Shown here: one piece after another, positions 1-64,000 of the stretch
Numbering within the stretch: the first letter of the stretch is position 1
Layout of the letters: each line of letters opens with the position of its first letter
Notes under the pieces: generated by a model
What the model was told of the DNA's origin: nothing
What the model saw: only the letters and a program-made list of their open reading frames with translations
Database searches by the model: none
Origin: Methanoregula sp.
GTDB taxonomy: Archaea; Halobacteriota; Methanomicrobia; Methanomicrobiales; Methanospirillaceae
Assembly: GCA_026394605.1 (NCBI GenBank)
Contig: JAPKXY010000029.1
Coordinates: 1-64,000, forward strand
Direction: 5' to 3'
DNA length: 64,000 bases
Made by a program: the position numbers and the translations under genes

Positions 1-1274
<1,274 letters not shown>

Positions 1275-1644
1275 AAAATTTTTATAAAAACATCAGATCA
1301 AAACCTCTTTTCATTATATTATTTCTGTGATTATGATCACAAATAGTATCATAGAACCGATTTGGGGGAGGAAATACCTTTTGGATAATAACGCATATCA
1401 TCATTTCCACTCTTCTGGTGGACAGTATTTTTTTTATAATATTTAATAATGATTTTATGATGAAGAACAGCATTGGTCTTATTGATTTCTTCAAATGGTA
1501 TATAGTAAAATAAAGGATTAATGAGGTGATGGTAGGCAAAAGATGGAATTGGTTAGATTATATGTTGCGGTTCAACAGCAGCCATGTTCAATCAAAAGTA
1601 TCATTATAAAAAATAATTAGTACTATTTCCGTCATTATCTTTTT
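1275..1644. other. AT-rich intergenic stretch without a convincing gene
   Basis: About 370 bases, clearly richer in A+T than the flanking genes. It starts with an A/T run that may end glnK transcription. A TATA-like stretch (GTATATAGT near 1498) and a GAGGTGAT Shine-Dalgarno-like sequence at 1524-1530 precede two overlapping reading frames of only 25-26 codons (ATG at 1529 and 1543). These are too short to call. Nothing else is recognised. Confidence 0.5.
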
Positions 1645-2172
1645 TCAATGTTCCGCGCGACCTACTTCTCCTGAAGTGCTTGTGTTGAGGTTGTGCAAGT
1701 ATACGATGAAGTCGATAAACGCTGCGACGTATGCACGACCAGCTATAATATTATTAACATCATAATTCCTCTTCTCCATGACATAGTGAAAGTGTTGTCT
1801 CAAATCACCTTCCATTGTTTTAGGGACAACCTCAATTATTTCCTCCGCGTTGCAGGTCTCGATCGCTCTCTCCGCCTTCGGAACGACCGGGCTTACATCA
1901 AGTCCATTGGGTTTCATGCAGGTATATAACGCCCTATCTCTGTCGCGGTGGAGCCGGCTCAAAGTTTCGAAATACCAGTCAATGGTGACGCCGTGCACAT
2001 CCTTTCCAGCTCTGCGTTCACAGAACGTCTTCTCAAAAAGATTTTTCAGTTTATTCTCGGATTCTTCTGGAAACCAGATCAGGACGTAATTGACATTGCC
2101 TGTCTCCAGTGCCAATTTTGCTGCTTTCAATACAGGCCCGTTTGTTATATCATCATACGGTATCATATTCAT
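1645..2172 (-). CDS. DUF6448 family protein
   Basis: A 175-residue protein that I recognise as DUF6448. The early block has the form GPVLKAAKLALETGNVNYVLIW, followed by an EKTF motif, a middle FETLSRLHR segment, CMKPNGLDVSPVVPKAERAI, and a C-terminal REYV-like segment (GRAYVAAFIDFIVYLH). The molecular function of the family is unknown to me. Members I recall carry a signal peptide, but this copy starts directly at the conserved domain and should be cytoplasmic. ATG at 2172 follows a GGAATG-type ribosome site. It stands alone between two gene-poor AT-rich stretches, which together with its base composition suggests an accessory gene. Confidence 0.75.
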   Translation of the reverse strand: MNMIPYDDITNGPVLKAAKLALETGNVNYVLIWFPEESENKLKNLFEKTFCERRAGKDVHGVTIDWYFETLSRLHRDRDRALYTCMKPNGLDVSPVVPKAERAIETCNAEEIIEVVPKTMEGDLRQHFHYVMEKRNYDVNNIIAGRAYVAAFIDFIVYLHNLNTSTSGEVGRAEH

Positions 2173-2371
2173 ACATTCCTTGTGTGCCTAATCCCCGATG
2201 CAAATCCTACATTACAGAAGGTTTTTTTAAATTTTTTCTCGCAGATTGTTTCGAAATATCCGATCGGTTCTGCCGCCGTGGATGGAAGACGACAAGGTGC
2301 ATTTTGTGCATTTGTTCTCGCATTCATTGTGAATTTTTTATATAGACGCTGCATTCCTTTGAAAAATTGTA

Positions 2372-2749
2372 TTAAATATCGTACAAAACCCGTAATTTTG
2401 TTTCAATGTGAGGTGAAATGTGGTAGTGTCCTGGCAATGTGAAAGATCCAGTGTCCAGTTTCACAGATTCTTCAATATCCTCATCAGATATCCCATGTTT
2501 CCGGTGATCCACCATCTCATGGAAGAACACCTTCCCGCCCCCGTGAACAATCCTGCACAGGCAGCACCTTTCATCATTGGCTCGAACATAGTAATACGAT
2601 GAGCCGATCAGAGATTTCCGGTAGTTGTGCAACTGTTCGAGGATAAGCTCGTAGTCAGGTTCCGATTCATCCGGCATAATATACTGTGGCAAAGGAGCCA
2701 TGCCGGTAATTTTTTTTGCTTTTGGCATTTCACATACCCCCTTTTTCAT
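2372..2749 (-). CDS. Hypothetical protein with Cys/His cluster
   Basis: A 125-residue protein of no family I recognise. The middle part holds a possible metal site, CCLCRIVHGGG, followed by further histidines (FFHEMVDHRKHG), and the C-terminal part has GHYHISPHIETK. There is no signal peptide or membrane segment. Two starts are plausible. ATG at 2749 follows GAGGGGAAGA, while the internal ATG at 2728 (MPKAKKITGM) follows a G-rich run inside the first codons. It is transcribed away from the gene at 2866, with a shared promoter region between them. Reality as a gene is supported by its protein-like composition and ribosome site; function is unknown. Confidence 0.55.
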   Translation of the reverse strand: MKKGVCEMPKAKKITGMAPLPQYIMPDESEPDYELILEQLHNYRKSLIGSSYYYVRANDERCCLCRIVHGGGKVFFHEMVDHRKHGISDEDIEESVKLDTGSFTLPGHYHISPHIETKLRVLYDI

Positions 2750-2865
2750 TTCTTCCCCTCGCCGTGTGCTCTTTGATCACATGGCTTAGGTACGAAGGAA
2801 ATGTATTTCCTGACTATTTAAAATTTGTCAATAGTAAAAATGATAAATGATTAACCAATTCCTGA

Positions 2866-4056
2866 ATGCAGATTGTTATCTACTTTGCAGACAGAGATAT
2901 TGCATCATTCATGATTTCGTGGCTGAACAGCAACTTTAAGCACTTCAAACCAACGGCAGCGATAGCAATCAACGCAACGCGACATATGAATAAGATCGAG
3001 CGAAAAAAACTTTTTTCCCCCGATATAGAACCAATGCGTACAGCCGAAGGAAGGTGGTTCGAAGCGATCATCTATGAGATGTTTTTAGACATCGCAAAAC
3101 AGTCAGACCGCATCAAGTATATCGCCATGAAAGGAGCCGATGCGCCACAGAACCGCGAGATGGCAAAGATCGGTCAGAATGGCTTATTCTATTCCAAGTA
3201 CGGCGACATCGTGATCCGGGGGAACGGGCAGGATCTCGCCGAATTTGACCTGCTGCTTGTCGATGCAGACAATCAGGTTGCCTTTGCCGAAGTGGTCACA
3301 TCTCCCTCGGATTTAAAAGAATTCGAGCTGGAGATTGAATATAAAAAGACCCTCCTTGGCTACCTGTTCAACCAGAAAAAGGTTGCATTTCTTCTTATTT
3401 CGTCATTTGACCTCTCGAACTACTCGGTTGTAAAACGGCTCGCAAAACCAGCAGAAAATGCGATCATCTCCACAAGCTCCTGTGAACAGATCAAAACGCT
3501 CGTCAAGCACTACCGGTCACGGATCATTTACAACAACCCGGTGAACCATCCAAAGCTCATTCGTGCTACAGATCTCCAATTTAAAAAACCGTTTGATTAC
3601 CGGAAGTTCCATGACGAAGTACGCACAACAATCTTCTCACAGATCACCGGCAATGGCAATAAAACAGTGCATCAAAAAAGGGACACAGATCCTCTTGTCA
3701 AAAAAGTGATTTATGGTGCACTCTTTCCAAAGGCGATCAAGGCTTTATGTGAATCGTATGGTATGTCCGTGAAAGGCAAACACATAGAATATGCGGAATT
3801 CGGAAGACACTTCTCAAAGGCGATTATCGCTACTGACATTCCCGGCTACGAGCTGATTGTGTACCTGCGCTCCAGAAGCAAAAAAGAGTACCTGAAGATG
3901 ATCCAGCTTAAGGACGGGCACTTCAAATTCGAACGCCCGACGCCACCCAAGGTCGGGTTCTTTCTCTGGCTCGAATCGATCCAGCCGACACTCGGTGTAC
4001 GGATCACACTTTCCATTCTTGAAGCCTTCACAATAAAAGAAACCAAAACAAAATAA
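2866..4056 (+). CDS. Hypothetical protein, possible PD-(D/E)XK nuclease fold
   Basis: A 396-residue soluble protein without a family name I can assign. Residues 61-160 resemble a restriction-endonuclease-like core: a helix with EGRWFEAIIYE (61-71), strand EFDLLLVDAD with Asp128, strand VAFAEVVT with Glu142, then a helix with Lys160/161 (EYKKTLLGYL). The usual ExK is here E-V-V, so the catalytic lysine would have to come from the helix or be missing. The C-terminal 150 residues are basic with many aromatic residues. TATA-like CTATTTAAAATT at about 2813 lies 40-50 bases upstream, and no good ribosome site precedes ATG 2866. No neighbour suggests a modification or defence partner. The nuclease call is inference. 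Confidence 0.5.
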   Translation: MQIVIYFADRDIASFMISWLNSNFKHFKPTAAIAINATRHMNKIERKKLFSPDIEPMRTAEGRWFEAIIYEMFLDIAKQSDRIKYIAMKGADAPQNREMAKIGQNGLFYSKYGDIVIRGNGQDLAEFDLLLVDADNQVAFAEVVTSPSDLKEFELEIEYKKTLLGYLFNQKKVAFLLISSFDLSNYSVVKRLAKPAENAIISTSSCEQIKTLVKHYRSRIIYNNPVNHPKLIRATDLQFKKPFDYRKFHDEVRTTIFSQITGNGNKTVHQKRDTDPLVKKVIYGALFPKAIKALCESYGMSVKGKHIEYAEFGRHFSKAIIATDIPGYELIVYLRSRSKKEYLKMIQLKDGHFKFERPTPPKVGFFLWLESIQPTLGVRITLSILEAFTIKETKTK

Positions 4057-4184
4057 TGGTGTCTTTAAACAGGTTTTTATCATAATATCAGGGCACAACA
4101 GTTCGACCCTTTTCTTATAACTATGTCAGGTAGTGGAAGCCATGGCGATGGGGGCAAAGACCGCATGCACGTCATAAATTAGTT

Positions 4185-4214
4185 TAAAAAAAAAGATACC
4201 GGAATGGTTCCGGT
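4185..4214 (-). terminator. Hairpin plus T-run after gltB-like gene
   Basis: ACCGGAA-TGG-TTCCGGT at 4198-4214 is a perfect 7-bp stem with a 3-base loop. On the minus strand it is followed by nine consecutive T. It lies just past the end of the minus-strand gene that stops at 4237, which fits an intrinsic-type terminator. Confidence 0.7.
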
Positions 4215-4236
4215 TCAGATGTAACTGTCTTTTTCT

Positions 4237-5826
4237 TCAGTCAAGCAACGCACCCATGGCTGCATCATACCGTGCTGCCATGACATACTCAATACCGGAA
4301 ACCATTGAGGCATCCTCGGTAAGCGCCATCAGGTCATCGCGCGTAATTGTGGAGAGCCGGAAGTTCCTGCTGCCCGCCATGATCTGCTGGAGCCCGGTTC
4401 TGAACTTCTGCGTATACGTATAGATGCCAACCGCTCCCATGGGGATTTCTTTCATTCGTGAACCGTACTTTTCTTTCAGCTCTTCATAACAGACAAAGAC
4501 CTCCTCAACGTTGTTGCCGTACTTGGAGACCGTCTTTGGAAGGTCGCCTTCCTTGATCCACTTCTCGATGTTCTTGCCCACCATACCGGGGATCATGAGT
4601 CCCCTGCCCATGCAAACTGCTCTAAAATACGGGCTGCCCATTGCAAGTGCCTTGAAGACACCGGGCTCATCCGAGAACCCGCCTGCCATCGCAAGGTCGG
4701 GTACTCGCATGCCCTTCTTTGAAAGCTTCTCGGCAAAGTCGTACGCAAGTGCCTGCAGGTAGAACGTCGGGATGCCCCACTCGTTCATCATCGGCCACGG
4801 GCTCATACCGGTACCACCCGGGGCGCCGTCGATAGTGAGAAGGTCAATCTTTGCGTCGGAGCAATACCGGATCGCCATTGCAAGCTCAACCATGGAGTAC
4901 GCACCGGTCTTAAGCGTCACACGTTTGAACCCGATGTCCCGCAACCGGTCGATCTCTTCGAGGAACCCTTCCTTGGTGACAAAGCCGAGCCTTGAATGCC
5001 GCTCGAACTCCTTAATCGCACCTGCCTTGAATGCAGCCTGGTTTTCCTTAAGGGTTGGGTCGGGCAGGACGATGTAGCCACGCTTCTTGAGTTCGATCGC
5101 ACGCTCAAGCGAGCGTACCTTGATCTCCCCGCCGATGCATTTGGCACCCTGGCCCCACTTCAGTTCGATTGTATCCAGGTTGTGTTTTGATGCGACGTAT
5201 TCCGCGGTTCCAAGACGGGTATCTTCCACGTTCATCTGGACGAGGATTTCCCCATAGCCCTCGTAAAACTTCTTGTAGGTTGTGATGCGGCGGTCCATCT
5301 CGGGAGATTCCCTGACCTTGCCCTTGCTGTCAAGCTTGAGAGCCGGGTCAACACCGCAGACATTCTCCCCGCACACACAGGTGATGCCAGAGATCGCCGC
5401 ACCGACAGCAAAATGCTCCCAGTTAATCCGTGCAATATCTGTTGAACCCAGCGCACCCGTGAAGATTGGCAGGCGCATCTTCACCTTCTTGTCCCAGCCG
5501 TACTCAGTCTCGGTGTTCACGGTTGTGAAGACCGCTGTATCCGGACCGATGTCAGTTCCCTCGGGAAGTCCTTTCGCCCCGACGGCATACCCCTGAATGT
5601 TGAGGTGAGAGTAATCGATCGGGTAATTCTTGTCAGCACCTGCGGTAATCTCACCGAATGGGCCAGGATACAAAACCTCCCTGCCCCTGAAGGATGAGAG
5701 CCAGATTTCACAGCTGCCTTTACATCCATCCATGCAGCGGGTGCAGATGCCGGACATCGGAACTACGTCCCGTGAACGGTTCACTGTTCCCGTTGCCTCG
5801 TTTGCATTTGGCTGTCGAAGATTCAT
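4237..5826 (-). CDS. gltB: Glutamate synthase-related protein, FMN-binding domain
   Basis: About 529 residues with the FMN/oxoglutarate-binding (GltS central) domain of glutamate synthase, which reduces the imine formed from 2-oxoglutarate and ammonia. Diagnostic blocks are KWGQGAKCIGGEI, LLTIDGAPGGTGMSPWP and the glycine-rich LAMAGGFSDEPGVFKALAMG. A cysteine cluster near the N terminus (CTRCMDGCKGSC) and CVCGENVCG could bind iron-sulfur. The glutaminase (class II amidotransferase) domain is absent, and no gene for it lies nearby. In archaea these domains are often separate genes. ATG at 5826 is chosen because GGAGTGG precedes it; an in-frame ATG at 5862 lacks a site. Exact substrate specificity is inferred. 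Confidence 0.88.
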   Translation of the reverse strand: MNLRQPNANEATGTVNRSRDVVPMSGICTRCMDGCKGSCEIWLSSFRGREVLYPGPFGEITAGADKNYPIDYSHLNIQGYAVGAKGLPEGTDIGPDTAVFTTVNTETEYGWDKKVKMRLPIFTGALGSTDIARINWEHFAVGAAISGITCVCGENVCGVDPALKLDSKGKVRESPEMDRRITTYKKFYEGYGEILVQMNVEDTRLGTAEYVASKHNLDTIELKWGQGAKCIGGEIKVRSLERAIELKKRGYIVLPDPTLKENQAAFKAGAIKEFERHSRLGFVTKEGFLEEIDRLRDIGFKRVTLKTGAYSMVELAMAIRYCSDAKIDLLTIDGAPGGTGMSPWPMMNEWGIPTFYLQALAYDFAEKLSKKGMRVPDLAMAGGFSDEPGVFKALAMGSPYFRAVCMGRGLMIPGMVGKNIEKWIKEGDLPKTVSKYGNNVEEVFVCYEELKEKYGSRMKEIPMGAVGIYTYTQKFRTGLQQIMAGSRNFRLSTITRDDLMALTEDASMVSGIEYVMAARYDAAMGALLD

Positions 5827-6055
5827 AATCCACTCCGATAAAATATTTTTGCAGTCGTTCAATTATTTTAATGCACGTCTGAGCGACAACGTGCTCAAAC
5901 AGAATAGTTTTAATTTAGCTTCGTTAATAAGCGCTTGCTTTCCACCCTATCTTAAAGGTTTTGCTTTTTCCAGATCTTTTTCACATAAATTCAGGTAAAA
6001 GTCCATCATTTTCGATAGAAAAAATGAAAAAATGATTAAAAACCTAATCGGGATT

Positions 6056-7162
6056 TCATATATGGATCATATTATAATGGCTGCTGCCCATACCGAGTTC
6101 TTCCGCGTAATGGATCTGCTGGTACCCTTCCGTGTTCTCCCATGTACCGCTGAATTTGTCCTGCCCCTTCCTGCGGTGGGTTTGCAGGAGTGAATCGGCA
6201 AAGCCCGGTTGATCGTTCACGAGCGCGAAACCCGCTGCATCGATCGCCACCGGATCGGTGGATGCGAGAATACCAATATCGGGTACAATTGCCGCATCGC
6301 TCCAAGGGACACAGTCACAATCGGGAGTAATGCGGGTGAGGAAACTGAAATAACCAACCCTGCCCTCCTTGCCCTTCACCGCACCGCAGGCATATTCCAC
6401 GAGCCGCTCGACAAACTGCGGGATCTCGGTGGCCCAATTGATATCGATTGCATGTTCGGGGCAGACGGTCATGCACTCAAAACAGCCGATACAACGGTTC
6501 CGGTCGATCACAGATCTCTTTTTTTTAATTGTGATTGCAGACTTCGGGCAGGCAGCGACGCATTTCCCGCACCCGATGCACCGCTCGCCGATGGTAAACG
6601 GGTGAGCCTCGTGCTGTTCCCGTTTTCCTGCCGGTGGCGCACAGCCCATGGCAAGGTTCTTTATCGCCCCGCCAAAGCCGGCAACCATATGCCCCTTAAA
6701 GTGCGTCATGACGATCATGCTGTGCGATACCGCAATATCACCGGCAATCGCCACGCGTTTAAAGTGCTTCCCTTTGATAGTGACCCAGGTGATATTGGTT
6801 CCGAAGAGCCCATCGGCGATAATCACCGGTGCCCCTGCCACAGCATAGTCAAACCCATGCAGCACCGCGGTGGTGATGTGATCCACCGCGTTCGACCGGC
6901 TGCCGAGATAAAGCGTATTGGTATCAGTTAAAAACGGCAATCCCCCGCACTCTTTCACCTTGTCAACCACCTGGCGCACAAAGACAGGACTGATATAAGA
7001 ATCATTGCCAAGCTCGCCAAAATGGAGCTTGATTGCCGTGCGGTCCCTGTTCTGGATCAGGGAAGCAAACCCCGCACGGTCGAAAAGCTCGCGTACCTTG
7101 GCGACCGTGCTCGTGTTCTCGTCCCGCGCCCGCAGGCTTGCGAAATAGACCTTACTCCCCAG
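6056..7162 (-). CDS. DUF362 protein with two [4Fe-4S] motifs; apparent CTG start
   Basis: Full protein of about 368 residues. The DUF362 domain (N-terminal SKVYFASLRA block, IKLHFGELGN, MTHFKGHMVAGFGGAIKN) encloses two ferredoxin clusters, CIGCGKCVAACP and CIGCFECMTVCP. It is probably an iron-sulfur electron carrier or scaffold; the family's function is unclear. The first ATG/GTG/TTG in frame is GTG at 6979, but the conserved coding frame continues 61 codons further to AGT-AAG-GTC. The only candidate initiator before an in-frame stop is CTG at 7162-7160, preceded by GGTGG at 7171-7167. An ATG at 7176 is out of frame. The start is therefore CTG, or a base is wrong or lost there. Confidence 0.85.
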   Translation of the reverse strand: MGSKVYFASLRARDENTSTVAKVRELFDRAGFASLIQNRDRTAIKLHFGELGNDSYISPVFVRQVVDKVKECGGLPFLTDTNTLYLGSRSNAVDHITTAVLHGFDYAVAGAPVIIADGLFGTNITWVTIKGKHFKRVAIAGDIAVSHSMIVMTHFKGHMVAGFGGAIKNLAMGCAPPAGKREQHEAHPFTIGERCIGCGKCVAACPKSAITIKKKRSVIDRNRCIGCFECMTVCPEHAIDINWATEIPQFVERLVEYACGAVKGKEGRVGYFSFLTRITPDCDCVPWSDAAIVPDIGILASTDPVAIDAAGFALVNDQPGFADSLLQTHRRKGQDKFSGTWENTEGYQQIHYAEELGMGSSHYNMIHI

Positions 7163-7277
7163 AAGACCACCTTCATGCCATCATTATCCTTCGTTCTCTA
7201 TATACCCCTCGATAGTTCACAAGGGTGAAGCCAGATAGAAAAATAAATCGGATTCGGGTGGGGATGGGCACACTGGC

Positions 7278-8666
7278 TTAGAGGTATTCGTCCCGTTTGC
7301 GGGGAATTGGCGTGTCTTTTTTCCTGAGCTTGACATCACGCGCTCGATCGAAATAAATACGGGAATATTCCGGTCGTCCCATCTCCTTTAAGCATACCCC
7401 AATGTGATTCCACGCGCTCTCGTTATTCGGAAGTTTATCCGTGACCATGTGAAATGTCTGGAGTGCTGCATCCAGATACTTGTTATTCTTCTGCATCACC
7501 CCGATCGTTTCGAGAGTTACACCGAGTTCATAGAGCACCTCAACTGAATCCGGCGCAAGTTCGACCGCACGGAGGAACGACTTGAGTGATTTATCGTACT
7601 CGCCCAGTTCGCGGTAACAGAAACCCCGGTCATTCCAGACATGGGCGAGAGTCTCGTCGATCTCCAGCGCTTTGTCAAATGCCGCGACCGCGTCGCGGTA
7701 GTTGCGTTCATGCCCGTAAAGCCGGACACCTTCTTTATAGAGAGAATTCGCTGTACCAAGGATCCGGTCAACCAGTGTGGCTGAGGGCTCGGGAACCCCT
7801 GCAGCTGCCGGTTGCGCGGCGGGTGCAGTATCACTGGCTGCCGGTTCCGGCAACGGGACGTCTTTGACCGTCGCCGTGATGTCACGCACCGCCCCCATGG
7901 AGGCGATGAAATTCCCCCGGCCATCATAGAGCGGCATCGCCTTCATCCAGAGCGTCAATGCCTTGCCATCAGGTTTTATCCCTTTCGTGACCGCGATCAC
8001 GGGGCCTTTCTTGACCCTGCTGACCAGCAGGTAGTTTTGCTTCTGGATATCATCGTCTTTTTCAAAAACCAGATCGATGAGCATGCGCTTTTTTATGCCA
8101 AAAAATGGTTCCGCGTAGGCAAAGTCGCCTTTCTTGATCATGGCGGATGCAGGCATGCCGGTAAGTTGCTCTATCGCTTCATTCCATGCAATCACCTTCC
8201 CGTCCCGGTCAATTGCAAAGGTAGGGTCAGAGGAGAAATTTATCGTATCGGTGAGTGTCTTCTGCAGACTGCCGATTGGGCGTCCGGCAATACGCCCGTT
8301 CACTGCCTGATCAATCCGCTCCAGAACGGTACGCAGTGCCGTTTCCGGGTTCTCACCCTTCTGCACAAAAAAGTCAGCACCGGAATTGAGTGCCTCGATA
8401 GCCGCATGTTCCCGCCCAACACCGGTAAATATGACCACCGGCGTGGTGTCGCCGCGCGTGCGCAGGATCTTGAGAAAACCGAGACCATCGATTTCCGGCA
8501 TATCATAGTCCAGTACGATTGCATCGAATGTAATGGAGGAAAGTATACTCAACCCCTCACGCGCGGTACGTGCAGTGCGCACCTGCGCATTCCCCGCGCG
8601 GGAGAGGAATGCCCGCATCGCTTCAAGGAGCGCCGGGTTATCATCAACAACAAGGACAGAAAGCAT
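7278..8666 (-). CDS. REC-PAS-TPR signalling protein (copy 1)
   Basis: 462 residues. Residues 1-120 form a response-regulator receiver with acidic pair D8/D9, phosphoacceptor Asp53 (VLDYDMPEIDG), Thr81 and Lys103 (VQKGEN). A PAS domain (about 150-280, WNEAIEQLTGM to GAVRDITA) follows, then an Ala/Pro-rich linker and TPR repeats (about 310-450, for example AHVWNDRGFCYRELGEYDKSL). No DNA-binding or enzymatic output is visible, so it probably relays phosphorylation to protein-protein contacts through the TPRs. ATG 8666 (MLSVLVVDDN) is preferred over the ORF opening at 8690. It is a paralogue of the next protein with the same domain order and near-equal length. Confidence 0.88.
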   Translation of the reverse strand: MLSVLVVDDNPALLEAMRAFLSRAGNAQVRTARTAREGLSILSSITFDAIVLDYDMPEIDGLGFLKILRTRGDTTPVVIFTGVGREHAAIEALNSGADFFVQKGENPETALRTVLERIDQAVNGRIAGRPIGSLQKTLTDTINFSSDPTFAIDRDGKVIAWNEAIEQLTGMPASAMIKKGDFAYAEPFFGIKKRMLIDLVFEKDDDIQKQNYLLVSRVKKGPVIAVTKGIKPDGKALTLWMKAMPLYDGRGNFIASMGAVRDITATVKDVPLPEPAASDTAPAAQPAAAGVPEPSATLVDRILGTANSLYKEGVRLYGHERNYRDAVAAFDKALEIDETLAHVWNDRGFCYRELGEYDKSLKSFLRAVELAPDSVEVLYELGVTLETIGVMQKNNKYLDAALQTFHMVTDKLPNNESAWNHIGVCLKEMGRPEYSRIYFDRARDVKLRKKDTPIPRKRDEYL

Positions 8667-8838
8667 AGAGCTGGTTCCTGCAGGGAACACGGGATATCAT
8701 AGGCGCTTGACCCTCCAATTCACCCAGTGTCTCATATTCATGCTATTTCTTCTCTTTAATATTTGAGATTTGGTTTACAGAATGATATGCCGTATAACAC
8801 GTGCTGATGCACCATATGGATCGTAAACGGAGGATCCA

Positions 8839-10218
8839 TTAGAGAACGGTGTCTCGCCTCCGCTGGAACATGCGATCCTTTTTTGCCCTCACAATCGAGC
8901 TCGCCCTTTCAAATGCATTACGTGCTTCATCCTCCTGCCCAATCTCCCTCGCGCAGATCCCGATGTGGTTCCACGCATTCGCGTTGTTCGGGCTGATTTC
9001 CGTAACAGTTGAAAATGAATGGATTGCAGAATCGAGAATCTTGTTTTCGCGGCGCAGGATCCCGATCGTCTCGAGCACCTCACCGTAGTCATACAGGTAC
9101 TCCTCGTCTTTTGGGGACAGTTCAAGCGCACGCTCAAAGCTTTTCTGCGCTTCCTCGAATTTACCCAGCTCCTTCAAACAGGATCCCCGATCATTCCACA
9201 CATAGGCAAGACCGGAATCGATCTCTGTTGCCCGGTCAAAGCACCGGATCGCTTCCTCAGGCTTTCCTTCCTTGTAACAGAGCCGGACACCCTGCCGGTA
9301 GGCTGCCTTTGCCTTGCCAGTAATACGATCAAGCAGCCCGCCATGTGCCGGTGTTGCGGCCCCGGCTGACGGAACCGAAGCGGACGGTGTCGCAGGAACC
9401 GTGGATCTCAGTGCTGCGCCTGCAAGATCGGTGATATCGCGCACGGATCCGATTGCCCCGATAAACACCCCTTTGCCGTCATAAAGCGGCATCGCACGCA
9501 TCCAGAGTGTCAACTCCCTGTTGTCAGGGCGCACTACACGCGTCCACGCGATTACCGCTCCCTTATCCCTGCTCACGATATTGTAATTATGGGCACCGAG
9601 CTCCGCGTCCGTTGCAAAGACAAGATCGATAAGCATGGGCACTTTTTTACCGAAGAACGGCACGGCATATTCGTAATTACCCCTACCAATCATTACTTCG
9701 GCATTGACACCGGAGAGATCCGCTATTGCTGTATTCCATGCAACCACGGTACCTTCGCGATCGATCCCCACCATTGCTTCCGGTGAAAAACTCATCACAT
9801 CTGAGATAATCCTCTTAGAAGTGCCCGGCGACCTGCCAACCGACCTGCGATCGCGGGCCTGCTTGATCATGTGCGCAAGCTCACGGAACTGCGTCTGGGG
9901 GTCATCACCCTTTTGCAGGAAGAAGTCAGCACCGTTGTTAAGCGCCTCGATCGCGGCGTGCTCCCGCCCGACACCGGTAAAGATGATGATCGGGGTGGTG
10001 TCCCCCTTTGCCCGCAGGATCTTTAAAAAATCGATGCCGCTGATCTCCGGCAGGGAATAGTCAAGGATGATCGCATCATATTCTTTTTTATCTACCTGGT
10101 TCAGGGCGTCTTTTGACGAGCGGGACGTATCCACTTTCATGTCCCCATACCGCTCGAGAAAATGGCGGACGTGGTCAAGGAGGTCGGGTTCGTCATCAAT
10201 GACAAGGATAGAGAGCAT
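8839..10218 (-). CDS. REC-PAS-TPR signalling protein (copy 2)
   Basis: 459 residues, same architecture as the neighbour downstream. The receiver has Asp53 (ILDYSLPEISG), Thr81 and Lys103 (LQKGDD). The PAS domain is WNTAIADLSGV to GSVRDITD, followed by a low-complexity Ala/Pro/Ser linker and C-terminal TPRs (LAYVWNDRGSCLKELGKFEEA). The two genes are tandem on the same strand, about 170 bases apart, and similar along the whole length, so they arose by duplication. The linkers differ most. No kinase is adjacent; the nearest is the one at 19599, which has its own receiver. ATG 10218 gives MLSILVIDDEPD, matching copy 1. Confidence 0.88.
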   Translation of the reverse strand: MLSILVIDDEPDLLDHVRHFLERYGDMKVDTSRSSKDALNQVDKKEYDAIILDYSLPEISGIDFLKILRAKGDTTPIIIFTGVGREHAAIEALNNGADFFLQKGDDPQTQFRELAHMIKQARDRRSVGRSPGTSKRIISDVMSFSPEAMVGIDREGTVVAWNTAIADLSGVNAEVMIGRGNYEYAVPFFGKKVPMLIDLVFATDAELGAHNYNIVSRDKGAVIAWTRVVRPDNRELTLWMRAMPLYDGKGVFIGAIGSVRDITDLAGAALRSTVPATPSASVPSAGAATPAHGGLLDRITGKAKAAYRQGVRLCYKEGKPEEAIRCFDRATEIDSGLAYVWNDRGSCLKELGKFEEAQKSFERALELSPKDEEYLYDYGEVLETIGILRRENKILDSAIHSFSTVTEISPNNANAWNHIGICAREIGQEDEARNAFERASSIVRAKKDRMFQRRRDTVL

Positions 10219-10277
10219 AGTGAAACCCTGCGATGCAAACCGCATTGCGCGATGGCGGCAGGGAAAAAATGATTAGG

Positions 10278-10766
10278 TTATTCCCTCTTCCCCAGTTCGT
10301 GGTCAAGGCAGAAGAGGTGCCCGGGTATATCACCGATGGTCCTGATCTTTCCAAGGATCTCGCTTGCGTGCTCCTCCTCCTCAACCTGCTCTTTCACAAA
10401 CCACTGGAGCGTCTCGAATGTTGCGTGGTCCTTTTCCTTCATTGCAAGCTCGACAAGCGCGTTAATCATCCCTGTCACTTTCTGCTCGTGCGCATAGACC
10501 TCTTCGAACACCTTTGCAGCCGACGTCCACTTTGCCTTGGGTGCCTCGATTGCAAGCAGGTTCATCTTGCCGCCACGGGCGATTACGTAGTCATAGAACT
10601 TGAGCGCGTGCGTCTGCTCTTCCTTTGCCTGCAACCGCATCCATTTCGCAAAGCCTTTCATGTTTGCTGACTCGAAATATGCAGACATCGCAAGGTACAG
10701 GTATGCCGAGAAATACTCGCGGTTGATCTGTTTGTTGAGCGCTTCTTCCATATTCTTACTTAACAT
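10278..10766 (-). CDS. ftnA: Ferritin (non-haem, iron storage)
   Basis: 162-residue four-helix ferritin that oxidises Fe(II) and stores the mineral in a 24-mer shell. The ferroxidase-site residues appear in INREYFSAYLYLAMSAYFE, KEEQTHALKFYDYV and the late helix FVKEQVEEEEHASEIL. The C-terminal LFCLDHELGKR tail is like that of bacterial-type FtnA. A strong GGAGGA ribosome site precedes ATG 10766. It lies just downstream of the copper ATPase/YHS genes but is separated by about 180 bases, so it probably has its own promoter. Confidence 0.95.
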   Translation of the reverse strand: MLSKNMEEALNKQINREYFSAYLYLAMSAYFESANMKGFAKWMRLQAKEEQTHALKFYDYVIARGGKMNLLAIEAPKAKWTSAAKVFEEVYAHEQKVTGMINALVELAMKEKDHATFETLQWFVKEQVEEEEHASEILGKIRTIGDIPGHLFCLDHELGKRE

Positions 10767-10949
10767 ACGTTTTCCTCCGTAACTAACGAAATTGTATTTT
10801 GTTCTCTCTTAATGCTTTCGTACAGGGCGTAAAAAATGCGATATTTTTAACTTTTTTAGACGTATTTGCTAATTTTCACATATGCGATATCAAGATGGTG
10901 CTGCAAATAAAAAACAAAGAATAAGACAGCCGGTCGTGCACACTGCCCT

Positions 10950-11090
10950 TCACGCGTATTTCGCAGAGTCAGTGTCAAACTTTTTCTTGCAGCCCGGGGC
11001 GCAGAAGTAGTACTTCTTGCCCTTGTAGTCACTGGTGAACTTCGCCGTCTTTTCATCAACGGTCATCTTACAGATCGGGTCAATTGCCAT
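10950..11090 (-). CDS. YHS-domain metal-binding peptide
   Basis: A 46-residue protein consisting of one YHS domain: DPICKMTVDEK at the start and YYFCAPGCKKKFD, with three cysteines arranged as in YHS/TRASH metal sites. It follows copA by 11 bases on the same strand, and AGGTGA stands six to seven bases before its ATG, so the two genes form an operon. A role as a small copper (or other soft metal) carrier or sensor for CopA is inferred from the domain and position. Confidence 0.88.
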   Translation of the reverse strand: MAIDPICKMTVDEKTAKFTSDYKGKKYYFCAPGCKKKFDTDSAKYA

Positions 11091-11101
11091 TCACATTCAC
11101 C

Positions 11102-13537
11102 TCATGATTTCACTTGCGTTGCCGGGGGTATATACCTTTTTAAGAGCAGCGAGAGCATGACAACGGTCACCGAACTTGCCGCCATCGCCGCCGCTGCGAG
11201 TTCCGGTGAAAACGTGATGCTAGAGAAAGGGTACAGGACCCCCGCCGCCACAGGGATCAGGGCGGTGTTGTAGGCAAACGCCCAGAAGATGTTGCCCCGG
11301 ATCCTGCCCATCACCTTCTTTGAGAGCTGGATTGCGGCAACCGCATCAAGCAGGTCATCCTTGATCAGCACGATATCCCCGCTCTCAATGGCAATATCCG
11401 TACCGCTGCCGATCGCGATCCCGACGTCAGCCTGCGCGAGCGCCGGTGCATCATTGATCCCGTCCCCGACAAACGCGACAGTGCCCCCTTTTTCCTGTAG
11501 TGCTTTCACTTCCGCTGCCTTGTCAGCGGGAAGTACTTCGGCAATTACTTCTGTTATTCCGATCTGCCGGGCGATCGCACCGGCAGTCCGTTTGTTGTCA
11601 CCGGTGACCATCACAACAGAGATGCCCATTGCCCTGAGCTTTTCGATTGCGGGTTTTGTTGTTTCTTTGAGCGTGTCTGCAATCACAATCACGCCTGCCA
11701 TCTGCACGCCCGCGGCAACAAGGACTGCCGTCTTCCCGTCTTGTTCGAACGCCGCGATCCGTGATTCCATATCTGACGGGATTATGACATTATTCTCCTG
11801 CATCAGCATGCGGTTGCCCACCAGTACCGTTTCTCCAAGCACGGTTGCTGATACTCCTTTGCCCCCGTACGTGTCGAACCGCTCCGCACCTTCAATCTTC
11901 ACACCTCTGATCCCCGCTGCTCTGACCACAGCCTGAGCAAGTGGGTGCTGGGAATTTTTTTCGACGGCAGCTACAAAGGATAGGAGCGTCTCTTCGGATA
12001 TCCCGGCCGGCACAAGGTCGGTTACTTCCGGCTTTCCTTTGGTCAGCGTCCCCGTCTTGTCAAAGACAACGGTTGTCACCTTTTCTGCGATCTCGAGCGC
12101 TTCGCCGTTCCGGATCAGGATGCCGAGCTCCGCGCCCCGTCCCACACCGACCGTCACAGCGGTTGGTGTCGCAAGCCCGAGCGCACAGGGACAGGCGACC
12201 ACGAGCACTGAGATGAGCGCAGTGAGCGCAAACAGGAGCGTGCTGTGGAACACGAAGTACCATGTGACAAACGAGATCGCGGCGATTGCCAGCACGGCGG
12301 GAATGAAGTACGTGACCGCGACATCGGCGATCCGCTGGACCGGTAGTTTTGATCCCTGTGCATCCTCCACGAGCTGGATAATCTGGGCAAGCACCGTCTC
12401 CTTTCCGACTTTTGTTGCCCTGAGCGAGAGCACACCGTTCCGGCTGATGGTGCCGGCAACGACCCGGCTCCCTTTTACCTTCAGCGGCGGCACCGGCTCG
12501 CCGGTGATCATCGCCTCGTCCACGTAACTCTCGCCAGCTACAACCTCTCCATCGACCGGCACCTTCCCCCCGGGCTTTACGATCACGATGTCCCCGACAG
12601 CCACGTCCTCGACCGGGATCTCAGCCTCTTTTCCCTCGCGAATCACGGTTGCGGTCTTCGGACGAAGCCCGACCAGTTTTTTGATTGCATCCGAAGTCCT
12701 GCCCTTTGCCTGTGCTTCGAGATACCGCCCGAGCATCAGAAACGAGGCGAGCATGATGGCGGTATCGTAGAACATGAACTCGTGGGTAAGGATGATGGAA
12801 AACGTGCCCATGACGCTTGCCACAAACGAGACACCGATCCCCATCGCGTACATCACATCCATGTTCAGCGAGCGGTTGCGAAGCGCCATGAGAGCGGCAC
12901 GGAAGATCGGGTAGGACACGTACACAAAGACAGGCGTTGCAACAACAAGCACCACGTACGCAAGGGTATGCATCGGGATGGGGAGCGGCACCCACATCGC
13001 AACCATGAGCGGGATGGAGACGGCAAACCCGATCGAGAACCGGAAGAACTTGTCCCTCAGGTCTTTTTCCCGGATTATCTTTTCCGTCTCCTCGCTCACC
13101 TCACCCACGAGCCCGAGATACTGGTAGCCCGCGTCCTCAATCGCCTTTTTCATATCCCCAAGCGTCGTGATGCTCTCGTTGTACGTCACGTACGCCTTTT
13201 CCGTCCCGAGGTTGACGGACGCTGCAGCCATGCCAGGGAGTTCGCGGAGCGCAGCTTCGATCGTCTCAACGCAGGTGGCACACATCATCCCGCCGAGCTT
13301 GATTGACGCCTGCCGGTTGATGATACCGTACCCGGCATCTTTTACCGCCTTTTCGAGATCAGAGAGCTTCACCTTTGCCGGATCAAATTCCACATGGGCA
13401 CTATCATTGCCAAAGTTCACCGCTGCCTTTGAAACATCGTTGAGTTTGGCAAGTGATTCCTCGATATTAATCGCACAGGTGGCGCAGTGCATACCTGATA
13501 TTTTCAGTTCGGCTTTCTTTTTTTCCGGTTCGGGCAT
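11102..13537 (-). CDS. copA: Copper-exporting P1B-type ATPase
   Basis: 811-residue P-type ATPase that exports Cu(I). Two N-terminal heavy-metal-associated domains carry CxxC motifs (GMHCATC, Cys18/21; GMMCATC, Cys86/89). The transmembrane CPC motif VVACPCALGLATPT is near residue 449, the phosphorylation loop DKTGTLTKGKPE near 494, the actuator motif ITGEP before it and the hinge GDGINDAPALAQADVG after it. GGAGGAT precedes ATG 13537. A YHS peptide gene is coupled downstream. The 200-base divergent region toward 13741 is the likely site of metal-dependent control, but I see no operator I can name. Confidence 0.97.
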   Translation of the reverse strand: MPEPEKKKAELKISGMHCATCAINIEESLAKLNDVSKAAVNFGNDSAHVEFDPAKVKLSDLEKAVKDAGYGIINRQASIKLGGMMCATCVETIEAALRELPGMAAASVNLGTEKAYVTYNESITTLGDMKKAIEDAGYQYLGLVGEVSEETEKIIREKDLRDKFFRFSIGFAVSIPLMVAMWVPLPIPMHTLAYVVLVVATPVFVYVSYPIFRAALMALRNRSLNMDVMYAMGIGVSFVASVMGTFSIILTHEFMFYDTAIMLASFLMLGRYLEAQAKGRTSDAIKKLVGLRPKTATVIREGKEAEIPVEDVAVGDIVIVKPGGKVPVDGEVVAGESYVDEAMITGEPVPPLKVKGSRVVAGTISRNGVLSLRATKVGKETVLAQIIQLVEDAQGSKLPVQRIADVAVTYFIPAVLAIAAISFVTWYFVFHSTLLFALTALISVLVVACPCALGLATPTAVTVGVGRGAELGILIRNGEALEIAEKVTTVVFDKTGTLTKGKPEVTDLVPAGISEETLLSFVAAVEKNSQHPLAQAVVRAAGIRGVKIEGAERFDTYGGKGVSATVLGETVLVGNRMLMQENNVIIPSDMESRIAAFEQDGKTAVLVAAGVQMAGVIVIADTLKETTKPAIEKLRAMGISVVMVTGDNKRTAGAIARQIGITEVIAEVLPADKAAEVKALQEKGGTVAFVGDGINDAPALAQADVGIAIGSGTDIAIESGDIVLIKDDLLDAVAAIQLSKKVMGRIRGNIFWAFAYNTALIPVAAGVLYPFSSITFSPELAAAAMAASSVTVVMLSLLLKRYIPPATQVKS

Positions 13538-13740
13538 GGGATCCTCCGGGCCGGTAATCTCCGGTAGTCGTATGTTCTTTCCAGGATTCTCTTATTTGTT
13601 GTGGAGGCGGCAGTGCGCGGGACGCCGGTTCTTTCCTGCCGGCAGACATCACACCGACCACAAGGCATTCAACCGCAACCGGATTATTCCGGAAACTGCA
13701 TGTCCATTCACAAAAAAAATCCCGGTGAGGCTGCACCTGC

Positions 13741-14115
13741 ATGACCCGCGGACAGAAACCGGCGGCCGCTATTGCTGAGGCAAAAACATTTGCGGAGCGG
13801 ATGGGCTACCGCTGGACCGACAACCCGCACGCGGATCTCCCGTACGATTTCCAGATCTTCAAACCGGAATCGGTCCGGCTCGTGAAGGTCCGGCAGACGC
13901 GGTACCGGATCGATCCCGAAGCGTTCTATGACCAGCTCTTTCCCGAAGAGGTCCGTGGATTGCGCGAACTCCCGTTCCCGCCATTCATCCTCCGCGAGCT
14001 CTGGCTCCGCACCCAGCACGAGCGGGCTTGGCGCCGGCTACATGTCACGGAAGTTTCGGTCGGGGAGATCGAGTGGTGGGGGCCGGACGGGTACACTAAT
14101 CCCCATGCCCGGTGA
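13741..14115 (+). CDS. Hypothetical protein, conserved-looking, 124 aa
   Basis: I do not recognise the family. The protein is basic, without membrane segments. It has a segment YDFQIFKPESVRLVKVRQTRY that looks like the strand-turn-strand core of small PD-(D/E)XK-like proteins, then FILRELWLRTQHERAWRRLHV and a C-terminal EIEWWGPDGYTNPH. Codon use and G+C match its neighbours. It is divergent from copA across about 200 bases and ends in a hairpin at 14127. A link to copper is not indicated by the sequence. Nuclease-like fold is only a guess. Confidence 0.6.
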   Translation: MTRGQKPAAAIAEAKTFAERMGYRWTDNPHADLPYDFQIFKPESVRLVKVRQTRYRIDPEAFYDQLFPEEVRGLRELPFPPFILRELWLRTQHERAWRRLHVTEVSVGEIEWWGPDGYTNPHAR

Positions 14116-14632
14116 GATGCCGGTATAGGGTGGACACAATCCACCCTCATCAGGTAGCATACCAATAAGACATCAGCCTCTTCATGGTCTGGTCTTCGAC
14201 GGAGACACGTACGGCCGATAACCTCGCGGGAAATCTCCAATGGAACTGGTGCCAACGCCCGACAAAATTCCTCTTCTAATCCACTATTTTTTGAAAATGG
14301 CAGTTTTAATCAGGAAAAAACCGTGCAATTTAGCGGGCGTTTACCAGCATGGAAAAACGGGGGTTAGTCCAGCCCGTTTACCGGATTATCCTGTATCCGG
14401 GAGTGAATATGGCCCGAAAAAAATGGGGTGAAATTTGGGGGAGAGAGAAGGGATTTTTTAAGGGAAAATCCCAAGAAAGTGCCTTCAAAATACATCCGGG
14501 TGGCCTTGGCGGGGATTTTTAACGGGAATTCCTTCCAATCCACGTAGTTGTTCCCTAATTTTGATTTTTATTATTGCGAATTGTCCGGCTGATAAATTCG
14601 AGATAATTCTTTAGTTGAGACTCATCCTGAAT
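14116..14632. other. Intergenic stretch of about 500 bases
   Basis: Apart from the hairpin at 14127-14147 I see no gene. A 63-codon frame at 14240-14431 has no ribosome site and no protein-like pattern. The right part is G-rich on the plus strand around 14400-14460 and becomes AT-rich toward the PIN-like gene at 14633. Confidence 0.5.
14127..14147 (+). terminator. Strong hairpin after the 13741 gene
   Basis: AGGGTGGA-CACAA-TCCACCCT is a perfect 8-bp stem with a 5-base loop, 12 bases after the stop codon at 14115. There is no T-run, so it may be a processing or stabilising hairpin rather than a terminator. Confidence 0.5.
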
Positions 14633-15124
14633 TTACTTAAGGTAATCTGCATCAAGAATTACTGGATCAATAATCTGAACAGTTGTGTCAAATAAGAAAT
14701 CCTTCACATTATTAGTAACTAAAAAGTCATTTCCATAGTTTTTATGAGTGTGAAGAGTCATCACATCTCTCACATCAGTTTTGTTTTTATTTTGTTTCTG
14801 ATCCTTATTGAGAAGATAGAATTCATCCGCATCGTTATCCGAGCAGACCTTACCATGATTTAATCTTGTATGTCCTACAACTGCAATACCCTGCAACTCC
14901 TCGAATTTTTCAGACTGTTTTAATCTTCGTAAAATTGTGTCTGAAGATTTTTGTTGTGGCGCGTCTGGATAAATCTCTGTATCTTGAACATCGGTTTTAA
15001 AAATTTTAATAAACCCTCTAATTTCAAAATTCTCTAACGCTTTGATTTGTTTATAATAAGGTTTTTTACAATCTTTTTCGTCGATTAAAATGCAATTTGT
15101 ATCAAAGGTGATTTTGATGGTCAT
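14633..15124 (-). CDS. PIN-like domain protein, AT-rich
   Basis: 163 residues. The N-terminal strand ITFDTNCILID (Asp8) and the late block TDVRDVMTLHTHKNYGNDFLVTNNVKDF are typical of PIN-domain ribonucleases, where Asp residues bind the metal. An acidic middle segment (SDNDADEFY) may give another ligand. Base composition is markedly more AT-rich than the genes before it, suggesting acquisition from elsewhere. Its ATG overlaps the stop of the upstream CSICGG gene by four bases, so it is translationally coupled. It could be an RNase toxin or an RNA-processing enzyme; no classical antitoxin is seen, although the coupled upstream protein occupies that position. Confidence 0.62.
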   Translation of the reverse strand: MTIKITFDTNCILIDEKDCKKPYYKQIKALENFEIRGFIKIFKTDVQDTEIYPDAPQQKSSDTILRRLKQSEKFEELQGIAVVGHTRLNHGKVCSDNDADEFYLLNKDQKQNKNKTDVRDVMTLHTHKNYGNDFLVTNNVKDFLFDTTVQIIDPVILDADYLK

Positions 15125-15408
15125 AATCTCTCTTGTAAGAATTTCCGGTAATCCTCCAGCAGAGCCGCCCCGTACGCCTCCTTCTTTTTTGTCGGTACAT
15201 AGTTGAGCGCCATCGTCCGCTTCAGGAGTTCCTCTGTAATCGCAGCATCATCGGTCAAATGCAGCTTCCTGACCTCTTCGATGATCCAGTCCAGCTGGTC
15301 GATGCCGGTTTCCTTGCCATCGATCAGGATCTTTTTTGTTTTGATCTTATCGGGCGGGATGCCTCCGCAGATCGAGCAGTAGTACCCATCCTTGTCGTCC
15401 CCGCCCAT
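15121..15408 (-). CDS. Small CSICGG-motif protein
   Basis: 95 residues with an N-terminal half zinc knuckle (YYCSICGGIPPDK), then a predicted compact helical part including ILIDGKETGIDQLDWIIEEV and a lysine-rich ALNYVPTKKKEAYG segment. I recognise it as a type conserved in methanogens but cannot give a function. It sits between a cupin gene (gap about 4 bases) and the PIN-like gene (4-base overlap), with an ATG preceded by GGAG. Its position before a PIN-like gene would fit a regulatory partner, which is inference only. Confidence 0.7.
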   Translation of the reverse strand: MGGDDKDGYYCSICGGIPPDKIKTKKILIDGKETGIDQLDWIIEEVRKLHLTDDAAITEELLKRTMALNYVPTKKKEAYGAALLEDYRKFLQERL

Positions 15409-15412
15409 TCCA

Positions 15413-15784
15413 TCACTCCCGGATCATGGTCAGGCTCATCTTGAACTTCGTGATCGCGGAGAGAGCATGCGCAACGTTTGCCGGGAAGATGATCGTCTCA
15501 CCCTCCTTCATCCGGTGTGTCTGCCCTGCAATCCAGACCTCGCACTCGCCGTCAAGGATCGTGACCACGGCGTCATACGGCGCGGTGTGTTCTGAAAGCC
15601 CTTCGTTCTCGTCAAAAGAGAAGAGCGTGATGTTGCCGGCTTGTCTGGAGATGATCATCCGGCTTGCGACCGTCCCGTCCGAATAGTTCACAAGATCCTT
15701 GAGTCTGAGGACTTTGCCTTTCAGCTCTTCGCGCCTTTTATCCGGCTTTTCCTGGTTGTCAGGATTTTCCTGCTTGAATTCCAT
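15413..15784 (-). CDS. Cupin-domain protein
   Basis: A 123-residue single cupin barrel. The two conserved cupin stretches are recognisable: GLSEHTAPYDAVVTILDGE (motif 1, His retained) and KEGETIIFPANVAHAL (motif 2, His retained). A charged N-terminal extension of about 30 residues precedes it. The substrate is unknown. GGTGG before ATG 15784 supports this start over GTG 15793. It follows the flavoprotein gene by 16 bases and precedes the CSICGG gene, forming a four-gene minus-strand operon. Confidence 0.85.
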   Translation of the reverse strand: MEFKQENPDNQEKPDKRREELKGKVLRLKDLVNYSDGTVASRMIISRQAGNITLFSFDENEGLSEHTAPYDAVVTILDGECEVWIAGQTHRMKEGETIIFPANVAHALSAITKFKMSLTMIRE

Positions 15785-15800
15785 AAAAACCACCGCGACG

Positions 15801-16523
15801 TCAGTCTTTGCATTCTGCCCCTCGTTTCAGGCTGGACGCGAGCTGGAGTGAACTTGCGATCATGTTCTCAAGATCCTCCTGCATGTACTTGTTCTTCTGG
15901 ATCTGGTCCCAGTCCTTGGTTGTATCTTCGTCATATTCACCGACCCAGGAGACAATCGCTACTTCCGGCATATGGAAACCCAGCCAGGCAAAAAAATTCA
16001 TGAGATTTCCGGCGACATGTTGTATACCGTCTACGTGCCCGATGATGATGAGTGCTGCGACCTTGTTCTTAATCATCCGGTTGCCGAACCAGGAGTACTG
16101 GTTCTCGATGCTGTTCATCCGCTCGCAGAACTTCTGGACCAGCGCTGAGTGGTTGTTCCACCGGATCGGCGTTGCAAGGATGAGGATATCGGTGGAGAGC
16201 ACCGCATCATAGACCGTCTGCATTTCGTCATCCGCGTATTTCAGCGACGACTGGCAGGGATAGGTGCAGTGTGCAGGATTGTCTGAATAGTTCCCTTCGC
16301 AGTCGTAAATTTTGAGGTCCTTTAAACGCAGGAAGGTTGTGACGCATCCTGCTGCCCGGTACTTCTCGAGGACACGGAGAAGGAGCCGTTCAGATTTCGA
16401 CTTCTCCGGTTCCTGCCGGCTCGATCCCGATATGCCCAGGACCTTGATGCCACGTACCTTTCCTGCCTCCGGGAGCAGTATGTCGCCCACGCCCAGTTTT
16501 CTTCCAATGAGGGGAGCTGGCAT
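15801..16523 (-). CDS. Flavodoxin-family NAD(P)H-dependent FMN reductase
   Basis: 240-residue flavoprotein of the NADPH-dependent FMN reductase/iron-sulfur flavoprotein group. After a 26-residue N-terminal extension comes the FMN phosphate loop LGISGSSRQEPEKSKSE. Then come a Cys-containing segment (YDCEGNYSDNPAHCTYPC), the loop ILATPIRWNNHSALVQKFCER and IIIGHVDGIQHVAGN. The cysteines do not show the compact ISF cluster motif clearly, so a [4Fe-4S] cluster is uncertain. No ribosome site stands before ATG 16523, so the mRNA may be nearly leaderless. First gene of the flavoprotein-cupin-CSICGG-PIN operon. Confidence 0.85.
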   Translation of the reverse strand: MPAPLIGRKLGVGDILLPEAGKVRGIKVLGISGSSRQEPEKSKSERLLLRVLEKYRAAGCVTTFLRLKDLKIYDCEGNYSDNPAHCTYPCQSSLKYADDEMQTVYDAVLSTDILILATPIRWNNHSALVQKFCERMNSIENQYSWFGNRMIKNKVAALIIIGHVDGIQHVAGNLMNFFAWLGFHMPEVAIVSWVGEYDEDTTKDWDQIQKNKYMQEDLENMIASSLQLASSLKRGAECKD

Positions 16524-16561
16524 GCTTTAGTATATCAGCGCTAGGAATATTGATTTGTTCC

Positions 16562-17833
16562 TTAAAAAATGGCGAGGAAGACCCAATATACCGCCACCTG
16601 TATCACCGTAAGCGGCACCCCTACCTTCGCAAACTCAAAAAACGTGAGTGTCTCTTTCTGTTTCTCCGCGTTCTGGATGATGATCACGTTACTCGCTGCC
16701 CCGAGGATCGTGAGATTGCCCGCGATCGTGCTCCCCGCCGCAAGCGCGACCAGCTGTGCGGTGGTGCCTCCCGCCTGCTGGATCATCGGTTGGAACAGGG
16801 CTACAAATGGGACATTGGAGATGAACTGGCTGATGATGATACTCGTTCCAAGAATCAACGGTATTGACGACACCATACCGCTGTTCACAAATGACTGGAA
16901 GAACCCTGACTGCCAGACGCTCGCCATCAAAACAAACATCGCGACAAAGAAGATGAGCGTGTACCAGTCGATACCCCTGATGATCTGAACCCGGTATTCA
17001 GAAAGGATCAGGATCGGGGCAGCGGCACAGAGTGCGATCACCGGCAGGTTGACAATTGGTCCGCCACCCGTAAGCGACAGTATGACATTTGCAGCGATCA
17101 GGATGATGATGATGGTGAGTGAACCCTGACAGATACGCATGAGGCGGCTATCGCAGACCACCGGTGCACTTTGCTCGACCTGACATGGATGAAATTCCTT
17201 TTTAAAAAAGATCTTCACCACTGCAAAGGCGACAAAAAGGTTGATAATCGTCGGGATGGCAAGGTACCGCGCAAACGTAACAAACGGCGCCTGCATCCCG
17301 CCATTTACCGCGACGAGCAGGTTCTGCGGGTTGCCAATCGGGCTCATCACACTCCCTGTCGTAATCGCGACCGCAAGTGTGATGAGAAGCATCTTGGGGG
17401 AGATTCCTGACTTTGCTGAAAGGGCGAGGACAAGCGGCGTACCGATGATCGCGAGCGTGTCATTCATCAGGATCGCGGAGAGCATTCCCGTGCACAGGAT
17501 GATGGAAAAGACAAGGTGGTCAACGGTCATAAAACGGTGAAACAACCGTCGGGCGATGATATCGAGATATCCACTTGCCACCAGCGCTTCGCCCACGATA
17601 AACATCCCGAATAAAAATACCATCACGTCAATATTGATCGCCCGCACGGCATCGGCAACTGAGATTTGACCCATGAGGAGGACAGCCAGCGCTCCACAAA
17701 GCATGATCTGCCAGATCCGGATCCGATATCTTCCCACCTGCCGTACAGCAATGAGCAAAAAGACGGCGGCAAGAATGACTACTGAAAGATTCGTACACTT
17801 TCTATAGAACCAAGGAAAGATGAGTGTTGGCAT
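16562..17833 (-). CDS. SLC13/ArsB-type anion permease
   Basis: About 423 residues with some eleven hydrophobic segments, an ion-transporter superfamily member. The two re-entrant motif regions are visible as MLSAILMNDTLAIIGTPLVLAL with SPIGNPQNLL, and SQFISNVPFVALFQP with LTILGAASNVIII. Substrate could be arsenite, an organic anion or sodium/proton; there is no arsenic-resistance neighbour, so specificity is open. ATG 17833 (MPTLIFPWF) is preferred; the frame is open to 17902. Confidence 0.85.
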   Translation of the reverse strand: MPTLIFPWFYRKCTNLSVVILAAVFLLIAVRQVGRYRIRIWQIMLCGALAVLLMGQISVADAVRAINIDVMVFLFGMFIVGEALVASGYLDIIARRLFHRFMTVDHLVFSIILCTGMLSAILMNDTLAIIGTPLVLALSAKSGISPKMLLITLAVAITTGSVMSPIGNPQNLLVAVNGGMQAPFVTFARYLAIPTIINLFVAFAVVKIFFKKEFHPCQVEQSAPVVCDSRLMRICQGSLTIIIILIAANVILSLTGGGPIVNLPVIALCAAAPILILSEYRVQIIRGIDWYTLIFFVAMFVLMASVWQSGFFQSFVNSGMVSSIPLILGTSIIISQFISNVPFVALFQPMIQQAGGTTAQLVALAAGSTIAGNLTILGAASNVIIIQNAEKQKETLTFFEFAKVGVPLTVIQVAVYWVFLAIF

Positions 17834-18022
17834 CGTCCCGTTATCATGTAAAAAACAACACAACGGACCATTTATGAATTCACGGATCAGCCAGCAGAAC
17901 ACGCACCTTCCTCTCGCACTGGAGCAGAATGCAGGCAGGTTGTTGTTCTCCCGGCCAAAACCTGCCAGTTCCGTTCACACCAGAACGGAATTCTCAAATA
18001 GTCCGGTGCGGAATCTCATTGT

Positions 18023-18508
18023 ATGAAGTTCAAAGCTCCATTCCTCGTAGTCCTTGTCCTGGTGACACTTCTGTTCACCGCGGGCTGTTCCAGCTCGGCG
18101 CCCCAGCAGACAGGATCCCCCTCAGGGGCGACACCCATCCCGACTCTTGCTGTATCGACAACAACACTCCCGACCGTAGGTGGCGGGTCAGCCCAGCCAG
18201 GTCCTACGGATACGCTTCCCTCCGCGACACCGGTCTCAGTCTCTGTAGAGAAAGCCGGCACATACTCCACCACAATCATCACTACCTTTGACGGTGGTAA
18301 GGGCATGAGTGCAGTTTCGAAAATTGATGTACGGGTCACCCGCTCCGACGGCTCTGTCGTCACCGGCACACTCAGGCCCCTCAAAGGTGAGTCACTCGAG
18401 CTGGAAGGAACAAGGGGAACCGACCGTGTTGAGGTCATCATCCTTATGAATTCGGGCAGCTCGTACAAGGTCGTCGACCAGCAGATGCCCTTCAAGACAC
18501 GCGGATAA
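18023..18508 (+). CDS. Hypothetical lipoprotein
   Basis: 161 residues. A signal peptide with lipobox (LVTLLFTAGC) ends at Cys21, followed by a Ser/Thr/Pro/Ala-rich stretch to about residue 75, typical of archaeal surface lipoproteins. A beta-rich globular part follows (TIITTFDGGKGMSAVSKIDV, GTLRPLKGESLELEGT). Anchored on the outer face of the membrane. Function is unknown. T-rich tracts after the stop may end transcription. Confidence 0.78.
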   Translation: MKFKAPFLVVLVLVTLLFTAGCSSSAPQQTGSPSGATPIPTLAVSTTTLPTVGGGSAQPGPTDTLPSATPVSVSVEKAGTYSTTIITTFDGGKGMSAVSKIDVRVTRSDGSVVTGTLRPLKGESLELEGTRGTDRVEVIILMNSGSSYKVVDQQMPFKTRG

Positions 18509-18734
18509 TCCGCTGCCAATTTTCTCTTTTTACCTTTTTAACATTCCCGAGAAGGTTCCGCGTAGTTTTTAATATATTCAGGAGTTATCACACGTGAAGC
18601 TGCGATGTGCTCCATGGTGATATCCGTGGAAAAACAAAGACTCCTGTAATTTTTCTGCCGGGGGGTTATTTTCTGCTGCTGTTACCAGGCAGAAACTAAA
18701 AAAAAGACGATAATTAAAACTATTTTTATTGTTT

Positions 18735-19421
18735 TTACGATCGCGCTCTGACATTCCAGTGCAACAAAATACCCTCCCCGATCCGTACCGCCTCAGAAAG
18801 CGCGAGCCGGCCAAACTCTGATTCAGTCACAAAACCTGCCCCGTCTGCGAGGGTTGGCGCATCCTTCCCGCCGATCACAATATTTCCTACAAACGTATAG
18901 AGCTCATCGACAAGTCCGGCAGCGAATAAGCCGGCGATCAGCGTGCCGCCCCCTTCCACCATCAGCTGCCGTACCCCTAGGGCGCCCAGCTCATCGATCA
19001 GAGCAGCAAGATCCACTTCCTGTTCTCCTGCAACAATCACCATTGCCATTTTTTTCAGGCTTGCGACCGTCGCCAGGTCCGCCCGCTGCGATACGGCAAC
19101 GACGCGCTTGCCTCCACGTCTGGTGAGGATTGAGGAGGTGAGGGGGATGCGGGCGGTGCTGTCCACGACAACACGGAGAGGATGCTCGTCCCTGCCCTGC
19201 GCTAGGCGCTCCCGCTTCAGTTCATCCGATTTCACGGTGAGAGCCGGGTCGTCGGCAAGTACCGTCCCAATGCCAACCATCACTGCATCGCATCCAGCCT
19301 TGAGACGGTCGACACGTTCAAAGTCCTCCGATCCTGATATCTTCACCTGCCGGCGTTCGCGGGTGGAGAGCTTGCCGTCAGCGCTTATCGCCACATTCAC
19401 CACAACATGAGGGCGCATGCG
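18735..19421 (-). CDS. arfC: 2,5-diamino-6-ribosylamino-pyrimidinone 5'-phosphate reductase
   Basis: 228 residues of the RibD C-terminal reductase family. In archaeal riboflavin and F420 precursor synthesis it reduces the ribose side chain of the GTP-derived pyrimidine, using NAD(P)H. Family blocks are RPHVVVNVAISADGKLS at the N terminus, DAVMVGIGTVLADDP and LMVEGGGTLIAGLF near the end. ATG 19421 fits the family N terminus; the ORF opens at 19487. It stands alone, with no other riboflavin genes near. Confidence 0.92.
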   Translation of the reverse strand, partial: RMRPHVVVNVAISADGKLSTRERRQVKISGSEDFERVDRLKAGCDAVMVGIGTVLADDPALTVKSDELKRERLAQGRDEHPLRVVVDSTARIPLTSSILTRRGGKRVVAVSQRADLATVASLKKMAMVIVAGEQEVDLAALIDELGALGVRQLMVEGGGTLIAGLFAAGLVDELYTFVGNIVIGGKDAPTLADGAGFVTESEFGRLALSEAVRIGEGILLHWNVRARS

Positions 19422-19555
19422 GTACCCTTTGGTCGCGAGCGATATTATAGCAATTGGAACAACGGTAGGGTACGTCAATACTATCATTCATACTACCATG
19501 TTCAACGGGATCTGGAAATAAAATCGATGACTACAGGTAATTAAAAAAAGATCTG

Positions 19556-19569
19556 GATAATATATTTAT
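19556..19569 (+). promoter_or_regulatory. TATA box of the histidine kinase operon
   Basis: An AT-only run, TAATATATTTATAA, centred about 36 bases before ATG 19599, at the spacing expected for an archaeal promoter with a short leader that still holds a purine-rich ribosome site. Confidence 0.5.
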
Positions 19570-19598
19570 AAAAAAACATCCAAAAGGCGAGAGTACCT

Positions 19599-21401
19599 AT
19601 GGATCGGTTTGTAACCATCTGGCATTACAGGGTCCCACATACCGATCTCGTCCGCTTCTGGGTGATTGCCTCGCTTGCCATCTCCAGCACTTTCGTCACT
19701 GCACTCGCACTGGCCGGAAATATCGATACAATCTACCCACAACTATTTTACTTCCCGATCCTGTATGCAAGCTATTTTTTCCCCCGCCGCGGGATCTATG
19801 TCGCCGGTTCATGTGCGGTCGCATATGAGGCAATCTCATACTACTACTCCTTCCCGAATCTGCTTGGCATGGGATATGCCACGGGGCAGGGGATTTTCTT
19901 TATCTGTATCGGTGCCGCTGTCTCCTATTTTACCGACAAGATCAGGACCAGCGAGGCGCGGTACCGCAGCATCTTTGAGTATTCGCAGATCGGCATTGTG
20001 CTTTTTGACCAGAACACCTTTGCCGTCACGCTCGCAAATGACCAGTTCGGGGCGATGCTGGGGTATACAGCGGAAGAACTGGTAAAAACACCATTCTCCC
20101 ACCTTTTTTTCAACAGGGACGAACAGCGCCGTTTCTATGAGCGGTTCGGGTCAAGTGAAGAAATAGTCGACTTTGAGACCCGGTTAGCGACAAGGGGTAG
20201 GGAACCGTTCTATGTAAATCTGTCGTGGAGCCGGCTCAATGGGAACCTCGTCAGCTGCTCGGTTATAGATATCAACACACGCACACAGGGCAAGGAGGCG
20301 GCGGAAGACCACGCTGCCAGGTACCGGCAGGTCACCGAAAGTTCACCGACTGGTATTGTCATCATCCAGAATATGCAGATCATCTATACCAACCCGTCAT
20401 TTACTACGTTCTCCGGCTACGCGAGAGACGACCTGATCGGGCGTGAACTGTCTGCGTTCGTTCACGCCGATGACATCACAGATTTCCAGGGATATTTGAA
20501 GCAGGCAGAGACCCCCCCCGTGCCTTCTGGTAAGACAGAGTTCAGGTTTCTGACAAAAACAGGGGAAACAAAACTTGCAACGCTGTTTTCAACGACGATA
20601 AAGCAGGGCGGAAAACCTGCACTGCTCGTGAATATTGTGGATATCAGCGAACGGGAGAAACTCAAGGATCAGATCGAACAGGATAGCGAGAGACGGCGGG
20701 GCGTCATTTCCACGGTAGCGCACGAGCTGCGTACACCCCTTCAACCGATCATGGGTTACCTGAACCTGCTCATGCAGGACCCAAAAGGGTTCGGGCTTAC
20801 GGACGAGACCAAGAACATTCTCGACCGGTGTCTGCAGAGCGTCGACCGCGAGCGCCAGATCATCAACCAGATGCTGGAGTTTTCGGTGCTCGATTCCGGT
20901 AAGACCGATCTGGACTACTCAACTTTTTCCCTTAGCGCTCTGTTGAAAAACATCATCGAAACTGGGGGTTACATGATGAAGGCAGATATCGCAATCGAGA
21001 TCCCGCTTGACGTCACGTTCGAAGCAGATCAAAACAAGATCTATGTCGTGATTAATTCGATGCTCTCCAATGCGGTGAACTACTCCAAACCGCCCAGAAG
21101 GATTAAAATTATCTACCGTTCATCCGGCAGTGATACGCACCACCGCCTCGCTATACAGGATAACGGCGTCGGCATCACCGGAACGCAGCTTGATGCGATC
21201 TTTGAACCGTTCCAGCTCGCTGATTCGGAAAAACTGAGCCGGAAGTACGATCGTATCGGGCTTTCGCTCTCTATCGCAAAGAAATACATCCAGATGCACG
21301 GTGGTTACATCAGTGTAGACAGCATCGTGAGTGTGGGGAGCACTTTTACCATCCATATCCCGAAAATTCGACCCAAGGAGGTTGTAAAAGATGGCACGTA
21401 G
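19599..21401 (+). CDS. PAS-sensor histidine kinase
   Basis: 600 residues. About four N-terminal membrane helices (to roughly residue 112) are followed by two PAS domains (about 118-235 and 240-350), then HisKA with the phospho-His at about 373 (VAHELRTPLQ) and a HATPase domain (SMLSNAVNYS N-box; DNGVGI G1; GLSLSIAKKY G2). Signal unknown; no large extracytoplasmic domain, so it may sense membrane or intracellular cues through PAS. The gene for a single-domain receiver overlaps its end by 11 bases, forming a two-component pair. Confidence 0.92.
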   Translation: MDRFVTIWHYRVPHTDLVRFWVIASLAISSTFVTALALAGNIDTIYPQLFYFPILYASYFFPRRGIYVAGSCAVAYEAISYYYSFPNLLGMGYATGQGIFFICIGAAVSYFTDKIRTSEARYRSIFEYSQIGIVLFDQNTFAVTLANDQFGAMLGYTAEELVKTPFSHLFFNRDEQRRFYERFGSSEEIVDFETRLATRGREPFYVNLSWSRLNGNLVSCSVIDINTRTQGKEAAEDHAARYRQVTESSPTGIVIIQNMQIIYTNPSFTTFSGYARDDLIGRELSAFVHADDITDFQGYLKQAETPPVPSGKTEFRFLTKTGETKLATLFSTTIKQGGKPALLVNIVDISEREKLKDQIEQDSERRRGVISTVAHELRTPLQPIMGYLNLLMQDPKGFGLTDETKNILDRCLQSVDRERQIINQMLEFSVLDSGKTDLDYSTFSLSALLKNIIETGGYMMKADIAIEIPLDVTFEADQNKIYVVINSMLSNAVNYSKPPRRIKIIYRSSGSDTHHRLAIQDNGVGITGTQLDAIFEPFQLADSEKLSRKYDRIGLSLSIAKKYIQMHGGYISVDSIVSVGSTFTIHIPKIRPKEVVKDGT

Positions 21402-21759
21402 AATCATGGTTGTGGAAGACGATCAGCCGATCCTCGAGCTGATGGAGATCCTGCTGCGGAGGCTCGGATATGAGCCCATCCTCGTCATGAACGGGCTGGA
21501 GGCACTTGAAGAAGTGAAAAAGAGCCCGCCTGAACTCATCCTGCTCGATATTATGATGACACCGATTAACGGGTGGGAGATCCTGGAGAAACTGCGGGGG
21601 GAGTACGGGCAAAAAGACCTGCCCGTGCTCCTCTTTACAGCAGCCCCGATGGTACAGAAAGAGGTGGCGAAGCTTAATGACCCGGCGCTTGGGATCCTCC
21701 AGAAACCGGTATCGTTTGCGGAACTGTCTGCTGCACTCCAGAAGTTCCTGAGCCGGTAG
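21391..21759 (+). CDS. Single-domain response regulator
   Basis: 122 residues, only a receiver domain: acidic pair in MVVEDDQP, phosphoacceptor in LILLDIMMTP, Thr in LLFTAAP, Lys in LQKPVS. No output domain, so it works as a phosphorelay or by protein binding. It starts inside the kinase gene (AAAGATGGCACG; GGAGGTTG just upstream acts as ribosome site), so partners are made together. Confidence 0.93.
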   Translation: MARRIMVVEDDQPILELMEILLRRLGYEPILVMNGLEALEEVKKSPPELILLDIMMTPINGWEILEKLRGEYGQKDLPVLLFTAAPMVQKEVAKLNDPALGILQKPVSFAELSAALQKFLSR

Positions 21760-21784
21760 CATCGACATACGTTCATCACCACGT

Positions 21785-22124
21785 TTAGAGTTCCACAACC
21801 GCATGGGTAACGGAAACCTCACTACCACCATGCATCTTTTCGTATGCCCGCAGAGGTATGTCCCATTCCTCAAAAAATGTATTATGCGGAAGGCTGACAA
21901 ACCGGCTATTATTTTTTTCGTCCGTTGAAATCGTGCCGATATATTGTGGCGCTGGCATCACTTCCCTCTGCCACTCGTCCCGTGCCGATGCGGAAGAACA
22001 GCTGTTTGTATTTGAGCAAAACGGCATAGTTCGTGAAAGAGGCCGCTTTGATAATTTTTTCCAGCCTGCGCAGCAGAAACGTCCGCAGACAGACCCCTAT
22101 TTCGAACCCTCCAAATGGAGACAA
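21785..22124 (-). pseudogene. Possible frameshifted gene remnant
   Basis: Two minus-strand frames look protein-like in complementary halves. The first (from about 22124, TTG) reads RTFLLRRLEKIIKAASFTNY. The second, ending at 21785, reads DEWQREVMPAPQYIGTIS and WDIPLRAYEKMHGGSEVS. Joining them near 21985-22000 would give about 110 residues. I do not recognise a family. It could equally be a single short gene from ATG 22027 plus chance. Weakly supported. Confidence 0.3.
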
Positions 22125-22171
22125 AACAATTGACGTCAGTAAAAAATGAGATTGTGATGATTCGTATGAAC

Positions 22172-22738
22172 TTAGAAAAGAAAAAGATGCTCAACAAGTA
22201 TTTTCAGTCCGATGGCAATCAGGATGAGACCTCCCAGCACCTCAATCTTCGTGCCCAGAAAGGGGGCAAGCCGTGTACCGAGCATCACACCGATGAATGA
22301 AAAAAGAAATGCGACAATCCCTATAATCAGACTCGGGATGAGGATAGCATACTGAAGAACGGCAAATGATGCACCGACCGCAAGCGCGTCAATGCTGGTC
22401 GCGATGGAGAGAATGATCACCGAACCGAACTGCATGACGTGAACCGATCCCGTGTCGACACCATCCCCTTTCATCCCTTCAATAATCATTTTGACGCCAA
22501 TAAACGTCAGGAGGAGAAATGCGACCCAGTGATCAACCCCCGCAATCAATCTGCTCAGCCATGTCCCGGCAGCCCATCCAAGCAGTGTCATGCCCATCTG
22601 GAACATGCCAAAACAGAGTGCGATGATCAGTGCAGCAATTCGAAGGTTTGTTTTTGTCGTTGTGCCAATCGCAAGCGAAACCGCAAAACAATCCATCGAG
22701 AGACCAATTCCAATGAGGACGGGGATCAGAATATCCAT
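22172..22738 (-). CDS. mntP: Manganese efflux pump MntP
   Basis: 188 residues with six membrane segments in two repeats (DUF204/YebN). Each half carries the acidic motif in the membrane: GIGLSMDCFAVSLAIG and SIATSIDALAVGASFA. Exports Mn(II). No manganese riboswitch is visible upstream, and no ribosome site precedes ATG 22738, which suggests a short leader. Confidence 0.93.
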   Translation of the reverse strand: MDILIPVLIGIGLSMDCFAVSLAIGTTTKTNLRIAALIIALCFGMFQMGMTLLGWAAGTWLSRLIAGVDHWVAFLLLTFIGVKMIIEGMKGDGVDTGSVHVMQFGSVIILSIATSIDALAVGASFAVLQYAILIPSLIIGIVAFLFSFIGVMLGTRLAPFLGTKIEVLGGLILIAIGLKILVEHLFLF

Positions 22739-22933
22739 GAATTTCTGAAGTATGTGCGGGGAACGGTATTAAGTTCTTGTACGAAAAAACAAAAGAAAGC
22801 ATAATCAATAGTTTCTTCTTATGATGAAAAGGACGGGGACGCAACTGCAATTATCGTGATTAAAGAGAAGGACTTCAGAATTTTTTTTCAACGAGACTGT
22901 TTTTTTTTCATTCCATCACTCCACATTCCTCTA

Positions 22934-23356
22934 TTAAACAGTCCACCGGCTCTTCCGGTTCAGCTTCGCAAGTGCCCTGCACTGGTTAAAATTGGTCTCA
23001 CCCCAGATCCATGGCCGGTATGTGCAGCACATCGCCGGTTTTATATCATGGATCCCACAGAGGTACCGCCGCTTCCCGACCCGGTGTAAAAATGGGCATA
23101 CAGGGAGATAGTCATGGGTGGCGGGATCTCTCATTTCCACGACAACGAGCCCCCCAAGTTCCTCAGACTTCAGGTCAGCACAGTTGACCCATGAGCCATC
23201 TTCCTTACAGGCAGAGAAATAACGAAGGATATCCATGCGCCCTCTCTCGATCCATTGGAACAGGTTCTCAGCAGTTGGCGTAATATTGTTCCCGAATATC
23301 CTGCAGCAGAGCCCGCACTGTTCACAGGGGTCCTCCTCAATTTCTTCCTGATCCAT
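22934..23356 (-). CDS. YkgJ-family cysteine-cluster protein
   Basis: 140 residues of the zinc/iron-chelating CxxCxxCC family. The first cluster is DPCEQCGLCCRIFG; later cysteines are in VCPFL, YLCGIHDIKPAMCCTYRPW. Binds Zn or Fe; a physiological role is not settled for the family. ATG 23356 follows GGATG; an upstream GTG at 23380 is possible. On the same strand as the LysE gene upstream, about 60 bases away. Confidence 0.88.
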   Translation of the reverse strand: MDQEEIEEDPCEQCGLCCRIFGNNITPTAENLFQWIERGRMDILRYFSACKEDGSWVNCADLKSEELGGLVVVEMRDPATHDYLPVCPFLHRVGKRRYLCGIHDIKPAMCCTYRPWIWGETNFNQCRALAKLNRKSRWTV

Positions 23357-23413
23357 GTGTACATCCGGTATTCTCTGCACCGCTGGATAACCCTTGCCGC
23401 CGGCTGATGCAAA

Positions 23414-24043
23414 CTACCGCAGCAAGATCGAGACGTAATACACACCAAAGACTATGAGAAAAAGCCCACATAAGGCCAATATCCACCGGTATTCGCGGCC
23501 CCGGAGAAGAAACCTGCCTCGATGAACACTGATCGAAACGAGCGTAAACCATGCCAGATCCGCCCCCCAGTGCCCTATAATGAATGCAATGGCGGTGGCA
23601 ATTCCCCCGTACAATGCCCCGATCATGAGCGCACTTCCCACGGTAAGCCACCACAGCCAGAAATAGGGATTGGAAATGCTGGTGAGCATCCCGGCAAGAA
23701 ACGGACCGGTTGTCGTTCCCAGGCCCTCTGATTGTGGCGGCATGAGGTCAAGTTGGGTATGCCGGCTCTCCATGATCGTGAACACCCCAAAGACAATAAG
23801 GGCTGCTCCGCCAATGCTGCCAATAAGCCAGGAATATCCGCCGATAATCACAGAAAGCCCGGCAATGATAAGCAGTACCATCACGACTTCAACCACTGCA
23901 TGCCCTAGCGTGACACGGGGGCCCATCGTCCATCCGCCTTTCAGCGAAGCGTTGATCGTCGCTATCAGCGTCGGACCTGGGGCAAGGGCACCAGTGAGCC
24001 CGATGAGGAATCCGAGAAAGAACATTTCGATGATCGCGTTCAT
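23414..24043 (-). CDS. LysE-family exporter
   Basis: 209 residues with six membrane segments, beginning with the family motif GLTGALAPGPTLIATI and containing MLTSISNPYFWLWW. Exports amino acids or related small metabolites; substrate unknown. ATG 24043 is chosen because GGGGGAT stands before it, while the in-frame ATG 24055 has no site. Confidence 0.9.
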   Translation of the reverse strand: MNAIIEMFFLGFLIGLTGALAPGPTLIATINASLKGGWTMGPRVTLGHAVVEVVMVLLIIAGLSVIIGGYSWLIGSIGGAALIVFGVFTIMESRHTQLDLMPPQSEGLGTTTGPFLAGMLTSISNPYFWLWWLTVGSALMIGALYGGIATAIAFIIGHWGADLAWFTLVSISVHRGRFLLRGREYRWILALCGLFLIVFGVYYVSILLR

Positions 24044-24279
24044 TGAATCCCCCATGGATTCAGGAGCATGAAAAGGATCTGCACGCTTGTACCTTTGAGC
24101 CTTATTTGATACATGTGATATTGATCCGCAACGTTAAAAAATGATAGAACAAATTATCATAGCTTTAACCTGTGATATTCAGTTCCTTAACCGGGTACTC
24201 AGAAATTTATTCCCGCCCGACGGCATCCTGCATAATTTAATAATGTTCGTTGCTAACCTATACCACGTCAATCATTTCT

Positions 24280-25020
24280 ATGGTGATCCTCATCCTCCAC
24301 GTTAAAGGAGTAACCAAACAGATTGGCGGGCTTCTGGCGGTCAACGGCATCGATCTTACCGTAGGAAAGGATGAGATTGTGGGTCTGGTCGGTCCGAACG
24401 GGGCGGGAAAAACCACCCTTTTAAATATCATCTCGGGGATTACCCACCCGACAGCGGGGAAAGTCACATTCTGTGGTGAGGATATAACCGGTCTCAAAGC
24501 AGACCGTATCTGCAAGAAAGGGATTGCAAAAACGTTCCAGATCGCTGAATCGTTCCCGAACCTCTCTGCAAAAGAATGTGTCATGGTAGGAGCAATCTTT
24601 GGCAACAGCCATATGCCCGGAATGAAAGAGGCGCAACAACAGGCAGTCGAGATCCTTAATTATGTCGGATTACCACCGGAAAAAGTTGATACTTCCAACA
24701 GGAACCTGAATGTCGTAGAGCTCAAATGGGTGCAGCTTGCACGGGCGCTTGCCACGAACCCAAAACTTCTCCTTCTCGATGAACTCACCACGGGACTGAA
24801 CCCCAAAGAGAGCAGCGAAGCGGTGAATCTGATGAAAAAGATCAGGGATGAAGGCACCTCTATTCTGATTATTGAGCATGTCATGAGCGTCATCATGGGA
24901 GTATCTGACCGGATCGTCGTGCTGGATCACGGCGAAAAAATTGCCGAGGGCAGGCCCTATGAAGTAGTGAACAACCAGCAGGTGATCGATACCTACCTCG
25001 GCGACATGGATGTATTTTAA
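24280..25020 (+). CDS. livG: Liv-type ABC transporter ATP-binding protein LivG
   Basis: 246 residues. Walker A is GPNGAGKT, Walker B is LLLLDELTTGLNP and the H-loop His is in IIEHVMSVIM. The usual LSGGQ signature is replaced by LNVVELKWVQLARAL, a variation that I know from other LivG subclasses. It energises import by the permeases encoded opposite (25877-27753). ATG 24280 fits the family N terminus. No ribosome site is seen, and TTTAATAA about 40 bases upstream suggests a very short leader. livF follows after 12 bases. Confidence 0.92.
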   Translation: MVILILHVKGVTKQIGGLLAVNGIDLTVGKDEIVGLVGPNGAGKTTLLNIISGITHPTAGKVTFCGEDITGLKADRICKKGIAKTFQIAESFPNLSAKECVMVGAIFGNSHMPGMKEAQQQAVEILNYVGLPPEKVDTSNRNLNVVELKWVQLARALATNPKLLLLDELTTGLNPKESSEAVNLMKKIRDEGTSILIIEHVMSVIMGVSDRIVVLDHGEKIAEGRPYEVVNNQQVIDTYLGDMDVF

Positions 25021-25032
25021 GAGGTTGTACCG

Positions 25033-25728
25033 TTGCTCGATATATCCGGTCTCAATATCTTTCACGGTAACATACAGGTCGTCTGGGATCTCGGATTAAC
25101 CGTCAACGAAGGAGAGATGGTAGCTCTCATCGGACCGAATGGTGCGGGGAAATCCACGACTGTTGAAACGATCGTGGGGCTCAACAGGAATGCAACCGGC
25201 TCCATCACCTTTCTTGGTGAACATATTCTCGGGCTGCATCCGTATGATATTTTTAAAAAAGGGCTTGCACTCGTTCCCGAAAAAAGGGAGATATTCCCGA
25301 AAATGCCCGTTATCGAGAACCTTCTTCTCGGTGCAGGCGACCGTACAGACTGGGAAATGAGCCTTCAGCGTCTCTACAACCTGTTTCCCATCCTGCATGA
25401 GAGAGAGCAGCAGATGGCAGGAACGCTCTCCGGTGGCGAACAACAGATGCTTGCGATCGGTCGGGCGCTTATGTCCGAGCCGAAACTCCTTATTCTCGAT
25501 GAACCTTCAACCGGCCTGTCGCCCATTCTTGTCGCCCAGGTATTCCGGTCGCTGGAACGTCTCGGCAGAGGGGGGACGACAATCCTGCTTCTGGAACAGA
25601 ACGTCCGGCATGCGCTCGAACTGTGCGAACGGGGCTACGTTCTCGAGAACGGGAGGATCGTGCTTGAGGGAAAAACAAAGAACCTGATGCACGAGAAACA
25701 TATCCAGAAAGCGTATCTGGGAATATAA
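25033..25728 (+). CDS. livF: Liv-type ABC transporter ATP-binding protein LivF
   Basis: 231 residues. Walker A is GPNGAGKST, the signature is LSGGEQQMLAIGRAL, Walker B is LLILDEPSTGLSP and the H-loop region is LLLEQNVRHALE. TTG start at 25033, preceded by GAGGT at 25021-25025. It is the second ATPase of the transporter, in one operon with livG. Confidence 0.93.
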   Translation: MLDISGLNIFHGNIQVVWDLGLTVNEGEMVALIGPNGAGKSTTVETIVGLNRNATGSITFLGEHILGLHPYDIFKKGLALVPEKREIFPKMPVIENLLLGAGDRTDWEMSLQRLYNLFPILHEREQQMAGTLSGGEQQMLAIGRALMSEPKLLILDEPSTGLSPILVAQVFRSLERLGRGGTTILLLEQNVRHALELCERGYVLENGRIVLEGKTKNLMHEKHIQKAYLGI

Positions 25729-25876
25729 AACAGAATGTTATTTTCCTGCAATCGTTCCCGTGTCAGGCCGGATTCATCCAGCTTCAGGAAAAACGGGGTT
25801 GTAATAATGGAAAAAACCAGGTGCCAGCCAACCTATCCACTAACATACCAATAAAAGGAGACCCGTTAGTTTTGTG

Positions 25877-26875
25877 CTAATCTTTCAGATCATATTGGTT
25901 TTTTCCTTTTGTATCCTGTTTCCACCGCTTCTGGATTGTAGTGGGGATATCGACAAGCCCTTTTGGCAGGAAAATAATCACAAGGATCAGCAGAACACCG
26001 ACAATGATATAACGGCCAAAGGTAAGGCCGAATAGTTTGAGCCCATCCCAGATGATCGTAAGTACGACCGTCCCGACAATCGGCCCGGCAAGGGTACCAA
26101 GACCGCCCAGGATCACGTAGGTCACCGGCCAGAACGACAGGTCGACACCGAATATCTCCGGTGTTATATAACCGATATGGTGGATTTCAAGCGCCCCTGC
26201 AACACCCGCAAGATAAGCACTGAGTGCAAACGCTAATAGCCGGTATTTTACCGGATCAATCCCTGCTGCCCGTGCCTCGAGCTCGTTCTCCCGGATAGCC
26301 GAGAAGGCAAGTCCGACACGGGACCTGATGACATAATAAATGAACACGATGCAGGCAATGGTAATGGCAAGAATTGAATAGTACTCGATGAGCTGATAAC
26401 CGTAGATATCAGGGCTTAAAAGCCGGGGTGAGGCGATCCCATCCCAGCCACCCGTGATTGGAGTGAGGAGGCTGACTGTGATGGTCTGGACAATGATCGC
26501 AAAACCGAATGTGACCATGGCAAGGAACCATTCCTTGAGCCTGACACAGGTAAGCCCGATAAGAATGCCGATGAATGCTGCCACAGCAGCACCAAGAAAG
26601 ATGGTAACATAGGGTGAAATCCCGCTCTTTGCCGCGATCAGGGTTGATGCATAGGCACCGATACCAAAGAAAGCAGCATGTCCCAGTGATCCCTGCCCGG
26701 AATAGGCGAGCAGGTTCCATGCGGAGGCAAAAATGATGAAGATGAGCATAAGGGTAATGACATTAATGATGTAAAGATTCCCTGAAAGGAACGGGGCAAC
26801 CACGGCAATGCCTATCACTGCAAGAGTTCCGTAGCGAACAAGTGTATCGCGCTTCAGGTTCAGATCCATAGCCAT
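25877..26875 (-). CDS. livM: Liv-type ABC transporter permease LivM
   Basis: 332 residues with about nine hydrophobic segments. The family block GQGSLGHAAFFGIGAYAS and the cytoplasmic coupling region RENELEARAAGIDP are seen, followed by GLGTLAGPIVG. It forms the channel with LivH. ATG and the livH stop overlap by one base (TGATG), so they are coupled. It converges on livF with 148 bases between. Confidence 0.95.
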   Translation of the reverse strand: MAMDLNLKRDTLVRYGTLAVIGIAVVAPFLSGNLYIINVITLMLIFIIFASAWNLLAYSGQGSLGHAAFFGIGAYASTLIAAKSGISPYVTIFLGAAVAAFIGILIGLTCVRLKEWFLAMVTFGFAIIVQTITVSLLTPITGGWDGIASPRLLSPDIYGYQLIEYYSILAITIACIVFIYYVIRSRVGLAFSAIRENELEARAAGIDPVKYRLLAFALSAYLAGVAGALEIHHIGYITPEIFGVDLSFWPVTYVILGGLGTLAGPIVGTVVLTIIWDGLKLFGLTFGRYIIVGVLLILVIIFLPKGLVDIPTTIQKRWKQDTKGKNQYDLKD

Positions 26876-27753
26876 CAGTCCCCTGACTCACCGAATAAGC
26901 CCGTTGGTCGTATGACAAGGACGATGATCAGGATGATAAACGAGACCGCATCTTTCCAGATCCCTCCAACGTAGTATGCCGCCCCGTTCTCTGCAATACC
27001 ATAGAGCAGCCCGCCGACAATCGCGCCGGGAATACTCCCCAGTCCGCCAAGGATGATAATGGCAAATGCCTTGACGGCCGGGATCGAGCCCATATACGGG
27101 TTGAATACCTGACCGCTTACCACCCAGAGAGTTCCCGCCGCAGCTGCAAGCGCACAGCCTATGCCGAAACTGATGATGTCTATCCGCTCGACATTGATGC
27201 CGACAAGCATCGCTCCTTTCCGGTTCTGGCTGGTCGCCCGCATCTCCCGTCCGGTCTTGGTCTTTTTCAAAAACAGGTACAGTGCGCACAGGATAGCAGC
27301 AGTGACAACCATGATGATGATATAATCGAAGGGAACGGTGAGTGATCCGATCGGGATAGTGATGCCGGCGTACGGGCTCTTGATGCTCTGCCATTCATCA
27401 CCCCAGATAATAGCAGCACTGTTTGTGAAAATGTAGATGAGCCCTATTGAGAGAAAGATCTCGTTGAGCTTGCTTGTGCCCAGGATAGGGCGGAAACATA
27501 ACCGTTCCACGACCGCACCGATGCCGATCAGCGCGAGCATGGACAAGAAAATGATCGCATAGGGATTGATGCCCGACAGGAAAAAAACAGTTGCAGTGAT
27601 ATATGCACCAACCATGAGAAATTCGCCATGCGCAAAGTTCACTACCTTCATAACGCCGAAAATGATGTTGAGCCCCGTCGCAAGCAGGATATAGATGCAG
27701 CCGGCATACAGCCCCCAGAACAGTACCTGCAGTAATACTTCGAGCTCTGCCAT
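26875..27753 (-). CDS. livH: Liv-type ABC transporter permease LivH
   Basis: 292 residues with about eight membrane helices. Characteristic blocks are GLNIIFGVMKVVNFAHGEF and GREMRATSQNRKGAMLVGIN, plus GGLGSIPGAIVGG. ATG 27753 (MAELEVLLQ) fits the family; the frame is open to 27786. Middle gene of livK-livH-livM. Confidence 0.95.
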   Translation of the reverse strand: MAELEVLLQVLFWGLYAGCIYILLATGLNIIFGVMKVVNFAHGEFLMVGAYITATVFFLSGINPYAIIFLSMLALIGIGAVVERLCFRPILGTSKLNEIFLSIGLIYIFTNSAAIIWGDEWQSIKSPYAGITIPIGSLTVPFDYIIIMVVTAAILCALYLFLKKTKTGREMRATSQNRKGAMLVGINVERIDIISFGIGCALAAAAGTLWVVSGQVFNPYMGSIPAVKAFAIIILGGLGSIPGAIVGGLLYGIAENGAAYYVGGIWKDAVSFIILIIVLVIRPTGLFGESGD

Positions 27754-27809
27754 GAAAGGGTCTTCCGGAATACATTGTATCCGCAAAGAAAAAGAAATGA
27801 TTGGTTTTG

Positions 27810-29138
27810 TTATGCACTGCCCGGTTTATACCAGGCAGGCAGCGCGAAATCTGTGCCTTTGAGGTTATCAGGCCAGACAATCTTCGGTCTGGTTTCACCA
27901 ATGGTTGAGTTATAATATAACTGCTCCATCCAGTGATTGAACTGCGATTCCCTGAAGTCTTTACTGAATGAGATCGTCCCGTCTTTCATGTATTCTATGA
28001 GCTGTGGCATCCTGAGGTCCACAAGCGCCTGCCGTATATCCGCCTTGTTCAGCGTCCCGGCATTTTCAATCGCTTTTGCTGCGATGTAGGTGCCCTCGTA
28101 GGTAGAGGCACCCATCATGTCCGGATACATTCCCCATTTAGTAAAGTAATTGTTCTTGAATGCATTCTGGGCATCAGTAACCAACCCCGTCGGAGCTGTA
28201 TACGGTGAGAACCGGCTCTCAATAATCGAATACTCACCGTACTGCCCGATTCCCTTATAATACTCTGGGGCATCGTTGTTCTCAACTGCGAGGAATATCG
28301 TGGTGAGCCCCACGTCCCTCCGTGCCTGTGGCACGATCTGTGCGCCCTCGTTGGGGGCTGCTGCCACGTAGAGAGCATCGGGATTTGCCGCTTTGATAAC
28401 GGTCAGCGGCGTCCTGAAGTCACTCTCGCTCATCTTGAACTTCTGCTGGGAAACGAGCTGGATGTTCAGATTGTTCTTCGTGATCGTTTCGTTGACAGCA
28501 GCCTGCACTCCCTGGCCGAACGCGGTGTCCTGATAGAGCAGCGCGAGCCGGAACGGGCGGTCAGCCGGGAAACTGAATTTCTTGTTGACCGCCGGACGGA
28601 TCACCTGATCGATAAAGTTGGTGGTGTATTTCCCGTAGGCATCGGTTGTCGGGCAGTGGTGGAAGACCGTGCTGGTATCAATATCCGTGCGGTGGGTGAT
28701 GATAGGGCTCGATGCACCCGTCACGATATACGGGACTTTGTACTCCGCAACAGTCTGCTGGTAGGCAGAGGTGACCCCGCTGGAGTATCCACCCACGAGG
28801 ATATCCACTTTATCTTCGGTGATCAGTTTGGTGGCTGCATTCTGACCGCCCTTCTGGTTGGACTCATCATCACCCTGAACAAGCGCGATGGGTATCTTTG
28901 TATTATATTGTTTGACAAAAATACCCCCGTTCGCGTTGATCTCGTCAGCTGCCAGAAAAGCTGACTGCCACATGCTCTTTCCGATATTACTGTTCGGACC
29001 GGTCATTGATACGATAGCACCGATCTTGATCTCTTTTGGCTGTGCTGGTGTCTGTGCCTGCTGTGCGCATCCGGCAAACAGTGCTGCGATGAGCACAATC
29101 ACAAGAAACAAAATGGTAAAGTTCGCGGTAAGTTTCAT
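27810..29138 (-). CDS. livK: Liv-type ABC transporter substrate-binding lipoprotein
   Basis: 442 residues. A signal peptide with lipobox LIAALFAGC is followed by a periplasmic-binding-protein type I domain starting KEIKIGAIVSMTGPNSNIGK, with GQGVQAAVNETI and PDALYVAAAPNEGAQIV. Captures the substrate outside the membrane for LivHM. Members bind branched-chain amino acids, amides, urea or aromatic acids; specificity cannot be told here. GAGGGT stands before ATG 29138. The promoter contains a palindrome (29157-29168). Confidence 0.93.
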   Translation of the reverse strand: MKLTANFTILFLVIVLIAALFAGCAQQAQTPAQPKEIKIGAIVSMTGPNSNIGKSMWQSAFLAADEINANGGIFVKQYNTKIPIALVQGDDESNQKGGQNAATKLITEDKVDILVGGYSSGVTSAYQQTVAEYKVPYIVTGASSPIITHRTDIDTSTVFHHCPTTDAYGKYTTNFIDQVIRPAVNKKFSFPADRPFRLALLYQDTAFGQGVQAAVNETITKNNLNIQLVSQQKFKMSESDFRTPLTVIKAANPDALYVAAAPNEGAQIVPQARRDVGLTTIFLAVENNDAPEYYKGIGQYGEYSIIESRFSPYTAPTGLVTDAQNAFKNNYFTKWGMYPDMMGASTYEGTYIAAKAIENAGTLNKADIRQALVDLRMPQLIEYMKDGTISFSKDFRESQFNHWMEQLYYNSTIGETRPKIVWPDNLKGTDFALPAWYKPGSA

Positions 29139-29156
29139 TGCTACCCTCATTATGCT

Positions 29157-29186
29157 ATGCTATAGCATGACATACAGAATATAAAC
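29157..29186 (-). promoter_or_regulatory. livK promoter with palindrome at predicted start
   Basis: On the minus strand a TATA box GTTTATATT (29186-29178) is followed about 20 bases later by the perfect 12-bp palindrome ATGCTATAGCAT (29157-29168), at the place where transcription should begin. The half-site is partly repeated next to it (TATGCT). This arrangement fits a repressor operator for livKHM; the regulator is unknown. Confidence 0.5.
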
Positions 29187-29388
29187 GTTTCACCCTAAAT
29201 AAATATTGTTTAAAGATGGCTTTTTGTCCATTATATGTGTGATTTTAATTTTACACAAAAGAAAATACGCTGATGAGACTACTATTAATGGCAATAATGC
29301 TAGTTTGCCTGATCGCCACTAGGGCAATGGAGTTTGTTTTTTTTATAACGAAATATTTCCCAAAATGTTAAGATTTTTATTGCTCTTT

Positions 29389-30369
29389 TCAGAGAGCACC
29401 TTTTTCCGTGGAAGTCGCCGGCATTTCTGTTCTCTTCAGTTCATCATCTCTTTTCGCGGTTGGCCGGGTTTCCTGTTTTTTTTGCTCTTTTTCTTCAGTC
29501 AGTATTTTAGCGAGCGAGACGGTACCAGTCATATCACCTAGGGTCATCGTATTAAGAACAGTGGAAGGGACGATGACAATGGTCGCGTTTTGCTTCAGTC
29601 CTTCATAGAGCATGTTCATCGCCCTTAAATGCAGGGCGATAGGATTGTTCTGGTAGGTCTTTGCCGCTTCCTCAAATTTCTCGGCAACCTGCCGTTCCGA
29701 ATCACCGAGGATCACGCGTGCCTGCCGTTCCCGTTCTGCCTGTGCCTGCATGGACATCGCGTCCTGAAGTTCATTCGGTATCAGGACGTCCCGTATTTCG
29801 ACCGAACTGACATGAACTCCCCATTCGATTGTCCGGAGATCGATAATCTTCTGCAGTTCCTTATCGAGTTTCTCCCTCCCTTCCAGCATATCGGAGAGAA
29901 ACGACTTGCCGATGACTTCCCGGAGTGCCGTCTGGGATGCCCAGCTGATCGCGGAACGGTAATCTTCAACTTCAAGGGCTGCTTTTTGAGCATCGAGTAC
30001 CTTCCAGAAGAGCACCGCTTCAACGTCCACCGGTACGGTATCCTTGGTAAGGGTTTTTTCGGCCTTGAACGATGTCGTGATGATACGGTTATCAATCCAG
30101 TAAGCGACTTTCTCGATGACCGGTATGATGAAGAATACACCAGGCCCTTTCAGTTCGGTAAATTTTCCCAGACGTAATACGACAACTCTCTCCCACTGGT
30201 CAGCAATCTTCACCGAAGCCGCGATGAATGCTGCAATGATGATCCAGACAACCGCGGCCACAAGGTAGAGTGTCTGACCCAAGCTGGTAAGCCCGACGTA
30301 GAATAACCAGAGTGCGGGTGTACAAAGAATAATAAATATGATATATGGCAATGGATGCTGTTGGGACAT
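29389..30369 (-). CDS. Slipin/SPFH (band 7) membrane protein
   Basis: 326 residues: two hydrophobic segments near the N terminus (to about residue 52), a band 7 domain (about 55-250, with VVVLRLGKFTELKGPGVFF and the SEIRDVLIP-type block VSSVEIRDVLIPNELQD) and a charged coiled tail. It forms membrane microdomain oligomers. No NfeD-type protease gene adjoins it. Longer Lys/Glu/Thr-rich tail than usual. Confidence 0.92.
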   Translation of the reverse strand: MSQQHPLPYIIFIILCTPALWLFYVGLTSLGQTLYLVAAVVWIIIAAFIAASVKIADQWERVVVLRLGKFTELKGPGVFFIIPVIEKVAYWIDNRIITTSFKAEKTLTKDTVPVDVEAVLFWKVLDAQKAALEVEDYRSAISWASQTALREVIGKSFLSDMLEGREKLDKELQKIIDLRTIEWGVHVSSVEIRDVLIPNELQDAMSMQAQAERERQARVILGDSERQVAEKFEEAAKTYQNNPIALHLRAMNMLYEGLKQNATIVIVPSTVLNTMTLGDMTGTVSLAKILTEEKEQKKQETRPTAKRDDELKRTEMPATSTEKGAL

Positions 30370-30584
30370 GATATCCCTTCTCTTACTTTCTCCCTAAATA
30401 AATATAGATACCTGCAAAGTCAGGCAGCCTTCATGATGTAACCGGCCAGGTATAATAAACGGCACCTGCAAGGAGAGAGACGGCGACGATCATTTCTCCG
30501 TGTTCAAGATCGTGTTCGAAACTTATAACCCTGACTGCAGATCCATAATGACCTAAAAAATGCCCCGAATACAAGAAATCTGAG

Positions 30585-30658
30585 TGCCTCAGCCCGGATT
30601 TGAACCGGGGACAACCAGATCTTCAGTCTGGCGCTCTCCCAGTCTGAGCTACTGAGGC
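30585..30658 (-). tRNA. tRNA-Phe (GAA)
   Basis: Cloverleaf read on the minus strand: acceptor GCCTCAG pairs with CTGAGGC, anticodon stem CCAGA/TCTGG with loop CTGAAGA gives anticodon GAA, T-loop GTTCAAATC, discriminator A, no encoded CCA. Confidence 0.95.
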
Positions 30659-30770
30659 AGGGATACAAATGTTGTTGTTGTTGATTAATAAAGGATATGT
30701 TCCCGCCCGTGAGTAAGTACCGCCGACGGTTTCTTTTTATGTGCCGCGATGACACTACTAATCCGTACAG

Positions 30771-31739
30771 ATGCCCTTTGCCCTGACAACCACCAATGGC
30801 GACGAGACAGGCCTTTCCGTTGCAGTCGCTTCACGCACCGCCCATATCGTCCACCTCACGCACAACGATCTGGACGCTGTCGGAGCGGACGCGATCCACC
30901 GGATGAAATATGGCGACGGGGTGTTTTCCATATGGAGTTCGGTGGGCAGGTTCCCAAGGATATTTTCTGCTGTCGCATCCTGCGAGGGGAAGGGCAACCT
31001 TCTCTCCATCTCCGATCTTGGATATTATAAGGAAATCGAGCATATCGCGCGCCGTGCACGAGCGAACGGCTGGATCATTGAGTGGCGGGACCACCACCGC
31101 TGGCGGGATGATGAGGTCGCAAGGGTACAAAAAGAGATTGCGCTGCTCCATATCGATACCTCGGTCTGCGCAACGGGGATTGTCGCGGTGGATCTCCTGC
31201 CAGATAACAAGACCGCTACTGAGGTCGCACAGGTGGTCTGTGACTACGATTTGTGGAGACACCACGATCCCCGTTCCTCGGTGCTCGGGCAGGTGCTCCA
31301 GAGAAAGAAAAACCGCGATCATGTACGGGATTGCCTTGTCAACGGCATCTTTTCCGACAATCTGATCGAACATGAGTTTACCGACATCAAAGCTGAGATG
31401 GAATCGATGATGCGGCGCAGCCTTCGGCACACGACCATCGTTGGCACGAAATACCGGATCGCCTTTGCCCCGCTCTACGGGTACCCGAGCGAGACGGCGC
31501 ACTTTATCCGCGACAAGAAAAAGACCGATATCGAAGTCATCATCGGAAAGGAGGGGAGGTTCTCGCTTCGCTCCGTCCCACCCATCAGCCACCTGATCGC
31601 CCGCGAGTTCAATGGTGGCGGGCACCCGAACGCAGCGGGAGGCAGCTTTAATTTCACGGTGATTGAACGGTTCACCTTCTGGCTGTTCAAGAAGAGCCGG
31701 CACTTCGATGAGTTCGTAAAAGTCGCGCAGTCGAGATGA
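30771..31739 (+). CDS. DHH/DHHA1-family phosphoesterase
   Basis: 322 residues with the four DHH motifs: THNDLDAVGADAI (motif I), LLSISDLGYYKE (II), WRDHHRW (III) and VCDYDLWRHHD (IV). The C-terminal DHHA1 nucleotide-binding loop is FNGGGHPNAAGGSF. Such two-domain proteins hydrolyse oligonucleotides, cyclic dinucleotides or pAp. It lacks extra domains, so substrate is not fixed. Single gene, converging with 31762. Confidence 0.92.
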   Translation: MPFALTTTNGDETGLSVAVASRTAHIVHLTHNDLDAVGADAIHRMKYGDGVFSIWSSVGRFPRIFSAVASCEGKGNLLSISDLGYYKEIEHIARRARANGWIIEWRDHHRWRDDEVARVQKEIALLHIDTSVCATGIVAVDLLPDNKTATEVAQVVCDYDLWRHHDPRSSVLGQVLQRKKNRDHVRDCLVNGIFSDNLIEHEFTDIKAEMESMMRRSLRHTTIVGTKYRIAFAPLYGYPSETAHFIRDKKKTDIEVIIGKEGRFSLRSVPPISHLIAREFNGGGHPNAAGGSFNFTVIERFTFWLFKKSRHFDEFVKVAQSR

Positions 31740-31761
31740 AAATCCCCCACTCAAGTTTATT

Positions 31762-32553
31762 CTATTTTAAATAGGTCGCGGAACCGACAAGAGACTTCCA
31801 GTAGGTTTCACACATGTCCGTGCAGTACCCGCCAACCATGATCTGATCCGGATCAAGATGTGACAGGGTGCGTGCAATCGATTCGGCATCAGCGTCCACC
31901 AGAATGATCTGTAAAAGTTCGTACTCGTTTGCAAGATCGAATACCGCATTGAGTTGATCTTTACCCACTGCTATCCGCCGCTGGTGCTCCATCAGGGTTC
32001 CAAGACTCTCACGGTCAGGGTCAGGCTGGAAGAAAAATACATTCTGCCGTGCAAGCGCTGATATTTCCCCCTCGTCCATCGTGTCACAGATGAGTACATT
32101 TCCCCCAATCCCTGCATCCCGCATTGCTCTCATTATCGTGCGGTACACGCCGGCGATTGCATCATGCCACTCATCCTCATCATCGTAGTACGTATCAGTG
32201 ATCCTAAGAGCATGCGGAGCGGGCAACGCGCACCAGACGCCATTTTTCTGCGCCACGAGCTGAGCGGTGTCCTCTATGATCACTTCCGTACACACGCCAA
32301 GCTCATCGATTGCATTCCCATCATGAACGCCGATCAGGGATTCCAGAATCCGATCTCTGCAGAATTTTCCACCTGCACACGGTATGCCGATTTCAGCGGC
32401 GATCTGCGGGGCAAGCGACTGGTCGAGCAGGTACGAGATGAGATCGGCAGATGCCCCCCGGTGCCCGACTACCCACGCTGCAAGCGCGGTAACATCCGGT
32501 ATGCCAGGTTCCGCACCAAACGCCCGTGTTGCCAGTTTCAGCCGTTTTCCCAT
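31762..32553 (-). CDS. Hypothetical protein, 263 aa
   Basis: Family not recognised. It is acidic and soluble, without signal peptide or membrane helices. Cysteines occur singly (IPCAGGKFC, GVCTEV, GGYCTDMCE), and the C-terminal MVGGYCTDMCETYWKS is a possible metal or active site. It has alternating alpha/beta pattern. ATG 32553 is taken; the frame is open to 32580. Divergent from metG across 42 bases, so the two share a promoter region. Confidence 0.65.
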   Translation of the reverse strand: MGKRLKLATRAFGAEPGIPDVTALAAWVVGHRGASADLISYLLDQSLAPQIAAEIGIPCAGGKFCRDRILESLIGVHDGNAIDELGVCTEVIIEDTAQLVAQKNGVWCALPAPHALRITDTYYDDEDEWHDAIAGVYRTIMRAMRDAGIGGNVLICDTMDEGEISALARQNVFFFQPDPDRESLGTLMEHQRRIAVGKDQLNAVFDLANEYELLQIILVDADAESIARTLSHLDPDQIMVGGYCTDMCETYWKSLVGSATYLK

Positions 32554-32595
32554 GGTATATGAATTATAACGTATCAGCATCTAAAAATACTGATA

Positions 32596-34581
32596 ATGAT
32601 GCCACCGCTTCTCGTCACCTGCGGGCTCCCGTACACAAACGGACCCTGTCACCTCGGGCACCTGCGAACGTACGTCCCCGCAGACGCTTTCGTCCGTTAC
32701 ATGCGGCGGACAGGCGAGGAAGTCGTGTTTGTCTGCGGGTCTGACAACCACGGGACACCGATCGTGGTGTCTGCCGAACAGGCAGGCGTATCGCCACGCA
32801 AGCTTTCGGAACAATATCACGAGCACTTTAATGCGACGTTCAAGCGGATGGGGGTGCACTTCGACCACTTTGGGATGACCGACGACCCGACCAACCACCG
32901 GCGTACGACCGCGATTGTAAAATCTCTGATCAACAATAACTACGTCTATAAGCAGGTCGTACACCAGGCGTATTGCACGAAGTGCAAACGATTCCTGCCC
33001 GACCGGTATGTCGAAGGGATCTGTCCGCACTGCGGTACGCCGGCACGGGGTGATGAATGCGACCAGGGATGCGGTAAACACCTTGAACCCGGTGAGATCA
33101 GGGAGCCGGTCTGCAAAGTCTGCGGGACGAAAGCGGAGTTCCGTGACCAGGAACATTACTTCTTCAAACTCAGCAGGTTCAAAGATTTCCTGCTCCCCTA
33201 TCTCGATCAGGTGAAGGGAACCACAAACGCAAAGAATTACGCGATCGGGTGGATTAAGGAGGAACTTCACGATTGGTGCATCACCCGCACACTCGACTGG
33301 GGAGTGAAGTTCCCCGGGCGGGATGACCTCGTGGTGTATGTCTGGGTGGATGCCCCTGTAGGCTACATTGCATTTACCGAGGAGTGGGCGAAAAAAACGG
33401 GTAAGGACTGGAAACGCTCCTGGTGCGGTGAAAACCGGGTCACACATTTCATTGGCGGTGACATCATCTACCATCACTGCATCTTCTGGCCAGCGCTGCT
33501 CAAAGGGGCGGGCTACGGGGTACCGTATGCAATTGTTGCATCCGGCATGGTGAAGGTGGACGACCACAAGTTCAGTAAATCGCGAGGTTATGTTGTCTGG
33601 ACAAACGAGGACTACCTTGACAAGGGGCTGCCCGCCGATTACCTGCGTTACTACCTGCTCTCGTACACGAACCATACCAAGGAACTGAACTTCTCATGGA
33701 AGGTCTTTTCCGAGCGGATCAACAACGAGGTCGTCAATATTTTTGGCAATTTCGTGTACCGCACACTTTTCTTTGCCCATAAGGAGTTCGGCGGCATACC
33801 AGATGGTCCAGTCGACCCCGCCATCATCGCAGAGATCGAGGAGTGCACAAAAACTGTTGATAACTTCATGAAGGAGTATGAGTTCAAGGGCGCGGCGGAT
33901 GCAGTGATGAGCCTTGCTGCGTTCGGTAACGCATACATGCAGAACAACGCGGCGTGGAAAATCGTCAAGACTGACAGAGCTGCGGCCGCAACGGTGATCA
34001 AGAACTGCGTCCAGCTCATCAAAGCCATCGCCCTTCTCATCGAGCCAATGATGCCGGAAAAGGCGCAGGAGTGCTGGGTGATGCTGGGGTACACAGACAC
34101 GATCGCAACCCACCAGATTTCTGACGCAATACAGGAAGTCCGTGCGACGAACATCCCGGTGCCCAAACCACTCTTTGCCAAAATGGATGAGAACAAGATC
34201 GCAGAACTCGATGCGCTGCTGCAGAAGCGTGTCGCGGAGGCGAACAGAAAGATGGAGAAAATACCTACTGTATCATTCGAGGAATTCCAGAAACTGGAGA
34301 TAAGGACAGGCAGGGTGCTTGCCGCAGAACAGGTACCGAAATCGAACAAGTTACTCAGGCTACAGGTCGACATTGGCGGTGAGACCCGCCAGATCGTCGC
34401 CGGCATGCAGCAGATCTACAAGCCTGAAGAGCTTGTGGGAAAAGATGTGGTTGTTGTCACCAACCTTGCGCCGTCAAGGATATTCGGCATAGAGAGCAAC
34501 GGGATGATTCTCGCTGCGGGAGAACAGGCATCGCTGCTGGTGCCATTAAAACCGGTGGAGCCGGGGACAAAGATACGGTAA
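32596..34581 (+). CDS. metG: Methionyl-tRNA synthetase
   Basis: 661 residues, class I. The HIGH-type motif is YTNGPCHLGHLRTY and the KMSKS-type motif is KFSKSRG near residue 325. The zinc-binding insert has CTKCKRFLPD, CPHCG, CDQGCGKHL and CKVCG. A C-terminal tRNA-binding OB-fold domain from about residue 555 (EEFQKLEIRTGRVLAAEQVP, GIESNGMILAA) is fused, as in many euryarchaea. Charges tRNA-Met. Confidence 0.97.
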   Translation: MMPPLLVTCGLPYTNGPCHLGHLRTYVPADAFVRYMRRTGEEVVFVCGSDNHGTPIVVSAEQAGVSPRKLSEQYHEHFNATFKRMGVHFDHFGMTDDPTNHRRTTAIVKSLINNNYVYKQVVHQAYCTKCKRFLPDRYVEGICPHCGTPARGDECDQGCGKHLEPGEIREPVCKVCGTKAEFRDQEHYFFKLSRFKDFLLPYLDQVKGTTNAKNYAIGWIKEELHDWCITRTLDWGVKFPGRDDLVVYVWVDAPVGYIAFTEEWAKKTGKDWKRSWCGENRVTHFIGGDIIYHHCIFWPALLKGAGYGVPYAIVASGMVKVDDHKFSKSRGYVVWTNEDYLDKGLPADYLRYYLLSYTNHTKELNFSWKVFSERINNEVVNIFGNFVYRTLFFAHKEFGGIPDGPVDPAIIAEIEECTKTVDNFMKEYEFKGAADAVMSLAAFGNAYMQNNAAWKIVKTDRAAAATVIKNCVQLIKAIALLIEPMMPEKAQECWVMLGYTDTIATHQISDAIQEVRATNIPVPKPLFAKMDENKIAELDALLQKRVAEANRKMEKIPTVSFEEFQKLEIRTGRVLAAEQVPKSNKLLRLQVDIGGETRQIVAGMQQIYKPEELVGKDVVVVTNLAPSRIFGIESNGMILAAGEQASLLVPLKPVEPGTKIR

Positions 34582-34617
34582 AGGAAAATTAGTATTTTGA
34601 TGTAATTTGATATTTTT

Positions 34618-35217
34618 TTATTTCATTGCTTCGTGTATTGCTTCCTTAACTTTCTCGTCCTCTTCACTTTCAAGCGCCCTGATTAGTGCAGCGTGTACTT
34701 TTTTCCCGCCAATTGCACCAAGTGCCCGGACTGCCATCATCCGGACGTACTTGTTCTCGTCTTTTAACAAAATAATCATCGGTTCGAGGGCATCGGAGTC
34801 CCCGAGTTCACGCAGCCCCTTCGCCGCCATATACCGCACATGATCGCGGTTGTCTTTCAGCGCCTGGATGAGCGGCTTGACCGCTTTTTCATCTGCGATT
34901 TTACCCAGCGCTTCTGCGGCACGGTACCGTGTCTCCCATTTCTTCTCCTTCATCGCAGTAGCGAGTGGTTCGATCGCCGCCTTGCCGATCGAGGAGAGGG
35001 CAAGCGTCGCTTGTTCACGTACTGCCTTGTCAAAGTCCGCAAGTGCTTCGATCAGCGGCTGGATGGCCCGCGGATTCTTTGCCTGCCCGAGAAGGTATGC
35101 AGCATACTGCCGGACCTTCGGGTCGGTGCTGTTTCTCAGGGCCTGGACCATTCCCTCAAGTCCCTGGTTCTTAATGTTGTCTGCCCCTTCCGGTTTTTCG
35201 GGTGCGTTTGTGTCTGC
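34618..35217 (-). CDS. HEAT-repeat protein
   Basis: 199 residues, about five HEAT/PBS-lyase-type repeats of some 31 residues: KVRQYAAYLLGQAKNPRAI, AVREQATLALSSIG, ETRYRAAEALGKIADEKAV, HVRYMAAKGLRELGDSDAL, YVRMMAVRALGAIGGKKV. A scaffold for protein interaction; partner unknown. A TATA-like TTAAATAAA about 40 bases upstream of ATG 35217 supports this start over 35247. Confidence 0.9.
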   Translation of the reverse strand, partial: ADTNAPEKPEGADNIKNQGLEGMVQALRNSTDPKVRQYAAYLLGQAKNPRAIQPLIEALADFDKAVREQATLALSSIGKAAIEPLATAMKEKKWETRYRAAEALGKIADEKAVKPLIQALKDNRDHVRYMAAKGLRELGDSDALEPMIILLKDENKYVRMMAVRALGAIGGKKVHAALIRALESEEDEKVKEAIHEAMK

Positions 35218-35406
35218 CATGGTTCGTCTCAAAAGGTATTCTCTCATCCCTTTATTTAAGCCAGATCACATGCATTCAGGCATATCGGAAAAAAAGAGAA
35301 TGAGGAAAAAAGAACTATTTTAGGTTTGTTGTTGGTGTACTGGTGGTGATGTGGATGAATATTGGTCTCTGCTGGCGGGTACGCGCAGCCCGTTCCTGCA
35401 CCGGAC

Positions 35407-35805
35407 TCACGGGCTCGTGATCTCACCCCACCACGTGTCAAATGACACCCCCGGCATCGAATCGATGGTCGGGACTTGTCTGTGCGGTCGTGAGCTTATC
35501 CTGTTAACACTGCAGCTGGCGCACATATCCGCCGGAATGTACCACTGCCCGATACAGAGGGCGTGCTGACCGCAACGGTAGCGCAATGGAGTGCTGGTCC
35601 AGTTCTCATCGTCAGGTGCCCGTGTCCTTTTTGGCCTCTTATTAATTGACATGCGGGCATCTTTGACAGGACTACACAGGGTACTCAATGGGATAACAGG
35701 CTGCCGGACACCCCCGTTCAGCATATACCCGCAGACCAGAAGATTCGGCACAACGACAATCACGAGCGCGAAGAATCCCGCGAACATAATGGGTGGATCG
35801 CTCAT
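35407..35805 (-). CDS. Small membrane protein with Cys-rich tail
   Basis: 132 residues, no known family. One N-terminal membrane segment (FAGFFALVIVVVPNLLVCGYML) is followed by a basic stretch and a cysteine group RCGQHALC and MCASC, which could bind a metal. Its ATG overlaps the stop of the secreted-protein gene upstream (TGATG), so it is translationally coupled to it, the best evidence that it is real. Confidence 0.5.
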   Translation of the reverse strand: MSDPPIMFAGFFALVIVVVPNLLVCGYMLNGGVRQPVIPLSTLCSPVKDARMSINKRPKRTRAPDDENWTSTPLRYRCGQHALCIGQWYIPADMCASCSVNRISSRPHRQVPTIDSMPGVSFDTWWGEITSP

Positions 35806-36614
35806 CAGGGCGCCTCCATCCGACTCCCGGCAAACCCTGGTACTTGAACGGCCACGGCAAAATGCAGATCTGTCATGATTCGCGAAAGGTTCACGAATGC
35901 TGCGTGGATCTTCTCGTTGGCTGACTCGATAGCGCCGTAGTCCTCCGATGACAATGCGGATGCGAGCTCGCTGCGCATCGCCGCGATCTCGTCAACTGTT
36001 TCCTGTGCTGTGGCAATTTCATAACCGTTCTCCTTTAAGGTACTGATGGTCTCCTGCACCATTCCAACACGGAGATCGAATGCATCAAGTTCTGCTATCA
36101 TGCGGACCTGCCAGTACCGGTCTCTTAATGCTTTCACGTAGGGGCTGGTTTCCCCGGCAGCATGGACAGCCGTGACAAGGTCGCTCTGATTTCCCCCTGC
36201 TGCTTCCATTCGCACGCAGGTCTCTTCGCGGAATGTTCGCGTAATAGTGCGGAGGTCCCGCTGTATACGATCAAGCCCTTCCGGTGTAGAGAGCGTCGGG
36301 ATCCGATCAGCGGTGCGCTGGAAATCTTCCAGTGTTGAGGCAAGAGCCGCGGTTGAACCGTTGATGGACGCAAGGTAATCGACCGTTGCCTGCATCCCGA
36401 CCTCCTGTTTTGCCGCAAGCCAGGTAATGTGTGCCTGACGTGATGCGACCTCGTCGTAGAATGTGGGCACCTGCCCGGTCGTCACGGTTGCTTCAGATGC
36501 ATTCGCCGGTGATGCAAGCATGGCAACCAGCAGACCTGCGGCAATGATCAGCATCGAAAACCTGATCACCAGGCTACCGGTAAGAAGAATCCGGCTCATG
36601 CGATTATTGAACAT
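35805..36614 (-). CDS. Secreted helical protein of unknown function
   Basis: 269 residues. The N-terminal signal sequence (FSMLIIAAGLLVAMLASPANA) is followed by a mainly helical extracytoplasmic part rich in Ala, Glu and Thr, with segments such as STLEDFQRTADRIPTLS and ETISTLKENGYEIATAQETV that suggest a helical bundle. AGGTGA lies seven bases before ATG 36614. Family not recognised. Divergent from the DUF4349 lipoprotein gene; the intervening region carries two kinds of repeats. Confidence 0.68.
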   Translation of the reverse strand: MFNNRMSRILLTGSLVIRFSMLIIAAGLLVAMLASPANASEATVTTGQVPTFYDEVASRQAHITWLAAKQEVGMQATVDYLASINGSTAALASTLEDFQRTADRIPTLSTPEGLDRIQRDLRTITRTFREETCVRMEAAGGNQSDLVTAVHAAGETSPYVKALRDRYWQVRMIAELDAFDLRVGMVQETISTLKENGYEIATAQETVDEIAAMRSELASALSSEDYGAIESANEKIHAAFVNLSRIMTDLHFAVAVQVPGFAGSRMEAP

Positions 36615-36710
36615 ATCATTTCACCTCGTGAGATCCATCCTCCGGGAACGAACCGCCTCTTATTGGATCAGCAGGTGCGTAATTAAATTCGTAAAATCAG
36701 AACGGTTGGA

Positions 36711-36752
36711 TCGTTGAACCACCGGGTTCTCTCGTTGAACCACGGGGTTAGC
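36711..36752. promoter_or_regulatory. Two 21-base direct repeats upstream of 36614 gene
   Basis: TCGTTGAACCACCGGGTTCTC and the next 21 bases (TCGTTGAACCACGGGGTTAGC) follow each other directly. Each contains AACC-N4-GGTT. The period is two helical turns. They lie about 30 bases upstream of an AATTTAATTA TATA-like element (36669-36680) serving the minus-strand gene, a typical activator position. Confidence 0.45.
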
Positions 36753-36817
36753 TGTCATGAAGTAACTCTTTGAAAATGAACGCACATTTCCAATAATTCG
36801 CCATAAAATCGTTCTAT

Positions 36818-36839
36818 AACTGCGAACACGTTCGCAGTT
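36818..36839. promoter_or_regulatory. 22-bp perfect inverted repeat upstream of DUF4349 gene
   Basis: AACTGCGAAC-AC-GTTCGCAGTT, 10-bp arms with a 2-base centre. It ends five bases before the TATA run at 36845 and so lies where archaeal upstream activators bind, though it could also repress by masking the BRE. Confidence 0.6.
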
Positions 36840-36844
36840 TAGCA

Positions 36845-36857
36845 TTAAAATATATAT
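36845..36857 (+). promoter_or_regulatory. TATA box, leaderless promoter of DUF4349 gene
   Basis: TTAAAATATATAT is centred 28 bases before ATG 36879, so transcription should begin at or next to the start codon. No ribosome site is present, in agreement with a leaderless mRNA. Confidence 0.6.
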
Positions 36858-36878
36858 CGTCGCGTATGATGCTTTTCT

Positions 36879-37790
36879 ATGAATAACAAAATTGTTGCAC
36901 TCATCCTAGTGTGCTGTGCGGTTGCTGCAACCGGTTGCATGGGGCTTGCAGAGAACGTACTGCCCCAGCAGAGGACAACACCCGCCGGGTATTCAACGGG
37001 CGGCAACTGGCAGGGAATTGCTCTGGAGAAGGCATTGGATTCCAGCCCTGCACCAGTCCCCACCATGAAACCGTCAAGCTTTGTGCCGGGAAGCGGGATC
37101 GAGACCAAAATTATCAAGACCGCACAGGTGACCATCGAAGTGAAGGACGTGACGGCATCGGCGGATGCACTCAAGGCGCTTGCAGTGCAGAAAAGCGGGT
37201 ATCTCTCATCTTCAAACATCCAGAAAGGCTACAACAACCGGCTCTCCGCAACTGTTATAATTCGCATCCCGCAGTCAGAGTTTGAGGGTGTGATGGAAAA
37301 CGTTAAATCGGTCGGAACCGTTAAATCAGTCTCGACACAGGGGGAGGATGTAACCGAGGAGTACGTCGACCTTGTCGCCCGCAAGACCGCGTACCAGAAC
37401 CAACTCGAAGCCTACAACCGGATCATGGCGAAAGGCGATAAGGTGGAAGATATTCTGAAGATACAGCAGCAGATCGAGCGGGTGCAGGTCGAGCTTGACC
37501 GGATTGAGGGCAGGATGCGGTACCTGAACAACCGGATCGACCTCTCCACCATCACCGTGAACCTGCAGGAGCCGGAGCCGGTTGGCGGGGAGGCTGGACA
37601 CAGCTTCATTTCCGCAATCAACGATGGGATTGCCGGGTTCTTCGGCATGATCGATGCGATGATTGTCCTTGTCCTTACGTTCCTGCCGCTCATCCTTATT
37701 GGTGCAGGTGCATACGGGATCTACCGCTGGAAGAAGGGAAAGAAGCCGGTAGCATCGATAAGTGTGCCCGGACAGGGTGAGATAAAATAG
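36879..37790 (+). CDS. DUF4349 lipoprotein
   Basis: 303 residues. The lipobox VAATGC (Cys20) is followed by a linker, the DUF4349 domain (about 80-235: IIKTAQVTIEVKDVTASADA, GYLSSSNIQKG, ATVIIRIPQSEFE) with a long coiled coil (about 165-215, ILKIQQQIERVQVELDRIE), and a C-terminal membrane helix (MIVLVLTFLPLILIGAGAY) with a short basic tail. It should thus be anchored at both ends on the outer face. Function is unknown; DUF4349 proteins resemble periplasmic adaptor coiled coils. Confidence 0.88.
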   Translation: MNNKIVALILVCCAVAATGCMGLAENVLPQQRTTPAGYSTGGNWQGIALEKALDSSPAPVPTMKPSSFVPGSGIETKIIKTAQVTIEVKDVTASADALKALAVQKSGYLSSSNIQKGYNNRLSATVIIRIPQSEFEGVMENVKSVGTVKSVSTQGEDVTEEYVDLVARKTAYQNQLEAYNRIMAKGDKVEDILKIQQQIERVQVELDRIEGRMRYLNNRIDLSTITVNLQEPEPVGGEAGHSFISAINDGIAGFFGMIDAMIVLVLTFLPLILIGAGAYGIYRWKKGKKPVASISVPGQGEIK

Positions 37791-37879
37791 GATCAACCTT
37801 TTTTAAGCGCATACCGGACACCGAACGCATCAATTTTAATAGCTCAGAGCATACACTGAACCGTAGAGGAGGTATTAAG

Positions 37880-38185
37880 ATGCCAGTCTTAAAACGTATT
37901 GGAATCGTATCCGCGGCGAAGATCACTGCGGTTATAGGTATAGTCATAGGACTAATCATGGGGATCATTTTTGCCTTGATCTCGACGTTATTTGGAAGTA
38001 TGTCTGACATAATTGGTCCGGGGATGCTGGGAGGAGCCGGATTCGGGGCTCTTGGACTCCTTGCGATCGTCATTCTCCCAATCGTATACGGAATTGGCGG
38101 GTTCATTTATGGTGCCGTTGTTGCCGTGATCTACAATATCATCGCCAGAATTATTGGCGGCATTATCCTGGAATTCGAAGGTTGA
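37880..38185 (+). CDS. Small membrane protein, DUF3566-like
   Basis: 101 residues with two to three hydrophobic segments rich in Gly and Ile (AVIGIVIGLIMGIIFALIST; GLLAIVILPIVYGIGGFIYG; AVVAVIYNIIARIIGG). The GGFIYGAVVAVIYNIIAR pattern is seen in DUF3566-like small transmembrane proteins. GGAGGT stands at good distance before ATG 37880. Follows the DUF4349 gene by 89 bases. Function unknown. Confidence 0.75.
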   Translation: MPVLKRIGIVSAAKITAVIGIVIGLIMGIIFALISTLFGSMSDIIGPGMLGGAGFGALGLLAIVILPIVYGIGGFIYGAVVAVIYNIIARIIGGIILEFEG

Positions 38186-38307
38186 TACCTTCTCTTCGTC
38201 GAGGTACTGATGTACCTCTCAGATATTAAGGGAAAACAAGCACTGACCACTTCATAATTTTTCAGCAGTATCAAGCAATCGAAGGTTGTTAATAAGAGTG
38301 GTGTAAT

Positions 38308-38921
38308 TCATCGTTTCTGTTCCAGCAGCAAACGGATCTTTTTGAGTTCTTCGAGCATCTGCTGGTGGGTCGATGCAGATGCCCCTTGAGGATTATAGGC
38401 ACCTGTGCCCGTCCCGTCACCAACTGCAGTGCATCCACAGACCATCGAGCGTATGAGTTCCCGCAGTTCTTCAGCGTGCTCGATTGCTTCGATCCTTATT
38501 TCCGGCACCGCCTGCCCGGAGTAGCCCGCGGTCTGGATCGAGAGCGTTGAGATCCCGAGCCACCGCATGACGGGGCCCTGCTTGATATCAAGGTTTGTGA
38601 TCCGGTTGAGGGCACAATGCCGGTCGTGTGGAACCAGACGCCCCGCTTCCAGCTCATTTCGTCATCCCGCAGTTCGTACCATATACTGTCGTAGTAAAGT
38701 CTGACCCACACAAAAAAGAGCACACACAGGACGATCACAGCACCGATGATGACCGCATGGATCGTCAGAGAGATATCATTGGTTATCGCAAACGGGATAT
38801 AGAACGGCCCCATCATGACGAGCACAAACAGGAATGCGTCGATGGTAAACCATGTGACCAGAGACGGTGCCGGCTTGAACAGGGTTTTGAGCAAAAAGTG
38901 CTGGCTCTGCATAGGTATCAC
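38308..38921 (-). pseudogene. bPH2 (YdbS-like) membrane protein with a frameshift
   Basis: Two minus-strand frames give consecutive parts of one bacterial-type PH (bPH2) protein. The first half has two membrane helices and WYELRDDEMSWKRGVWFHTTGIVP. The rest, in another frame, is NRITNLDIKQGPVMRWLG, STLSIQTAGYSGQ and EHAEELRELIRSMVCG. The break lies at about 38607-38613, where one base seems to be missing between the codons for IVP and NRI. Downstream a coiled segment ends at 38308. Either a real inactivating mutation, a sequencing error, or recoding. Confidence 0.8.
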
Positions 38922-39015
38922 ACGTTCATGGGGGGAGACAAAAGAAAAAGGTTATTAAAAAGACGTCCGGTCCAAGAAGAGCTGGCTCACAGGTGTCGTG
39001 GGAAAAATAGTTGGA

Positions 39016-40674
39016 TCAGGAAGAGGTTGTGGCGGTTGTTACGGGAGCGGTGGTCTGGGTAGTGGTTAGGTTAACGGCAGATGTCGTCGGTTTTGGTGAT
39101 ACAGTCGCAGTGGTATTGACCGCAGTCGGAGTTGTGGTAACAGCGCCCGTTGTCGTGGTGCTGATGGGTGTTGCCGTCATCACGTTAACGAAGATCTCTA
39201 CCGTGCCCATGGGGGCAGTTGTTGCGTCGCGCGTGATGAGGGCCCCGTTTTTATAAATCGCCACAACGAGCTCTTGATCGGAGTCGTCTTGTTTCTGGAA
39301 CGAGGCATAGGCGGTCCCGTTTTCAGTTGAAATCGGCCGGAACTTGTCACCGGAATCTGCATACTCCTGCAGGTCCTCTGCCGTGCCGAAGGCTCCTGCA
39401 AATGCTCCGACATAACTCACCCGTACCCACACACCATCTGGAGGAATGGAAACTTCTGTTGGTTCAGGTCTGCTTATCGTAACAGGAGGCGCAGCAGTGG
39501 GACGGACGGTTGCCGGTCCGGTTGTTCTGGTAGGGGTCAGGTTCCCCTGATCACCCGTTTCAGTCCCGGACGCCCCCCGCGGGTAGTTCATGTATATAAA
39601 CGTCCCGCCGGCGATCGCCAGAATAACAATGATAATCAGGGCAATCGCGATATAGGTCCTTTTACGGGTTGGCGGCACAGAGCCTCCCTGTGGGGGAGGT
39701 GATGCCGGCAATGGGGATGATGCCGATTTTTGGGGGATGTCTTTCCTTAAAAAGATCTGGGGGATGATTGAACGTTTTTCCGGTTGGGGTTGTATCACTC
39801 CCTGGGGTTGCTGGGCGGGTTGCTGGGCAATAGATTCTGCAGCGCGAGTCTCGGGTGATGGTTGTATCTGAGGCGGGATAACTGATGCCGGCTCTTCTCT
39901 TGGAACAGAACCTTCAATCAGGGGCTCGATCGAACGGATCTCCTGATCGATCGGGCGCTCCCTGCGTTCGGTCGGCTGGATGGTTGCACCAAGCACGGAT
40001 GATTGTGCCGGCTGGGTGGCAGGTTCCGTCACAATTACCTGTTCAGGGGCAATAACCTTTGTGCCGCAACGGTTGCAGAATACGGACTCGGGTGGCACAC
40101 GGTTGCCACACCGGGTACAGAAAACTCCATTGGGCAGGGACGTCGTTTCTATCGGTTTTGGCGGGGTATAGGTTGTCTCGATTATTTTTTTAATAGGGTA
40201 GGCTCCTTCTATCTCCTTTTTCACTCCCGGTCTGCTCGTGATTTCGATCCTGGGCGGGGGTGTGATTTCTTGCTGAGTTGATTTTTGTACCTGATTGAAT
40301 TCAGGGATTACCCTGCGGATCGCGTTCTGCAATGGAGAGGAGGTTAACTCGCGCAACACTTTCGCCCACTGATCACGTTCCCGCTTCCTGCCCCCGCCAG
40401 CCTGACGGGGGAAGGTGAGCACTACCTGGCGGATACCCCCTGTGTTTGTGATAATCGAAAGCGTGATGATCTGATCGCGGATTGCGTTCTCGCTTGGTTC
40501 CACGTCGCGTATTGTCGCAAGGAGGATGTCCTTTGGGGGGATGAGGTCTTTCTTCCGATCGACCAGGATGATACGTTTATTGGTGAGGATTGCCTCAAAG
40601 GGTATAGATTTAACAAAAACATCCGGTGTTTTCAGGATAATGGATTCATCGTTGTACAGTTCAGGATCAACCAT
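39016..40674 (-). CDS. PH-like/zinc-ribbon membrane protein
   Basis: 552 residues. The N-terminal 120 residues look like a PH-type domain (FEAILTNKRIILVDRKKD). A double zinc knuckle at about 205-225 (FCTRCGNRVPPESVFCNRCG) and a long Pro/Gln-rich low-complexity linker follow. A single membrane helix at about residue 345 (AIALIIIVILAIAGGTFIYM) leads to an external beta-rich domain (WVRVSYVGAFAGAFGTAEDL) ending in a Thr-rich tail probably glycosylated. Such layout fits a membrane sensor or scaffold. It lies 94 bases upstream of the frameshifted bPH2 gene on the same strand. Family not named. Confidence 0.75.
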   Translation of the reverse strand: MVDPELYNDESIILKTPDVFVKSIPFEAILTNKRIILVDRKKDLIPPKDILLATIRDVEPSENAIRDQIITLSIITNTGGIRQVVLTFPRQAGGGRKRERDQWAKVLRELTSSPLQNAIRRVIPEFNQVQKSTQQEITPPPRIEITSRPGVKKEIEGAYPIKKIIETTYTPPKPIETTSLPNGVFCTRCGNRVPPESVFCNRCGTKVIAPEQVIVTEPATQPAQSSVLGATIQPTERRERPIDQEIRSIEPLIEGSVPREEPASVIPPQIQPSPETRAAESIAQQPAQQPQGVIQPQPEKRSIIPQIFLRKDIPQKSASSPLPASPPPQGGSVPPTRKRTYIAIALIIIVILAIAGGTFIYMNYPRGASGTETGDQGNLTPTRTTGPATVRPTAAPPVTISRPEPTEVSIPPDGVWVRVSYVGAFAGAFGTAEDLQEYADSGDKFRPISTENGTAYASFQKQDDSDQELVVAIYKNGALITRDATTAPMGTVEIFVNVMTATPISTTTTGAVTTTPTAVNTTATVSPKPTTSAVNLTTTQTTAPVTTATTSS

Positions 40675-40730
40675 AGTACCACATTCTTCCTTTACTTTGG
40701 TATGTCTGCGGGCAAAAAAGTATTTGTGGT

Positions 40731-40800
40731 GGTCGGGCGATCGCGGACCGGATTCGAACGGGGGACGCCCAAACGCCCGAACCTATATTAAGGTGATCTC
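40731..40800 (-). pseudogene. tRNA-like remnant
   Basis: On the minus strand a T-loop sequence GTTCGAATC (40759-40751) is enclosed by GGTTCGGGCG (40783-40774) and CGCCCGACC (40739-40731), which pair nearly perfectly. ACCT-ATATTA-AGGT at 40781-40794 forms a small further stem. The T stem has two mismatches, and no D arm or complete cloverleaf can be drawn. A decayed or partial tRNA is the likeliest reading. Confidence 0.35.
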
Positions 40801-40862
40801 CCGCACCCAATGCTCCAACATAAAACAATTTTATCTTGTATATCCCAGAGTAGTAGGGGATC

Positions 40863-41483
40863 ATGAACCACGCTGCCATCTTCGTGATGCTCATCTGTGT
40901 TCTTCTCACCGCAGGATGCTCTTTCCTCGATTGGGGCTCTTCACCTACCCAACCCACCTCCCTGCCACTGTCGTCGCCCACGCCGGAAAGCAAACTCTCA
41001 ACAATCGAACTGTCCGCGATGGCGCTCCAGCTGTCCGATCTGCCGGACGGATACAGCATCAAGGAACGATCTGATGTTTCATATGCAGAAATAAGCCCGA
41101 TGGCACGCGACGAGGGGTGGAAAAAAGGATATTTTGTTTCCTTCTATCGGATGAATGTGAAGAACTACGATATTACGGGAATAACCCAACAGATCAGCAG
41201 CTACCCCCCCAACCGTATGACATTGATCTTCGACGAAGTAAAGAATAATCTGAACACCCGGGCGGATGCCTCCATTTCAGTGACAGAACTGCCGTTTCCA
41301 AAAACAGGGGACAGGACGATCGCATTACGATCCGTTGATGCCAATGACCAGTACGGAATCATCACGTACACTGTTATCTTCACAAAAAAAGATGTCCTTG
41401 AGCAGATCGAGATGAGGGGGACAACCACGGATTATGAAGTGCTGAAGGATAGTGCACAGAAGGCAGCATCAAAGATACAATAA
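40863..41483 (+). CDS. Hypothetical lipoprotein
   Basis: 206 residues. Signal peptide and lipobox ICVLLTAGC (Cys19), a Ser/Pro/Thr linker to about residue 45, then a globular domain with LSDLPDGYSIKERSDVSY, WKKGYFVSFYRMNV and alternating strands to the end. DLPDGY-type openings occur in archaeal surface lipoproteins of unknown function. A run of T follows the stop codon. Confidence 0.75.
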   Translation: MNHAAIFVMLICVLLTAGCSFLDWGSSPTQPTSLPLSSPTPESKLSTIELSAMALQLSDLPDGYSIKERSDVSYAEISPMARDEGWKKGYFVSFYRMNVKNYDITGITQQISSYPPNRMTLIFDEVKNNLNTRADASISVTELPFPKTGDRTIALRSVDANDQYGIITYTVIFTKKDVLEQIEMRGTTTDYEVLKDSAQKAASKIQ

Positions 41484-41508
41484 TCTTTTTTTTTTAATAA
41501 ATTAAAAA

Positions 41509-41581
41509 CGCCCAGGTCGGAATTCGAATCCGAGTCGTTTGCGTGACAGGCAAACATGATAGGCCACTACACTACCTGGGC
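41509..41581 (-). tRNA. tRNA-Asp (GTC)
   Basis: Minus-strand cloverleaf: acceptor GCCCAGG/CCTGGGC, anticodon stem TTTGC/GCAAA with loop CTGTCAC giving anticodon GTC, T-loop ATTCGAATT, discriminator G. No CCA encoded. Fifteen bases downstream of tRNA-Tyr. Confidence 0.95.
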
Positions 41582-41595
41582 CTTGGTAACAAATG

Positions 41596-41700
41596 TCCCG
41601 CCTCCCGGATTCGAACCGGGGACATCGCGGTAGCCGCGCAGTTACCTAATCGGTAAACCATACTACAGCCGCGCACTCTACCAAGCTGAGTTAAGGCGGG
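41596..41700 (-). tRNA. tRNA-Tyr (GTA) with 31-base intron
   Basis: Minus-strand cloverleaf: acceptor CCCGCCT/AGGCGGG, D stem ACTC/GAGT, anticodon stem CGCGG/CCGCG, loop CTGTAG...A giving anticodon GTA, T stem CCCGG/CCGGG. Between positions 37 and 38 lies a 31-base insertion (41632-41662), the canonical site of archaeal introns removed by the splicing endonuclease. The intron end repeats the stem sequence (GCGCGGCT), consistent with a bulge-helix-bulge. Confidence 0.93.
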
Positions 41701-41784
41701 GCACTGCGGTCTTACTATAGGGAACATTCTGTATTAAACGTATCGTTATAACGCCGGAATTTGCCCGATTGCACGAAATCACGG

Positions 41785-41797
41785 GTTTATTTATATA
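41785..41797 (+). promoter_or_regulatory. TATA box of leuA/cimA
   Basis: TTTATTTATATAA lies about 45 bases upstream of ATG 41836. Start of transcription near 41817 would leave a leader of some 20 bases holding CAAGG as weak ribosome site. Confidence 0.5.
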
Positions 41798-41835
41798 ATC
41801 GGCGTGCCTATAATGCTGTATGACTACTCGCAAGG

Positions 41836-43356
41836 ATGTTGCGGGAGATTGTCTTCTTCACCGATAGCCATGCCCGTGGAGAAGTGACTGTTTTTGATAC
41901 CACGCTCCGGGACGGAGAACAGACCCCGGGGATAGCATTCACCTTTGAACAGAAACTCGAGATCGCACGTCAGCTCTCCGCAATCGGCGTCTACCAGATC
42001 GAAGCCGGTTTTCCGGCATCGTCAAAAGCCGAGAAGGAAACGGTAAGCGCCATCAAAAAGCTCGGTTGCGAAGCAAAGATCTGCGGGCTCGCCCGTATGA
42101 CAAAAGCGGACGTCGACGCCTGTCTTGACTGCGACGTGGATATGGTACATGTCTTCATACCGACATCCGATATCCAGCGGGTGCACACGATCAACAAGAG
42201 CCGGGAGGAAGTGCTCGCGATATCGGATAAGATTGTCAGGTACGTCCGCGACCATATCGCTCTCTGCATGTTCTCGGCGATGGATGCAACCCGTACTGAC
42301 CGTGACTACCTGATCGAGGTGTTCCAGACGGCAGCTGATGCAGGGGCGACGATCATCAACGTGCCGGACACGGTGGGGGTTATTTCCCCGTCAGCTATGA
42401 AGCAGCTGATCACTCGCATCGCCCGCGAGGTGGACTGTCCGATTGATGTTCACTGCCATAACGACTTTGGGCTCGCGGTCGCTAACACGATCGCCGCCGT
42501 CGAAGCAGGTGCCTCGCAGGTGCAGGTGACGGTGAACGGGCTCGGTGAACGGGCTGGCAACGCTGACCTCGCCCAGACCGTGATGATCATGGAGTCGATC
42601 TACCGGATCAACACCGGCATCAGAAAGGAGCGGCTGGTCGAGACCTCGCGGCTCGTTTCCCGGTTCTCGGGGATTGCCATCCCCCCCACCCAGCCGGTGG
42701 TCGGGGATAACGTGTTTTCGCACGAGAGCGGCATCCATTCCCATGGTATGATCAAGTGCTCCGAGACCTTCGAGCCTGGGATCATGACGCCGGAGATGGT
42801 CGGACACCGGCGCCGGCTTACGCTGGGTAAGCATGTTGGCAGGCACGCAGTACGCCAGATGCTGACGGACGCCCACATCGATCCTTCGGATGGCCAGCTT
42901 GATACAATCGTGGAGAAGGTCAAGGCTATCGCGAGCAAGGGCAAGCGGGTGACCGATGCCGACCTTTACGAGATTGCAGAGAGCGCGATGGGCATCGAGC
43001 TGAGCCATAAAATGCTTACCCTTCAGGATATCGCGATCATGACGGGTAACCATGTCATTCCGACTGCGAGCGTGAAGGCAACAGTGAGCGGCAATGAACG
43101 GGTCCACTCTGCTGTCGGTAATGGTCCGGTTGACGCGGCACTCAACGCGATCCTGGGAGTCATCCCCTCCCGCATCCAGTTAAAAGAATTCAATATCGAG
43201 GCGATCAGCGGCGGGTCGGACGCGATGTGCCACGTGACTATCGCGGTTGAAGACGAGCACGGCAGGATCTTTGATGCAAGTGGAAGCGGTGACGACATCG
43301 TGCTCTCGTCTGTTGAGGCGCTCGTGAATGCAATCAACCTGATCAACAGGGCATAA
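41836..43356 (+). CDS. leuA: 2-isopropylmalate/citramalate synthase family
   Basis: 506 residues. The HMGL-like catalytic barrel starts [17 protein letters not shown], with the metal-binding [12 protein letters not shown] and the second family signature [12 protein letters not shown]. From about residue 385 follows the LeuA-type regulatory dimer domain ([20 protein letters not shown]). Condenses acetyl-CoA with 2-oxoisovalerate (leucine), or with pyruvate (CimA, isoleucine). Archaeal LeuA, CimA and the shorter AksA are hard to part by eye; the C-terminal domain argues against AksA. It is monocistronic. Confidence 0.9.
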
Positions 43357-43674
43357 ACAACCAAAATTTAATTTTTTTTCATTATCTCTGTTGAGATCAT
43401 TGTTTTTAGGTTGATTTCAGTTCGGATGAGAATGATGACTTCGTGTGTTAATTCCCCTGCACATTTTAAGAGAAATATCCTTTTGAAGGTTATTTGGTAT
43501 ATATCATATGCGGGAGATACCATACCGGATGGGCAACGAATCGAAAATACTTCTTAATATTTTCTCCAATCTGATGTGATGTTATCGTTCCTGCAGATAC
43601 ACCCAAGCGCTTCTTGGTATAGGGAGGTTTCTATAGAACGGGGGAAATTTTAAAAAAGGTAATCTGAAGGCCGA
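43357..43674. other. Intergenic stretch between convergent genes
   Basis: About 318 bases between the ends of leuA and pfdB. It begins with a T-rich run (likely leuA termination). TGGTAT and ATACCA around 43495-43525 can pair. No reading frame with a ribosome site is seen. Confidence 0.5.
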
Positions 43675-44037
43675 TTACGCCGCTTTCGGTGCATTCTTGC
43701 CCTCAAGCGCCGCCTTGATCTGCACCTGCAGCTGCTCGAACTTTCCCTGCAGCATTTTCTCCTGTTTCTCAAGAGACTTGATCCGCAGCTCGAGCGTCTC
43801 TACCTTCTCGGAAAGCTTTGAGTATACAACGTCCTTTTTCTTCTGGACGATTACGCTCCCTACACTCATATACATAGGAGCGTCCTCGGCAAGATCCTTG
43901 ATCTCTTCCTGTGCCCGCTTTGCCTCGCGTGCTGCCATCTCGTACTGCGCCTTCTGGGAAAGGATCGTCTGGAGCTGCTGCTGCACCTGCTGGAGCATCG
44001 CAACCTGGTTCTGGACTTTGGGTGAGATATTGTTCAT
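43675..44037 (-). CDS. pfdB: Prefoldin subunit beta
   Basis: 120 residues, two long coiled-coil helices around a beta hairpin (YMSVGSVIVQKKKDVV). Forms the alpha2-beta4 hexamer that passes unfolded proteins to the thermosome. ATG 44037 (MNNISPKVQ) is preceded by GGAGTG. Last gene of the translation supercluster, 164 bases after pcc1. Confidence 0.95.
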   Translation of the reverse strand: MNNISPKVQNQVAMLQQVQQQLQTILSQKAQYEMAAREAKRAQEEIKDLAEDAPMYMSVGSVIVQKKKDVVYSKLSEKVETLELRIKSLEKQEKMLQGKFEQLQVQIKAALEGKNAPKAA

Positions 44038-44201
44038 TATCAAACACTCCTTGTTGATGTAATATTCAGGTTACCCGTGTTTACTTCTCCGGGTATGGCA
44101 GATTCTGCCCTTTTGTGATATAGTGTACGGTTCAGAGGTAAAAATAAGTAATCCCTCCCTTGCTCATAGTGAGCGTAGTAAAGGGGATGCTGATGTTGGA
44201 T

Positions 44202-44447
44202 TTATACGAGACCCTGCATCTCATCTGCCACGCTGATGAGCCGGAGGTACATATTGAGCGCAGCCCGCAACGCGGAAGTATCTTCTGCGGCAACCCAAAG
44301 GATGAGCAGGTTGTCGCCAACAAGTTCGGCCCGTGCCGCTGACCGTGGGTTCACCTCATCGGCAAGTTCCGGAAGAAGCGCCTGATAGATCTTCGGGGCA
44401 TTGCCGGTAAAAAACCGGAACACCACCTCATGCGGCATATGAGACAT
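44202..44447 (-). CDS. pcc1: KEOPS complex subunit Pcc1
   Basis: About 81 residues. The C-terminal helix ALRAALNMYLRLISVADEM is typical of Pcc1, and a beta sheet part precedes it (ARAELVGDNLLILWVAAED). KEOPS makes the t6A37 modification of ANN-decoding tRNAs; Pcc1 is its dimerising subunit. ATG 44447 is favoured by GTGAT before it; the frame opens at TTG 44453. Position between rpoP and pfdB is the usual archaeal one. Confidence 0.88.
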   Translation of the reverse strand: MSHMPHEVVFRFFTGNAPKIYQALLPELADEVNPRSAARAELVGDNLLILWVAAEDTSALRAALNMYLRLISVADEMQGLV

Positions 44448-44531
44448 AATCAATCACATTGAATGATCTAAAAAAGACGGGTAAAAAAGTATTGGGTTGT
44501 AATGGTCGTAAAAATGATAGAGGCGGAAACG

Positions 44532-44666
44532 TTACCGTGCCTTGAGCTCTTTGATCGCGGCGCCGCGTTCCTTGAAGAGGATGCGGTGACCGCAATAGGG
44601 ACAGCGGACGTTTATGTCGATCTCGACCTTCTGTTTGCACCGAGCGCACTTGTATGAGCTTGCCAT
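44532..44666 (-). CDS. rpoP: RNA polymerase subunit P (Rpo12)
   Basis: 44 residues: [20 protein letters not shown] at the start, then [17 protein letters not shown]. Two CxxC pairs bind zinc. Small subunit of archaeal RNA polymerase, equivalent to eukaryotic Rpb12. It lies 12 bases after eL43 in the same operon. Confidence 0.95.
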
Positions 44667-44678
44667 TCCTGATCCGGC

Positions 44679-44978
44679 TTATGTCCCGTTTTTGTTCTGT
44701 TCAAGCGTCCGGTCCATCGTGCGCATTGCGATGCGCAGTGCCGGTGTCTGTGGTTGGTAAGCGCCGCCGGCGAATTTGTAACTGCACTTCCGGCACTCCC
44801 AGATGCCGGTACCTTTTCGCTGCACCGCCACTGTATCGCAGTGCGGGCAGGAGTGGAGGGAGCGCGATACTTTCTCAACGTCTGCCACACGCTTACGGGT
44901 GAACCTGCCGTACCTGCAGCCAAAACGCCCCGCACTTCCGGTAACTTTTCCTTTCGCTGTCTGCTTTGATCTTGGCAT
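44679..44978 (-). CDS. rpl37ae: Ribosomal protein eL43 (L37Ae)
   Basis: 99 residues. Basic N terminus with TGSAGRFGCRYGRFTRKRV, then a C4 zinc ribbon (HSCPHCDTVAV, WECRKCSYKFAGGAY) and a C-terminal helical tail. Part of the large subunit. Followed by rpoP. Confidence 0.95.
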   Translation of the reverse strand: MPRSKQTAKGKVTGSAGRFGCRYGRFTRKRVADVEKVSRSLHSCPHCDTVAVQRKGTGIWECRKCSYKFAGGAYQPQTPALRIAMRTMDRTLEQNKNGT

Positions 44979-45020
44979 ATGGATAAACCCCAGTATGTCC
45001 TATTTTGTTTGTCGTGTCGA

Positions 45021-45725
45021 TTAATATACTTGATTGAGAATCTTTACAACCCCTTCGCCTTTCGTGATCTTGTTGATGAGGTCGTAGAATTCACCCTGGA
45101 TGCCGGCAGGGATCCGAACAACGCAGATCCATGAACCGTCCTTCTGCCACTCATCTTTTTCCATGGTAGCTGCTGCGGCAATATCACCGAAGGCGCGTCC
45201 TGCATAATCGGCAGGGATCTTCACCGCAAGCCGGATCTCCTCGAACCGAATCGGGAGGATCGGGCGCAGTGCCTTAACCGTCTCTTTCACCATTTCATCA
45301 AGGTGCTTGAAGGGGTCGATGTTCACCCGTGCCTCCTCCATCGCCATCTCGATGCGCTGAGGGGGATGCGGGTGCCCTGTCTGCGGGTTGACCGCGTTCC
45401 TTGAGATAAACGTGATCACCTGCCTGCGCTTGTCCTCGATCATGTGCCGGCGCTGCTCAGCGGTGAGGTGGATCTCGCCCTTCTCAATGATCCGGTGGGC
45501 AACTGCGGGAAAATCAGTGGTGTGGAAAACTTTTGTTAAGGACTCGTCAGATGCCCGCGTGCCTCGCGAGGCATTGGAGAAGACATTGAGGGCAGCAACG
45601 ACGTCCTCGATATCGATTTTTTCGCCCTGCCTGACCTTCGCCGCCTGATTGGGATCAACGAGGAGTTCAAAACGCTCCCCGAAGCTTTCCAGCCGAGCAA
45701 TCACTGCCTTTTCCAGCGGGATCAT
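45021..45725 (-). CDS. sbds: Ribosome maturation protein SBDS
   Basis: 234 residues with the three SBDS domains: N-terminal FYSH-like (FELLVDPNQAAKVRQGE), helical middle (VITFISRNAVNPQTGHPHPP) and C-terminal ferredoxin-like (IRFEEIRLAVKIPADYAG). Helps release the anti-association factor from the large subunit. It follows psmA by six bases. Confidence 0.96.
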   Translation of the reverse strand: MIPLEKAVIARLESFGERFELLVDPNQAAKVRQGEKIDIEDVVAALNVFSNASRGTRASDESLTKVFHTTDFPAVAHRIIEKGEIHLTAEQRRHMIEDKRRQVITFISRNAVNPQTGHPHPPQRIEMAMEEARVNIDPFKHLDEMVKETVKALRPILPIRFEEIRLAVKIPADYAGRAFGDIAAAATMEKDEWQKDGSWICVVRIPAGIQGEFYDLINKITKGEGVVKILNQVY

Positions 45726-45731
45726 AGCCGG

Positions 45732-46454
45732 TCACTGCTTGAACTGCTCGACGAACGCTGCGACTTCCTCTTTGGTCATCTTGCGGAATACTGGCTTTTC
45801 CTTCCCGATGACACCAATCTCGACCGTGTCGACATCAAACTTGCCTTCGGTGGCTGAGTGCAGCGCTTTAAGACCCAGCATAATTGCATCCTTGATCTCC
45901 ACTTCCGGGGTGTATTCATCCTCAAAAACCTTCATGGCGGCAGGGCGGCCAATCCCGATGCCTGTCGCCTTATATTCGAGAAGGGTGCCAGACGGATCAG
46001 TTTCGAAGAGCCGGGATTCGCCATCAGAGACCCCGGCGATTAAAAGCGCCGTGCCGTACGGGCGGATGCCGCCGTACTGGGTGAGCGTCTGCATGTGGTC
46101 GCATAGCTTTTTTGCAAGCGCTTCGACCTCAATCGGTTCATCATAGGAAACGCGGTTGATCTGGCATTCGATTCTTGCCCTGTCAACGAGCGCACGTGCG
46201 TCGCCCACGAGCCCCGAGGACGCAACGCCAATGTGTTCGTCGATCTTGAAAATTTTTTCGATCGACACGGGTTCGAGCAGCTTTGAGCTGACACGCTTGT
46301 CGACAATCAGGACGACACCGTTCTTTGCCTTGATCCCGACCGCGGTCGTCCCCCTTTTTACCGCTTCCCGCGCGTATTCCACTTGGTAGAGCCTGCCATC
46401 AGGCGAAAAGACAGTGATTGCCCGGTCGTATCCCATCTGATATTGTGGTTGCAT
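45732..46454 (-). CDS. psmA: Proteasome subunit alpha
   Basis: 240 residues. The alpha signature [20 protein letters not shown] gates the pore, and the family block [20 protein letters not shown] follows. Forms the outer rings of the 20S core. Its start overlaps the rnp2 stop (TAATG), so translation is coupled. Confidence 0.97.
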
Positions 46455-46951
46455 TACTGGTCCTCCAAATCCTCTGTTGTCAAAAAGAATCGTGTTGTAT
46501 TTTTAAATCCCTTTTCAATTACATCAACCTTCTGACCTGCACAATGGCAGACCATGAATAATCGTCCGTCAATCATGCACTCTGCGGGCCCACCTGAGGA
46601 TGGCGGTTTGGGTCTGTGCACCGATGCAACGCGCTCCCGCAGGCTTTCAATCGTCCCTGATGTTGCACAGGTACGCAGGGCGATCCGCTGACCTCCACAG
46701 GAAGTCACGGTCGAGAGAGCGATCGCAAGTTCGCGTTCCATCCCCCGACGGCAACGCACGATTGCACACCCGTTTTCAACAGCGACAACGGCAGGATGGA
46801 TCAGGGAAGCCACGGCATCTCCCCACAGTACTGTCGCCGCATCGTGAACAGCGAGATACAGCTCCTTGGGATCAGGGATACACCCCGCAGGTGCAATCCG
46901 GACAAGCACGTAGCGCCGCTTCTCCCGCAGGGTGGGGGGGCGTACTGTCAT
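46454..46951 (-). CDS. rnp2: Ribonuclease P protein component 2 (Pop5)
   Basis: 165 residues of the Rpp14/Pop5 family: [12 protein letters not shown] at the start and the block [22 protein letters not shown]. Cofactor of the RNase P RNA for tRNA 5' ends. The C-terminal 40 residues exceed the usual length. GGTGAT precedes ATG 46951, and the start overlaps the rnp3 stop by two bases (ATGA). Confidence 0.92.
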
Positions 46952-47589
46952 TGGATCACCTGTACCGCGGGTTCCGGAGAACACAGCCTGCCGGCATTCC
47001 CCAGTGCCTGCTTAACATCCCCGACATCAAGTCCGACCAGCGAGGCAAGCGCGCTGATCTCCCGCACCGAGCGCATCTCAAGAACTGAACGCGCATGGGT
47101 GGAGAGAACAAGCGGGAACTCAAACCGGCGCTGCAGCATCACGATGTCAAGATACCGGTCCAGCGCCCGCTGGCGCGTGGCACCGCGCTCATGGATAATG
47201 GGTGCGAGGCTTATATCGATGGCAATCCCACTATCAGCCGCTATCTTTGCTGCGACGTGATCAAACCCGTACCGGTCGGTCAGGTGAACCCCGCACAGGA
47301 CATGAACTCCGCGCATTGCCAGCACTGCCCGGTTGAACCCGCTGTCTCCCGCTTCCACTATGACAACGGTATCAGTACCCTTGCATCGCTTCACCCGTGG
47401 CAGTATTTCCTGAGCAAAAGCACCGCGGACCAAAACACCGCTCATCACCGACACGCCTGCGTATTCACAGGTTGGCGCATCGATGGCAACAAGGCTGTCA
47501 AACCCCAGTTCGTGGGCTTCCAGCGCCATCCGCCGCACGGAGGAATCTCCCCGGGGACGCGGACAGATACACGCATCGGTGATCATCAT
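46948..47589 (-). CDS. rnp3: Ribonuclease P protein component 3 (Rpp30)
   Basis: 213 residues, PHP-like TIM barrel of Rpp30: ITDACICPRPRGDSS, GVHVLCGVHLTDRYGFDHVAAK and the diagnostic APIIHERGATRQRALDRY, then VLSTHARSVLEMRSVRE. Works together with Rnp2, encoded next. Confidence 0.95.
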   Translation of the reverse strand: MMITDACICPRPRGDSSVRRMALEAHELGFDSLVAIDAPTCEYAGVSVMSGVLVRGAFAQEILPRVKRCKGTDTVVIVEAGDSGFNRAVLAMRGVHVLCGVHLTDRYGFDHVAAKIAADSGIAIDISLAPIIHERGATRQRALDRYLDIVMLQRRFEFPLVLSTHARSVLEMRSVREISALASLVGLDVGDVKQALGNAGRLCSPEPAVQVIQ

Positions 47590-47619
47590 TACCTAGTGTT
47601 CAACGAAAAAAGGATAAGA

Positions 47620-48210
47620 TTATTTGCCCTGGTTTGCATGCGAACGGATGGACGGGCGGGTCTTTTCGGTGCCGGTGCCCCGTGTTCCCATCCCCCTGCC
47701 TCTGCGCCCTGCAGCGGTCTTGCCACGTTCAGCGCGTCCGCGGTGGGTGCTGTTGCCCACCCACGCAAGTTTCCGGTCGCTTTTAATTGCCGGGTGATGA
47801 CCGTCCACGAGGATAACCTCGTAGTATTTCAGCTTGCCATCCTGGCCTACCCAGTAGGAGTTCAGGACTTCCATATTCGGGAAACGGCGCGATGCGCGCT
47901 CCTCGGCAATGCGCTGGAGGCTCTTTGCGGACGTGAGCCGGTTCTTACCCATGCGGGCGGACCGCCGGGCACGGACGTATCGCGAGCGCCGGCGACCGCC
48001 CCTGCGCACCTTCACGCGGGCAACGGCGATGCCCTGCTTTGCACGGAACCCGAGCGACCGTGCGCGGTCGATGCGGGTCGGATGCTCGATCCGGACGACA
48101 CTCCCCTCACGGCGCCAGACCTGCATCCGGTCCCAGAGGAGCGCCTTAACAGCACTCTTGTCAGGATTGTTCCATGCCTCCCTGACGAAGGCATACATCG
48201 ATTTGACCAT
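47620..48210 (-). CDS. rpl15e: Ribosomal protein eL15
   Basis: 196 residues, strongly basic, [19 protein letters not shown] to the C-terminal [14 protein letters not shown]. Core large-subunit protein. First gene of the supercluster eL15-rnp3-rnp2-psmA-sbds-eL43-rpoP-pcc1-pfdB. AGGTGAT stands six bases before ATG. Confidence 0.97.
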
Positions 48211-48232
48211 GTACTATCACCTTGAAGGTTCA

Positions 48233-48306
48233 GCCCGAAACGGGCCACATTCCTTTACGGGACGGATCCCATATTCCTAAATACGTTGACGGGCAGGCTA
48301 TAAAAG
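48233..48306 (-). promoter_or_regulatory. eL15 promoter and leader hairpin
   Basis: TATA box CTTTTATAG at about 48306-48298 on the minus strand, then a leader of some 60 bases with a GCCCG-TTT-CGGGC hairpin (48245-48233) ending about ten bases before the ribosome site. It may be a site of translational control of this ribosomal operon. Confidence 0.4.
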
Positions 48307-48326
48307 TGCTCGTGTCGTCTGCCACA

Positions 48327-48794
48327 TCATCTGCCCTTGTGTTTCTCAAGGACGCGGATATCCGAGATCCGGGTGACGGGATACTGCCCGTCCTTATCCT
48401 TCTCTGCCGACTTCACCATGTCCCAGATGGTGAGCAGCGCGACCGAGACGCCGGTAAGCGCTTCCATCTCGACGCCGGTCTTCCCGGTGGACTTTACCTG
48501 GACGGTCACCTCGATACATCCGTCCGGTTCCGAAAAATCAACCGTGATCGCGCTGATCGGGATCGGGTGGCACATGGGGATCAGCCGGGATGTGTCCTTG
48601 ACAGCGACTGTCGCCGCCACCCGCGCGGTCGCAAGGACGTTGCCCTTCACCACGGTCCCCTCGCGGATCGCCCGCAGCGTCCCGGCACCCAGAAATATTT
48701 TTCCGCTTGCCACCGCCACGCGTGCAACGTCGGCTTTCGCTGTCACGTCCACCATCTGGGCACGGTCATTCTTGATATGCGAGAACTCAGCCAC
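48327..48794 (-). CDS. moaC: Cyclic pyranopterin monophosphate synthase MoaC
   Basis: 155 residues. Converts the MoaA product to cPMP in molybdopterin/tungstopterin synthesis, needed for formylmethanofuran dehydrogenase. Blocks: MVDVTAKADVARVAVASG, HPIPISAITVDF, the active-site segment LIPMCHP and GVEMEALTGVSVALLTIWDM. GTG 48794 gives a family-length protein and overlaps the nnr stop by eight bases; the frame is open to 48866. Confidence 0.93.
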   Translation of the reverse strand: MAEFSHIKNDRAQMVDVTAKADVARVAVASGKIFLGAGTLRAIREGTVVKGNVLATARVAATVAVKDTSRLIPMCHPIPISAITVDFSEPDGCIEVTVQVKSTGKTGVEMEALTGVSVALLTIWDMVKSAEKDKDGQYPVTRISDIRVLEKHKGR

Positions 48795-50199
48795 GGAGAT
48801 GACCGTCCCTGAATAGTTCGGCTGGGATGCGGTCGACCAGATCAGAGGCGAGCATCCCCACCCCACGCTCCTGTTCTACCGCCATGCCCGCCCTGCCGTT
48901 CACATATGCAGCGATGCACGCTGCCTCAAACGCGGGCAGGTGACAGAGCAGGGCGCCACAAACGCCGGCGAGCACATCACCGGTGCCCCCGACAGTCATC
49001 GCAGCGCAGCCCGTCCGGTTAAAACGCACCCGCACACCGTCAGTGATCACATCGACCTGTCCTTTAAGGAGCACCGTGCCCGCGAGCTTCGCGTCCCGCG
49101 CCGCATGCGCCCGCGCAAGGGGATCACTGCCCAGGGTGGTTCCGGTAATTCTCGCGAATTCTCCGGCATGCGGAGTGTACACGGTCTCGTGCTGCCCGGT
49201 GGGCAGAGGGAGCCGCAGGGCATCGGCATCAAAGACCGCCTTTTTGCAGGATGGTGCGACAGCACAGACAACCTCGTGGCTGTCAGCGCCCAGACCGTTG
49301 CCGCAGACCACCACATCCGCTTTTTTAGCAAGTCCGGTAAGTAGTTGGATGTGCTCATTGCTGATTTTGTGCGCACCGATCGGTTCGTAGATCAGGTCAG
49401 GGATAGGTTCGAATATTGGCGATGCGATACGCACGATGTCGGCACCCGCACGCAGGGCCCCGAGTCCGGCGAGGTACGGGGCACCCTGGTACGGCCCGCC
49501 GCCGATCACGAGCACCTCGCCGCCTGCCCCTTTGTGGGCATCGCGGTGGCGCACCGGCAGCATTATAAGGTCACCTGGTCCGACGCTGCACTCCGCTTCA
49601 ACCGGAATGCCGATGTCCACCACCATGGAGCCCCCAACCTTGGCGCGGTGGAATGCACAGATCCGGTCAGCCTGCATACCGGGTGTCGGCAGGTCGGCTG
49701 CAACGACCTTTGCCTTTGACGCGTTGGCGAATTCAACGCAAGCGGCGACCGGTTCCTGCAGGGCTCCTGAAGCCCCGATACCAAGCAGCGCATCGATGAT
49801 AATATCTGCATCCTCAAACAGCCGGCGCACTCCCAGCACATCATCGCGGCACTGTACCGGAACGAGCGCGACGCGGCAGTGGGAGAGAGCAAGCAGCTGG
49901 TGTTCGCATGCCGGCGTGCGACGCGGCGGGCTGTTGATATAACAGACATCGGTGGCAACCCCATGCTGGAGATGGCGCGCAGCCACCATCCCATCTCCAC
50001 CATTGTTGCCCCTCCCGCAGAGAACGAGCACTCGCTCCGGGTGCTCACGCAGGGCGCACTCCGCGAGCGCCTTCCCGGCGCTCTCCATGAGCTGGAGCTC
50101 GTTTACTCCCAGCGCAATTGCGTTTTTGTCCACAACCCGCATGCGGGCGGGGCTGATCAGACCCCGTTCGAGAAACGCTTCAATGCCTTCACGCCTCAT
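48787..50199 (-). CDS. nnrDE: Bifunctional NAD(P)H-hydrate epimerase/dehydratase
   Basis: 470 residues. N-terminal NnrE domain (VLVLCGRGNNGGDGMVAARH) epimerises damaged NAD(P)H hydrates; C-terminal ADP-dependent dehydratase NnrD (VIGGGPYQGAPYLAGLGALR, GNGLGADS, MTVGGTGDVLAGVCGALL) restores NAD(P)H. Its end overlaps moaC, so both genes form one unit. Confidence 0.95.
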   Translation of the reverse strand: MRREGIEAFLERGLISPARMRVVDKNAIALGVNELQLMESAGKALAECALREHPERVLVLCGRGNNGGDGMVAARHLQHGVATDVCYINSPPRRTPACEHQLLALSHCRVALVPVQCRDDVLGVRRLFEDADIIIDALLGIGASGALQEPVAACVEFANASKAKVVAADLPTPGMQADRICAFHRAKVGGSMVVDIGIPVEAECSVGPGDLIMLPVRHRDAHKGAGGEVLVIGGGPYQGAPYLAGLGALRAGADIVRIASPIFEPIPDLIYEPIGAHKISNEHIQLLTGLAKKADVVVCGNGLGADSHEVVCAVAPSCKKAVFDADALRLPLPTGQHETVYTPHAGEFARITGTTLGSDPLARAHAARDAKLAGTVLLKGQVDVITDGVRVRFNRTGCAAMTVGGTGDVLAGVCGALLCHLPAFEAACIAAYVNGRAGMAVEQERGVGMLASDLVDRIPAELFRDGHLRG

Positions 50200-50244
50200 T
50201 GCCAGTACAATTCATGTGTATGAACGTCCCTAATAATATGCAGG

Positions 50245-51645
50245 ATGGGTTTTTGCGATGATGTACAGGCTGCTGCGGAGACGATTTCAGCGGCAGGAAA
50301 CATAACCATCATCTCCCATATCGATGCCGATGGCATCGCAAGCGAGACAATTCTCTCACAGGCTGTTGCCCGCGCTGAAATCCCCCACCGTTCTGTCTTT
50401 GTCCGGCAGCTGGAACCACTCACCATGCCACAGGTGCCGGATGACGATTCATTCAAGATCTTTACCGATCTTGGCGCCGGTCAGCAGAACCTGCTGGAAG
50501 AACGGGGGCTTTCTGAAAGGGATGTGCTGATCATCGACCACCATATAAGCCAGCCATGCAGCCGGCAGTACCTCCAGGTAAACTGCCTGCCCTATGGTCA
50601 TATGCGGATGAGCGCCGCAGGTATCGCGTACCTGATCGCAAAGGCGATGAATGCCGCAAATACTGACCTTGCCAAGACTGCGATCATCGGCAATGTGGGG
50701 GACATGATGGCGCGGGAAACGTGCGGCCTTGTCGGGCTCGCACGCGATGTGATTGTACAGGACGGCGTACGGCACCGGAATGTGGAGGTGCGCAAACGTG
50801 ATCTCAACTGCTACGGCACCGCGACCCGCCCGCTCTACCTCTCGCTTGCCTACAACGATGACCCCTTTATCAGGGGGATCAGCAACAATCCCGAGGGGGC
50901 AAAGCAGTTCCTGCGCCAGCTCGGGATCCGGCAGCAGACTGCCGACGGGCGCTGGCTCGTTTGGGAGGAGATGTTGCAGGAAGACCGGCGCACCATCATT
51001 TCCGCGCTTGCCGAGCAACTGATCGCCCATGGCGAATCCGTCAGCCGTCTCCTCGCCGAAACCTATCACTTTCCCGATGAGCCCGCCCGAACCCCGCTGC
51101 GCAATGCACAGGAGTACGCGACGCTCCTGAATGCCTGCGGCAGGTGGGCGCGTCCGCAGGTCGGAGGTGCAATACTCAGGGGCGACCGGGGCAGCTCCTA
51201 CCGCGAGGCGGAACGCATGCTGGCAAACCACCGTGCGATCATCCGCGACCTGCTCGGGTACATTCTGGATACCGGTGTGACCCAGCTCGAATGGGTCCAG
51301 TATCTCCATGTCGGAGCCAGATATCCTGATACTATCGTGGGCATTGGAGCAGGCATGGCGCTCTCGAAACTTGACAGTGCAAAACCGATCCTCATCATGT
51401 GCTCGGTACCCGAAGACCCCAACCTGACCAAAGTTTCGATGCGCACGACCGACCGTGTCGTGGGTCGTGGTGTCGATCTCCAGCAGGCGCTCAGCGCTGC
51501 TTCAGCAGAGTACGGCGGCGGGGGCGGGGGGCATAAAATTGCAGCGGGCGCGTATATCCCCAGAGAAGCGGAACAGGAGTTTGTGGTCCGTGTCAACAAA
51601 ATACTCGGAGAACAGTTTGGTGCGGCGGGTCCAGACCATCGCTGA
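50245..51645 (+). CDS. recJ: Archaeal RecJ-like DHH exonuclease
   Basis: 466 residues. DHH motifs: ISHIDADGIASETI, FTDLGAGQQ, IIDHHIS and IIGNVGDMMA; DHHA1 part GGGGGGHKIAAGAYIP. Archaeal RecJ/GAN proteins degrade single-stranded DNA or RNA and bind the replication machinery (GINS). First gene of an operon with PUA, nac and trmI genes. Confidence 0.93.
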   Translation: MGFCDDVQAAAETISAAGNITIISHIDADGIASETILSQAVARAEIPHRSVFVRQLEPLTMPQVPDDDSFKIFTDLGAGQQNLLEERGLSERDVLIIDHHISQPCSRQYLQVNCLPYGHMRMSAAGIAYLIAKAMNAANTDLAKTAIIGNVGDMMARETCGLVGLARDVIVQDGVRHRNVEVRKRDLNCYGTATRPLYLSLAYNDDPFIRGISNNPEGAKQFLRQLGIRQQTADGRWLVWEEMLQEDRRTIISALAEQLIAHGESVSRLLAETYHFPDEPARTPLRNAQEYATLLNACGRWARPQVGGAILRGDRGSSYREAERMLANHRAIIRDLLGYILDTGVTQLEWVQYLHVGARYPDTIVGIGAGMALSKLDSAKPILIMCSVPEDPNLTKVSMRTTDRVVGRGVDLQQALSAASAEYGGGGGGHKIAAGAYIPREAEQEFVVRVNKILGEQFGAAGPDHR

Positions 51646-52066
51646 CTATCAGTTCGGTGGTCTGGTCGGAACAGGACTCTTTCCCGACGGATGCGAGTTC
51701 ATCCTCTCCACGACAGGGCGCATCCGCCAGATCCTCTTTGAGGGGCGGCGTCTTGCAACCGTGCGGGCGCAGGATGGCAGGCTCACGCTGGGCATCGAGG
51801 GAGCCCGGCGCCTGCATGCGATCCTTACCGCACCGCACTACCGCGTTGTGATCCGCGATGATGTGGCGGAATTCGTATCAGGAGGAAAAAACACTTTTGC
51901 AAAACATGTCATTGCTGTCGATCCCGCGATCCGCGCCGGAGACGAGGTGCTGGTAGTCGCGGGCGGTGATCAGCTGGTCGCATGCGGTGTCGCCATACTC
52001 TCGGGAGATGAGATGCTGGCATTTAATTACGGTGGAGCAGTAAAAGTACGGCAGGGGAGTGCGTAA
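51620..52066 (+). CDS. PUA-domain protein
   Basis: About 148 residues ending in a PUA RNA-binding domain (HVIAVDPAIRAGDEVLVVAG, LAFNYGGAVKVRQG). N-terminal part resembles archaeosine-transglycosylase-associated PUA proteins (GRIRQILFEGRRLATVRAQDG). Starts within recJ: GTG 51620, or TTG 51617 which is better spaced from GGAG 51607. Followed by nac after one base. Confidence 0.85.
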   Translation: MRRVQTIADYQFGGLVGTGLFPDGCEFILSTTGRIRQILFEGRRLATVRAQDGRLTLGIEGARRLHAILTAPHYRVVIRDDVAEFVSGGKNTFAKHVIAVDPAIRAGDEVLVVAGGDQLVACGVAILSGDEMLAFNYGGAVKVRQGSA

Positions 52067-52067
52067 C

Positions 52068-52412
52068 ATGTTACCAGGAAACGTGAACCCGCGGCAGATG
52101 AAGGCGATGATGAAGAAGCTCGGCATGAGTGTCGAACAGATCGAGGACGTGAAGGAAATCGTCATCAAAACCGCAAAAGGCAACTACATCTTTAGCGGAG
52201 CGGAGGTGACCGCCATGACGATGCAGGGCGTTACGACATACCAGATCGTGGGGGAACCTCGCTTTGAAGAGCCAGTACCCGAGATCCCGGTCGACGATGT
52301 CGTGATGGTCGCGTCACAGGCAGGTGTCGCAGAAGATGCAGCGAAAGCCGCTCTTGTGGCAACCCGCGGGGATATTGCAGAAGCGATCCTGCGCCTCTCG
52401 AAGCATGATTGA
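52068..52412 (+). CDS. nac: Nascent polypeptide-associated complex protein
   Basis: 114 residues. N-terminal NAC domain (MLPGNVNPRQMKAMMKKLGM, EIVIKTAKGNYIFSGAEV) and C-terminal UBA domain (VMVASQAGVAEDAAKAAL). Homodimer at the ribosome exit tunnel. GGGGAGTG precedes the start. Confidence 0.96.
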   Translation: MLPGNVNPRQMKAMMKKLGMSVEQIEDVKEIVIKTAKGNYIFSGAEVTAMTMQGVTTYQIVGEPRFEEPVPEIPVDDVVMVASQAGVAEDAAKAALVATRGDIAEAILRLSKHD

Positions 52413-53130
52413 GCACAACGACCGCGTTCTCCTCGTGGGAGAAGGACGGGAATATTATATACGGGCTGGTGCGGGAATACTCTCCACGGACAAAGGGCAG
52501 GTCGACCTTGCGCTCCTCGTTGGTGCACATGCGGGAGACACTATCGAGAGCCACAATGGTGCACGGTTCATGGTGCGGATTCCCCGGCCGACCGATTTCT
52601 TTATGCACGCAAAGCGCTCCGGTGCCCCGATGCTTCCCAAGGACATCGGGTTTGTGATTTCATCTACCGGTATGAACCGGAATGATGCGGTGCTTGATGC
52701 GGGAACCGGCAATGGCATCGCCGCCATCTATTTTGGGGGGATCGCCCGCACGGTCACCAGTTTCGAGATCCGTGAAGAATTCGCCGCGCTCGCACAAAAA
52801 AACATTCGGGATGCCCGTCTCGAAAATGTCGAGGTGGTAGCCGCTGATATGCTCACCGCCAAAGGCAGGTACGATATCGTAAACCTTGATATGCAGATCG
52901 AAGCCGCCCATATAGAGAATGCATACAGTCTGCTATGCGTTGGCGGCTATCTTGCCTGCTATACCCCATTTCTCGAGCAGATGGCGGTGGTGGTGGACAG
53001 TGCACAGGATCGTTTTTCCGAAGTTCATACCCATGAGCTGATCGATCGTGAGATGACCCGGTCGAAACGTGGCACGCGGCCGTCAACCAGCGTCTGCCAC
53101 TCCGGCTACGTCACGATCGCACGAAAATAG
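52405..53130 (+). CDS. trmI: tRNA (adenine-N1)-methyltransferase TrmI
   Basis: 241 residues. SAM-binding motif I VLDAGTGNGIAAIYFG, acidic loop VEVVAADML and motif IV VNLDMQ. N-terminal RIPRPTDFFMHAKRSGAPMLPKD is typical of the m1A57/58 enzyme. ATG 52405 overlaps the nac stop by eight bases. Confidence 0.93.
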   Translation: MIEHNDRVLLVGEGREYYIRAGAGILSTDKGQVDLALLVGAHAGDTIESHNGARFMVRIPRPTDFFMHAKRSGAPMLPKDIGFVISSTGMNRNDAVLDAGTGNGIAAIYFGGIARTVTSFEIREEFAALAQKNIRDARLENVEVVAADMLTAKGRYDIVNLDMQIEAAHIENAYSLLCVGGYLACYTPFLEQMAVVVDSAQDRFSEVHTHELIDREMTRSKRGTRPSTSVCHSGYVTIARK

Positions 53131-53133
53131 TAT

Positions 53134-54561
53134 TCAGGCAATCGGGTGGCTGTTCCTGTCACCCCGCCCAATCCCTTTGTAGATAAAACCCAGCGAAATG
53201 AACTCATCGGGGTCAATCATGTTGCGTCCATCAATAATAACCGGGTGCTCATAATTTGACAGCGATTTAATTCGTTCCGGATCGAGGTTACGGTACGCTT
53301 TGTGTGCGGTGAAGAGTGCAATCGCATTCGCGTCCCTGATCACATCGTCAATGTCAGAAAAAACCTGTACATCGGGATCGCTGGTTACGCAGGGATCGTG
53401 TACCACAATGTCAGCACCCGCTTCAAGAAGGAGCGTGCGGTACACTCCAGACGGGGTGTTGCGGGTATCATCAGATTCAGCAAGAAATGCCCAGCCAAGG
53501 AGCGCGATCTTCGCACCTCTCGGGCCCTTGTGGATCCGTTTCAACCCATCGACCGTGAGGTGGAACATGTGGGTTGGCATGAAGTCATTGATCGTCCGTG
53601 CCAGAACAAAGAGTGAGCGTTCATTTGGCGGATAATCAAGGGTTCCTTTTCCCAGCACCTGTGCGCCCCGTTCGAGATGGTAGGTATCCTTGGTCAGGCA
53701 ATGCCCCCCGACACCGGCTCCCGGGTACAGCAGGGCCCGGGTGATGCCCTCTCCTTTCAGGGTGTCGATGCCGGCCCTTACATCGTAGACATTGACACCC
53801 ATCGCCTCACAGTACAGCGCGAGTTCATTGATCGCGGCAATCTGGAGGTCGCGCAACGTATTTTCCGCTGTCTTGGTGACCTCCGCAGCCCGTGCGGTCA
53901 TAGGGACGATTTTTCCGGTGGTGAGGACCGGTATATAGAGCTCGGCCGCCCGCCGAGTGCTTGCCTCATCAATCCCCCCGATAATCCGGTCGTGCTCGCG
54001 GATGTTTTTGATCAACCTGCCCGCCATCACCCGCTCCGGTGCATGGGCAAGGGCGAAGTCCTTACCGGCTACAAGACCTGATTCCTGTTCAAGAATCCCG
54101 CGGGCGAATCCCTCTGTTGTCCCCGGGGTGACCGTAGACTCCAGCACAACGAGTGTGCCATGGGTGATATACCTGCCGACCTGGGAGAGTGCTTCTGCAA
54201 GCGCGGTAAAATCCGGGATCAGGTCATCCCTGTTTTGAAACGGGGTCTGGATCGCGAGGGTGACCGCATCGAGCATGGCAATCTTTGAGAAGTCAGTTGT
54301 GCAGGTGAATTTACCCATGGAAACGACCTTCCTGAGAAGGTCCGCAAGGCCCGGCTCATCACCCTTCATCGGGGACTCCCCTCTGTTCAGCATCGCGATC
54401 TTGTAACCTGACGAGGAGGATTCGCGCTGGAACCCGTACACACAATCAAACCGCGGCGATGCAGCAAAAAGGGCAGCAGCGGGGATGCCGACATACCCCA
54501 TACCGACAACACCAATTTTTTTGATCGGTCCCCTCTGCCTGAAAAGAGAAAGCAGTGTCAT
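53134..54561 (-). CDS. wecC: Nucleotide-sugar dehydrogenase (UDP-HexNAc type)
   Basis: 475 residues. N-terminal Rossmann loop IGVVGMGYVGIPAAALFA, middle block LESTVTPGTTEGFARGI, catalytic Cys in YPGAGVGGHCLTKDTYHL, and a C-terminal UDP-binding domain (IALLGWAFLAESDDTRNTPS). Oxidises the C6 hydroxyl of a UDP-acetamido sugar to the uronate. With the two genes upstream it fits synthesis of UDP-GlcNAc3NAcA or a similar diacetamido uronate for N-glycans. Which UDP-sugar is used is inferred. Confidence 0.88.
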   Translation of the reverse strand: MTLLSLFRQRGPIKKIGVVGMGYVGIPAAALFAASPRFDCVYGFQRESSSSGYKIAMLNRGESPMKGDEPGLADLLRKVVSMGKFTCTTDFSKIAMLDAVTLAIQTPFQNRDDLIPDFTALAEALSQVGRYITHGTLVVLESTVTPGTTEGFARGILEQESGLVAGKDFALAHAPERVMAGRLIKNIREHDRIIGGIDEASTRRAAELYIPVLTTGKIVPMTARAAEVTKTAENTLRDLQIAAINELALYCEAMGVNVYDVRAGIDTLKGEGITRALLYPGAGVGGHCLTKDTYHLERGAQVLGKGTLDYPPNERSLFVLARTINDFMPTHMFHLTVDGLKRIHKGPRGAKIALLGWAFLAESDDTRNTPSGVYRTLLLEAGADIVVHDPCVTSDPDVQVFSDIDDVIRDANAIALFTAHKAYRNLDPERIKSLSNYEHPVIIDGRNMIDPDEFISLGFIYKGIGRGDRNSHPIA

Positions 54562-54579
54562 AGAACGCTCACCAACAGA

Positions 54580-55491
54580 TTAACAGAATCCTGACCGGAT
54601 TGTCTCGCAGACCTCGAGATTGCGGATCGCCTGTCCGGGGGTGATCGGGAAGGGGCGCCCGGACATCGCGCACTCAACAAAGGTCGCCAGTTCGAGTTTC
54701 AAGGGCTCAAGCTTGTTCACCATCACCTTCTCGATTATGTTCTCCTGCACATATCGCTCATCCTCCACCTGATACCGCCCCGGCTTGCGGTAGATCGTTA
54801 TTTCCTGCGTCATGAAGTCACCTTCTATGGTGAACTCTTCCTGCTCGATATAGAAGAGCCGGATTTTTTTGGAGGATTTCCTGCTTGCAGAGAGAGCTAC
54901 AGGAATGCGTCCGCACTTCATAAGCACGCTGCAGACATCTGCATTGCCGACGGTAAATATGTCGCAGGGAATGGTTTTGAATAAGATGTTCTGGAGGATG
55001 TCGATGTCATGGATCATCAGGTCTTCTACAACGGTACTGCCCTTCACCCGCGCCGATGCGGGGTTGTGCCGTTTCATTTCGACATACAAGGGTTGTTCGA
55101 CAATCTTTTTAATCTCCCCCACGATCGGGTTGAACCGCTCGATATGACCAACACCGACTGTAATGCCATCCGGCGCCTTTTTCACCAGCTCCTTTGCTTC
55201 GTCTGATGTGGCGCAGATCGGTTTTTCGATAAGGACCGCACACCGTGCTGCAAACGCCTTTTCAGCAATCCCGGCATGATGCTGTGTTGGCACACAGATG
55301 CTGGTGGCATCCACATGACTCAGGAGTTCTTCAACAGAACCATAGACGTTCGCGCCGTGCCGCCCTCCAATCTCTTCAGCGGCTTTCCGGTTGACATCAA
55401 AAACAGCAACCGAATCGACGCTCTTTAATTCGGAATAGACACGGACATGATTTCTCCCCATCGTTCCGACACCGATCACGCCGACGTCCAT
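54580..55491 (-). CDS. Gfo/Idh/MocA oxidoreductase, sugar-3-dehydrogenase type
   Basis: 303 residues. NAD-binding loop GVIGVGTMGRNHVRVYSEL, EKPICATSDEA and VGHIERFNPIVGE. Homologues oxidise the C3 hydroxyl of UDP-GlcNAc ahead of transamination. The start abuts the aminotransferase stop, and the dehydrogenase follows 18 bases later, so the three form an operon. Confidence 0.9.
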   Translation of the reverse strand: MDVGVIGVGTMGRNHVRVYSELKSVDSVAVFDVNRKAAEEIGGRHGANVYGSVEELLSHVDATSICVPTQHHAGIAEKAFAARCAVLIEKPICATSDEAKELVKKAPDGITVGVGHIERFNPIVGEIKKIVEQPLYVEMKRHNPASARVKGSTVVEDLMIHDIDILQNILFKTIPCDIFTVGNADVCSVLMKCGRIPVALSASRKSSKKIRLFYIEQEEFTIEGDFMTQEITIYRKPGRYQVEDERYVQENIIEKVMVNKLEPLKLELATFVECAMSGRPFPITPGQAIRNLEVCETIRSGFC

Positions 55492-56583
55492 CTATCCCAC
55501 CCTATTAATTGTTTCACAGATATAGGCAAGTTCCTTCCCGTCAAGCAGGGGGTTGACGGGCAGGGAGAGGACACAGGAGCTCAGTTTTGTAGAGACCGGG
55601 CAGGGATCGGGGTTGTTTTCGAGCCCGTACATTGGCTGGCGGTGGATGGGCAGGGGGTAATGCACTGCAGTGCCGATCCCCTTTGCTTTCAGGAGGTCGA
55701 TAAATTCGTTGCGTTTCATCGGAAATTCTTCCGTAAGCCGGATGACATACTGGTGAAATACATGGAAAACACCGCTTGTCACAGCCGGCGGAATAATACC
55801 CCTGCACCGGATATTCGCCGTCAGGTATTCGGCATTCTTGCGCCTCCGTGAATTGAATTTTTCCAGCTTTTTGAGTTGGACAAGCCCGATGGCAGCCGAT
55901 ATATCGGTCATGCGGTAGTTGTAGCCGAGGCGGGTATGAAGGTATTTCTCAATCTGACCGTGGTTGATGATCTGACGGAGGCGTTCGGCGAAAGCCTTTT
56001 CGCTCGTTGTCACCATCCCGCCCTCACCCGTGATCATGTTCTTGGTTGCGTAAAACGAGAAACACCCGAAGTGCCCCAATCCACCCACCCGCGCACCGTT
56101 GGAAAGCGCTCCGTGTGCCTGTGCCGCGTCCTCGATAAGCGTCAGGTTATGACTCTCGCAGACCCGCTGCACCCCTGTTACATCGAATGGCTGACCGAAA
56201 AGGTGGACACCGATCACCGCCTTTGTTTTCGGCGTGACCCGCTCTTCGATCTGAATGGGGTTGATATTGAATGTCTGTTCATCCACATCACAGAAGACCG
56301 GGGTTGCGCCACACATGGATACGCTGCTTGCAGTTGCTACAAATGAGAACGCCGGCACAATCACTTCATCGCCATGCCCGATACCTGCCGCGAGCAGGGC
56401 TGCATGGAGTGCCGATGTGCCGTTGCTGGTGGCGACTGCATGGGTTGTCTGGCAGAGATCAGCAAACGCCTGCTCGAACTCGGCGACCTTCTCACCCTGC
56501 GCGATCATACCGGATTTGAGTACTTCACTGACTGCAGTGATCTCCTCATAACCAATGATGGGTCTCGCGATTGGGATATGCAC
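55492..56583 (-). CDS. DegT/DnrJ/EryC1/StrS aminotransferase
   Basis: 363 residues. PLP enzyme starting IPIARPIIGYEEITAVSEVL; the PLP lysine lies in FYATKNMITGEGG, with EDAAQAHGA (Asp) before it. Aminates a 3-keto nucleotide sugar, as WbpE-type enzymes do. First gene of the sugar operon. The N-acetyltransferase needed to finish a 3-acetamido sugar is not in this window. Confidence 0.92.
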   Translation of the reverse strand: MHIPIARPIIGYEEITAVSEVLKSGMIAQGEKVAEFEQAFADLCQTTHAVATSNGTSALHAALLAAGIGHGDEVIVPAFSFVATASSVSMCGATPVFCDVDEQTFNINPIQIEERVTPKTKAVIGVHLFGQPFDVTGVQRVCESHNLTLIEDAAQAHGALSNGARVGGLGHFGCFSFYATKNMITGEGGMVTTSEKAFAERLRQIINHGQIEKYLHTRLGYNYRMTDISAAIGLVQLKKLEKFNSRRRKNAEYLTANIRCRGIIPPAVTSGVFHVFHQYVIRLTEEFPMKRNEFIDLLKAKGIGTAVHYPLPIHRQPMYGLENNPDPCPVSTKLSSCVLSLPVNPLLDGKELAYICETINRVG

Positions 56584-56737
56584 AGTCTTCTCCCTCTTGC
56601 ATTAAGGAAAGTGTACATTAACGTTTTCACGGATGGGATAATATCATTCCTGTCAGCAGAACGGGTGGCAGGAGGCACCCGAAAGCTAGGTAATATCGCA
56701 CGCGCTAACTATGTACAACAGAGGGAATTATGGAGGA

Positions 56738-57640
56738 ATGGTGACGCGGCACATTATATCGATCGGGGACTTTGACCGGAGGCAGATCGACCGGCTGCTG
56801 GACAACGCAAAGCGTATCGATGCCCAGAAATACGATAAAAACGCGCTCTATGGAAAGATCCTTGCGACGCTCTTTTTTGAGCCCAGCACAAGGACGCGGA
56901 TGAGCTTCGAGGCAGCGATGGCGCGGTTCGGGGGCACGTCGATTTCAGTGGGCAGTGTTGAGGCGTGCTCGATGGCAAAAGGGGAGACGCTTGCCGACAC
57001 CATCCGGGTAGTGAGCGGGTATGCCGATGCGATCGTGATCCGGCATCCCAAGGAAGGGGCGGCGCGCCTCGCTGCGCAGTTCGCAAGCGTGCCGGTCATC
57101 AATGCGGGCGATGGTGCGGGGCAGCACCCCTCCCAGACGCTTCTTGATCTCTATACGATCCGCCAGTCGATGAAACTCGATGGGATCAGCATCGCACTCA
57201 TCGGGGATCTCAGGTACGGCAGGACAGCGCACTCCCTTGCCTCTGCGCTCTCGCTCTACCACGCAAAGCTCCACACCATCTCGCCCAAAGGTCTGGAGCT
57301 CCCCACATCCCTGCATACCGAACTTTCCGAAAAAGGGATGGAGGTAACCGAACACGAGGATATCAGGGATGTCATCAAAGAGGTTGATGTTATCTACGTA
57401 ACAAGGATCCAGCGTGAACGGTTCCCTGACTCCGCATCGTACTTCAATGTCGCTTTGAGCTACCGGATCACACCTGAACTCCTCGCGGGGGCAAAAAAAC
57501 ACGCGATCGTCCTGCACCCCCTGCCAAGGGTGGACGAGATTGACCCCCGGGTGGACCAGCTCTCCCATGCAAAGTATTTTGAACAGTCGAAAAACGGTGT
57601 CCCTGTACGGATGGCAATGCTGCTGCAGGTGATGCAATGA
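56738..57640 (+). CDS. pyrB: Aspartate carbamoyltransferase catalytic chain
   Basis: About 300 residues. Carbamoyl-phosphate motif FFEPSTRTRMSFE, GDGAGQHPSQTLLDLYTI and LIGDLRYGRTAHSLA. Second step of pyrimidine synthesis. Starts possible at ATG 56711, ATG 56738 and GTG 56741. GGAGGA at 56732-56737 is very close, which makes GTG 56741 also reasonable. Overlaps pyrI by four bases (ATGA). Confidence 0.96.
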   Translation: MVTRHIISIGDFDRRQIDRLLDNAKRIDAQKYDKNALYGKILATLFFEPSTRTRMSFEAAMARFGGTSISVGSVEACSMAKGETLADTIRVVSGYADAIVIRHPKEGAARLAAQFASVPVINAGDGAGQHPSQTLLDLYTIRQSMKLDGISIALIGDLRYGRTAHSLASALSLYHAKLHTISPKGLELPTSLHTELSEKGMEVTEHEDIRDVIKEVDVIYVTRIQRERFPDSASYFNVALSYRITPELLAGAKKHAIVLHPLPRVDEIDPRVDQLSHAKYFEQSKNGVPVRMAMLLQVMQ

Positions 57641-58107
57641 AAAAACAGGAGAACCCGGACGAGGGACTCCTTGTCAGGCGGATCCAGAACGGTACGGTGA
57701 TCGACCACATTGATCCCGGTGAAGCGCTCAACGTCGTGAAAATTCTGGGGATCACGGGCACCACCCTGGAATCGCTCTCAATTGCCACCAATGTACCCAG
57801 CGGGCAGATGGGGAAAAAGGATATCGTGAAGCTCTCCAACCGCGAACTCTCAAAAGAGGAGGTGGACCGTATTGCACTCATCTCACCGCGGGCAACGATC
57901 AACATCATCCGAAACTTCAAGGTCTGCGAGAAGAAAGGCGTTGAGATCCCCGACATGATCGAGGGGCTCGTCCGCTGCCCCAATCCGGGCTGTATCTCCA
58001 ACACGAACGAGCCGATCAGGAGCCGGTTCCTCGTCACCCCCAAAGGGCTTCACTGCACATACTGCGACTGGGTGATTGGACGGGATATCACCAGTTATAT
58101 CATCTGA
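57637..58107 (+). CDS. pyrI: Aspartate carbamoyltransferase regulatory chain
   Basis: 156 residues. Nucleotide-binding part (LLVRRIQNGTVIDHIDPGEA) and zinc domain with CPNPGC and CTYCDW-type cysteines (HCTYCDWVIG). Allosteric partner of PyrB, inhibited by CTP. Its end overlaps the end of convergent coaD by eight bases. Confidence 0.96.
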   Translation: MKKQENPDEGLLVRRIQNGTVIDHIDPGEALNVVKILGITGTTLESLSIATNVPSGQMGKKDIVKLSNRELSKEEVDRIALISPRATINIIRNFKVCEKKGVEIPDMIEGLVRCPNPGCISNTNEPIRSRFLVTPKGLHCTYCDWVIGRDITSYII

Positions 58108-58558
58108 TCAACCTTCCGTGCACATCAATCTCGCCCCGATAAATACGGGTGGAGGATATCCAGTGCCCGTCCTCGGCAAGCACGCACGTGATCTGGTGGA
58201 TGTCAACCTTTTTTTTGCCTATATCCCGTCGCAGTCTGTTGATCTCAACTGCAACGGGGAGCGTCTCCTCAGACACGACAATTGCATCGAAGTCCGCATC
58301 CAGCGCCGAACCGAACCGGTCATTCAGGGGTTCAACGATCCAATCCGCGGGAAAGTGCTGGCCTAAAATATAATCGACGAGATCTTTTTTACGGGTGTTA
58401 AAAGGGCGGGTCGGATGCGTTTTCCGGCTTGCAAAGGGATCGGTGGTGAGCCCGATCGCCACCTGCCCGCCAGATCCCGCAAGTATAAACGATCGCTCCA
58501 GCAAACGTTTGTGCCCGTCGTGCAGGGGGTCAAACGTGCCCCCTACCATAACCTTCAT
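58100..58558 (-). CDS. coaD: Phosphopantetheine adenylyltransferase, archaeal type
   Basis: 152 residues, nucleotidyltransferase fold: MVGGTFDPLHDGHKRLLE (TxGH-type His), ISSTRIYRGEID near the end (ISSTRI motif). Makes dephospho-CoA. Single gene on the minus strand, in convergence with pyrI. Confidence 0.93.
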   Translation of the reverse strand: MKVMVGGTFDPLHDGHKRLLERSFILAGSGGQVAIGLTTDPFASRKTHPTRPFNTRKKDLVDYILGQHFPADWIVEPLNDRFGSALDADFDAIVVSEETLPVAVEINRLRRDIGKKKVDIHQITCVLAEDGHWISSTRIYRGEIDVHGRLIR

Positions 58559-58588
58559 ACTCTCTGTACGTTAATTTCCTATAGTATT

Positions 58589-59083
58589 ATGAGTATGGAT
58601 GCAAAGGTCGTCGGCAACCCGCTTTTTGTCGCTCCTAACGCAACTGTGATCGGGGATGTAACACTCACCGCAAAGGTAAGCATCTGGTTTTCCGCGGTGG
58701 TGCGGGCTGACAAGGACCGGATCGTGATCGGCGAGGGATCAAACATTCAGGACAACTGCGTGGTGCACACGAGCACGGGTCACCCGGTGATCGTTGGCAG
58801 CAACGTGTCGATCGGTCACGGGGCAATCCTGCACGGCTGTACTCTAGGTGACCAGGTGCTGGTCGGGATGGGTGCGATCGTTCTCAACGGTGCAAAGGTC
58901 GGTTCCGGCTCACTCATAGGTGCCGGAGCGGTGGTCACGGAAGGGATGGACGTGCCGGCAGGGTCTGTTGTTGTCGGTGTTCCCGGCAAGGTGATCAAGC
59001 AGACGACCGATGCGCAAAAGGAGTACATCCTCTCAAAAGCACGGGCGTACGTGCAGCTTGCATCGGAGTACGCACATGGGTGA
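58589..59083 (+). CDS. Gamma-carbonic-anhydrase-like hexapeptide protein
   Basis: 164 residues of left-handed beta helix: ATVIGDVTLTAKVSIWFSAV, DNCVVHTSTGHPVIVG, SIGHGAILHGC. The three zinc histidines of gamma carbonic anhydrases fit His in VVHTS, IGHGA and LHGC. May be a carbonic anhydrase or an acyltransferase-like scaffold. Start ATG 58589 has no ribosome site, and a short leader is likely. Overlaps the HdrA-like gene by eight bases. Confidence 0.9.
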   Translation: MSMDAKVVGNPLFVAPNATVIGDVTLTAKVSIWFSAVVRADKDRIVIGEGSNIQDNCVVHTSTGHPVIVGSNVSIGHGAILHGCTLGDQVLVGMGAIVLNGAKVGSGSLIGAGAVVTEGMDVPAGSVVVGVPGKVIKQTTDAQKEYILSKARAYVQLASEYAHG

Positions 59084-60356
59084 CGTGGTCGTCATCGGGG
59101 CGGGGATCGCCGGCATCCAGGCGGCACTCGACCTCGCCAACCACGGGATTATCGTCCACCTCATCGAACGCGAACCATCCATTGGCGGGCACATGGCGCA
59201 GCTGGACAAGACGTTTCCCACCAATGACTGCTCGATGTGCATCCTCTCCCCCAAAATGATGGAGGTCGCACGGCACAAGAATATCAGGATCCACACCTGC
59301 GCCGAGGTCGACTCGATCGAGGGCGGGGTGGGCAACTTTACGGTCACGGTCAAAAAAAACCCGCGGTATGTGGACGAGTCCCTCTGTAACGGGTGCGGGG
59401 ACTGCATTCAGATCTGCCCTGTCGAGGTGTACAACCGGTTCGATGCCGGCATCGGCGTGCGCAAGGCGATCTACAAGCCCCAGCCCCAGTCGGTGCCAGA
59501 TATCGTTATCAAGGATGCCGGGCACTGCATCGAGTGCGGGCTGTGCTACGATATCTGCGGGCTCGATGCGATTCGAAAAAAAGAGGAGGAGACGACGATC
59601 AAAATACCTGCAGCGAGCGTCGTGGTCGCGACCGGATATATGGTCTTTGATGCCTGCCGGAAGGCGCAGTTCGGGCACCTTACCCTTCCTGATGTTATCA
59701 CGAGCCTTGAGCTCGAGCGGATGATCAACGTCAGCGGTCCTACGGGAGGAAATGTCATACGCATGAGTAATGGAGAGGTCCCCGGAAGCGTGGTCTTTGT
59801 CCAGTGCGTGGGTTCAAGGGACATGAGCATTGACCGTCCTTACTGTTCCTGCGTCTGCTGCATGCAGGCGATCAAGAACGCGATGCTGATCAAGGAGAAA
59901 TACCCTACTGCCGAGATTACTATCTGTTATATCGATATCCGCGCTTACGGAAAGGGATATGAGGAATATTTCGGGCGGGCACAGGCGATGGGGATCAGGT
60001 TCCTGCACGGAATGCCGTCCGATGTGCTTGCTGACAGGAATGGCATGACCCTGCAGGTGGAGAACACGGAGAACGGGGAGGTATGTGTGCTGTACCCTGA
60101 CCTTGTCGTGCTTTCTGTGGGTATCGGACCTTCCGACAGCACTGCTGCGATTGCCAAGCGGCTGGGGATCCCTCTCGAGGAGAGCGGGTTTATCAAGCCG
60201 GTGAACGACGCGGTTGAGACCGTTACAACCATCAAGCCGGGCATCTATATCGCCGGCACTGCTACTGCCCCGAAAGATATCCCCGATTCCGTTGCGCAGG
60301 CTGGCTCTGCAGCGATGCGGGCGTTCATTGACGCAACAAGGACGCGATCGGCGTGA
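59076..60356 (+). CDS. Short HdrA-like FAD/iron-sulfur protein
   Basis: 426 residues. FAD loop VVVIGAGIAGIQAALDLA and the HdrA-typical GGHMAQLDKTFPTNDCSMC (Cys52/55), two [4Fe-4S] motifs at Cys104/107/110/114 (CNGCGDCIQICP) and Cys151/154/157/161 (CIECGLCYDIC), then the FAD domain end (GIYIAGTATAPKDIPDSVAQA). Classical HdrA of heterodisulfide reductase is about 650 residues, with an N-terminal cluster domain and C-terminal ferredoxin part missing here. HdrB/HdrC genes are not near. ATG 59076 overlaps the previous stop; mtnA overlaps its end by four bases. It is probably a separate electron-transfer flavoprotein. Confidence 0.88.
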   Translation: MGDVVVIGAGIAGIQAALDLANHGIIVHLIEREPSIGGHMAQLDKTFPTNDCSMCILSPKMMEVARHKNIRIHTCAEVDSIEGGVGNFTVTVKKNPRYVDESLCNGCGDCIQICPVEVYNRFDAGIGVRKAIYKPQPQSVPDIVIKDAGHCIECGLCYDICGLDAIRKKEEETTIKIPAASVVVATGYMVFDACRKAQFGHLTLPDVITSLELERMINVSGPTGGNVIRMSNGEVPGSVVFVQCVGSRDMSIDRPYCSCVCCMQAIKNAMLIKEKYPTAEITICYIDIRAYGKGYEEYFGRAQAMGIRFLHGMPSDVLADRNGMTLQVENTENGEVCVLYPDLVVLSVGIGPSDSTAAIAKRLGIPLEESGFIKPVNDAVETVTTIKPGIYIAGTATAPKDIPDSVAQAGSAAMRAFIDATRTRSA

Positions 60357-61396
60357 ACGAACCGGCTACGATTGCATGGGACGAAGGTTCAGGCTGCATT
60401 CGTTACATTGACCAGACCCAGCTACCCGGGCATTTCAGCGTTGTTGAGTGCAGGACGGTGGACCGGCTCGCCACTGCTATCCGGCGCCTCGAGATCCGCG
60501 GGGCGCCTGCGCTGGGTGTAGCAGGGGCCTTCGGTGTTGCGCTTGCAGCGGTGATATGTACAAAAAAAGATCGAGCGGCATTTTTCTCCGACATACGCAG
60601 GAGCGGTGATCTGCTCGCTTCGACCCGGCCCACAGCAATCAACCTCTCGTGGGGAATCAACCGCGTACTCGCCGCGATGGAGGGGGCGGACTCTGTCACA
60701 GGAGCACAAACGGTTGCGGTCGCAGAGGCTCTCGCAATTGCCCATGAAGACGACGCATGCTGCCATGCGATCGGTGATTATGGTGCTGCACTGCTCCAAG
60801 CAAGCTGCACTGTGCTGACCCACTGCAATGCCGGGGCACTCGCCTCCACGGCATGGGGCACAGCGCTCGGCGTGATCCGCTCTGCGGTCGGGCAGGGCAA
60901 GGATGTCAGGGTCATTGCCTGCGAGACGCGCCCGCTCCTGCAGGGCGCCCGTCTGACTGCGTGGGAACTTGCACGGGACGGGATTGATGTGACGGTGGTC
61001 ACCGATTCGATGGCGGCGCACCTGATGCGTGCGGGTGAGATCGACTGCGTTGTTGTCGGGGCGGACCGGATCACCAGTGACGAGGTCTTCAACAAGATCG
61101 GGACATACATGCACGCGGTCTGCGCCCGCCACCACGGCATCCCGTTCTACGTCGCGGCTCCGCTTTCGACATTTGACTCCGATCATATGGGGCAGGACAT
61201 CATCATAGAAGAGCGGGCGCGTGACGAGGTCGCTACCTGCGGGGCACGCACTACTGTACCTGACGGTGTGAAGGTGAAAAACCCTGCTTTCGATGCAACT
61301 CCTATGGGACTGGTCACTGCCATCATTACCGAACGGGGCGTGCTGCGACCGCCTATCGATATGAAAGGATTAAATATTCACCGCCCGACCACGTAA
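60353..61396 (+). CDS. mtnA: S-methyl-5-thioribose-1-phosphate isomerase family
   Basis: 347 residues, eIF2B-like fold. GAPALGVAGAFGVALA, TRPTAINLSWGINR, catalytic Cys in THCNAGALAS, Asp in VVGADRITSDEVFNKIGTY. Isomerises methylthioribose- or 5-deoxyribose-1-phosphate; in methanogens it serves salvage of 5'-methylthioadenosine and 5'-deoxyadenosine. GTG start 60353 (GTGA overlap with the HdrA-like gene). Confidence 0.94.
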   Translation: MNEPATIAWDEGSGCIRYIDQTQLPGHFSVVECRTVDRLATAIRRLEIRGAPALGVAGAFGVALAAVICTKKDRAAFFSDIRRSGDLLASTRPTAINLSWGINRVLAAMEGADSVTGAQTVAVAEALAIAHEDDACCHAIGDYGAALLQASCTVLTHCNAGALASTAWGTALGVIRSAVGQGKDVRVIACETRPLLQGARLTAWELARDGIDVTVVTDSMAAHLMRAGEIDCVVVGADRITSDEVFNKIGTYMHAVCARHHGIPFYVAAPLSTFDSDHMGQDIIIEERARDEVATCGARTTVPDGVKVKNPAFDATPMGLVTAIITERGVLRPPIDMKGLNIHRPTT

Positions 61397-61423
61397 TACG
61401 ACCAGAACGGAGCATTCACCGGT

Positions 61424-62125
61424 ATGGATTTATCTCTTGCACCCTATGAAGGGCTGATGACGATCATCGGTGTAGTGACGGTTATCATCATACTCGGGAT
61501 GCTGCTGCTTGCATTTGTGCTTGTCACCATCTCGCTCTACTCTATAAAAAAAGGCAGACTCTACTTCCCCGAATTCCTGCGTGCGGGCCTCGTCTTTGTG
61601 GAGGGGCTGGCAAAGGCGATCTTCCGGTTTCTCGGGCTCGAGGACCGGGAGATGCTTGCGTTCTTCATCAAGCTCCACAACACGATGAGCAAAAGGGCAT
61701 TTGAGCGGGTGCCGGTCACCGAACGTGCGATCTTTCTCCCCCAATGCCTCCGCTCGTCGCGGTGTCCCGCCCATCTGACCCCGGAAGGACTGAAGTGTAA
61801 GAGCTGCGGGCAGTGCAGCATCGGGCAGACACACCTGCTCCTGGAGCAGATGGGCTACCATATCTTTGTTGTGCCAGGGTCATCGTTTATCAAGCGGATG
61901 GTGAAAAAATACCGGCCCGGGGCGATCATCGGTGTCGGGTGCCTTTCCGAGGTGAAGGAGGGCATCGACATGGCAGACAAGCTGGGGCTCGTTGCGATGG
62001 GGGTTGTCACGGCAAAAGAAGGCTGCGTTGAGACGCTGGTCAACTGGGCGGACGTGTATGAGATAGCGGCACTGGGTGTAGATCCTGCGCTAATCCCCCA
62101 GGACCTTTACATTCTTGCCGATTAG
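61424..62125 (+). CDS. DUF116 membrane protein
   Basis: 233 residues. One or two N-terminal hydrophobic segments (IIGVVTVIIILGMLLLAFVLV) and the DUF116 domain with cysteine groups CLRSSRCPAHL, CKSCGQCSIG, GVGCLSE and KEGCVETL. These cysteines suggest an iron-sulfur or zinc site. Function unknown. 27 bases after mtnA. Its 3' end overlaps the convergent bactofilin-like gene by 36 bases. Confidence 0.9.
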   Translation: MDLSLAPYEGLMTIIGVVTVIIILGMLLLAFVLVTISLYSIKKGRLYFPEFLRAGLVFVEGLAKAIFRFLGLEDREMLAFFIKLHNTMSKRAFERVPVTERAIFLPQCLRSSRCPAHLTPEGLKCKSCGQCSIGQTHLLLEQMGYHIFVVPGSSFIKRMVKKYRPGAIIGVGCLSEVKEGIDMADKLGLVAMGVVTAKEGCVETLVNWADVYEIAALGVDPALIPQDLYILAD

Positions 62126-62503
62126 TTTCCCGCTTTTTATCCTGCCGTGGATGATCAGGGTGTCCTTTGCCGTCACATCGCCCACCCGGACACCGGTGCG
62201 CAGGATCACCTTTCCTTCAGCCTGTACCGAGTGTATGACTGCGTGATCAAGGATGGTGACGTCTCCGGTTGCAACGATCGGCCCCTTGATCCTGGTCTGG
62301 CTGCCGATGATCGCGCTGCCGCAGGTAATGCCCAGCGCAACACCTGATCCCGGGCCCAGTTCGAGCCTCCCCGTCACATCGAGCCTGCCCCAGAAATGCG
62401 TGTGCGCCGGCACGATGAAATTTCCGTCGATCTTCACATTGCCGTCAAAATACGATCCTTTCGGCGCAAAAAATGTATCTCCCTTCTGAATAATCTTCGC
62501 CAT
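62090..62503 (-). CDS. Bactofilin-like polymer-forming protein
   Basis: 137 residues of right-handed beta-helix pattern with repeated turns: GSYFDGNVKIDGNFIVPAHT, GRLDVTGRLELGPGSG, CGSAIIGSQTRIKGPIVATG. Resembles polymer-forming cytoskeletal proteins. Convergent with DUF116. Confidence 0.85.
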   Translation of the reverse strand: MAKIIQKGDTFFAPKGSYFDGNVKIDGNFIVPAHTHFWGRLDVTGRLELGPGSGVALGITCGSAIIGSQTRIKGPIVATGDVTILDHAVIHSVQAEGKVILRTGVRVGDVTAKDTLIIHGRIKSGKLIGKNVKVLGD

Positions 62504-62572
62504 TGCCCCTCATGGTAGTTGGAGCACGATTGCGGGATAAACCTATTGCTCGCGCCGTCGCACTGCCGGTTC

Positions 62573-63412
62573 TTAGAGGGCGAGAGCGGAAAGCGAAAAC
62601 ACCACAAGCGATGCGAACATGCCGGCTTTTAAGAGAGTTGTCACCCGGGACGCCTTCACGCATGCCGCTGTCGTGCAGGGCAGGGCATGGATGGCGGCTG
62701 CAAGGATGATGAGATCAACGATGGCAATCCCGGCAAGGTACAAAGCGCCCCACCGGACTGAGGGGATTGCGCTCGCACCGATTGCGAACAGAGCACAAAG
62801 AAGCGCAAGCCGGCTCGTGTTCGGTATCCCGATCTCCATGGGCAGGGTGCGGGCGCCTCCCGCTGCATCGCCCTCAATATCCTCAGCGTCCTTGAGCAGT
62901 TCGCGGGCGAGCATGGCAAAGAATGTAATGCAGGCAACCGGGAGGTTCTGGAAAAGACCGGGGGTGCCTGCGAGCGCCCCACCGAATAAAAAAATGCTTG
63001 CCGAAAGGTATGAGACCGCGATATTGCCAGACAATGGGGTACTTTTGAGCTTTGCAGCATAGGCGAAAAGAAGGAGCGAGTTGAAGACGGTGATGATGAT
63101 GCAGAATGGATTGGTAAACAGGGCGAGCAGGATGCCGCAGAGGAAGAGTATGGTGGCGAACGCTCGGGCGGACCCGCGCCTTACCGCACCTGACGGGATC
63201 GGGCGTTTCGGGCGGTTAACCACATCGATATCCGCGTCAAAATAATCGTTTATGACGTTGCCTGCTGCGGTGATAAGTGCGACGATAGGGATAAGGATAA
63301 GGGACGGAGTCGTGATGGTTGTGGTCGCGATGAGATAGCCAAGGACGGCAGCAAGTCCGGCAATGAAGGAATTGACCGGGCGGGTGATCGTCAACAAACC
63401 ACGAAGACTCAT
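62573..63412 (-). CDS. UbiA-family prenyltransferase, probable DGGGP synthase
   Basis: 279 residues with about eight membrane helices. First Asp motif NVINDYFDADIDVVNRPKRP, second motif ARELLKDAEDIEGD. In archaea this family adds the second geranylgeranyl chain to the glycerol phosphate (archaeal lipid synthesis). Specificity is inferred from length and motifs. Confidence 0.9.
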   Translation of the reverse strand: MSLRGLLTITRPVNSFIAGLAAVLGYLIATTTITTPSLILIPIVALITAAGNVINDYFDADIDVVNRPKRPIPSGAVRRGSARAFATILFLCGILLALFTNPFCIIITVFNSLLLFAYAAKLKSTPLSGNIAVSYLSASIFLFGGALAGTPGLFQNLPVACITFFAMLARELLKDAEDIEGDAAGGARTLPMEIGIPNTSRLALLCALFAIGASAIPSVRWGALYLAGIAIVDLIILAAAIHALPCTTAACVKASRVTTLLKAGMFASLVVFSLSALAL

Positions 63413-63474
63413 GGGCTCATCAACTATCTGACTGTTTACCTATTAAAGTGCATGAAAAACATGTGGCTCGATGA

Positions 63475-63549
63475 CGGGCGAGGGGGGATTTGAACCCCCG
63501 GCATTCAGCTTAGGAGGCTGACGCTATGTCCGGGCTAAGCCACTCGCCC
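63475..63549 (-). tRNA. tRNA-Arg (CCT)
   Basis: Minus-strand cloverleaf: acceptor GGGCGAG/CTCGCCC, anticodon stem TCAGC/GCTGA with loop CTCCTAA giving anticodon CCT, T stem GGGGG/CCCCC with loop TTCAAAT, discriminator G, no CCA. Confidence 0.95.
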
Positions 63550-63608
63550 TCTCGTACAATTGATGAGGCATATGTATAAGTTTTGTGAGCCAAAACAATC
63601 CTTCCGCA

Positions 63609-64000
63609 ATGGATTTAATCGAGGTGATGGAAGGATCAACGGCATTCTTTGTGCCGGTTCAGGACGCACAGACCAGCTTCCCGCCCGGCTCCGCTGCAGT
63701 CTTCTTCAACCGAAAGATGGAGCTGAACCGCGATGCGACGGTGCTGTTCTGCTCCTGCGTGGAACCCACACCAAAGGATTACCTCGATGCGATGGGAGCA
63801 ACCGGCGTGCGGGGGCTGCGGGTCGCACACGAGTGCGGGATCCCGGTCACCATCAACGACCGTGACCTGCGGGCGATTGAGCTGATCCAAAAGAACATCG
63901 AATATACCGGGTGTGCGATCGAACTGCTCCACCGGGACGCCCGCGCCCTGCTTTCCGAGCGCCAGTTCGATGCAGTCGACCTTGACCCGTTCGGCACTCC
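63609..64000 (+). CDS. trm1: tRNA (guanine26-N2)-dimethyltransferase, 3'-truncated by window
   Basis: The first 130 residues are visible, open to the window end. It begins MDLIEVMEGSTAFFVP, SAAVFFNRKMELNRD; SAM-binding loop DAMGATGVRGLRVAHE and catalytic DLDPFGTP. Makes m2,2G26 (or m2,2G10/26) in tRNA. ATG 63609 fits the family N terminus. Located beside tRNA-Arg. Confidence 0.95.
   Translation, partial: MDLIEVMEGSTAFFVPVQDAQTSFPPGSAAVFFNRKMELNRDATVLFCSCVEPTPKDYLDAMGATGVRGLRVAHECGIPVTINDRDLRAIELIQKNIEYTGCAIELLHRDARALLSERQFDAVDLDPFGT

Follow-up and report, generated by a model that had tools for sequence, protein, structure and literature searches.

The DNA analysed here, referred to as the window, is a stretch of 64,000 nucleotides from Methanoregula sp. 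(assembly GCA_026394605.1, contig JAPKXY010000029.1, positions 1 to 64,000), whose genome is a 1.62 Mb assembly of 60 contigs with 11 receiver and 13 HATPase matches. Two adjacent genes, A and B, encode proteins with an N-terminal receiver (REC), a PAS domain and C-terminal TPRs, and lie in the order ferritin, B, A, DUF362, glutamate-synthase-like gene (Table 1). The two proteins are 49% identical from end to end over 474 alignment columns. A sequence-only reading of this DNA had described them as full-length REC-PAS-TPR paralogues carrying an intact phosphoacceptor site; the position it gave for the pair was right, and the alignment of both copies that it proposed is the one reported here.

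Table 1. Coordinates of the REC-PAS-TPR genes, their domains and the genes discussed with them.
Feature	Position	Strand	Remarks
Copy A, REC-PAS-TPR, 462 aa	7278..8666	-	Stop end at 7278, native ATG/Met at 8666; ORF call reaches 8690 (GTG)
Copy B, REC-PAS-TPR, 459 aa	8839..10218	-	Stop at 8839, native ATG/Met at 10218; ORF call reaches 10245
Receiver domain, copy A (D8, D9, D53, T81, K103)	8340..8657	-	PF00072, 87.9 bits
Receiver domain, copy B (D8, D9, D53, T81, K103)	9898..10209	-	PF00072, 88.3 bits, genome contig scan
Best-scoring TPR, copy A	7548..7640	-	PF00515 match
Best-scoring TPR, copy B, containing conserved W341 and C347	9106..9207	-	PF00515 match and alignment
Ferritin-like gene	10278..10766	-	PF00210, 148.6 bits; 59 bases before native start of copy B
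DUF362 / 4Fe-4S ferredoxin-like gene, downstream of copy A	6056..6979	-	PF04015, 150.2 bits
Glutamate-synthase-like gene	4237..5862	-	PF01645, 48 bits; follows next in many of these loci, its cluster in 14 loci
Histidine kinase, PAS-PAS-HisKA-HATPase	19599..21401	+	
REC-only gene	21391..21759	+	

All three parts of both proteins scored above the Pfam cut-offs: Response_reg with 84.8 and 84.7 bits (cut-off 30.2), PAS with 38.3 and 35.4 bits (cut-off 22.6) and TPR_1 with 63.0 and 79.8 bits (cut-off 27.8, three stretches each); taken together, the TPR_1 and TPR_2 matches exceeded the curated cut-offs with 58-80 bits in two to three stretches. The order REC, then PAS, then TPR within one protein was found for A and B by Pfam as well as in the predicted fold. 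Numbered from the native Met, which for copy B coincides with the start of the alignment in many relatives, residues 8, 9, 53, 81 and 103 are D, D, D, T and K in both copies, that is, the acidic pair, the phosphoacceptor Asp, the Thr/Ser and the Lys of a receiver are all present. The predicted Asp53, Thr81 and Lys103 were thus confirmed, as was the absence of a recognised DNA-binding output: neither DNA-binding, kinase nor enzyme domains, including the HATPase and HisKA core of a hybrid kinase, were detected among all 20 matching Pfam families for A and the best 25 of 36 for B. Binding to DNA through an unrecognised segment of A or B may nevertheless occur. Among the NCBIfam models, none exceeded its own cut-off within the best 25 of 93 families for A and the best 25 of 101 for B, and the OmpR, FixJ, NarL and PhoB matches were far below cut-off and confined to the receiver.

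A fold predicted from an alignment of 24 sequences (mean pLDDT 80, pTM 0.41) consists of a receiver, a PAS domain, a low-confidence linker (residues 271-300) and helical pairs spanning residues 295-444, with block means of pLDDT between 77 and 94 across residues 301-450. High-ranking matches to solved structures (Foldseek) were designed and consensus TPR proteins, MamA and receivers; none among the best 60 of 543 sequences of solved structures spans both halves of the protein. Together with the Pfam scores, the model indicates that the C-terminus is TPR and not another known output domain, as the sequence-only reading had supposed. Since the pTM is only 0.41 and pLDDT falls below 50 at residues 126-131 and 271-300, and to 64-73 in the receiver near T81-K103, the model is silent on communication between the domains.

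The earlier suggestion that this domain order is not a standard type holds only in part. Table 2 of Galperin et al. 2018 (PMC5847659) gives TPR-like domains for six archaeal response regulators, with the architectures REC-PAS-TPR and TPR-TPR-TPR-REC, from Methanolinea and Nitrosopumilales, and the architecture proved common in the window's family. What does stand is that it has remained uncharacterised: the REC-PAS-TPR row of that table carries neither function, partner, kinase nor gene context and does not name Methanoregula, and according to the same source regulators of the REC-PAS class had no experimental study and no known partners at that date. A and B have the domain order of that row, and Methanolinea is also among the genera from which homologues were recovered here, a likeness by genus and architecture, not by accession. 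In the literature searched, the term REC-PAS-TPR was found in PMC5847659 only, the combination of "REC-TPR" and "response regulator" in no paper, and the main text of a 2025 study on Methanosarcina (PMC11784639) returned no use of TPR or REC-PAS in a term search.

The distribution of the family was followed at two levels. A profile of 24 homologues was searched against 108 genomes of the window's family (best 15 candidates each, counts read by hand), and 76 full-length copies were present in 53 genomes among the matches listed; the domain order is therefore not a product of chance. Order-wide, 149 of 150 genomes gave some match (best 10 candidates per genome scored), and all full-protein matches among those listed lie within the window's family. 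Outside it, the listed matches cover approximately the first 275 residues and mostly represent the front of longer open frames. Of the eight genomes of the window's genus, seven carry the tandem pair (G000, G011, G156, G157, G158, G159 and G160), and it was not found among the matches listed for G143. The best 80 named records with full-length relatives belong to Methanoregula, Methanolinea, other Methanoregulaceae, or entries labelled Methanomicrobiales or Euryarchaeota, plus a single relative labelled Syntrophaceae. The latter, a REC-PAS-TPR copy of 412 residues, lies together with a ferritin gene and two fragments belonging to the same cluster on a 3.2 kb contig (L163, JAFNGM010000010.1), which is probably archaeal DNA placed in the wrong bin. 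An alignment and tree of 73 proteins place the Methanolinea copies and those of the window in one family.

Over the REC-PAS half, identity to the N-termini of further open frames throughout the order is 40-49% (rows listed); most of these frames are much longer, and a few are short (281-473 residues). A scan of seven of them identified six as REC-PAS(n)-HATPase proteins; the seventh, L178, is truncated by its contig end. The REC and first PAS domains of A and B are thus homologous to those of the REC-(PAS)n-HATPase kinases of Methanomicrobiales; unlike these kinases, A and B have no HATPase match and carry TPRs in its place. In an unrooted REC-PAS tree of 54 rows (30 REC-PAS-TPR proteins out of 72, comprising 28 chosen at random and the window's two, and 24 others), the REC-PAS-TPR proteins form one side of a single branch (support 98/79, recovered in 100% of 200 bootstrap trees). 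Given that their REC-PAS half is similar to the N-terminal part of REC-(PAS)n kinases, REC-PAS-TPR proteins probably arose once, when a REC-PAS kinase had its kinase core replaced by TPRs. As no root was determined, the direction of this swap is what we infer from that resemblance. With respect to the tandem pair, the free tree grouped the B copies of the window's genus with the A copies (97/85), contrary to the ferritin locus that B shares with copies of other Methanoregula; a constraint uniting B with those ferritin-locus copies was not rejected (p-AU 0.157, the group being named after inspection of the tree).

Residue conservation was evaluated in 89 full-length ORFs from the fetched loci, which in part represent the same DNA and were reduced to 73 distinct homologues by dropping identical proteins. 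D8, D53, T81, K103, W161, N162, W416, C347 and C422 are present in all 73, D9 in 72 and W341, which we take to be a TPR hallmark residue, in 70. The two cysteines, presumably occupying one and the same position of the TPR consensus, are constrained about as strongly as the TPR framework. In 98 other TPR repeats that a regular expression retrieved from seven stretches of the same genome, the equivalent position was never Cys, being Ala in 63 and Ser in 18. Nor was it Cys in any of 16 repeats from six other fetched ORFs. The expression is crude, as it matched just 49 repeats across the 73 REC-PAS-TPR proteins, 48 of them with Cys. A similar "GVC" motif, uncounted by the expression, occurs in a TPR-only protein of locus L129 that adjoins a homologue, and the TPR cysteine is therefore not exclusive to REC-PAS-TPR proteins. 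Just upstream of ferritin and REC-PAS-TPR in the same locus and adjoining a short TPR protein, a 338-residue protein without Pfam match (L129:5851-6867) belongs to a cluster of nine.

Gene neighbours were called as longest non-overlapping ORFs, grouped into BLASTP clusters and identified from one scanned member per cluster, for 72 REC-PAS-TPR genes (L051 is missing from this list). Directly upstream on the same strand lies ferritin in 20 cases (gaps of -53 to 56 bases); adenine deaminase takes this place in 16, an M48 peptidase in 14 and a further REC-PAS-TPR cluster member in seven. Downstream, a DUF362 ferredoxin gene follows in 20 of the 72, a histidine kinase in 19, another REC-PAS-TPR cluster member in eight and a family of ~340 residues without Pfam match in a further eight; its representative, L136:3533-4573 (346 residues, no Pfam match), appears by eye to be secreted or membrane-bound. 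The ferritin and DUF362 contexts go with Methanoregula-type copies, and the kinase context with the Methanolinea-type branch of the tree (19 of 23 rows), in which L143, L160 and L161 have no adjacent kinase and L051 does have one in its uncounted row. Because the window's genes sit in a cluster of ferritin, one or two REC-PAS-TPR copies and DUF362 ferredoxin, iron or redox handling is plausibly the process regulated in this lineage. Nevertheless, gene neighbours need not be partners, and as they vary by clade (ferritin/DUF362; adenine deaminase and kinase; M48 peptidase; others), no single process is implied for the family.

The DUF362 gene of the window deserves a remark on its start. In its frame (6056-7162, minus strand), none of the codons ATG, GTG and TTG is present where the N-terminus seems to lie, and the listed ORF comprises 307 aa compared to ~370 aa in many relatives. 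A CTG at 7162 precedes "GSKVYFASL" and follows two in-frame stops. The true start is probably located further upstream.

The sequence-only reading had assumed a remote kinase and had named the one encoded at 19599 as an example. No kinase gene lies beside the A/B pair in the window, in agreement with the first assumption for this lineage; loci of the Methanolinea type, on the other hand, usually have a kinase immediately downstream. Orthologues of this Methanolinea-type kinase were searched for in the 108 family genomes (best 11 candidates each, counts read by hand, 42% identity or more being regarded as a clear orthologue) and were detected in 20, 19 of them full length and one (G167) truncated where its contig ends. 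Behind these, the best of the remaining listed matches reached 34-36% over part of the protein. In all 20 genomes the orthologue adjoins a REC-PAS-TPR gene. The one member scanned has PAS, GAF and HATPase domains behind an N-terminal segment that is hydrophobic by eye, and an HD(I/V)NN box was seen in 19 of 20 Methanolinea-type kinases collected from the loci; in L149, the pattern matched another site. Judged from this co-occurrence, the adjacent kinase is probably the cognate kinase in Methanolinea-type species, which represents the strongest lead to a partner, for the Methanolinea group only. No orthologue was found among the matches listed for the remaining 33 of the 53 genomes with REC-PAS-TPR, nor among those for the window's genus, where the best match in G000 showed 31% identity over residues 22-260.

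The kinase at 19599 itself was judged an unlikely partner of A and B. Its gene overlaps the REC-only gene by 11 bases, which suggests that these two form a coupled pair, and its presence in the genus is patchy: among the eight genomes, a full-length orthologue occurs in two (G000 and G011), a split one in G159, and partial ones in G143, which has no tandem pair, and in G157, which has one. A close match is absent from those listed for G156, G158 and G160, all of which contain the tandem pair. Two points speak against this judgement: a REC-only ORF was not recognisable among the ORFs listed beside the G011 orthologue, and two of the three genomes with no close match are less than fully complete (G158 83%, G156 99%). 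This kinase had clustered early with the Methanolinea kinases, a grouping that does not reflect orthology because pairwise identity was just 21-30%, in some cases over part of the protein.

Taken together, REC-PAS-TPR proteins are a genuine and conserved response-regulator family, so far found in Methanoregulaceae-type genomes, whose output is likely protein binding; the idea of a phosphorylatable receiver joined to a protein-binding repeat is supported by inference. We propose, with a probability of roughly 65%, that A and B are two-component response regulators acting via phosphorylation-gated protein binding. A histidine kinase would phosphorylate Asp53, the PAS domain would dimerise or might sense a small ligand, and the change would be relayed to the C-terminal TPR superhelix, which would bind or release a partner protein. 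The output would thus be a protein-protein interaction and not DNA binding. The kinase would probably be the product of the adjacent gene in Methanolinea-type species and be encoded at an unlinked site in the window's lineage.

A scaffold that works unphosphorylated, in which PAS senses, the TPRs bind the partner and the receiver serves mainly for dimerisation, is the best of the other explanations, if an unlikely one. It would agree with the missing kinase neighbour of the window's pair and with the proposal in PMC5847659 that REC-PAS proteins may sense and act through dimerisation. A receiver used for dimerisation alone, however, need not keep its phosphorylation residues, which are retained in 73 of 73 homologues (D9 in 72), and an adjacent kinase recurs in the sister clade. 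Slightly less probable still is an indirect regulator of transcription, whose TPR half would contact the basal machinery or a DNA-binding protein and thereby control the adjacent ferritin/DUF362 or kinase genes. The short distances to recurrent same-strand neighbours, above all ferritin, are as such a regulator would have them; these neighbours differ from clade to clade, however, and the Pfam families surveyed for A and B contain no DNA-binding domain. That A and B drain phosphate from REC-PAS hybrid kinases, as sinks or competitors which the TPRs merely position nearby, we consider improbable: their receiver and PAS domains do resemble those within REC-(PAS)n kinases, and REC-only proteins are discussed as phosphate sinks in Methanosarcina (PMC11784639), yet the recurrent close neighbours and the invariant residues in the TPR half suggest a dedicated output. 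Very unlikely, finally, is a redox- or metal-gated signalling scaffold in Methanoregula, in which C347 and C422 would sense oxidant or metal, phosphorylation of Asp53 would set the state of the PAS dimer, both would control a complex with the products of the neighbouring ferritin and DUF362 ferredoxin genes, and the tandem copies would heterodimerise.

The archaeal REC-PAS and REC-PAS-GAF regulators covered in PMC5847659 also combine receiver and PAS without a DNA-binding domain, and dimerisation or protein contacts have been proposed for them, as here; in A and B, in contrast, a recognisable protein-binding repeat follows the PAS domain. The Rap proteins of Bacillus (RapF, RapH) are likewise TPR proteins in two-component signalling, but consist of a 3-helix bundle and TPRs that bind other response regulators, with no receiver in the domain description given in PMC3246441. 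Phosphotransfer in a methanogen two-component system has been demonstrated for FilI-FilR1/FilR2 of Methanosaeta harundinacea (PMC3991700), where FilR1 differs in having an ArsR-related putative DNA-binding domain. REC-PAS proteins of the same organism are called unusual there, and one of them, Mhar_0169, was used as a negative control.

Most archaeal genomes lack the main bacterial classes of DNA-binding regulators, and by what means their receivers bring about an output is an open question. The REC-PAS-TPR family gives a handle on this question, as it offers a protein-binding module together with a recurrent kinase in one genus group and a recurrent ferritin/ferredoxin locus in another. The architecture as such was already known; added here are its spread in Methanoregulaceae-type genomes, the occurrence of the tandem pair across the genus, a kinase gene next to REC-PAS-TPR in a sister group, the gene context with ferritin and DUF362, and two TPR cysteines that do not vary. 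TPRs are also found elsewhere in the genome: two giant open frames, G000:C22:32960-40187 (2447 residues) and G000:C38:18659-29872 (3812 residues), contain the majority of its listed TPR_1 matches.
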